Origin: a virus
IMG/VR virus record: IMGVR_UViG_3300030331_004689
Location: 1-29,082 of that record
Reading direction: 5' to 3' (one strand)
DNA length: 29,082 nucleotides
Shown here: in pieces, positions 1-29,082 of the stretch
Numbering within the stretch: the stretch's first letter is position 1
How the letters are laid out: the number at the start of each line of letters is the position of its first letter
Notes under the pieces: model-generated
What the model was told of the DNA's origin: nothing
The model's input: the letters and a program-made list of their open reading frames with translations, nothing else
Database searches by the model: none
Position numbers and translations under genes: made by a program

Positions 1-99
1 GGACGACTTGTATACCCGAAGAAGCACGCCGACGGCAATGCTCAAGGCTGTCATCTGCTTCCACGCCTACATGTGTCTTCGTAGCTGGATGGACGAGCG
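1..99. repeat. Direct terminal repeat, left copy (contig circularity)
   Basis: These 99 bases are identical to positions 28984-29082. A reading frame that is open at the right end continues in frame through this copy to a stop at 191-193, so the two ends join seamlessly. A length of exactly 99 fits an assembler overlap on a circular or circularly permuted genome better than a packaged terminal repeat. Confidence 0.95.
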
Positions 100-193
100 C
101 GAGATATCGAACATGCTCGGATTCAGCCTGAACGGCTTTAAGTCCGCACGATACAGAGGGAGGGACATCAATGGGTCAGTTGTCACGCGATAA
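1..193 (+). CDS. DnaA domain IV-like HTH protein, C-terminal part (gene crosses contig junction)
   Basis: This is the C-terminal part of a gene that starts at ATG 28844; joined across the 99-bp overlap it encodes about 110 residues. The visible part has a helix (AVICFHAYMCLRSW) followed by a helix-turn-helix-like segment (DEREISNMLGFSLNGFKSA). The spacing resembles domain IV of the replication initiator DnaA, where an ARQIAMYL-type helix precedes the DNA-binding HTH. There is no AAA+ part, so it would bind DNA without being an ATPase. The gene closes the replication module and overlaps the nuclease start at 171 by 23 bases. The DnaA-C resemblance is by eye; a generic phage HTH protein is the alternative. 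Confidence 0.6.
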   Translation, partial: DDLYTRRSTPTAMLKAVICFHAYMCLRSWMDEREISNMLGFSLNGFKSARYRGRDINGSVVTR

Positions 194-512
194 AGGGAAG
201 CGCAACGAGCGGGCAGCGGCTGCGGTTTGGCAGAAGACCACCGGGCACCCGGCACGTCGGTCGGTTCAATACTGCGGCAGCGATGGAACTGCCGACCTTA
301 TCGCCCAGCCCGGTCTTCATATTGAGGTGAAGGCCCGGAAATCGATCGCGGCCATCCGATTCCATGATCAGGCCGTGTCTGATGCGAAGGACGGGTCCGT
401 GCCGATAGTGTTGATGCGGGAGGACCGTGGTGAGTTCTTCCTTCTTGTCCGGATTGATGACCTCAAGAAGTTGATGGAGATCGTGGACAGTGCAGAGGCA
501 GGGTCATCCTGA
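171..512 (+). CDS. PD-(D/E)XK nuclease, putative Holliday-junction-resolvase-like
   Basis: A 113-residue protein starting at ATG 171 behind a good Shine-Dalgarno (GGGAGGGAC). It shows the core of the PD-(D/E)XK fold: a conserved basic N-terminus (KGKRNERAAA), an aspartate in GTADLI, then LHIEVKARKS, where E and K are the catalytic ExK pair. Size and layout match small phage endonucleases of the resolvase/VRR-NUC type, which cut branched DNA or help resolve concatemers before packaging. It lies downstream of the replication genes, overlapping the DnaA-C-like gene by 23 bases. The superfamily is fairly sure; the substrate (Holliday junction or other) is inference. Confidence 0.72.
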   Translation: MGQLSRDKGKRNERAAAAVWQKTTGHPARRSVQYCGSDGTADLIAQPGLHIEVKARKSIAAIRFHDQAVSDAKDGSVPIVLMREDRGEFFLLVRIDDLKKLMEIVDSAEAGSS

Positions 513-531
513 CGGAAGTCGGCTGTGGTCT

Positions 532-756
532 ATGCTCGAGACCGTCATTCTGGTCGGAGCAGCATCAGCGGTCTTCCTTGCGATTGGTCGACGAGATCAG
601 GTGATCGAAACAAACGCCCTACACATCGCCGAGCTGCGATCGATTGTGACCGAGCTAGTCCGGTCACAAGTGCTCTCGGAATCCATGAACAGCCAACAGG
701 CTACTCGCATGACCAGTCTAGAGGTACGCATCAACCGATTGGAGTCTGGTGGGTGA
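532..756 (+). CDS. Small single-pass membrane protein with coiled coil
   Basis: From ATG 532 this encodes 74 residues: an N-terminal hydrophobic helix (residues ~3-18, ETVILVGAASAVFLAI), a short basic stretch (GRR), then a charged helix rich in I/L/V at heptad-like spacing, likely a coiled coil on the other face of the membrane. A GTG at 490 with GGAG ten bases upstream would give 88 residues and is an alternative start. It opens a run of four or five small membrane proteins before the phosphoesterase. Its form recalls i-spanin or holin-like proteins, but no family is recognised. Confidence 0.55.
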   Translation: MLETVILVGAASAVFLAIGRRDQVIETNALHIAELRSIVTELVRSQVLSESMNSQQATRMTSLEVRINRLESGG

Positions 757-958
757 CGTGGAACAGTTGATCGAACTGGGCATGGGTCTGGCCGTTCCGG
801 CGCTTCTCGGGATCTTCGGGTTCCTTTGGAAGGTACACGGCAAGATCACCGCCATGGAACAACGTTTGAACGCGCACGAAGAGCGTATCGGAAGCAATAC
901 GCGGAAACTGGTGCAGCACTTCGAGAAGGCCTACACGATTCGAAAGACCATCCCGTGA
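749..958 (+). CDS. Small membrane protein, holin-like
   Basis: A 69-residue protein from GTG 749, overlapping the previous gene by 8 bases, with GGAG just upstream at 741-744. A hydrophobic segment at residues ~7-27 (ELGMGLAVPALLGIFGFLWK) is followed by a polar helix with heptad character (HGKITAMEQRLNAHEERIG) and a basic tail. One membrane span plus a cytoplasmic coiled coil is common in class III holins and in phage membrane proteins of unknown role. Position in the membrane-protein cluster supports a lysis role; function is inferred from architecture and context only. GTG 758 is a possible alternative start. Confidence 0.55.
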   Translation: MGDVEQLIELGMGLAVPALLGIFGFLWKVHGKITAMEQRLNAHEERIGSNTRKLVQHFEKAYTIRKTIP

Positions 959-1416
959 AAAGCACAACGATCGCAACTTTGATCGGTCTGACCACCGTGC
1001 AAGCCTGCTCGATGCCAAAGGTTGACGCTCTACCGGTGAAGGCATCCAACATGCTCACAGACGCTACGACGAATCATGTCGAGACTCTGACCGTTCTCAG
1101 CGCGGTCGGCGGGTTCAGCTTGGTCGCTGGGATCGTGCTCATAGCCGTCACTCGTGGGGGTCGTGGATGGCTCCCGGTCATCATTGGGGGCCTTCTGGTT
1201 CTCCTCAACTACATGGTGGCCAGCTATAGCCACCTCATCTTCTATCCGCTCGTCGTCTTCACCGGACTGATCAGCGGGGCTTGGACCTACCGCATCGTGC
1301 GGCAGATCCTCAACGAAAGGCGTACATCATGCCACTCATTGCTTTCGCCACCGGATTCTTCAGTAGCTTCTTCGGGATCGCTCTCCTCTGCTGCGCGTCC
1401 TTCCTCGCCGGAGTGA
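955..1416 (+). CDS. Predicted lipoprotein/multi-pass membrane protein
   Basis: GTG at 955 overlaps the previous stop (GTGA) and gives 153 residues. The N-terminus (TTIATLIGLTTVQAC) reads like a lipoprotein signal, with a lipobox-like VQAC placing the lipid on Cys18. Three hydrophobic segments follow at residues ~45-65, ~72-91 and ~94-112. The last ~30 residues are Ser/Pro-rich and overlap the next small gene (1329-1469) in another frame, so the tail may be incidental. A lipidated or multi-pass protein next to two holin-like proteins fits a lysis cassette (spanin or holin partner). No family is recognised. Confidence 0.55.
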   Translation: MKSTTIATLIGLTTVQACSMPKVDALPVKASNMLTDATTNHVETLTVLSAVGGFSLVAGIVLIAVTRGGRGWLPVIIGGLLVLLNYMVASYSHLIFYPLVVFTGLISGAWTYRIVRQILNERRTSCHSLLSPPDSSVASSGSLSSAARPSSPE

Positions 1417-1469
1417 TCTTCAAGACCCCGTTCCTCAAGCTGGTGACCGGCGGAAAGTTCGAGGCTTGA
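1329..1469 (+). CDS. Small hydrophobic membrane peptide
   Basis: A 46-residue peptide from ATG 1329, preceded by GAAAGG about 9 bases upstream. Almost all of it is hydrophobic: a long segment from residue ~3 to ~27 (IAFATGFFSSFFGIALLCCASF), then FKTPFLKLVTGGKFEA. It overlaps the 3' end of the preceding frame by 88 bases. It could be a holin or a membrane anchor. The clear Shine-Dalgarno and the sensible protein argue that this is real, and that the overlapping Ser/Pro-rich tail of the upstream gene may not be. No homolog is recognised. Confidence 0.5.
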   Translation: MPLIAFATGFFSSFFGIALLCCASFLAGVIFKTPFLKLVTGGKFEA

Positions 1470-1470
1470 C

Positions 1471-1665
1471 GTGTACGGCTTTCGGGCATCTCTCACACTC
1501 TTCATGATCTGCGCAGGTTCCTTCGTCGATCTGCACGGGGCGTGCACCAACGCGGATCTCGAGGCGCTGCTTGCAGATTGGTCACCATATGGCGGAAAAG
1601 CGCAGAGCCAAGATTGCAGCACTGAGCTGCACGCACGCACCGTTCACGCCTCCGACGACCGCTGA
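1471..1665 (+). CDS. Possible small secreted protein, overlaps phosphoesterase
   Basis: GTG 1471 starts one base after the previous stop and gives 64 residues. The N-terminus is signal-peptide-like (basic residue, then LTLFMICAGSFVDLHGAC), with a Cys after a small residue that could be a weak lipoprotein site. The last ~25 codons overlap the start of the phosphoesterase in another frame, which lowers confidence. If real, it could be a small outer lipoprotein (o-spanin-like) of the lysis region. The alternative is that only the phosphoesterase, with a start nearer 1571, is translated here. Confidence 0.35.
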   Translation: MYGFRASLTLFMICAGSFVDLHGACTNADLEALLADWSPYGGKAQSQDCSTELHARTVHASDDR

Positions 1666-2368
1666 ATGGTTGTTGAAGACGTTGAGCGACATCGACGGGC
1701 TGACCCACTTCGGTCACCTAGGCGACGTGTTCGAGGCCGGGGCCGCATCGGTCCACGCTGACGAGCATGAGCACGCGCTCGTCGATGAGTATGAGGCAGC
1801 GGCAGGACTCCTCCGAGACATCAGGGGAGTCCTGCCGCAGGACTGCATCCGCTGGATCAACACCGGCAACCACGACGACAACCTTCAAGCAGCCGACCCG
1901 AGACGTATACCCAAGGCGCTCAGGGGCATGGTCCACTGGAACAACCACCCGGAGTTCGGCGAGGAGTTCCGACGATGGTCGTGGCTGCCCTACTCCAAGT
2001 CCAAGAGGGCCATCATGCGTATCGGGCAAGTCCACTTCTGGCATGGCTTCGACGCCGGGGCGAACTCCGACGAACTCGAGGGCATCCAGATGATCGCGCA
2101 CGAGGGGTGGGTTCCTCACTCTTTGGCCGTCCGGGGCCACACCCATCGCCCGGTCCCCCCAACTCAGGCTAAGAGAACCGCCAAGATCCCTCTGCCATAT
2201 TGGTACGCAAACGTCGGCACCTGCGGACCGCTGGATCCCGAATGGGCAAAGCGGAAGGACACCAGCCAGTGGGGCAGCGCCGTCATCGTCGTCGACGCCA
2301 TCTGGGACAGACCTAGCCGACTCCATGGCCGCTGCTGGGACGCGGAGATCATCAGGATGCAGCCATGA
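1589..2368 (+). CDS. Calcineurin-like metallophosphoesterase
   Basis: A 259-residue protein from ATG 1589 (an upstream TTG at 1571 is possible). It carries metallophosphoesterase metal-binding motifs in order: GD at 45-46 (HLGDVFE), GNHD at 93-96, a histidine at WHGF, and GHTH at 183-186. Enzymes of this family hydrolyse phosphomono- or diesters with a two-metal centre. The first motif, usually D-x-H, here reads C14-T-H16, so the first metal-ligand aspartate is replaced by cysteine. Phage members often lie near replication or methylation genes; the substrate is unknown. The stop overlaps the next start (ATGA). Confidence 0.85.
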   Translation: MAEKRRAKIAALSCTHAPFTPPTTAEWLLKTLSDIDGLTHFGHLGDVFEAGAASVHADEHEHALVDEYEAAAGLLRDIRGVLPQDCIRWINTGNHDDNLQAADPRRIPKALRGMVHWNNHPEFGEEFRRWSWLPYSKSKRAIMRIGQVHFWHGFDAGANSDELEGIQMIAHEGWVPHSLAVRGHTHRPVPPTQAKRTAKIPLPYWYANVGTCGPLDPEWAKRKDTSQWGSAVIVVDAIWDRPSRLHGRCWDAEIIRMQP

Positions 2369-2538
2369 GAACAGCCGCTGAGAAATTCAAGGAAGACCTC
2401 GAGAAGCGTATACTCTGGTGGCGCACGGAGTTCGACCTTGACCACTACACCGCGTCCGGCGTTCTGATGGACGTGCTGATCGACCTGTTGTTCTCGAATG
2501 GAGACGACGATGAGGACGACGAAGACGAGAATGACTGA
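2365..2538 (+). CDS. Small acidic protein of unknown function
   Basis: ATG 2365 overlaps the phosphoesterase stop (ATGA), and the TGA at 2536-2538 overlaps the next start. It encodes 57 residues: an amphipathic N-terminal half (AAEKFKEDLEKRILWW), a helical middle (SGVLMDVLIDLLF) and a strongly acidic tail (NGDDDEDDEDEND). No family is recognised. The tight coupling on both sides is the main evidence that it is a gene. Acidic tails of this kind occur in DNA mimics and in small regulators, but nothing here decides between them. Confidence 0.6.
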   Translation: MRTAAEKFKEDLEKRILWWRTEFDLDHYTASGVLMDVLIDLLFSNGDDDEDDEDEND

Positions 2539-3005
2539 TGGCACATAAGGCTCGACACGTCCGGAAGCCATCATGGCGAGAGGACGGCGCGAGCTATCGC
2601 CACAAGCTCGATCAGATGCCAACGAGGTCCATCGTCCAGATACATCGCGGGGCAATGCGGATCATCTTGGAACTTGCCGAAGAAGTCGAGATGGCGGAGG
2701 ATGCCATCAACGATATCCGCTATTCGACGACTCTCGCCCGTGATGTCATTTCGGAACTCGAGCTGAGAAGCAAGAACAAGGAGCAGCCATGCAGATCCAA
2801 GCCCGGAAGATCGAAGACCTCCACCAAGACCCGGAGAACTCCCGCAAGCACGACGAGCGGAACCTCCAAGCAATCCGGGAAAGCCTCGAAGCCTTCGGCC
2901 AACAGAAGCCGATCGTCATCGACCAAGAAGGCAAAGTCGTCGCAGGGAACGGGACGCTCGAAGCAGCGAGGCAACTCGGGTGGCAAGAGATCAAGACGGT
3001 CGTGA
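2538..3005 (+). CDS. Unknown protein with a basic Ser/Lys/Arg tail overprinting the methyltransferase start
   Basis: ATG 2538 is coupled to the previous stop (TGATG). Residues 1-84 look like an ordinary protein, with a helical middle (MRIILELAEEVEMAEDAIND). Residues ~85-155 are extremely rich in S, K, R, T and G and lie over the first 72 codons of the methyltransferase gene, read in a different frame. The upstream part has no other gene, so a gene is expected here. Whether the tail is a real disordered nucleic-acid-binding extension or merely an open frame imposed by the ParB coding sequence is unclear. No family is recognised. Confidence 0.55.
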   Translation: MAHKARHVRKPSWREDGASYRHKLDQMPTRSIVQIHRGAMRIILELAEEVEMAEDAINDIRYSTTLARDVISELELRSKNKEQPCRSKPGRSKTSTKTRRTPASTTSGTSKQSGKASKPSANRSRSSSTKKAKSSQGTGRSKQRGNSGGKRSRRS

Positions 3006-4015
3006 CTCAGCTCAACGGGCCGACCCAGACCGCGTTCGCCATTGCAGACAACCGCACCGCAGAGCTAGCCGCATGGGATGACGAGAAGCTTGCCCAGTCA
3101 CTGGTCGCCCTCGAGAACGACGAGAGCATCGACGCAGCCATCACCGGGTTCGACTCCAAGGAGATCGACAAGATGGTGGAGGCTATGGTTGGAGGCACCG
3201 AGGTCATCGAGGACGAGATCCCGGAGAACGTCGAGCCGGTGACGAAGCCCGGAGACCTCTGGAAGCTCGGACGGCATCGCCTGCTCTGCGGCGACTCGAC
3301 GAACGCCGAGGACGTGGTTCGACTGATGGACGGCGAGACGGCGGATCTATGCTTTACCTCTCCACCATACGGTCTCGGATCATCAATCACGCTTAGCGGG
3401 AACCGAACGATGAGCGAGCGAGGGAACGCCTATGAGGGACACGAGGACACGCCGGAGAAATGGTTGGACCTTATGGCCGGATGGTGGTGCACGTTCGAGG
3501 GCGTCTCCGAGTGTCTCGTCGTCAATGTCCAACCGCTCGCCGGGAACAAGCGCGACGTGATGCGATGGATCGCCGACCGATCCGACCGGCTTGTCGATGT
3601 CGCAATATGGAACAAGGCCAACGGCGCACCGCAGATGGCGAGCGGAGTCCTCACGTCTTTCTTTGAGTTTCTTCTTATCTTCGGCAATCGCGAAGCCTCG
3701 AAGCGGGTTCCGTTCGCGTCATGGCATGGTACGGTCGGGAACGTCTACGACGGACCGCCGCAACGGTCGAACGAGTTCGCCGATCAACATGCCGCGACGA
3801 TGCCGACGCACTTGGTCGAGTGGATCCTAGGGACGCTCTGCGATCAGGCGAAGACCGTCGTCGATCCGTTCGCCGGGACCGGGACGACCGCGATCGTCGC
3901 CGAGCAGATGGGACGACGGTCGTTCGGCATGGAGATCGACCCGACCTACTGCGACGTGATCGTCAAGCGGTGGGAGAACCTCACCGGCGAAAAGGCTGAG
4001 CGAATCGAGGAGTGA
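2789..4015 (+). CDS. ParB-like/DNA methyltransferase fusion (N4/N6-methylating, beta-type order)
   Basis: A 408-residue two-domain protein starting at ATG 2789 behind AAGGAG. Residues ~1-110 form a ParB/sulfiredoxin-like domain (NSRKHDERNLQAI, KPIVIDQEGKVVAGNGTLEAA). Residues ~150-405 form an S-adenosylmethionine-dependent DNA methyltransferase: the catalytic motif TSPPYG at 190-195 comes before the SAM-binding DPFAGTGTT at 359-367, the beta-class order for cytosine-N4 or adenine-N6 enzymes. ParB-methylase fusions are widespread in phages and prophages, and are thought to modify phage DNA against restriction or to regulate it. No restriction endonuclease is adjacent, so it is an orphan. Target sequence unknown. 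Confidence 0.92.
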   Translation: MQIQARKIEDLHQDPENSRKHDERNLQAIRESLEAFGQQKPIVIDQEGKVVAGNGTLEAARQLGWQEIKTVVTQLNGPTQTAFAIADNRTAELAAWDDEKLAQSLVALENDESIDAAITGFDSKEIDKMVEAMVGGTEVIEDEIPENVEPVTKPGDLWKLGRHRLLCGDSTNAEDVVRLMDGETADLCFTSPPYGLGSSITLSGNRTMSERGNAYEGHEDTPEKWLDLMAGWWCTFEGVSECLVVNVQPLAGNKRDVMRWIADRSDRLVDVAIWNKANGAPQMASGVLTSFFEFLLIFGNREASKRVPFASWHGTVGNVYDGPPQRSNEFADQHAATMPTHLVEWILGTLCDQAKTVVDPFAGTGTTAIVAEQMGRRSFGMEIDPTYCDVIVKRWENLTGEKAERIEE

Positions 4016-4021
4016 GCCGAT

Positions 4022-4369
4022 ATGATCAACATGAGCCAGCAAGCGAACGATGAGAACCTGCCCGAGTGGGCTGGGGGTCAGGGGGCAGCTCCGAGCAGGG
4101 CTGCCCTCGCCACGATCCGCAGAGCTGTATCCAACGACTGGGACATCCCAGACGCATGGAAGGCCGCCCTCCCGGCGATGTGCGCCAAGATCGCCAGCGA
4201 CGAGTCCAAGGGCGACCGCGAGCGGCTCCGCGCCATCGAGATCCTTCGGGCGATGCAGCGCGACAATCTCGACGCGGCTCAAGTGCTTGATCGTGTCGAG
4301 CGGCTCGATGAGGGCCGTGCCACCGACCGGATCGAACTGGGGCCCATAGAGTGGAACCCGAACAGGTAG
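4022..4369 (+). CDS. Small protein upstream of the terminase, possible small terminase subunit
   Basis: 115 residues from ATG 4022 (ATG 4031 is also possible), seven bases after the methyltransferase stop, with GAGGAG upstream. The middle is helical (AALATIRRAVSNDWDIPDAW; ERLRAIEILRAMQRDNLDAA) and the C-terminus ends in a short segment (RIELGPIEWNPNR). A small mostly helical protein just before the large terminase is where the DNA-recognition subunit usually lies, but I do not recognise a small-terminase motif. It shares this candidacy with the next gene, which it overlaps by 19 bases. Confidence 0.6.
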   Translation: MINMSQQANDENLPEWAGGQGAAPSRAALATIRRAVSNDWDIPDAWKAALPAMCAKIASDESKGDRERLRAIEILRAMQRDNLDAAQVLDRVERLDEGRATDRIELGPIEWNPNR

Positions 4370-4638
4370 ACCATCTCGAACTGTATGAGCATCTAAGGGA
4401 CTGGGTTCGCCCCCGGCTCAGTCGGTTCCCCCGGTGGACGTTCGACGATATTCTCCACGAAGCGTATATCGTCGCCGTCGAAAAGCTGGACGGGTTTGAT
4501 TCGTCAGAGGGTAGCCCATGGTCATATGTCAGCCCACGCCTCTTCGATCCGGTGTGGACCAAGTACATCAGGCAAGACTCCGTCCGAATCGATCGGTTGC
4601 TTCGAGAATGGCGCGACACGCCACAGGATCGCTCGTGA
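4351..4638 (+). CDS. Sigma-70 region 2-like small protein
   Basis: 95 residues from GTG 4351, overlapping the preceding gene by 19 bases. The segment RFPRWTFDDILHEAYIVAVE, then KLDGFDSSEGSPWSYVSPRL, recalls region 2 of ECF-type sigma factors, where an acidic-aromatic D-D/E-helix is followed by a Trp/Tyr-rich stretch. No region 4 follows (the protein ends at DTPQDRS), so it is not a complete sigma factor. It could be a phage transcription modulator or a DNA-binding packaging protein, since it directly precedes the large terminase. The resemblance is by eye. Confidence 0.55.
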   Translation: MEPEQVDHLELYEHLRDWVRPRLSRFPRWTFDDILHEAYIVAVEKLDGFDSSEGSPWSYVSPRLFDPVWTKYIRQDSVRIDRLLREWRDTPQDRS

Positions 4639-4668
4639 AGCGTCCAAGCGACTCGAGGGGGTGGTGAG

Positions 4669-5886
4669 GTGGCGCAGGCTCCGACGCTCCAGCTCCCGAC
4701 CCCGTACCCCAAGCAGCACGCCGCGATCGCTGACTCGGCCCGGGTCGTGGTCATCGAGGCCAGCACCAAGTCAGGCAAGACCGCCGGGTGCCTCACTTGG
4801 CTGCTACAGCAGGCATGGAACACGGGCGGGCCGGGCATGGCGTTCTGGTGGGTAGCACCCGTCTACTCGCAGGCCAAAGCCATCGGGTTCGCCCGGATGA
4901 AGTCCATGCTGACCCAAGCTGACCCCCAGAAGCGTATCTGGAGCAACCACGACTCCGACCTATGGGTAGAACTTTGGAACGGTGCCCGGATCTGGTTCAA
5001 GGGCGCGGATCACACCGACAGCCTGTTCGGAGAGGACGTCTACGCGGCGGTGATCGACGAGGCGACCCGTTGCAAGGAGGACGCATGGATCGCGGTGCGT
5101 TCGACCCTGACCGCGACCCGTGGACCGGTTCGGGTCATCGGCAACGTGAAGGGGCGTCGCAACTGGGCCTTCAACCTTGCACGCCTCGCCGAGGCTGGTA
5201 CGCCCGACATGGCATACCATAAGCTCACCGCCTACGACGCGGTCGATGCCGGAGTGCTTGCTGCCGAGGAGGTTGAGGACGCCAAGCGCATCCTGCCGGA
5301 TCACATCTTCCGGGAGCTGTATCTGGCAGAGCCGACCGATGACGGTGCCAACCCCTTCGGCATCAAGTCAATCCAAGACTGCATTGCACCGACCTCGAAC
5401 CGCTCGCCGATCGTGTACGGCATAGACCTCGCCAAGTCGATCGACTACACGGCGGTGATCGGTTTGGACGATGAAGGTACTGTGGCGGTTTGTGAGCGCT
5501 GGCACGGTACGGACTGGACGACAACGATCGAGCGAATCTGCAACATCGTCGGAGATGGCTGGGCAACGGTTGACTCGACCGGCCTCGGTGATCCTGTCGT
5601 CGAGCAATTGCAGAAACGACTGCCACAGGTCGAGGGGTTCAAGTTCACCTCGACCAGCAAGCAGCAACTGATGGAGGGCCTTGCCGCCAGCATCTCCGCG
5701 CAAGAGGTCCGCTTCCCAGACAACTGGCTCCGCGCCGAGTTGGAAATCTTTGAGTTCGAGCACTCACGCACCGGGGTCCGCTACTCCGCCCCGCAAGGCA
5801 GTCACGACGATGGTGTCTGTGCATTAGCCCTTGCCGTCCGGGCGAAGGACAAGTTGGCCGGGCGCTTCTCTTATAGGATTATCTGA
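4669..5886 (+). CDS. terL: Terminase large subunit (packaging ATPase/nuclease)
   Basis: 405 residues from GTG 4669, following a G-rich Shine-Dalgarno. The N-terminal ATPase has Walker A ASTKSGKT at 31-38 and Walker B VIDEA at 128-132. The C-terminal RNase H-like nuclease shows the acidic metal ligands: D253 in YGIDLAKSID, D302 in VDSTGLGDP and D380/D381 in GSHDDGV. This motor pumps DNA into the prohead through the portal, encoded next, and cuts the concatemer. At 405 residues it is at the short end for the family, but both domains are complete. Its stop overlaps the portal start (TGATG). Confidence 0.95.
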   Translation: MAQAPTLQLPTPYPKQHAAIADSARVVVIEASTKSGKTAGCLTWLLQQAWNTGGPGMAFWWVAPVYSQAKAIGFARMKSMLTQADPQKRIWSNHDSDLWVELWNGARIWFKGADHTDSLFGEDVYAAVIDEATRCKEDAWIAVRSTLTATRGPVRVIGNVKGRRNWAFNLARLAEAGTPDMAYHKLTAYDAVDAGVLAAEEVEDAKRILPDHIFRELYLAEPTDDGANPFGIKSIQDCIAPTSNRSPIVYGIDLAKSIDYTAVIGLDDEGTVAVCERWHGTDWTTTIERICNIVGDGWATVDSTGLGDPVVEQLQKRLPQVEGFKFTSTSKQQLMEGLAASISAQEVRFPDNWLRAELEIFEFEHSRTGVRYSAPQGSHDDGVCALALAVRAKDKLAGRFSYRII

Positions 5887-8800
5887 TGATCAACTGGATC
5901 AAGCGACTTTTCGACTCTGACAAGTACACAAACGCGTCCATCCGGATGGTGGATCAGATGGGCCGAGAGGGATCGGCGCAACCACCATTCAACTACCGGA
6001 TTGCCGTCAAGTCCCTTCGGTCATGGGTGTACGCTGCGGCATGGATCAACTCGTCCGCAGTGGCCGCAACACCGCTTCGGCTATATGTCCGGAACGACTC
6101 CAGCCAGAAGTCACTCTGGCGCACTCGCCGCGTGAGCATGGCCCGAAAGCGGTACATGATGGGAGACGGTCAGGGTGATGTCCGACCGTCTGCGAGCGTG
6201 ATCAACAAGGTGATGGAGATGGGCGACGACATGGTTGAGGTCACAGAGACCCACCCTGTGATCGAGCTGCTACGCAAAGCGAACCACGTCTACAACGGGT
6301 TCGACCTGACTCTGCTGCGGACCCTCTATCAGGAACTGACCGGCAACGCCTACCTTCACCCGATCATCGATCCCGCTCTCGAGGTGCCCACGCAGCTCTG
6401 GCCCATGCCGTCTCAGCATGTGCAGGTGATCCCAAGCCGCGACAACTTTGTAGACGGATACTTGTACGGTGCCGACGATGCTCAAGCCATGAGGTTCGAA
6501 GCGGACGAGGTGATCCACTTCAAGCGCCCGAACCCGGATAACCTGTTCTACGGCCTCGGCAAGGTCGAGGCAGCCTATGGCTCCGTCGCCGCGAATCAAG
6601 CCGTGCATGAGATGGACCTCTCGATCTTCGAGAACCATGCCCGACCCGACTACGCGGTGGTGGTCAATGGACCGCACCGCAGGGCCGACCTCGATGTCTT
6701 TGAGCAGCACGTCAGCGAGCGGCTCCGAGGGACTCGCAAGGCGGGCCAGTTCCTGACGGTCAGCGGGGACGTGCAGTTCACGCCGCTGAACTTCCCTCCT
6801 AAGGACCTGAGTGGACGCGATGAGATCGTTGAGGAGATCGCTGCGGTGTTCGGGGTTCCGGTCAGCATGATGAAGGCCAACGACCCGAACTTGGCCTCGG
6901 CCCGCGCTGGCTTCGCTCAATGGCGAGAGTCCACCATCCTCCCGCTCCTCCGCATGGACGAAGACGTTCTCAACCAGATCTTGTTGCCCATGTTCGGCAT
7001 CGAGGAGGATGCCTGCCTTGCATACGACAACCCGGTTCCAGCCGACAACGCTTTCCAGCTACAGGAGCGACAGGCGGCGGTGGCAGGCGGCTGGATGACC
7101 CTCAACGAAGCGCGGATAGCTCAGGGGCTCGAGGCGAACGACAACCCACTAGCGGACGAGCTGCTGTTCAATGGTCAGCCTCTTGGTGCTGCGCCTCCGG
7201 TGCCCGGTCCTCCTCTCGGCTTGGCCGGAATTGACACGCCGATCATGACGCAGGAACAGGAGCAGGATGAGATAGGGGTCGTGCGCTCGATGAAGTCGGT
7301 GCTGGCCGACGTGGCTGACGGCAACCTGTCCGCCCATGCCGCGATCACTCTCTGCAAGAAGCTCGGCGTGCCGAATGAAGACGCGGTTGAGGCTGTCCTC
7401 TCCCAGAGCCGGATCGCGATGGACCGGTCTAGAGTCAAGCAGGTCGAGCCCACGCATGTCGATATATACGCCACCAAGGAGGAAGCGATGGAACGTGCGA
7501 GGGAGCTGGGCTGCTCTGGCTTCCACGAGCACGAGATGGAAGATGGCACGGTCATGTACATGCCATGCGGCGAGATGGACGACTACACCGAGATCACTGG
7601 ACTGCAACACGCCAAAGCCGTCGAGCGTGGTGACATGGACTTGTTCTCGACCCGCGAAGAAGCAGAGGAGCGTGCTCGAGAGCTTGGCTGTGAAGGTGCC
7701 CATGAGCATGAGATGGAGGACGGGACCATCATGTTCATGCCATGCGAAGACATGAGCGAATACACGGACATCACCGGGCTCGAGCACGCGAAGGCCATCG
7801 AGGACGTGGACCTCACCCCCACGAAGACCATGTCCGAGATGGCCGAGCGTGGGCTCCGACTGCGTGAAGAACATGGAAGAGGCGGCACGGCCGTCGGAGT
7901 CGCACGCGCCAGAGACATCAAGAACCGCGAGAACCTCAGCCCGGAGACGGTGCGCCGCATGCAATCATTCTTCGCTCGGCACCGTGTAGACCTTGAGTCA
8001 CCAGCCGCCAAGCCCGGGCACGAAGACTACCCATCAGCAGGAGTCATCGCTTGGTTGCTTTGGGGCGGAGATCCGAGCGACCCCGAGGGTGCAGGTACCG
8101 CGTGGGCCAACATGAAGGACCGCCAGCTTGAGCAGGCTGCCGGATCAAAGGCTGCCGGAGACCGCATCAGTGCCACCCCGGCAAAGCCGGAGGAGCGCAT
8201 CACCGGATCCGACACCAACAAGCCCGGAACCGCATCAGGGACTCGTGGTGGAATCGAGATATCCGAGGCGCAGGAGAAGGCACTGAAGACGAAGGTGCAA
8301 GAGCACAACGAGAAGCACGGTGACAAGAAGGGGAAGAAGGTCAACATGGGAATGCTCAAGGCGGTCTATCGCCGTGGGGCTGGCGCGTTCTCAACCTCGC
8401 ATCGTCCCGGCATGTCTCGACAACAGTGGAGCATGGCACGCGTCAACGCCTTCCTGTACCTCGTCAGAAACGGTCGACCAAAGGATGCGAAGTACACGAC
8501 CGACAACGACCTCCTTCCAAAGGGCCACCCGAAGAAGAGCGACGCCAAGAAACAACTCCAGATCGACCGTGACATCGATGACGTCAGCAGCTCAAGCCCG
8601 GTGAGTGCTCAGATCATCCGTGCCGTCGACGCTGACGGTGACGGCAGGATCAGCACGGCCGATCTCCTGCGCTACGTCAGGAACTGGATTGAAGGGGACG
8701 AATCGGCGGACATCAATCTCGATGGCAACGTCGACATCCTTGACATCGATGCATTGGGTCAGATCCTCACGACCATGGCAGGCTACGAGCAAGATGACAT

Positions 8801-9086
8801 CACCAAGACGGATCTGGAAAAGTACGTTGATACCTTGGCCGTTGCGGTCATGGACGAAGACAACGAAAGGGTCACCCTTGACGCCGCTCTGCTTCTTGCC
8901 GGGACCATCAGTAGATTCCACGGTGTACACCACGGCCTCCCGACATTGCTGAGGACACGAGTGAACGAGCTGGTCGGTCGAGGTGATGAAGACGATGATG
9001 CGCCAACCAAGCCGCGACCATCACCAACCTCGGATCCGGGTGTACCAATTGGCGGAACTGGCGCGACTCCCGAAGGCGGTGGATGA
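5886..9086 (+). CDS. Portal protein with long multidomain C-terminal extension (Cys/His repeats, phage modules, dockerin-like domain)
   Basis: 1066 residues from ATG 5886, more than double a usual portal. Residues ~1-430 are an HK97-type portal, the dodecameric ring through which DNA enters and to which the tail joins (GNAYLHPIID; DEVIHFKRP; EIAAVFGVPVSMM; NEARIAQGLEANDNPLADEL). After a linker come two 59-residue tandem repeats (526-643), a module with GVARARDIKNRENLSPETVR and GVIAWLLWGGDP (~649-755), a module with VNMGMLKAVYRRGAGAFSTS and TTDNDLLPKGHP (~798-887), a dockerin-like pair of Ca-binding loops (~908-965) and a Pro/Gly/Asp-rich tail. The frame is continuous. The modules recur as fusions to phage head proteins as far as I recall; a dockerin on a portal is unusual. 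Confidence 0.93.
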   Translation: MINWIKRLFDSDKYTNASIRMVDQMGREGSAQPPFNYRIAVKSLRSWVYAAAWINSSAVAATPLRLYVRNDSSQKSLWRTRRVSMARKRYMMGDGQGDVRPSASVINKVMEMGDDMVEVTETHPVIELLRKANHVYNGFDLTLLRTLYQELTGNAYLHPIIDPALEVPTQLWPMPSQHVQVIPSRDNFVDGYLYGADDAQAMRFEADEVIHFKRPNPDNLFYGLGKVEAAYGSVAANQAVHEMDLSIFENHARPDYAVVVNGPHRRADLDVFEQHVSERLRGTRKAGQFLTVSGDVQFTPLNFPPKDLSGRDEIVEEIAAVFGVPVSMMKANDPNLASARAGFAQWRESTILPLLRMDEDVLNQILLPMFGIEEDACLAYDNPVPADNAFQLQERQAAVAGGWMTLNEARIAQGLEANDNPLADELLFNGQPLGAAPPVPGPPLGLAGIDTPIMTQEQEQDEIGVVRSMKSVLADVADGNLSAHAAITLCKKLGVPNEDAVEAVLSQSRIAMDRSRVKQVEPTHVDIYATKEEAMERARELGCSGFHEHEMEDGTVMYMPCGEMDDYTEITGLQHAKAVERGDMDLFSTREEAEERARELGCEGAHEHEMEDGTIMFMPCEDMSEYTDITGLEHAKAIEDVDLTPTKTMSEMAERGLRLREEHGRGGTAVGVARARDIKNRENLSPETVRRMQSFFARHRVDLESPAAKPGHEDYPSAGVIAWLLWGGDPSDPEGAGTAWANMKDRQLEQAAGSKAAGDRISATPAKPEERITGSDTNKPGTASGTRGGIEISEAQEKALKTKVQEHNEKHGDKKGKKVNMGMLKAVYRRGAGAFSTSHRPGMSRQQWSMARVNAFLYLVRNGRPKDAKYTTDNDLLPKGHPKKSDAKKQLQIDRDIDDVSSSSPVSAQIIRAVDADGDGRISTADLLRYVRNWIEGDESADINLDGNVDILDIDALGQILTTMAGYEQDDITKTDLEKYVDTLAVAVMDEDNERVTLDAALLLAGTISRFHGVHHGLPTLLRTRVNELVGRGDEDDDAPTKPRPSPTSDPGVPIGGTGATPEGGG
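7461..7814 (+). repeat. Tandem 177-bp coding repeat in the portal gene (2 copies, CxxxHxH...C motif)
   Basis: Two in-frame copies (7461-7637 and 7638-7814) each encode 59 residues; 40 of 59 residues are identical by my alignment. Each copy begins with a T(K/R)EEA..RARELGC helix, then H-E-H-EMEDGT and MPC, then a Y.(E/D)ITGL.HAKA helix. The conserved C-x3-H-x-H-x11-C (C543, H547, H549, C561 and C602, H606, H608, C620) looks like a metal-binding site. DNA identity is clearly lower than protein identity, so this is an old duplication under selection. Confidence 0.9.
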
Positions 9087-9973
9087 TGTCCTGCGATTGT
9101 TGTGGTGCAACCAGTCGATTGATCCACCAGAGCGCTCTTGACGTGACTGCGCCGTACGTCCACACCAAGAACCAGACGCCGGACCCCAGCATCACAACAT
9201 CAGCAACAGCCTACAACCGTTTCCAACTCGAACTTCGCAAGTACATCGACAGCATTCTCAGAGAAGCGGTTCTCAAGCTGGGCGGGTCCGGTACATATTC
9301 GGAAGCCATGTCCCGAGTTCTGACTGAGTCCCATCTGCGTGGGCAGCTCGAGGGCGAGATTGAAAGACAAGCACGAAAGATACCGCCCTTCATCGCTCAG
9401 TTCTTGACACGTCAAGCCGCGTCGGGCTACACGATGGGCCAGACCCTGCTCCCGTCTATGATCGCTCAAGGACTTGTTGCCAATGAACAGGTTCAATCGA
9501 TCATTCGGGAGCAGATGTTGCGTCTCAGCAATCAAGGGGTGATCACGGCGCGGGGGACCATCAAGCAACTTCTAGGGGACACGCTGGAGCAGGGTGCAAC
9601 CCCGAGAGAGATCACTTCGCGCGTACAAGACTGGGCGAAGCGGCAAGGCGATCAGGACCGTGCAGTTCGCTGGAGGGCGGAGCGCATCGCCAGAACCGAG
9701 GCATCACGCGCCTTGAATTCCGGGCAAGTAGTTGCGTGGGAGGATATGGGTGTGACCCGCATGAGCTGGTTGGTCGCGCCAAACCCATGCGAGTTCTGTG
9801 CAGCTATGAAAGGCAGCGGCTCGCAAGACATCAAGACCCCGTTCTTCACTGTCGGATCTACTTTGAGCGGGACCAAGGGCGGGAAACTTGCGATAGACTA
9901 TGCAGATGTGCGCACTCCGCCCCTGCATCCGAACTGCCGATGCACCCTCCGCCCGATTGTTTCCAACCGTTAG
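9083..9973 (+). CDS. Phage minor head protein (Mu gpF/SPP1 gp7-like)
   Basis: 296 residues from ATG 9083, overlapping the portal stop (ATGA). The C-terminal part matches the Mu F-like head morphogenesis domain: ERIARTEASRALNSGQVVAW, then SWLVAPNPCEFCAAMKG, and the closing RTPPLHPNCRCTLRPI with its cysteines and histidine. The N-terminus (MMSCDCCGATSRL) adds a small Cys cluster. These proteins associate with the portal and are often carried inside the head. Gene order portal, minor head protein, protease, capsid is typical. N-terminal function unknown. Confidence 0.9.
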   Translation: MMSCDCCGATSRLIHQSALDVTAPYVHTKNQTPDPSITTSATAYNRFQLELRKYIDSILREAVLKLGGSGTYSEAMSRVLTESHLRGQLEGEIERQARKIPPFIAQFLTRQAASGYTMGQTLLPSMIAQGLVANEQVQSIIREQMLRLSNQGVITARGTIKQLLGDTLEQGATPREITSRVQDWAKRQGDQDRAVRWRAERIARTEASRALNSGQVVAWEDMGVTRMSWLVAPNPCEFCAAMKGSGSQDIKTPFFTVGSTLSGTKGGKLAIDYADVRTPPLHPNCRCTLRPIVSNR

Positions 9974-9987
9974 CCGATAGGATTATC

Positions 9988-10665
9988 ATGGAACGACGCA
10001 CCAAGACACTCAGCGCATCTGTCAAGATGGACGACGGGGGCATCGTCGCCAAGCTGACCACGAACAGCGTGGACCGGGACGGCGAGGTCCTGATCCCACA
10101 GGGCATGGTCAGCAAGGACTTCGAGAAGAACCCCGTGCTGTTCTACAACCACGAGTATGACCAGCCCATCGGGAAGGTCACCAACCTGAAGCGGACCGAG
10201 GACTCGGTCATGGGCACGCTGACGTTCGCCCAGAGGCCCAAGGACTACGTCGGCGAGTTCTTCCCGAGCTTCGTCGAGGCACTCGTCCGACAGGGCATCG
10301 TCAAGGGCGTCAGCGTTGGCTTCGTGCCTGAACCAAGCGGAGCACGATCGGCGACCAAGGCCGACCGGATGCGGTTCGGCGAAAAGATCAAGCGCGTTTT
10401 CAACCGATGGAAGCTGCTGGAAGTCTCCATTGCACCGCTTCCGGCTAATCAGGATGCACTGATCCAAGCCGTGGACAAGGGCCTCGTCACGCCGGTTCAG
10501 GTCAAGAGCTTCCTCGGCGTGGACATTGAGCCCACCAAGATCAGGCCCGTGGTGCGTGTAAAGCAAAGACACAAGATCAGGCTGCGAGGCATGACCCGCG
10601 AGGGTCTTGTTGCCAAGGCAGTCAGCAAAGAACTGAGCAAGCGCAGCGGGCGCTTGTACGAGTAA
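9988..10665 (+). CDS. HK97-family prohead protease
   Basis: 225 residues from ATG 9988, preceded by ATAGGATTATC. It fits the U35 serine protease that matures HK97-type proheads: NSVDRDGEVLIPQGM near the N-terminus, the catalytic histidine H55 in FYNHEYDQPIG, the nucleophile S109 in VKGVSVGFVPEP, and LLEVSIAPLPANQDAL. It should cleave the N-terminal delta domain of the capsid protein encoded next and then itself. A basic C-terminal tail (KQRHKIRLRGMTREGLVAKA) may target it into the scaffold. The frame is open further upstream, but the coding region of the minor head protein makes 9988 the sensible start. Confidence 0.93.
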   Translation: MERRTKTLSASVKMDDGGIVAKLTTNSVDRDGEVLIPQGMVSKDFEKNPVLFYNHEYDQPIGKVTNLKRTEDSVMGTLTFAQRPKDYVGEFFPSFVEALVRQGIVKGVSVGFVPEPSGARSATKADRMRFGEKIKRVFNRWKLLEVSIAPLPANQDALIQAVDKGLVTPVQVKSFLGVDIEPTKIRPVVRVKQRHKIRLRGMTREGLVAKAVSKELSKRSGRLYE

Positions 10666-10758
10666 CGGATGACCGGCTACCTGCCGAACCGATGGCGTCA
10701 AGCCGAGCGGGTGGCAGGGCAGATAGCCCACGCATCGCAACCAAGAAGGAACTGCAAC

Positions 10759-12450
10759 ATGCAGAAGTCAATCACCGAAGTCGAGTCAGACCTTCAAGGT
10801 CTGCTTGACGAGGTCGGCGTTGACGGTTTCCCCGTGACGAAAGCGCTGTACCTGAAGGACGTGCAGATCGTTGATGCCGAGGGCAACCCTGTATCCGCCG
10901 AAGATGTAGACCTCGAAATCGAACTCAAGGCCGAAGAAGAAGAGGCCGACGAGAAGATGACGATGGAGGACGACGACGAGAAGGTCTACGGCAAGCCCGG
11001 CGTCCACGACGACGACGAGCGCAAAGCCGTAGAGGAAGAAGAAGAAAAGGCTGAGGAAGAAGACGACGAAAAGACCAAGGCACTCGAAGACGAAGATGCC
11101 GACATGCCCCAGAAGCCTCGGTCACGTCTTCGGATCGGTGTAGGCGTGAAGCCGGGTTCCCGTGCTGGACAGCCTACGAGTCTGCGGAATCCTCGTACGG
11201 GAGAAAACTTCCCGCAGGACGGGCGGCGCGGCAGGAAGTCAATAGCGGACGAAGCTAGAGCCGCTGTCAACAAGACCCTCAACAACAACAAGATCAACTC
11301 GAAGGGATTCGACATGCGAATCGACAACGAGCGCGAGGGCCTCAAGCGATGGGGCAGCCTCAAGCACATCAGCCGCGTGGGTAGCTGCGCGGATCAGGAA
11401 CTGGAAGCGTACCGTATCGGACGATGGGCAGCGGCCTGCATGGGTCACAAGAAGTCGCAGGACTACTGCGCGAACCACGGCATCGAGACCAAGGCCCACC
11501 TCGAGACTGTGAACAGTCAGGGCGGGTTCCTTGTTCCCGAGGAATTCAGCAACACCCTCATCAGTCTCCGCGAGGAATACGGTGTTTTCCGCAGGAACGC
11601 GAAGATCGAGCCGATGACCTCGGACACGAAGCGCATCCCGAAGCGGTCCGCGACTCTCACGGCCAGCTTCGTCGGCGAAGCAACTGCCGGGTCCGAGAGC
11701 ACCATGACGTTCCAGTCAGTGCAGCTCGTTGCCAAGAAGCTGATGGTTCTGACCTCGATCAGCAATGAACTCAACGAGGACAGCTTGCTGAACCTTGGCG
11801 ACAGCGTTGCTGGCGAGATCGCCTACGCGCAGGCCCTCAAGGAAGACGAGTGCGGCTTCATGGGTACCGGCACCAGCGAGTTCGGTGGAATCGTCGGCAT
11901 CATCAATGCGATGAACAACGTCAGCAGCAACGCAGGCGTGACCGTTCTGGACTCGTCTGATCGACGTCCGTCCAACATCGCAATCTCCGACTTCCACAAC
12001 ATGATGGGTACGCTGCCTCCGTACGCAGACACCCCCCGCGCCAAGTTCTACATGCACAAGAGCATCTGGAACGGCGTCTGTGAGTCGCTGATCTATGGCG
12101 TTGGCGGTACTTCTGCGCGTGAGATCCAGCAGGGTTCGCAGGGCACCAGCTTCTTGGGGTATCCGGTCGAGTTCGCTCAAGTTATGCCGGACATCACGAC
12201 CGGCTCGACCGGTGCGGACGGACAGGCATCGGATGAGACCTTCCGCTTCCCCATCATCTTCGGTGATCTCTCCCTCGGTTGCGCCTTCGGCGACCGGCGT
12301 GAGAACACCATTGCGTTCTCCGACTCGGCCCTCAACGCCTTCGAGCAGGACGAGATCGTCGTCCGAGGCACCGAGCGGTTCGACATCCAGTGCCACAGCC
12401 CCGGCACCAGCGCAGAAGCTGGACCGGTCGTTGGTATGAAGCTCGACTGA
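10759..12450 (+). CDS. Major capsid protein, HK97 fold, with long acidic N-terminal (delta/scaffold) domain
   Basis: 563 residues from ATG 10759, chosen because AAGAAGGAA lies just upstream (an in-frame ATG at 10669 lacks one). The HK97-fold shell protein begins near residue 250 (NSQGGFLVPEEFSNTLISLR) and continues with KRSATLTASFVGEA, ISNELNEDSLLNLGDSVAGE and a C-terminal AFEQDEIVVRGTERFD. The first ~250 residues act as a built-in scaffold: residues ~51-117 are extremely Glu/Asp/Lys-rich, then comes a basic segment (KPRSRLRIGVGVKPGSR). This region should be removed in part by the prohead protease. No separate scaffold gene is seen. Confidence 0.95.
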   Translation: MQKSITEVESDLQGLLDEVGVDGFPVTKALYLKDVQIVDAEGNPVSAEDVDLEIELKAEEEEADEKMTMEDDDEKVYGKPGVHDDDERKAVEEEEEKAEEEDDEKTKALEDEDADMPQKPRSRLRIGVGVKPGSRAGQPTSLRNPRTGENFPQDGRRGRKSIADEARAAVNKTLNNNKINSKGFDMRIDNEREGLKRWGSLKHISRVGSCADQELEAYRIGRWAAACMGHKKSQDYCANHGIETKAHLETVNSQGGFLVPEEFSNTLISLREEYGVFRRNAKIEPMTSDTKRIPKRSATLTASFVGEATAGSESTMTFQSVQLVAKKLMVLTSISNELNEDSLLNLGDSVAGEIAYAQALKEDECGFMGTGTSEFGGIVGIINAMNNVSSNAGVTVLDSSDRRPSNIAISDFHNMMGTLPPYADTPRAKFYMHKSIWNGVCESLIYGVGGTSAREIQQGSQGTSFLGYPVEFAQVMPDITTGSTGADGQASDETFRFPIIFGDLSLGCAFGDRRENTIAFSDSALNAFEQDEIVVRGTERFDIQCHSPGTSAEAGPVVGMKLD

Positions 12451-12474
12451 TCCTGACAGGAAGGAACCAGATCC

Positions 12475-12957
12475 ATGAGACATCTCCAGAACTGCCGGGT
12501 CTTCAACCACTCGGCCCCGATCTCCCTCAACAACGCAACCAGCGCGGTCACGAACGTGATCGACACCGTTGGCCTCAGCGGTGGAGATCTTGCCATCATC
12601 GTGACTCTCGGCGCTACTGCTGGGAACTTTTCCGCCCTGAAGGTACAGGAGTCGGATGACAACTCGACCTTCACCGATGTGACCGGCTGCGTGGTGGCCA
12701 CAAGCCTCGACATCGATGGAGCAGCCACCGATCTTCCGGACGGCACCGGAGACGATGCAGGTACCTACCTCTTCCACATCGCTCTGACCGAGAGCCGGAA
12801 GCGCTACTTCAAGGTCGTCGCGACCGAGGACAACACCGGTGCCACGCTGTTCAGCGCTGTCGCCATCGTGTCCCCGAATGCGAGCGGGGCAGCATTCAGC
12901 AACGCAGGACAGCTCGACGCCACTCCGGCGGACAACGCTGTGCTTCGCGCCACCTGA
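12475..12957 (+). CDS. Head decoration-like structural protein
   Basis: 160 residues from ATG 12475, 24 bases after the capsid stop, with AGGAAGGAA upstream. It is beta-rich by composition (GDLAIIVTLGATAGNF; TYLFHIALTESRKRYFKVVA), rich in Ala, Thr, Asp and Asn, and has few basic residues and no membrane segment. Its position between capsid and connector is where small head-decoration or fibre proteins are found. That role is from context; I recognise no exact family. A strong hairpin follows at 12978-13014. Confidence 0.65.
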   Translation: MRHLQNCRVFNHSAPISLNNATSAVTNVIDTVGLSGGDLAIIVTLGATAGNFSALKVQESDDNSTFTDVTGCVVATSLDIDGAATDLPDGTGDDAGTYLFHIALTESRKRYFKVVATEDNTGATLFSAVAIVSPNASGAAFSNAGQLDATPADNAVLRAT

Positions 12958-12977
12958 TGATCAGACCCTTTCCCCAT

Positions 12978-13014
12978 GCCCGGGCGCGGTTGCTCGCCGC
13001 TGCCGCGCCCGGGC
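12978..13014 (+). terminator. Strong GC hairpin without U-tract between head and connector genes
   Basis: A perfect 12-bp inverted repeat (12978-12989 with 13003-13014) encloses a 13-base loop. No run of T follows (CATTCGCAGAAC), so it is not a classical intrinsic terminator. More likely it attenuates transcription or protects the 3' end of the capsid/decoration message, giving more capsid than downstream tail transcripts. Confidence 0.6.
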
Positions 13015-13041
13015 CATTCGCAGAACGGCGAAAGGAACCAC

Positions 13042-13902
13042 ATGGCACTGGCTGACAATGCACTGACAACGGTCGCAGATGTGAAGACCTACATGGGAAT
13101 CACTGGTTCCGGAGACGATAGTCTCATCGAGACGCTCATCAACAACGTCAGCGATCAGATCGAGCGATACTGCGACCGCAACATCAAGGCAAAGGCCCTC
13201 GAGGAGTTCATCGATGGACGTGCTACGCGGACTCTGGCTGTTGCGAACTCTCCTATCGTCACCGTTGACCTCGTTGCGTTCGGTGCTCGTGACGCAGTCA
13301 CAGTCGGGTCTTCAGATAGCTCTGACCTTCAAGCGTCCGTGTCCGTTTCAGAGACCTCGGTTCGCCTTGTTCGTGTCGCCTCGAATGGCGACGAGACGAC
13401 GACGGAGCACACCTTTGCAACGAACAAGACCACGCAGGCCATCGCGTCGGCGATAGACGGCACCACAGGATTCACCGGGTCGGCAGTTTTCAACGCACCG
13501 TCCAACATCATGCATCGGATGGGTGGTCGTGATGTGGTGGTGAACACGGCGAACCTTTCGATCCCTGATGATGCGGAGAGTGAGTACCGGATCGACTACG
13601 AGCGAGGACTGATCCATCTCCGGGCTGATGCTTTTCCGAGATCGCATGAAATACCAAACCTCAACAGGTTTCCGGACCAGTTCCAGAGCGTGCTTGTCCG
13701 GTACGTTGGAGGCTATTCGACCGTTCCGCCCGCTGTAGTTCAGGCAGCGTTCGAACTCATCAGTGATGCGTTCCGTGGTCGTGATCGCAGTACCTACATT
13801 CAGCAAGAGTCCGTTGGAGACTACAGCTACACGCTGAGGCCGGTCGCAGAAGCATCCGCTGCGATCAAGGAGCTGCTCGGACCGTTCCGGAGAATCAGAT
13901 GA
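13042..13902 (+). CDS. Head-tail connector protein (HK97 gp6-like)
   Basis: 286 residues from ATG 13042 behind AAAGGAACC. The N-terminal ~50 residues fit the gp6-like connector (TTVADVKTYMGITGSGDDSL, then LIETLINNVSDQIERYC), a helical adaptor that docks under the portal. The C-terminus (VRYVGGYSTVPPAVVQAAFE, then the ETYSYTLRP-like YSYTLRPVAEASAA) is also typical. A beta-rich insertion of about 100 residues (roughly 75-180) between the two makes the protein longer than the usual ~100-200 residues. The stop overlaps the next start (ATGA). Confidence 0.85.
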   Translation: MALADNALTTVADVKTYMGITGSGDDSLIETLINNVSDQIERYCDRNIKAKALEEFIDGRATRTLAVANSPIVTVDLVAFGARDAVTVGSSDSSDLQASVSVSETSVRLVRVASNGDETTTEHTFATNKTTQAIASAIDGTTGFTGSAVFNAPSNIMHRMGGRDVVVNTANLSIPDDAESEYRIDYERGLIHLRADAFPRSHEIPNLNRFPDQFQSVLVRYVGGYSTVPPAVVQAAFELISDAFRGRDRSTYIQQESVGDYSYTLRPVAEASAAIKELLGPFRRIR

Positions 13903-14249
13903 GCATTCTCGGCCGGATCAACATCCTCGGCAAGCGGATCAGCGTGATGCGTGCGGTCTTCCGGCGTGATGCGGTGGGTAGTCGCAAGAGAACATTCGTG
14001 CAACAGGGGAACGTGAAGGGCTACGTTGCCAGCCGATCCGAGTCGGAGGCCTTCGAGGGCGACCGACAGCAGGCAGTCGAGAACGTCACCGTGTACCTCA
14101 AGGGCGGCGCGGACGTCAAGGTCACCGACCGGATGCAGATCGAGGGTCGGACCTACGAGGTCACCGGCGTCCGCACTCCGGGGCATCGGCAGGCAGGCGA
14201 CCGCAACTTCTATCATATCGTCGACGCATCGAGCAACGAGGGGGTCTGA
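13899..14249 (+). CDS. Head-tail joining/adaptor protein (head closure)
   Basis: 116 residues from ATG 13899 (ATGA overlap with the connector). The pattern of a small beta-barrel head-closure protein is visible: GNVKGYVASRSESEAFEGDR, then ENVTVYLKGGADVKVTDRMQ and IEGRTYEVTGVRTPGHR. Family members of ~110 residues (SPP1 gp16/HK97 head-tail joining) seal the portal-connector channel after packaging. Size, order and the DGR-Y-V type motif support the call. Confidence 0.78.
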   Translation: MSILGRINILGKRISVMRAVFRRDAVGSRKRTFVQQGNVKGYVASRSESEAFEGDRQQAVENVTVYLKGGADVKVTDRMQIEGRTYEVTGVRTPGHRQAGDRNFYHIVDASSNEGV

Positions 14250-14728
14250 TGCCAAGCCGCGCACGATTCGATTCCGACCGAATCGAGAACGAGTTGCACA
14301 AGGGGATCAGGAGAGGGCTCAACCTGATCACGCTATCGTTGCAAAGACGGATCAAGAACAAACTGAGCAAGCCCGGCTCTGGACGTATGTACGGCAAGCA
14401 TCAGGCTTCTGCCGCTGATGGTAAATCCCCGCCCGCTGCGCGGACTGGCAATCTTCTGAACTCGTGGACCGCTGCGGCCAGAATCACCACTCCGAAAGTA
14501 CGACCGGGGGTTGGCATGGGCATAGAGTACGGACCGGGAAACGTTGGCGGTGCGGCGAAGTACGCATGGGCCCTCGAGTATGGTCACGTTTACAGCAACC
14601 GCGTGCTCAAGCCACGGCCCTACGTCAGGCCAAGCATTGAGCGATTGCAACGAGGTGGCCGGGTGCAGAAGATCATGGACAGCCAACTGAAGAAGGCCGT
14701 CAATAATGCGAACAAGGCGGTGCAGTGA
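14249..14728 (+). CDS. Neck/tail-completion protein, HK97 gp10-like
   Basis: 159 residues from ATG 14249, overlapping the previous stop by one base. It opens with a basic helix (IRRGLNLITLSLQRRIKNKL) and has the features of the HK97 gp10/minor tail family: AARTGNLLNSWTAAA, YAWALEYGHV and LKPRPYVRPSIERL, the last being the most typical. These proteins sit between head and tail and are needed for tail attachment. Position between closure and tail terminator proteins agrees. Confidence 0.82.
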   Translation: MPSRARFDSDRIENELHKGIRRGLNLITLSLQRRIKNKLSKPGSGRMYGKHQASAADGKSPPAARTGNLLNSWTAAARITTPKVRPGVGMGIEYGPGNVGGAAKYAWALEYGHVYSNRVLKPRPYVRPSIERLQRGGRVQKIMDSQLKKAVNNANKAVQ

Positions 14729-15153
14729 TGGCGCAAGCACTGGACTCTGCTGTCTTTGATGTACTCACAGCCGACAAGACATCCGGTTCACTCCACAGCA
14801 AGGTAGGCGGCAGGATATATCCCTCGCATGGTGATCCCGGCGACGATTTCCCGATAGTTGTTTTCGAGCAGATAGGTTCCGACATCACTCACCTGTTCGG
14901 TGGTGCTTTGATGTACCTCGACAACTATCAGATTCGTGTGATCAATCGCCACGAAGAAGGCCTTGCAAGCATAGCCGATCTCGCTGATATCGTGGTCGGG
15001 CTTTTCAACGGCACCACCTCGGCCACAGCACCAACAAACTTCGACAGGGCTGAATTCACAGTCGTGAACTCGACCGATATTGATCGTGCCGATGAACTAC
15101 TCACCGCGACGGTCAACGTGACCGTGCGAGCAACTCAAACTTCGGGACTCTAA
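14728..15153 (+). CDS. Tail terminator/tail completion protein
   Basis: 141 residues from ATG 14728, in a TGATG overlap (an in-frame GTG lies just upstream at 14725). It has the layout of DUF3168/gpU-like tail terminators: an N-terminal helix (LDSAVFDVLTAD), GGRIYPSHGDPGDDFPIVVF, a beta strand (YLDNYQIRVINRHEEGLASI) and a C-terminal strand of alternating residues (LLTATVNVTVRAT). The hexamer caps the growing tail tube and joins it to the neck. The family is inferred from pattern and order. Confidence 0.8.
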   Translation: MAQALDSAVFDVLTADKTSGSLHSKVGGRIYPSHGDPGDDFPIVVFEQIGSDITHLFGGALMYLDNYQIRVINRHEEGLASIADLADIVVGLFNGTTSATAPTNFDRAEFTVVNSTDIDRADELLTATVNVTVRATQTSGL

Positions 15154-15155
15154 AC

Positions 15156-15602
15156 ATGCCAGAAACCTTCATCAGTGGCAACTCCGGGGCGTGCCTGATC
15201 GGCAGCGCCAACGAGCACAACCCCCACTTCAACACTTGGAGCGCAACCTTCACTCGTGAGATGCACGACGTAACTGCGTTCGGGGATACAGGGAGGCGCA
15301 GAATACCGGGCATCGCGGACATCTCCGGATCGGCCGGAGGCTTCATGACCTTCGACTCTGCTAACAGCGGCCCGGGTGTCTTTCAGGATGCACACAGCGG
15401 AACAGTGGAGTCTCACACCATCCTGCTGACCGTGCAGACAGGCTGCACCTATACCTTCAACGGCCAAGTGACAGACGTTGCCGTATCATCGACGATGGGC
15501 GGAGACGCAACCATCACCATGAACTTCGCGTTATCATCTGGGCAGGAGTTCCAAGGAACGAGCGGGACAACGGTGATCGAGACATGGGACGAGACCGGCT
15601 GA
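15156..15602 (+). CDS. Major tail tube protein
   Basis: 148 residues from ATG 15156, two bases after the previous stop. Beta-rich, with the tube-protein features HFNTWSATFTREMHDVTAFG, GIADISGSAGGFMTF and a C-terminal DATITMNFALSSGQEF. Stacked hexameric rings of this protein make the DNA conduit, with length set by the tape measure (16423-17532). The fold resembles tail tube and type VI secretion Hcp proteins. Size, order and composition support the call. Confidence 0.82.
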   Translation: MPETFISGNSGACLIGSANEHNPHFNTWSATFTREMHDVTAFGDTGRRRIPGIADISGSAGGFMTFDSANSGPGVFQDAHSGTVESHTILLTVQTGCTYTFNGQVTDVAVSSTMGGDATITMNFALSSGQEFQGTSGTTVIETWDETG

Positions 15603-15844
15603 GAAGAGAACCCGGACAGGTGCTATGGCACCCGATGGGGCAGCGCGTTTTCACGATGGACGACTGGATCGTCCGCGTCGAACCTCATGAGGGCAAGGTC
15701 CGTCTGGTTGGAGTCCCGCCAGACATTCCGGAGGAAGCGGCGATGGAGAGGGGTGTCCAGCACACCCTTCTCCGTCCTTCAGAGATCAAGTCTGTCAGCA
15801 TCGACAGACGGAAGGCGTATATGAACGGCAGGATGGCAACATGA
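15584..15844 (+). CDS. Small tail-module protein of unknown function
   Basis: Up to 86 residues from ATG 15584, which overlaps the tube protein by 19 bases; GTG 15620 or ATG 15635 are alternative starts that avoid the overlap. From MGQRVFTMDDWIVRVEPHEG the chain looks like a compact beta domain (KVRLVGVPPDIPEEA; HTLLRPSEIKSVSID). No family is recognised. Position between tail tube and chaperone suggests a tail-assembly accessory. Confidence 0.55.
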   Translation: MGRDRLRREPGQVLWHPMGQRVFTMDDWIVRVEPHEGKVRLVGVPPDIPEEAAMERGVQHTLLRPSEIKSVSIDRRKAYMNGRMAT

Positions 15845-16266
15845 GCCACATCATGGTCGAGCGTGACGGGAAAGCTATCAGGGTACCGGAGGCCACGGTC
15901 GCGAACCTGATTGGTCTCATGGATCACAAGTACCAGATCGAGCGCATTGCGATTCTGGCGGATATGGAAGAGGTCGGTGCGACGACCGAATCCAAGTACG
16001 CAGCGATCCGAGATCTGCGTGAGTCGAAAGGTCTGACCACTGCCTTGCTGCGCTGGTGCTTCAGTCTTGAGGGCGCTGTTGAAGTGATCAAGTATCTGAC
16101 AGACACCAAGCAACACGACGTTCTCCTTGATGGTCCACCTGACGAGCTGGTCTATCTTGCTCTGCGTCTGATCGGCTACGACCCACCTGACGAGGAGCCC
16201 GATGAAGAGGACGATGATACGAACCGCCCTACGAAAGACCGCGCAACTTCTACAGGGAAGTCGTGA
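15841..16266 (+). CDS. Tail assembly chaperone (gpG-like)
   Basis: 141 residues from ATG 15841 (ATGA overlap). A mainly helical protein (ATVANLIGLMDHKYQIERIA; LTTALLRWCFSLEGAVEVIK) of the usual size, placed two genes before the tape measure like lambda gpG, ending in an acidic low-complexity tail (PPDEEPDEEDDD). Chaperones of this group keep the tape measure soluble while the tube grows. The next frame overlaps its end and may be joined to it by a -1 shift, as in gpG/gpGT. Confidence 0.72.
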   Translation: MSHIMVERDGKAIRVPEATVANLIGLMDHKYQIERIAILADMEEVGATTESKYAAIRDLRESKGLTTALLRWCFSLEGAVEVIKYLTDTKQHDVLLDGPPDELVYLALRLIGYDPPDEEPDEEDDDTNRPTKDRATSTGKS

Positions 16267-16448
16267 CGGTCACCAAGCTACTGCCCGGAGTTGGTGATCC
16301 CCTTGCGATGACTGTCCGCCAGTTCACGGGTATATGCAACGCCCTCATCGACGCGGAAGCCGATACATGTACAGGCGGAGATCACCGATCAAAGGTGGAG
16401 GCTGATATGAGGAGGCTGGCCAATGGCCGCAGGCAAGCTAGAAGTTGA
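16263..16448 (+). CDS. Second tail chaperone segment (gpT-like), possible -1 frameshift extension
   Basis: 61 residues from GTG 16263 (GTGA overlap) with a poor Shine-Dalgarno. Helical middle (MTVRQFTGICNALIDAEADT), basic end (RRLANGRRQARS). It lies in the -1 frame relative to the upstream chaperone, and this frame is open from 16218, reading YEPPYERPRNFYREVVTVTK, a more ordinary protein than the overlapping low-complexity end of the zero frame. That would give a gpGT-like fusion. I find no canonical slippery heptamer in 16218-16266, so simple coupling is equally possible. Confidence 0.55.
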   Translation: MTVTKLLPGVGDPLAMTVRQFTGICNALIDAEADTCTGGDHRSKVEADMRRLANGRRQARS

Positions 16449-17532
16449 GATCATTGCAAGGCTGGACAAGCTTGAGAAGGGCTTGCAATCGGCCGAGCAA
16501 AGAGTCAAGAAGACCGGCAAGACAATGGACGACGCCTTGGCCACACCGACGGGGAAGATGGCCGTCAACATGGGGAAGGTGTTCGCAGTCATGGGCGTGG
16601 CCGAGGGAGCGGTCAAGGGCATCGGTGGCGCAGCACATGCGGTAGCAGGCGTGTTCAAGGGATTGACCGGCGACACCGAAGGGATGCGCGACTCGCTTGC
16701 TGCATCCAGCGAACTGATCAAGACGCTACCGTTCGGCATAGGTGCTCTCGTTGCAGGCTTCGAGCAGGTGGCCAAGTCACTCATGGGCATCGCTGAACAG
16801 GAGGAGCGCCTTCTTCAGTTGCAGAACCAACTTGTTGCCAGCCGACGCGCAACGCAGAGAGAGAAGCAGATTGTTCAAGAGACCAAGCTGTTGGAGATGC
16901 AGTACGAACTCATGATCGAGGGCGATGAAGAGCACAGCATGCACCTCGCTCATCAGCTTGAGCTTGAGCAGAATGCGGCAAGGATGAACCAGAAGATGGC
17001 ATCATTGCGCGAGGCAGCACAAGCCGCGCTTGCCGAGGGTGATGAGCAGACCGCCTTGAACCTCAGGCATGCGGCGAATGCTCTGAAAGATCAGATGATT
17101 GTTCAGGAGATGATCATCAACGCAAAGAAGAAGGAGAATGAGGCCGAGCTGATGCGAAAGCGTCAGGCCGAGGAGCAAGCCAAACTTGACCAAGAGCGTG
17201 TTGAGCGCGAGCGCAAGATTGCAGATGAGAAGCGCAAGGCAGCAGAGGAAGAAAAGAGGGCGCTCGAAGAACAGGTTGCACTCGAGGAACAGCGCATGGG
17301 TGCCATCAGCTCGAGACTCGGAATGGTTTCCAAAGAAGCCCAAACCAAGAGCGGATTCACGAATCAGGGCCAGACCGCCTTCGGCACGTTCACCTTCGGC
17401 GAGCAGAACGTTGATGAGAAGATCAGGTCGCTGCAAGAAGAGGCCAACAACACCCAGAAGAGTATTGACAAGAAGACCACCGCGATCGAGCAGATTCTAC
17501 AGACCCTCACTCAGAAGATCGGATTCGCCTGA
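16423..17532 (+). CDS. Tape measure protein (short)
   Basis: 369 residues from ATG 16423, with a very strong Shine-Dalgarno (GAGGAGG at 16409-16415). Residues ~1-45 are helical and basic, ~45-125 hydrophobic and Gly/Ala-rich (VFAVMGVAEGAVKGIGGAAH; LPFGIGALVAGFEQVAKSLM), ~125-300 a long charged coiled coil (AEEQAKLDQERVERERKIAD), and the end is again heptad-like. This layout and place after the chaperones identify the protein that sets tail length. At about 1.5 angstrom per residue it predicts a tail near 55 nm. Confidence 0.87.
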   Translation: MAAGKLEVEIIARLDKLEKGLQSAEQRVKKTGKTMDDALATPTGKMAVNMGKVFAVMGVAEGAVKGIGGAAHAVAGVFKGLTGDTEGMRDSLAASSELIKTLPFGIGALVAGFEQVAKSLMGIAEQEERLLQLQNQLVASRRATQREKQIVQETKLLEMQYELMIEGDEEHSMHLAHQLELEQNAARMNQKMASLREAAQAALAEGDEQTALNLRHAANALKDQMIVQEMIINAKKKENEAELMRKRQAEEQAKLDQERVERERKIADEKRKAAEEEKRALEEQVALEEQRMGAISSRLGMVSKEAQTKSGFTNQGQTAFGTFTFGEQNVDEKIRSLQEEANNTQKSIDKKTTAIEQILQTLTQKIGFA

Positions 17533-18365
17533 TGAGCCAATATGCCGTTGAAACCCAAGACTCTCGCCAAGTGCAGGTTGGTGATGGCAAGGCAACCATC
17601 AGCCGGACGTGGAAGATGTGGGGCTTCCCGAACGAGCAGAGTGCAATCCGTGGATTCAACGCGAGCTATCCACCGGGTCCGGGCTTGAGCGGCAGCACCT
17701 TCGTGCCACGCATCGGAAGTGCGCATCCGCATTTCACGTTCATGAAGGTCCACCGCTACAACCTGACCCAGATGCCCGGCACCAATGATGCATGGGTTGT
17801 GCAGTTTGAGTACCGGAACATCCCTGTCCAGACAAGATCCCCACCGACCCCCACAGGTCTGCCCTCGGGACCTGATGCCATCAGCTTCGAGGAGATCACT
17901 GGCACCGTGTCAGGCTCATTCATCATGGCATACAGGAGCAATCCAAGCCCACCAGCGCTGGGAAGATTCGGGGAAGGCGAGGGTGACATTGGTGGAGTGC
18001 CCTGTGATGCTGGTGGACAGCCAACCAGCCAGATGCGTTACCAGTATGAGATCACCAAGTCCATCGTCACCGAGCAGAACTTCGAGTCGCAGCTCGGACA
18101 GTTCGGAAGCTTTGTCGGAACCAGAGGATCAGGGTTCGGACTACCTGATGGGTCTCTCCTGTACCGTGGGGCTTCCATTCAGCGCATCGAAGCCAACAAG
18201 TACCGGGTGCAGCACACTTACCTCTATGATTCGAACTCCCACTGTCTTCAAGTTCCGCGCTACAACAAGGACGGACAGTTCGATCTCGACGAAGATGGGC
18301 ACGTTGATATGGTGTATTGGAAGCAGCCGTTCCCCGATGCGAACGGTACCCTCCCCGGTATCTGA
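17532..18365 (+). CDS. Tail-tip/baseplate protein with EF-hand-like loop
   Basis: 277 residues from ATG 17532 (TGATG overlap). Directly after the tape measure, where distal tail proteins begin. Beta-rich, with many aromatic and Gly/Pro residues (GFNASYPPGPGLSGSTF; ISFEEITGTVSGSFIMAYRS). Near the C-terminus a Ca-binding-like loop reads KDGQFDLDEDGHVD, with D251, D253, D255 and D259 at EF-hand spacing. No exact family is recognised; a distal tail or baseplate hub role is inferred from order. Confidence 0.6.
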   Translation: MSQYAVETQDSRQVQVGDGKATISRTWKMWGFPNEQSAIRGFNASYPPGPGLSGSTFVPRIGSAHPHFTFMKVHRYNLTQMPGTNDAWVVQFEYRNIPVQTRSPPTPTGLPSGPDAISFEEITGTVSGSFIMAYRSNPSPPALGRFGEGEGDIGGVPCDAGGQPTSQMRYQYEITKSIVTEQNFESQLGQFGSFVGTRGSGFGLPDGSLLYRGASIQRIEANKYRVQHTYLYDSNSHCLQVPRYNKDGQFDLDEDGHVDMVYWKQPFPDANGTLPGI

Positions 18366-18376
18366 AAGGAACAACC

Positions 18377-18757
18377 ATGGCAGATGAACTCACGGTCGCG
18401 GCGTCAGTATTCTACGAAAAGAACAACCACCAGCTTCAGTTCACGCCTGACCAGCAAGTGGTCACGGTTGCAGGAGAGCAGACTTCGAGCGGAGTCATAC
18501 AGGTGGCCGACTCTGCTCACGAAGCCATCGCACTCGGCGAGGTTGGGGCATCCGTCCAAGGCTGGGCGTGGTTCCGGAATGTAGGTACGGACACCACGAC
18601 GGCTGTGCGGATTGGCTTGGACGTATCTGGAAACTTCTTCCCCGTGTTCGAATTGAAGGGCGGAGAGTTCGCGATCATGCGCCTTGCCAACCAACAACTG
18701 CACGCAAAGAGCACGAGCGGCAACCTGTTCTTGCAGTTCAACATCATCGAGGAATAA
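18377..18757 (+). CDS. Tail structural protein, small, beta-rich
   Basis: 126 residues from ATG 18377 behind GAAAGGAAC. Predominantly beta (QQVVTVAGEQTSSGVIQV; GWAWFRNVGTDTTTAVRIGL; GNLFLQFNIIEE), resembling a single beta-sandwich domain. It has no cysteine. It lies in the tail-tip region between two unrecognised structural proteins; the downstream protein at 19731 has a similar size and style. Function is inferred from position only. Confidence 0.6.
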   Translation: MADELTVAASVFYEKNNHQLQFTPDQQVVTVAGEQTSSGVIQVADSAHEAIALGEVGASVQGWAWFRNVGTDTTTAVRIGLDVSGNFFPVFELKGGEFAIMRLANQQLHAKSTSGNLFLQFNIIEE

Positions 18758-18759
18758 AT

Positions 18760-19734
18760 ATGGCCGAGTTCCCCGAATTCACGCAGGGCCAATATGGCAA
18801 GCTCACAACTGAGCACCTGAATGCTCTGACGCGACAGGTTCGCGAAAACACAGCATTGATCCAGCAAGCTGGATTTGGCGTGAGTACGCAACCAAGAGGC
18901 GGCGCAGGAAACTTCCCGATCATTGCACGACTCGGTTCTCGTGTTGATGTAGATGATGAGGAGGGGTCGAGGAAGCCGCTGAGGGGGCAGACATCAGACG
19001 ACGACGGAGTTCAACGTGATGACGGAGGCGAGAGTGAGGGAGGACCAACCAGACCGGGCTACGACTGGGTGGAGGTCATTCCATTCGTCACGGGCTCCAA
19101 CCTCGAGTTCAACAGTGCAGATCGTCGCCGGTACGACGGCACCAACCCCGCAATGCCCACCAAGAAGCTGGTTGGTGCTGGAGCCCTCGGCGACAGGGAC
19201 CAGCGTGACGAACTCGGCAACGTCAACGAGTTCACTGGCAAGATCGTGTTGCTGTTTCCGTCGGCTACGCAAGACGGCAAGGCTGCGTTGATCTTCCAAG
19301 GACCTTTCGGAAACGACACGATCACCGCAGTGATCAAGTCCGGAGAGGAGGGGTCTAGCTGTGATCCAGCGGGTGGTGGCTTCTACACGGTCCAGCGATT
19401 CAATTCCGACGGCGTGTTCGGGCCCACGTTCTTCGCCAGAAACGGGGCCGAACGCAACGGCGTGGGCATGGGTGGCAGTATCGACAACGTCGAGTGTGAA
19501 CTCGAGGCACCGCCAGTGAAGATACCAGTTGGCAAGGCGGTCCTCTGCAATCAGGACGGAGATGGGGCTTGGTGGTTCACAGCTACGAACGAAAGATGCG
19601 TTTCCTGTTGCGAAGCAACTGAAGGATTCAGTGACGAGATCGAGACCTTGAACACTACGTCGACGGTCCGAGCTATTGCTGTTCCAAACTTCGAACAGGG
19701 AGTTGGCAGTATTGTCAGGGAGATGATGTCATGA
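18760..19734 (+). CDS. Tail-tip structural protein of unknown family
   Basis: 324 residues from ATG 18760, two bases after the previous stop. The N-terminus is helical (GKLTTEHLNALTRQVRENTA), followed by an acidic, Gly/Asp/Arg-rich low-complexity stretch (~65-95), then a beta-rich body (TGKIVLLFPSATQDGKAAL). Near the end is a Cys cluster (ERCVSCCEATEG) like the cysteine richness of the downstream genes. An N-terminal helix with a beta-rich C-terminal part is common in fibre or appendage proteins that trimerise. No family is recognised. Confidence 0.6.
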   Translation: MAEFPEFTQGQYGKLTTEHLNALTRQVRENTALIQQAGFGVSTQPRGGAGNFPIIARLGSRVDVDDEEGSRKPLRGQTSDDDGVQRDDGGESEGGPTRPGYDWVEVIPFVTGSNLEFNSADRRRYDGTNPAMPTKKLVGAGALGDRDQRDELGNVNEFTGKIVLLFPSATQDGKAALIFQGPFGNDTITAVIKSGEEGSSCDPAGGGFYTVQRFNSDGVFGPTFFARNGAERNGVGMGGSIDNVECELEAPPVKIPVGKAVLCNQDGDGAWWFTATNERCVSCCEATEGFSDEIETLNTTSTVRAIAVPNFEQGVGSIVREMMS

Positions 19735-20096
19735 GCATACCGCGTAGACTGTTCAACTCAGAACTGACCACGGTCAGCACCGACCTGACAGTGGCGGAGC
19801 ACATGTACACCGCGCCGAACGGCGGACCCACCATGGTGACCGGTGTCTTTATAGCAGCATCTCAAGGTGCAACCAACAACGAAGTCCGCCTTCATCACCT
19901 GCAACCTGTCAACGAAGAGACACCGGCGTCCAAGAACATCATCTTGCGGGTGACTGTGTCAAACGCACACACACCTGAGCAGCAGTTCTCATCGGTCAAG
20001 ATCATCATGCAGCCCGGCGAAAGGTTGTACGGCAACCTCCACGCAGGCACGGCCGTCGCCGTTAGTGCGTATGGTCTGGAGCCGCGTGGTGCCTAG
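19731..20096 (+). CDS. Small tail structural protein
   Basis: 121 residues from ATG 19731, overlapping the previous stop (ATGA). Beta-rich (MVTGVFIAASQGATNNEVRL; KNIILRVTVSNAHTPEQQFS; GTAVAVSAYGLEPRG), similar in style to phage proteins that make small trimeric or decoration domains. No recognised motif. Position within the tail-tip block suggests a virion component. Confidence 0.6.
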   Translation: MSIPRRLFNSELTTVSTDLTVAEHMYTAPNGGPTMVTGVFIAASQGATNNEVRLHHLQPVNEETPASKNIILRVTVSNAHTPEQQFSSVKIIMQPGERLYGNLHAGTAVAVSAYGLEPRGA

Positions 20097-21531
20097 TCAC
20101 CTCGCAGCTGCTTGCTGTTGTGGTCCACCGCCTCCTGTGAGCGGCTGCTATCCCGAAGACAACAACCTGACCGTGAGCTGGGACGGTTACAGCTTGCGAT
20201 CGACTCAGAACTGGGACAGGATCTTCAGCGAATTCTGCGGAACTGGACAAGACAACCTTTTCAACTGCGCCCACTCAATTCAGGTTGATAGATCCTTGGA
20301 CGTAGCTTCTGGCAGCCTAGAAGTGATGCGTGGTGATCGGATACGAGAAGCAGGTTGGTACTCCGACAACTATCTGATGAACGTGAGCCCTCTGCTTCAC
20401 GATAACCGATGGCCATCTTGCCAGCATTGCTGCTACGAACCAAGCCGCGACCGATGGTATGGTCGACCATTCAACGGTGTCGAGCAAGTGCAGAACGGCA
20501 TGGAGCCTAGTTTGTACAGCTACCATAACGGCATGGGTGGCATGTTCGGCGGCTTTGGATCAGTCTCCCAGAGGTCGAGCATGGGCCCCGGAACAAGATC
20601 AGGTATTCCGGCCCTCGGATCGCCTTGCTGGACCACTGAAACGACAGGAGACGTGGTTTCATTCCCCAATGAAGTCACCTCTCCATCGCCGTGCAAGTTG
20701 AGCTTTGCCTATGCAAAGGTCCGATGTCTTGACCTTGGAGATGGCAAGGTTGCGTTCTCAGGTTTCATATCATTCAAGGGCTTCGGCATTCACAACAAGC
20801 GGGCCGGTGATGTCATGAGGTTCGGGAGATGCGACTTCAACGAATGTGAGTGCAACTACTCTGAGCCCGGTTGCAGGCGCTCCGGGCCCGAGCCAAACTG
20901 CTACGAACGTGGCCGAGGTGGCATATATCGACCATGCGATCCGGCACAGCCATGGGATTGGCGCTGCCGATGTTTCTGCCATCCATATGTCTTCGAAGGA
21001 CCATGCTACGAAGGCCCGGACGCGCATCTTTGCACACCCGGATGCTCCAAAAACTGCTATTGCAACCGCGACTGTCCGGGGCAATATGATGGGTGTGCGC
21101 CGGGTCCGAACAACGGATGGGACCTGCAAGGGGGTCCCGATTGTGACAGCATCATAGACTGCTTCGGCAAGCCCTATCTGAACCACGATTGCCCCGGCGG
21201 GTTTCCCGGAGACCACTTCTGCGGCGGTCCGCCATACTTTGACTGTGTCGATCCGAATGGACCTCACCAGATTCCAAGTTGCCATGGCGAATGCGGCAAC
21301 GACTTCCGTGAGATGGAAGGTTCGGTGTGGACGATGTGCAGCAGGCCCGGGATCGGCCTTGGTGTTCCAGTCTACACCACCACCATCTTCATCAATCCAC
21401 CAGATATTCCACGATCCGATATCCCATGGTGTCATGAGTGCTCTGCAAAGGAATACTTCAAGACATTCAACTCAGACGAGTACCATGCGATCGGTTCAAA
21501 CGGAGTCCGCGTCAATGTTGGAATCGAGTGA
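20089..21531 (+). CDS. Cysteine-rich tail-module protein (~38 Cys)
   Basis: About 480 residues. GTG 20089 is chosen because GGAG (20078-20081) lies 7 bases upstream; GTG 20065, ATG 20071 and GTG 20086 are alternatives. I count about 38 cysteines, most in the C-terminal half (RCRCFCHP; GCSKNCYCNRDCPGQYDGC; WCHEC), often in C-x-C, CC or Gly/Pro-flanked patterns, together with many aromatics. The N-terminus (SHLAAACCCGPPPPVSGC) also starts with a Cys run. Such density implies disulfides or metal sites in an extracellular protein, such as a receptor-binding or host-surface protein. It sits among tail-tip genes. No family is recognised. Confidence 0.7.
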   Translation: MPSHLAAACCCGPPPPVSGCYPEDNNLTVSWDGYSLRSTQNWDRIFSEFCGTGQDNLFNCAHSIQVDRSLDVASGSLEVMRGDRIREAGWYSDNYLMNVSPLLHDNRWPSCQHCCYEPSRDRWYGRPFNGVEQVQNGMEPSLYSYHNGMGGMFGGFGSVSQRSSMGPGTRSGIPALGSPCWTTETTGDVVSFPNEVTSPSPCKLSFAYAKVRCLDLGDGKVAFSGFISFKGFGIHNKRAGDVMRFGRCDFNECECNYSEPGCRRSGPEPNCYERGRGGIYRPCDPAQPWDWRCRCFCHPYVFEGPCYEGPDAHLCTPGCSKNCYCNRDCPGQYDGCAPGPNNGWDLQGGPDCDSIIDCFGKPYLNHDCPGGFPGDHFCGGPPYFDCVDPNGPHQIPSCHGECGNDFREMEGSVWTMCSRPGIGLGVPVYTTTIFINPPDIPRSDIPWCHECSAKEYFKTFNSDEYHAIGSNGVRVNVGIE

Positions 21532-21790
21532 ACAATCCGGATCTGAATGCATCTATGCCATGCGGATCGGTGGAGTCCAGCGATGCACTTTGAAACTGTG
21601 CAAGGACCAAGATCTTGGGACCTGCTGCGAGTCATGCACTGAATATGCTGGGCCGAATCGTGGACTCGGTGATGTGGTCAAGAACATCACGTCGGCCGTT
21701 GGAATTAAGCCATGTGGTGGTTGTCAGAAGCGTCGTGAGGCAATGAACCGATGGACTAGGAGAAGAAGGGAACAATCTCGTGACAGTTGA
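21515..21790 (+). CDS. Small Cys-rich protein with GLGD...CGGCQKR motif
   Basis: 91 residues from ATG 21515, overlapping the previous gene by 17 bases. Two Cys clusters, CTLKLCKDQDLGTCCESC and PCGGCQKR, flank the segment NRGLGDVVKNITSAVGIKP. I recall the GLGD...GI..C.GC..R pattern as a recurrent short motif in phage and prophage proteins of unknown role; this is from memory and unchecked. The Arg-rich end (WTRRRREQSRDS) overlaps the next gene. A metal-binding role is suggested by the cysteines. Confidence 0.65.
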   Translation: MLESSEQSGSECIYAMRIGGVQRCTLKLCKDQDLGTCCESCTEYAGPNRGLGDVVKNITSAVGIKPCGGCQKRREAMNRWTRRRREQSRDS

Positions 21791-23210
21791 CTTCACAACC
21801 CAAGGCCGTGGAATCTTCAAGAGGCTCGGCAAGCTGGCCGGTGCGTTGAGCCGAATGGACACGTTCCAGAACGATATCGTCGACGCAAGCGGTACATCGG
21901 TGCAGGAGGCACTGCAAGAGTATATTGACTCCATTGGCTCGACTGCGAACACCGACATCCAGTACACCAACGAACTGACCAAAGACATCAACCAACTGAA
22001 GAACACGATCGGACGCGAGTTCTACTTCAGGATCAGGCGCGTCGCCCATATGACGTTGATCGAGATGATGGAGGAAGACCTCCAAGCACAGACACCGGCC
22101 AGCAACCTGCCCCGGAAAGTGCTCACCGATGCACTGTTCGAACTGCGTGACCAGATGCTCGCCAACTCCAAGACCTTGGACGGTAGCGTCATCACGATCA
22201 GCAGTCCTTCAGCAGGCAGCGGCAACGTCGGAAACGGCACCGTCCTCGTGAGTGCCAAGGCTGACCTAGTCAAGAACAGCTCCCATGGTGACAATCTCGG
22301 CACGGTGCGGACCGAGACGCTTCGCTTCCGATGCACTCAGGACTCTCGATCACGGAAAGTGGCACAAGGTGCTGAGATATTCGAGGTCCGTGGTGCAAAA
22401 CCGTACGACCCTGCGGACTTCCGATGGCCGGGCGGCAGCGGATTCGCGGGGCATCATGCCGCCAGCTCTTCGATCCTTGGCGACGGACGGCAGCAGGGCA
22501 GGAACATACTCAGGAACGCATCCTTTGAGACCGTGATCTCGAACGCACCCAAGAACTGGACGATACGCACAGGAGCGGCAGGGGCTACCGTGTTTTCTGA
22601 AAGCAGCACGGTGGCCGTCGGCTCGAGTTCTGTGAAGATGGCATCGGACGGCTCGACCAACATATGTCTCCAACAAGAACTTGGCAGCTTCTCCGCCGGG
22701 GCATCAGTAGGCGTGAAGCCCGGTGCGCTGTACGGTGTAGGCCTTCTCGCACGCAAGTCCGGAACGTCTTCGTCCGCAGGTGTACTCAAGATCGGGTTGG
22801 CGGATGCAAGCAAGAGCTATAGCGCCAGCTTCACAATCGCCCATTCGAGTCTATCTGCCTCGGCGTTCGGTCTGCATACTGGCATCTTCCGCGTACCGCT
22901 TGACGTGCCTGATCCGGTCTTCTTCACGATCGAACAGTCCACAGCATTCACGAACGGCACCAACGTGTTCGTCGACGGTCTTGTCTTTGCGGAGATGATT
23001 GACACGGCACCCGGCGGAGTGAAGTTCCTGATCATTCCCGGTACCGTGCCGTTCAACGTTGAGGACACTTTCACCGTAGACGTGACGAATGGCGGACAAG
23101 GCACTATGCTGAGATTCATGGATCGCGTGTTCGACTTGTACGAAAACGGTATCGTGCCACCCGTCAGCTTGCTCGGCAGCGAGAACATCGACGACGCACT
23201 AATCTCATGA
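21780..23210 (+). CDS. Tail/adsorption protein with carbohydrate-binding-like domain
   Basis: 476 residues from GTG 21780. Residues ~1-110 are helical (VQEALQEYIDSIGS; DINQLKNTIGREFYFRIRRV), suited to a trimerising stalk. Residues ~110-230 are mixed; then NILRNASFETVISNAPKNWT, followed by a beta-rich run to ~400, resembles a CBM4/9-type carbohydrate-binding jelly roll. A final beta segment includes KFLIIPGTVPFNVEDTFTVD. This order is that of a receptor-binding protein that attaches to a cell-surface glycan. The CBM similarity is by eye. Confidence 0.65.
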   Translation: MTVDFTTQGRGIFKRLGKLAGALSRMDTFQNDIVDASGTSVQEALQEYIDSIGSTANTDIQYTNELTKDINQLKNTIGREFYFRIRRVAHMTLIEMMEEDLQAQTPASNLPRKVLTDALFELRDQMLANSKTLDGSVITISSPSAGSGNVGNGTVLVSAKADLVKNSSHGDNLGTVRTETLRFRCTQDSRSRKVAQGAEIFEVRGAKPYDPADFRWPGGSGFAGHHAASSSILGDGRQQGRNILRNASFETVISNAPKNWTIRTGAAGATVFSESSTVAVGSSSVKMASDGSTNICLQQELGSFSAGASVGVKPGALYGVGLLARKSGTSSSAGVLKIGLADASKSYSASFTIAHSSLSASAFGLHTGIFRVPLDVPDPVFFTIEQSTAFTNGTNVFVDGLVFAEMIDTAPGGVKFLIIPGTVPFNVEDTFTVDVTNGGQGTMLRFMDRVFDLYENGIVPPVSLLGSENIDDALIS

Positions 23211-23764
23211 TCACGAAGCGGTTTACCGAACAAGAGTATGAGCTACTCGAAATGCTCGAGGACCAGAGCCTTGTGCCTGCGAAGGACGCCGATGGCAACG
23301 ACGTCGACGAGGTCGATCCGAGGATGCGCGTGATCGAAGCACAGCTTGATCACCTGATCAATGATTTCAATGCTGACGCGGCTATACGCATGGGCGAACT
23401 GTCTGACGAACTGGTTGCACGAAATCGAGCACGCATCCAGTATGCCGAGCAGATTTCAGCATCGGCGCGTGCCGGGATTGACGCATCGGTCCTGCTCGTC
23501 AACCTCTTGGAGACGATGATGCTTGAGACCGGGCTCGACGAGGCAAAGTCGGAGAGCATGCATCTCAAGATCTACACTCGGCCCGGCATCAAGCGCTGGG
23601 TTGTGTCCGACGCCAGACTGGTCCCGGATGAGTTCTGGCACCGCAGCGACGAGCGTTTCATTGACATGAACGCGATTACAGTGGCGCAACTTCAATCGCC
23701 GCGTGACATTCCCGGCGTCACCGAGATCACCGAGCCAGACCATCGGGGCCTCCGGCGGCGCTGA
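23207..23764 (+). CDS. Gp157-like protein (divergent), last gene before the terminator
   Basis: 185 residues from ATG 23207 (ATGA overlap with the tail protein). The C-terminal half shows the layout of the Siphovirus Gp157 family: a long helix ending in LLETMMLETGL, a beta strand (MHLKIYTRPGIKRWVVS), then LVPDEFW and a closing DIPGVTEITEP. The N-terminal half is acidic and charged. The second Gp157-like gene (26351-26851) lies in the replication block, so the genome carries two related proteins. Gp157 proteins were first seen in Streptococcus thermophilus phages; their role is not settled. Confidence 0.6.
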   Translation: MITKRFTEQEYELLEMLEDQSLVPAKDADGNDVDEVDPRMRVIEAQLDHLINDFNADAAIRMGELSDELVARNRARIQYAEQISASARAGIDASVLLVNLLETMMLETGLDEAKSESMHLKIYTRPGIKRWVVSDARLVPDEFWHRSDERFIDMNAITVAQLQSPRDIPGVTEITEPDHRGLRRR

Positions 23765-23782
23765 AAGTTCTCCTTGTCGCAG

Positions 23783-23824
23783 CCCCCTCCCCGCGTTTGG
23801 TCACACGGGGAGGGGGTTGTGCTT
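23783..23824 (+). terminator. Intrinsic terminator after the structural genes
   Basis: A perfect 11-bp stem (23783-23793 with 23806-23816), very GC-rich, with a 12-base loop, directly followed by TTGTGCTT. It lies 18 bases after the stop at 23764 and is the best end point for the virion transcript. The T-tract is interrupted. Confidence 0.75.
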
Positions 23825-23826
23825 CT

Positions 23827-23845
23827 GAGGGCCGTGGCGGCCCTC
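23827..23845 (+). terminator. Second hairpin downstream of the terminator
   Basis: An 8-bp perfect stem (23827-23834 with 23838-23845) around a 3-base loop, only 10 bases after the first terminator hairpin. It may reinforce termination; no T-run follows. Confidence 0.45.
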
Positions 23846-23879
23846 TGAGCGCTTCCAGCAAGATACGGGTGCCACCGGA

Positions 23880-23943
23880 CCCCAGATCCTCGAGGCCGTC
23901 AGGCTGCGTTCTAGGACGCCTGACAGGGCCCGAACATCTGGGG
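23880..23943. repeat. Nested inverted repeat in the intergenic control region
   Basis: An outer 8-bp inverted repeat (23880-23887 with 23936-23943) encloses an inner 7-bp one (23898-23904 with 23918-23924), giving a two-part stem with an internal loop. The right outer arm overlaps TGGGGATAA at 23939-23947, which differs from the DnaA box TGTGGATAA at one base. Part of an operator, a replication origin or an RNA structure are all possible. Confidence 0.45.
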
Positions 23944-23980
23944 ATAATCGTGGGAAATATAACAATCAAGGCTGAAGCTG

Positions 23981-24008
23981 TTGCAGGATGTGATCAATCT
24001 GATACTAT
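23981..24008 (+). promoter_or_regulatory. Predicted sigma-70-type promoter with extended -10 for the replication genes
   Basis: TTGCAG (23981-23986), 16-bp spacer, then TACTAT (24003-24008), with an extended -10 TGA immediately before it. Transcription would begin near 24015, about 30 bases before the first gene at 24044. The clean -35/-10/extended -10 set and its place right after the terminator support this as the main early promoter. This is a motif match, not a demonstrated start. Confidence 0.6.
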
Positions 24009-24043
24009 ACGCGCGCCGCAATGACGCGGGCAAGGAGACCACC

Positions 24044-24724
24044 ATGACCACCACCATCAACATCGTCGAAGTCCTCAACGAGCAAATCGAACCGGCCAAG
24101 GCCGCGATCGCTGCGCGGTGGTTCGCGAATCGCAAGGAGCGCATCTTCGAGATGCAGTGCACCAGCGTCCGCGCCCTCGGCGATAGGGCGACGATGCAGC
24201 GACACGCCAACAGCCCGCACGCCCGCCGCACTGGTTGCCCCGCCGAACTTGACTTCAACCCGTTCGCCGGAGATCACTGGGACAAGGCCAGCCGCAACCG
24301 CTACGAGAACGACCTGTTCCGCCTCTTCGACCGCTCGACGGAGTACGTCGAGACCACCGAAACCGAGCGCGGGATCATGTATCTCGAGACCTACACGCCC
24401 AAGTCGGACGAGTACCTTCTGGAACAGGCCGCCGAGTTCGCGGAACTAGCTTGGCAAGAGTACCTCGGGAAGATGTCCAAGAAGTTCGCGAAGATCGGAG
24501 TCCTCTCCATCAAGGTGTACGGCGACGACCCCATCCAGAACGTCCTCATCGTCGAAGCTGTCAACGGTGTGACCTTTACCGTGGACAACAGCATCGTCCT
24601 CAAGATGTCCGCGAACGGCAAGCTCTTCAACCAGTTCCCGGCCCGCTTCGGCAAGGTTCAGCAGAATGGCGATTACGTCAAGAACGCAGCCAGTCAGAAA
24701 CGCGTCGAAGAACTGACCGCCTGA
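24044..24724 (+). CDS. First early-operon protein, unknown function
   Basis: 226 residues from ATG 24044, with AAGGAG upstream; the frame is open further left but the Shine-Dalgarno and Thr-rich start favour 24044. The N-terminus is helical (VEVLNEQIEPAKAAIAARWF), the middle contains KASRNRYENDLFRLFDRSTE, and the C-terminus ends in beta-like strands (IQNVLIVEAVNGVTFTVDNS) with RFGKVQQNGDYVKNAASQKR. It is the gene nearest the promoter and is followed by a strong hairpin, so it may be abundant early. No family is recognised. Confidence 0.7.
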   Translation: MTTTINIVEVLNEQIEPAKAAIAARWFANRKERIFEMQCTSVRALGDRATMQRHANSPHARRTGCPAELDFNPFAGDHWDKASRNRYENDLFRLFDRSTEYVETTETERGIMYLETYTPKSDEYLLEQAAEFAELAWQEYLGKMSKKFAKIGVLSIKVYGDDPIQNVLIVEAVNGVTFTVDNSIVLKMSANGKLFNQFPARFGKVQQNGDYVKNAASQKRVEELTA

Positions 24725-24732
24725 CCCAGCAC

Positions 24733-24760
24733 CCACCCGTCCGGGACACCGGGCGGGTGG
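24733..24760 (+). terminator. Strong hairpin after the first early gene (attenuator-like)
   Basis: A 12-bp stem (24733-24744 with 24749-24760, one G-U pair) closed by a GACA tetraloop starts 9 bases after the stop at 24724. No T-run follows, so it likely stabilises the upstream message or partly terminates rather than fully stopping transcription. Confidence 0.6.
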
Positions 24761-24792
24761 ACTTCACATCAACCCAGCCAACGGAGATCATC

Positions 24793-24990
24793 ATGACCAA
24801 GACCAAGCCCGAACCCAAGACCACCAACGTGACCGTCGCGTGCGATCATGACATGGTCGCCGAAATCGACAAGGCGATAGGCAACCTAAACAGCCACCTG
24901 CCAAAGATGGCTCAGATCAACCGCGCCAGATTCGTCCGCGCATGCGTATCCCACATGCTTGAGAATCCCGAGATGCTGCTGAAGCAATGA
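24793..24990 (+). CDS. Ribbon-helix-helix-like DNA-binding protein
   Basis: 65 residues from ATG 24793, behind CGGAG. After a basic, Pro-rich N-terminus, the chain follows the RHH (Arc/MetJ/CopG) order: a strand (TNVTVACDHD), helix 1 (MVAEIDKAIGNLN) and helix 2 (NRARFVRACVSHMLENPEML). Small dimeric RHH proteins repress their own operon. With the promoter and inverted repeat ~800 bases upstream, it is the most likely early regulator in the window. The match is by eye. Confidence 0.65.
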   Translation: MTKTKPEPKTTNVTVACDHDMVAEIDKAIGNLNSHLPKMAQINRARFVRACVSHMLENPEMLLKQ

Positions 24991-25037
24991 TCACCATGCA
25001 TCCGAAGAAATTAGACCAACCCAACAAGGAGATGACC

Positions 25038-25412
25038 ATGTCCAAAGAACTGGAGTATAGATGCAGGCTTGTCGTAGAACTTCACGACGGAAACGATGAG
25101 CCATGCCGAGACGCCGAGCCATTCCGCACGTTCGAAATCCTGAACAGCTACATCGCCGCGACCATTGACGACGTGGTCCATGAAACCACCACAGACCGGG
25201 GCCTGCTCGTAGAAGAGCAGGTTGAGGTAACTGGTGTGCGGCATATGGACACTGACAACCATAGGATTGCACAGACACTACGCAATGACTCAGATGCGTG
25301 GGGGAAGATCATAGATCTGCTGGAGCATTGCGTACTCATCAGCGCGGAGAGCGCTGTCGAAAAGTCTTTGGCGATTGCAGCCGAGGACGTCTATCCTGAG
25401 GCTGATTCATGA
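25038..25412 (+). CDS. Small early protein of unknown function
   Basis: 124 residues from ATG 25038, because AACAAGGAGA ends 5 bases upstream; the in-frame ATG 24987 (TGATCACC context) is the alternative. Charged, with a likely beta N-terminal half (LEYRCRLVVELHDGNDEPCR) and helical C-terminal half (KIIDLLEHCVLISAESAVEK). No family is recognised. It is part of the replication/early operon by spacing and Shine-Dalgarno style. Confidence 0.6.
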   Translation: MSKELEYRCRLVVELHDGNDEPCRDAEPFRTFEILNSYIAATIDDVVHETTTDRGLLVEEQVEVTGVRHMDTDNHRIAQTLRNDSDAWGKIIDLLEHCVLISAESAVEKSLAIAAEDVYPEADS

Positions 25413-25525
25413 TGATATACGCTGCAATCTGCATACTCATCGTCACTTGTGTAGGCCTCATGGCATCACTCGCGCCACTACTTTCAGACATAAACAAGGA
25501 GATCAACAATGACCACGACCACTGA
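25409..25525 (+). CDS. Single-span membrane peptide nested between early genes
   Basis: 38 residues from ATG 25409 (overlapping the previous stop as ATGA), ending at TGA 25523-25525 inside the next gene. Residues ~3-24 are a single hydrophobic span (IYAAICILIVTCVGLMASLA), then a short polar tail (DINKEINNDHDH). The final codons contain the Shine-Dalgarno of the next gene. Small membrane peptides in early phage regions often act on host membranes or superinfection; here function is unknown. The overlap-coupled start supports it as a real gene. Confidence 0.5.
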   Translation: MMIYAAICILIVTCVGLMASLAPLLSDINKEINNDHDH

Positions 25526-26354
25526 GATCATCGACCCCCGCGCCGTTGAAACGCTCATGCTTGACGGCGACCTCGGCAAGCTGGACGCAGCGCAACGGAT
25601 CCAGTTCTACGCCGCCACCTGCGACCGCGTCGGACTCGACCCGGTGGCCCGCCCATTCGACTACCTTAGGCTCAACGGCAAGGTGGTCCTGTACGCGAAC
25701 AAGTCGTGCGCGGAGCAGCTTCGCCAGCTTCACAACATCAGCCTCGGCGAGGTCCGCACCGAGGTTGTCAACGATACCTTCATCGCGACCGTGACGGCTT
25801 CGACCCCCGACGGGCGGACCGACTGCGACATGGGAGCGGTCCCGGTCTCCGGACTCTCCGGGGAGCGACTCGCCAACGCCATGCTCAAGGGCATCACCAA
25901 GGCCAAGCGGCGCGTCACCCTGTCACTGGTCGGCCTTGGAATGATGGACGAGACCGAAGTCGTGACCATCCCCGGAGCCGAGCGCATCGCGCCCGAAGTC
26001 ATGGAGGACGATGACCGCAACGTCCCGCAGCTTCTCAAGACCGTCGCGCTGCCTGATGGTGGCAAGGGCAGCGTCGAGGACGACCCCAATCGCGAAGATG
26101 TCAAGAACGTGACCTCGGTCAGTCGCGAGAGCAACGACCGAGGAGAGTGGTGGGTGATTACCTTCGACGAGTTCGACCCTGATGGCAAGCCTGTCAAGTT
26201 CACAACGTTCAGCAGCACCGTCGCGAGCAGAGCGACGGAGGCCTTCTCGAGCGACATCCCGGTCCGGGTCAAGACCGCCGAGCGCATCAGCAAGAAAACC
26301 GGGAAGAAGTACACGAACATCGACAGCCTCGATCTGATGGGAGGTGATGCGTGA
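25509..26354 (+). CDS. Putative single-strand annealing recombination protein with OB-fold-like C-terminus
   Basis: 281 residues from ATG 25509, with AACAAGGAGA seven bases upstream. Residues ~1-155 resemble a phage family related to RecT/Redbeta annealing proteins: IQFYAATCDRVGLDPVARPF, KVVLYANKSCAEQLRQLHNI and MLKGITKAKRRVTLSLVGLG. Redbeta-like proteins anneal single-stranded DNA during phage recombination. Residues ~195-281 (EWWVITFDEFDPDGKPVKFT; ERISKKTGKKYTNIDSLDL) look like an OB-fold single-strand-binding domain. It lies next to the Gp157-like gene, a common phage pairing. Family placement is from pattern recall, so moderate. Confidence 0.65.
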   Translation: MTTTTEIIDPRAVETLMLDGDLGKLDAAQRIQFYAATCDRVGLDPVARPFDYLRLNGKVVLYANKSCAEQLRQLHNISLGEVRTEVVNDTFIATVTASTPDGRTDCDMGAVPVSGLSGERLANAMLKGITKAKRRVTLSLVGLGMMDETEVVTIPGAERIAPEVMEDDDRNVPQLLKTVALPDGGKGSVEDDPNREDVKNVTSVSRESNDRGEWWVITFDEFDPDGKPVKFTTFSSTVASRATEAFSSDIPVRVKTAERISKKTGKKYTNIDSLDLMGGDA

Positions 26355-26851
26355 ACCTGTACGACATCGCGACCGATTACGTTCAGCTTCAGCAGCTGGT
26401 CGAAGAGATCGAAGGGAGCGGAGAAGAGATCGACGAGTCACTTGCCTCGGCCTTTGAGGCTGCCAACGGTGACCTCAAGGCCAAGACCGACGCAGTGCTG
26501 AAGATGGTCCGCAACTTCGAGGCCCGGGCGGAGATGCTGGCGAACGAGGCCAAGGTCTTCCAGAAGAAGGCGAAGAGCGCGGCCACGGGCGCGGATCGAC
26601 TCCGCAACATGCTCAAGCGGATCATGTTGATGCACAACCTCGAGCGAATCAGGACCGATCGCTTCACCGTCAGCACATGCAAGACAAGCAAGCCTAGAGT
26701 CAGCTTCAACATTGAGCGAATGCCACCTCAGTACCTCAAGCAGGTGTACATCATCGACCCGGACCGGAAGGCCGAGGCGACGAGCGAGGCCATCATCAAC
26801 GAACCCGAGTGGGCCTCCGTGGAACACGGCAGCCATCTCCGAATCAGCTAG
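26351..26851 (+). CDS. Siphovirus Gp157-like protein
   Basis: 166 residues from ATG 26351. It has the classic layout of the Gp157 family: an N-terminal helix (MNLYDIATDYVQLQQLVEEI), a long charged helix in which cells of K/E repeat (AEMLANEAKVFQKKAKSAAT; DRLRNMLKRIMLMHNLERI), then the strand pair RTDRFTVSTCKTSKPRVSF and MPPQYLKQVYIIDPDRKAEA. It starts at 26351 in overlap with the upstream stop at 26354. A second relative lies at 23207-23764. The family's role is not established; it occurs in replication/recombination modules. Confidence 0.8.
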   Translation: MNLYDIATDYVQLQQLVEEIEGSGEEIDESLASAFEAANGDLKAKTDAVLKMVRNFEARAEMLANEAKVFQKKAKSAATGADRLRNMLKRIMLMHNLERIRTDRFTVSTCKTSKPRVSFNIERMPPQYLKQVYIIDPDRKAEATSEAIINEPEWASVEHGSHLRIS

Positions 26852-26869
26852 ATCAACAAGGAGACAACC

Positions 26870-27427
26870 ATGAACGAATCAAACCGACTCCTCTGGGGGC
26901 GTGGTGGAGCGCGTAGCTCCGACCCGCGGACATCGAAGGAAGCGGCAGAGAAGTTCACAGCCGAACGAGTCACCGCAAAGATGAGATTGCTCGCAGCGTA
27001 TGACGAGCACGGTCCCCAGTCAGACGAGCAAGCTGGTATGCACGCCTCCGTCCGAGGCGCTCACAAACGGATCAGCGAACTGATCCGCGAGGGATACTTG
27101 TCACAGGTCGGCGAAGAGCGCGGACCGCATGGCACTGATGTCCGTGTCTGCGCCTTGACTCCAGACGGCGAAGAGCTTGCCGAACGATTGAACCTTGACC
27201 TTGGCAAGAAGATGGAGGTGCAGGAAGACGAACTGGAGCGCGTGCGTGATGGACTGAGCCGCCTCGCTGGGCAACTTGAATCGATCCTCGACAGCATTCA
27301 TCGAGAGACCCGAGAGCGGAAGATGGCGAACATCACCCTCGCCGACTTTGCGGAACGAGAGAAGGTACAGCTAGATCGTGCCAGCTATCTTCTCGACTCC
27401 TGTCTGGAGTTCACCCATGACCTTTGA
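26870..27427 (+). CDS. Winged-helix DNA-binding protein with coiled coil
   Basis: 185 residues from ATG 26870, behind AACAAGGAGA (26855-26864). Residues ~18-95 fit a winged helix: TSKEAAEKFTAERVTAKMRL, then VRGAHKRISELIREGYLSQV as helix 3, and GPHGTDVRVCALTPDGEEL as the wing. The rest (~100-150) is a charged coiled coil (KKMEVQEDELERVRDGLSRL). It could regulate early transcription or be a replisome partner. The start overlap-free spacing and Shine-Dalgarno support it. Confidence 0.7.
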   Translation: MNESNRLLWGRGGARSSDPRTSKEAAEKFTAERVTAKMRLLAAYDEHGPQSDEQAGMHASVRGAHKRISELIREGYLSQVGEERGPHGTDVRVCALTPDGEELAERLNLDLGKKMEVQEDELERVRDGLSRLAGQLESILDSIHRETRERKMANITLADFAEREKVQLDRASYLLDSCLEFTHDL

Positions 27428-27456
27428 GCAATTCATCGACAGGGGAGGCCTGTAGT

Positions 27457-28224
27457 ATGACCCAGAAGAAGCTACCGGCGGTGATGTTCTACACGGGAGA
27501 CTGGTTGAAGGAGCCAACGCTCCGGGCGACCTCGTTGGCCGCTCGAGGCTTGTGGATCGACATGCTCTGTTTCATGCACGAGAGTCCTCGGCGCGGATAC
27601 CTCATGCTCACTCAGGACGTGCCGATGCAGGCCTGCCATCTCGCCCGGGCAGCAGGCACCGACCTCGACACCTGCGAGATCCTGTTGGGGGAGCTGGAAG
27701 CGAACGGCGTCCTGAGCGTAGTGGAGATCGAGGCAGTCGGTGACGCCTACGCGAGCCGCAGGATGGTCCGGGATGAGACCACCCGGCAGAAGCTATCCGA
27801 AGCAGGGAAGCGTGGGGGCAGGCCCAAGGAAAGCCTCAGTAAAGCCTCCGAAAAGCCTACCCCCAAGGGTCCGAGGGGGTCTTCATCTTCATCTTCAGTT
27901 TCAGATTCATCTTCGGAAGAAGAAGAGACGAGTATCTCCGAGGAGACGGTGGAAACGGTCTACACAAGGATCCCGTGGAGAGCACGCCGCCAACCCGCGA
28001 GAACCAAGCTGATCATCCGGAGGCATCTCGTCTCTTTGACAGGACGCCACCAGACTCTTGACGCGGCTGCTGCTTGGCTTGGCGATAGGCTCGGCGACTA
28101 CTACGCCAGTCCAGAAGGTCGCAGCGAATACTTCAGGAGCCCGACGACATGGCTGACCGCGGAGGCATACGACGAACCAGATGAGGCATGGGCCTCAAGA
28201 TTCAAGGAGAGAACCGAACTATGA
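27457..28224 (+). CDS. Replication initiator-like protein (DUF1376-type N-terminus)
   Basis: 255 residues from ATG 27457, with GGGGAGG upstream (the frame opens at 27424). Residues ~1-115 resemble the N-terminal helix-turn-helix domain of DUF1376-type phage replication proteins: PAVMFYTGDWLKEPTLRATS, LAARGLWIDMLCFMHESPRR, then LEANGVLSVVEIEA. A low-complexity Ser/Asp/Glu linker (residues ~140-165) precedes a helical C-terminus (LDAAAAWLGDRLGDYYASPE). Such proteins open the origin and recruit the helicase through a loader, encoded next. The stop overlaps the next start (ATGA). Confidence 0.75.
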   Translation: MTQKKLPAVMFYTGDWLKEPTLRATSLAARGLWIDMLCFMHESPRRGYLMLTQDVPMQACHLARAAGTDLDTCEILLGELEANGVLSVVEIEAVGDAYASRRMVRDETTRQKLSEAGKRGGRPKESLSKASEKPTPKGPRGSSSSSSVSDSSSEEEETSISEETVETVYTRIPWRARRQPARTKLIIRRHLVSLTGRHQTLDAAAAWLGDRLGDYYASPEGRSEYFRSPTTWLTAEAYDEPDEAWASRFKERTEL

Positions 28225-28685
28225 CGACATGGGAAAGCACCAAGATCAAGATCAACGGCCTATGGCCGTCGGCATCGTGGAACCCGGAGGAACGTGACCT
28301 GTGGGAAAAGACACTAAACGCACTCGATCAGTGGGCACTTGATCAAGCACTCGACCAAGTCGCCAAGACCTACACCCGGGAGAAGCCTGCGCTCAGATGG
28401 GTCCTCGACGCCTACAAGCAATTTAAGCATGACGCGCAGCCCAAGCCGGACCCGAACGATCGCATCGTGATGATGGAACGCGAAGAGCAGGCCCGGAACC
28501 ACTGGGCAACCGCAGCCCGCAAGAGGATCAAGACGTTAACCAACGAGCAACTCGAACAAGTCAGCCAAGCGATCAAGAGCCGGGTCGGCTTCGTGATCAA
28601 CACCGAGACCCCGGTCGACGAGTGGACCTACATCGCTCTCGGATTCGTTGAAGCAGAACTGGAGGACAACCATGTCGGCAACTGA
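28221..28685 (+). CDS. Helicase-loader-like protein
   Basis: 154 residues from ATG 28221, coupled to the initiator-like gene (ATGA) with CAAGGAGA upstream. Helical throughout: an N-terminal helix (KIKINGLWPSASWNPEER), then LWEKTLNALDQWALDQALDQ and KPALRWVLDAYKQFKHDAQ. The ordering recalls small replicative helicase loaders such as SPP1 gp39 (G39P), which hand the host or phage helicase to the initiator. Gene order initiator then loader is the classic replication pair (lambda O-P, SPP1 gp38-gp39). The fold is inferred. Confidence 0.65.
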   Translation: MTTWESTKIKINGLWPSASWNPEERDLWEKTLNALDQWALDQALDQVAKTYTREKPALRWVLDAYKQFKHDAQPKPDPNDRIVMMEREEQARNHWATAARKRIKTLTNEQLEQVSQAIKSRVGFVINTETPVDEWTYIALGFVEAELEDNHVGN

Positions 28686-28899
28686 TCGGAAGGAACTGAT
28701 CTGCAGCTTGGCGCAGATCGCTGGGATGCAGATCGAAGAAGTGGAGTACACGCTCAAGGAGTTGGAGCGTGGTGGTTTCATCGACATGGACCGAACTGGG
28801 GAACGCACCCCAGTCATCAGACTCAGCAAGGAAGCACGAGAACATGCAGAACAACTCATACAGCCCGGCGTGGATGGAAACCTTGGCGAGGCATCATGA
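28672..28899 (+). CDS. Small winged-helix-like protein
   Basis: 75 residues from ATG 28672 (GGAGG upstream), overlapping the loader-like gene by 14 bases. The core resembles a winged helix: ELICSLAQIAGMQIEEVEYT, LKELERGGFIDMDRTG and a short wing (ERTPVIRLSKEA). Similar ~75-residue proteins in phages act as small regulators. Its last 56 bases overlap the start of the junction-spanning gene (28844), in another frame. Confidence 0.6.
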   Translation: MSATDRKELICSLAQIAGMQIEEVEYTLKELERGGFIDMDRTGERTPVIRLSKEAREHAEQLIQPGVDGNLGEAS

Positions 28900-29082
28900 T
28901 GATCCAGACCACACCGTCGGCCAATTGAAGAAGGAAGTCTTCGAGGAGTGCAACCGTATCGTCGAAGACTCAGAGTTTACATGGGACGACTTGTATACCC
29001 GAAGAAGCACGCCGACGGCAATGCTCAAGGCTGTCATCTGCTTCCACGCCTACATGTGTCTTCGTAGCTGGATGGACGAGCG
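28844..29082 (+). CDS. DnaA domain IV-like HTH protein, N-terminal part (gene crosses contig junction)
   Basis: ATG 28844 begins a frame open to the right end of the contig; through the 99-bp overlap it continues to the stop at 191-193, about 110 residues in all. The N-terminal ~40 residues (MQNNSYSPAWMETLARHHDD) are polar; helix-rich segments follow (GQLKKEVFEECNRIVEDSEF, then WDDLYTRRSTPTAMLKAVIC). The C-terminal portion, annotated at positions 1-193, carries the DnaA-domain-IV-like HTH. The start overlaps the preceding gene by 56 bases, as is common in this genome. Confidence 0.6.
   Translation, partial: MQNNSYSPAWMETLARHHDDPDHTVGQLKKEVFEECNRIVEDSEFTWDDLYTRRSTPTAMLKAVICFHAYMCLRSWMDE
28984..29082. 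repeat. Direct terminal repeat, right copy (contig circularity)
   Basis: Exact copy of bases 1-99. With the left copy it shows that the contig closes on itself; unique length 28,983 bp. The sequence itself is coding, part of the junction-spanning gene. Confidence 0.95.

Follow-up and report, generated by a model that had tools for sequence, protein, structure and literature searches.

The portal protein of this virus, which forms the ring that lets DNA pass into the head, carries, in a long extension behind its core, two canonical calcium loops of the dockerin/EF-hand form, and in a small clade of related phages selection keeps the ligands of these loops. We give a probability of about 0.5 to the reading that the loops form a calcium-stabilised accessory module near the junction of portal and MuF protein, placed in the variable portal extension of this clade. 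The window analysed here is a single virus record of 29,082 bases.

The portal gene and its extension

The portal gene lies just downstream of the large terminase gene and is followed by the genes for a MuF protein, an S78 protease and the major capsid protein. With 138.6 bits against PF04860 (cut-off 39.1) its product belongs to the HK97-type portals. Core and loops are found in one ORF of 1066 aa, which bears out the earlier note on this DNA in its claim of a dockerin-like domain fused to a portal. After the core come the DUF3721 repeats (two), the phrog_2859-like domain and DUF5824, then the loop pair, a region of helices and a tail rich in Gly:

5886..9086, + strand: portal protein of 1066 aa with a C-terminal extension of ~630 residues (PF04860, E 3e-40; phrog_2662, E 7e-50; relatives L001, L002, L003, L008)
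6195..7121, + strand: HK97-type portal core, residues 104-412 (Pfam PF04860)
7452..7754, + strand: two DUF3721 repeats, approximately residues 523-623 (PF12518, 66.9 bits, 2 stretches, best 587-623)
7800..8111, + strand: phrog_2859-like domain, residues 639-742 (PHROG match; conserved in most related portals)
8334..8513, + strand: DUF5824, residues 817-876 (PF19141, 35.2 bits)
8601..8783, + strand: dockerin-like module including its flanking helices, residues 906-966 (segment at 29.5 bits against Dockerin_1; AF2 model)
8628..8663, + strand: predicted calcium loop 1, DADGDGRISTAD, residues 915-926 (strict loop pattern, Pfam)
8709..8744, + strand: predicted calcium loop 2, DINLDGNVDILD, residues 942-953 (strict loop pattern, Pfam)
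8796..8993, + strand: predicted three-helix region after the loops (AF2, pLDDT mostly >80)
9050..9083, + strand: C-terminal tail rich in Gly (conserved among relatives; it overlaps the sequence leading into the MuF gene)
9083..9973, + strand: separate MuF minor head protein (PF04233, 39.2 bits; its start overlaps the portal stop, ATGA)

The position of the first DUF3721 copy was set by eye and from paired strands of the AF2 model. Among 24 relatives, columns 636-744 are nearly invariant. At 9050-9095 the conserved Gly-rich end of the portal overlaps the start of MuF (GGCGGTGGATGATG), and a G-rich ribosome site may partly lie behind these glycines.

The two calcium loops

Two loops of the dockerin/EF-hand form had been placed by the earlier note in portal residues 908-965 (8607-8780). 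They are present at these positions and canonical, and a strict EF/dockerin loop pattern has just these two matches in all six frames of the whole window. Both fit the DxNxDGxxxxxD form of the type I dockerin (PF00404), they are spaced by 27 residues, and all ligands are kept in the relatives. A chance motif was ruled out, as not one of 20,000 shuffles of either the protein or the segment gave a loop pair 20-36 residues apart. A loop-like stretch (DLDEDGHVDMVY) was also seen near the C-terminus of a protein at 17532-18365 which has no family match; this stretch lacks a ligand at the twelfth position.

Taken alone, the 72-aa segment reaches 29.5 bits against Dockerin_1 (cut-off 22.9), its best Pfam match, with 52 profile positions aligned over 45 residues. 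The six-frame search of the genome also passes this cut-off (23.2 bits), but the full-length portal stays under it (17.8 bits), and against EF-hand_1 the segment scores 24.1 bits with a cut-off of 25.4. A profile search of this kind had been proposed along with the original claim. EF-hand_1 is passed by the modules of the relatives L002 (27.2) and L003 (28.0), and for L002 EF-hand_5 (32.6 bits) ranks above Dockerin_1 (21.3 bits). When module profiles were searched against PDB sequences, the best matches were EF-hand proteins. Since the segment exceeds the Dockerin_1 cut-off while the full protein does not and EF-hand_1 is missed just barely, the dockerin-type Pfam label, judged from sequence, appears real yet not clear-cut.

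Structure prediction

An AF2 model built with five sequences reaches a pLDDT >90 over a large part of the two loops; it predicts one helix ahead of loop 1, one behind either loop and another three. In the window portal the first of these helices (residues 906-914) directly precedes loop 1, and no long helix is predicted ahead of loop 2. The model of the full-length portal, as suggested by the earlier note, is too poor (mean pLDDT 59, pTM 0.26) for placing the extension. Foldseek searches of the module against PDB and BFVD returned nothing at E <0.001; VIA-align gave a best Z of about 5, to unrelated helical proteins, and was uninformative. No dockerin chain was among the structural matches listed.

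The extension as a variable carrier

We fetched 80 related portals, 64 of which had a complete ORF (the window and two relatives included), and reduced them to 32 representatives. A MuF-type HPxCRC motif stands at the end of the portal in 20 of the 32, and Pfam recognises MuF in 8 out of 24 related portals. At least ten other representatives have neither a fused MuF nor loops. In the contig L015 (6001-11436) a homologous portal of 1812 residues has polyvalent cargo fused within its extension, which matches ART-PolyVal (104 bits), GNAT and DUF3721 and, weakly, ParB and DUF3626. Because the portal extension ends in MuF in some relatives and holds ART-PolyVal and GNAT in another, we regard it as a variable platform located between the portal and MuF.

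A protease-capsid fusion of Roseobacter phage CRP-831 (L093:3884-6808) has, N-terminally, a region related to window portal residues 677-882, and it also shows a weak match to DUF5824. This fusion is annotated as major capsid protein, again a head protein; therefore, such modules appear to move between head proteins.

In SPP1 the portal takes gp7, a MuF protein, inside the procapsid (PMC6316719), and effector domains that are fused to the portal or to MuF have been described as injected (PMC5512222). As the full-length model is too poor for a direct placement, we infer from the MuF fusions and the published SPP1 biology that the extension and its module probably lie inside the head.

Occurrence of the module and selection on its ligands

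A search for the same fusion in related portals, which the earlier note had recommended, was successful. It is found on several independent metagenome contigs, by which misassembly was ruled out, and the portal of L002 has one loop pair, those of L003 and L008 have two pairs (four loops). With an overlap of 123 identical bases, L004 and L008 probably belong to the same phage. Among the 32 representatives the loop-bearing portal is confined to the clade of the window, with few contigs in all. L014 has a portal core with 74% identity, and here a loop pair together with DUF3721 is encoded by a gene of its own, which lies between those of portal and MuF (9844-11103; the module frame has 419 residues from stop to stop). 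Therefore, fusion and splitting of the module both occur. A search for further free-standing copies of this kind returned L014 alone. A tblastn search of named phages, for which the window segment and the tail with four loops served as queries, revealed no similar module, and PHROGs gave no significant family. The sole related portal in a scan of genome_contigs (52% identity) is on L091, a contig of a Coriobacteriia MAG, which is possibly a binned phage contig; naming a host from it was dropped, a single relative being too weak.

When seven modules are aligned, the columns that do not vary are those of the loop D and G residues and of one additional Gly. For a quantitative comparison we defined a ligand set of ten residues, consisting of D1, D/N3, D5, G6 and D12 of each loop (the ligands plus the loop Gly). 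Between the window and L002 all ten are identical, five of them with silent codon changes, compared with 13 of the 34 other residues (Fisher P=0.0006). Outside the ligand set dN and dS are both ~0.60 (dN/dS about 1), in the portal core they are 0.063 and 0.75. Selection thus acts on the ligands and not on a fixed surface, and the ratio close to 1 outside of them argues against one fixed partner surface.

A second, exported dockerin protein in related phages

Several related phages encode another dockerin protein (L018:527-1288, L029:655-1323, L032:2382-2975, L034:3989-4636, L036:1785-2444 and L004:1-504). It has ~200 residues, its gene is located upstream of the portal (L018, L029, L032, L034, L036), and most copies have an apparent signal peptide. 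At the C-terminus it has a dockerin pair, again with a spacing of 27; in the L004 form the first loop is degenerate. Exported and portal modules align without gaps, and all eight invariant columns are loop positions. The N-terminal part is beta-rich and without family match, and a search of this beta domain against the PDB gave nothing significant. A canonical-loop counterpart of this protein was not found in the window. In style the exported modules resemble planctomycete dockerins, which would presumably point to planctomycete hosts.

Comparison with known systems

Like the type I dockerin (PF00404, including short non-cellulosomal forms), the module has two 12-residue calcium loops, each followed by a predicted helix, and the segment, though not the full protein, exceeds the Pfam cut-off. 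It differs from cellulosomal dockerins in the spacing of its loops. In the dockerin of B. cellulosolvens the first ligands are 33 residues apart (Asp8/Asp41, PMC8063739) and in that of C. thermocellum the equivalent contact residues are 32-34 apart (PMC4728124), so the value of about 27 in the earlier note is correct, but its likening to type I dockerins does not hold for the cellulosomal ones. Also unlike a type I dockerin, the phage module is without conserved cohesin-contact residues, sits on a non-secreted head protein and has a predicted helix before loop 1. With EF-hand pairs (calmodulin-like, PF00036/PF13202/PF13499) it shares an identical loop chemistry, in line with the PDB matches and the preference of L002 for EF-hand_5. 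However, the short distance between its loops leaves no room for a complete entering helix ahead of loop 2, and the window segment stays below the EF-hand_1 cut-off.

The arrangement is like that of polyvalent and MuF portal fusions, in which portal or MuF bear extra domains (PMC5512222, PMC5576092), as do the relatives with MuF, ART-PolyVal and GNAT; here, however, the extra domain is a predicted calcium-binding module, and dockerin and EF-hand are unmentioned in PMC5512222. Phage-encoded EF-hand-like or dockerin-like sequences are also those of the lysin LysGH15 (PMC4022735) and of VvAW1 gene 40 (PMC3558961), the former being a lysin and the latter a protein of unknown role, unlike the portal of the window. 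A literature search, mostly outside subscription journals, found no report of a dockerin on a portal.

Possible functions of the module

According to the preferred reading, a dockerin-type (F-hand-like) module has been placed in an extension that in most cases connects the portal with MuF or with effector domains. It would most likely bind two calcium ions (four in L003/L008). Calcium is low inside cells and high outside. The module would stay loose in the calcium-poor cytoplasm during assembly and would take up a compact fold in calcium-rich surroundings, for example in the released virion. Once folded, it may stabilise or anchor the portal extension beside the separately made MuF protein.

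A true docking module would bind a cohesin-like partner of host or phage with high affinity and in dependence on calcium; the earlier note had suggested a cohesin-like partner, which may be a host protein. Dockerin_1 is indeed the top Pfam match of the window segment, and the exported protein of related phages shares the 27-spaced module, in a style that we presume to be planctomycete-like. Freshwater planctomycetes encode cohesin/dockerin systems (PMC6461901). However, the cohesin-contact positions (11, 12, 18, 19, 22 and 23 of each repeat) differ across relatives, none being invariant among the window, L002 and L003; no match to Cohesin families was found in ten phage records (some of them fragments), as the earlier note had already stated for this genome; the MuF protein, as a partner the nearest candidate, matches the MuF family alone and no cohesin family; and a domain inside the head would meet no exported host protein. 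Because contact residues vary, the ten records are without Cohesin match and MuF matches only MuF, cohesin docking is unsupported by the sequences, and we regard such a function as unlikely. A non-covalent tether is a little easier to imagine, though still rather doubtful: the calcium module would replace the covalent link of portal and MuF by binding either the separately encoded MuF or a different head protein. The loops stand directly before the split-off MuF gene in the window and in relatives, MuF being fused in the majority of related portals, and L014 encodes the module as a protein of its own between portal and MuF. Yet this link is not specific, since the at least ten loop-free representatives are also without a fused MuF, and the surfaces of the module diverge fast.

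The ART-PolyVal and GNAT domains in the homologous extension of L015, together with the injected effectors described for such fusions (PMC5512222), would agree with an injected cargo, in which extension and module would reach the cell together, the module serving there as a calcium chelator or binding domain. We consider this quite improbable, as a portal subunit is fixed in the ring and its injection would need cutting, no enzyme family matches the module, and cytosolic calcium is low. Still less probable is a passenger domain from the host gene pool that binds calcium and has no specific role beyond spacing. Its patchy presence, the fast divergence outside the ligands and the lineage-specific extension would fit, but the ligands are strictly kept and extra pairs have been retained or gained in four lineages.

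A bolder reading is conceivable, although unlikely: a calcium-operated docking device in the head, with dockerin-like modules on the portal ring by which a head protein, either MuF or cargo, is recruited or released as calcium shifts between cytoplasm and outside. If true, a virus would here put the dockerin principle to use. The C-terminal extensions of portals are already known as sites of extra domains. A selected and repeatedly rebuilt calcium module at such a site would offer a concrete way to learn if proteins inside the virion respond to calcium, and it would also add a viral head protein to the carriers of dockerin-like modules. If the module is just structural, it would be a modest addition to portal diversity.
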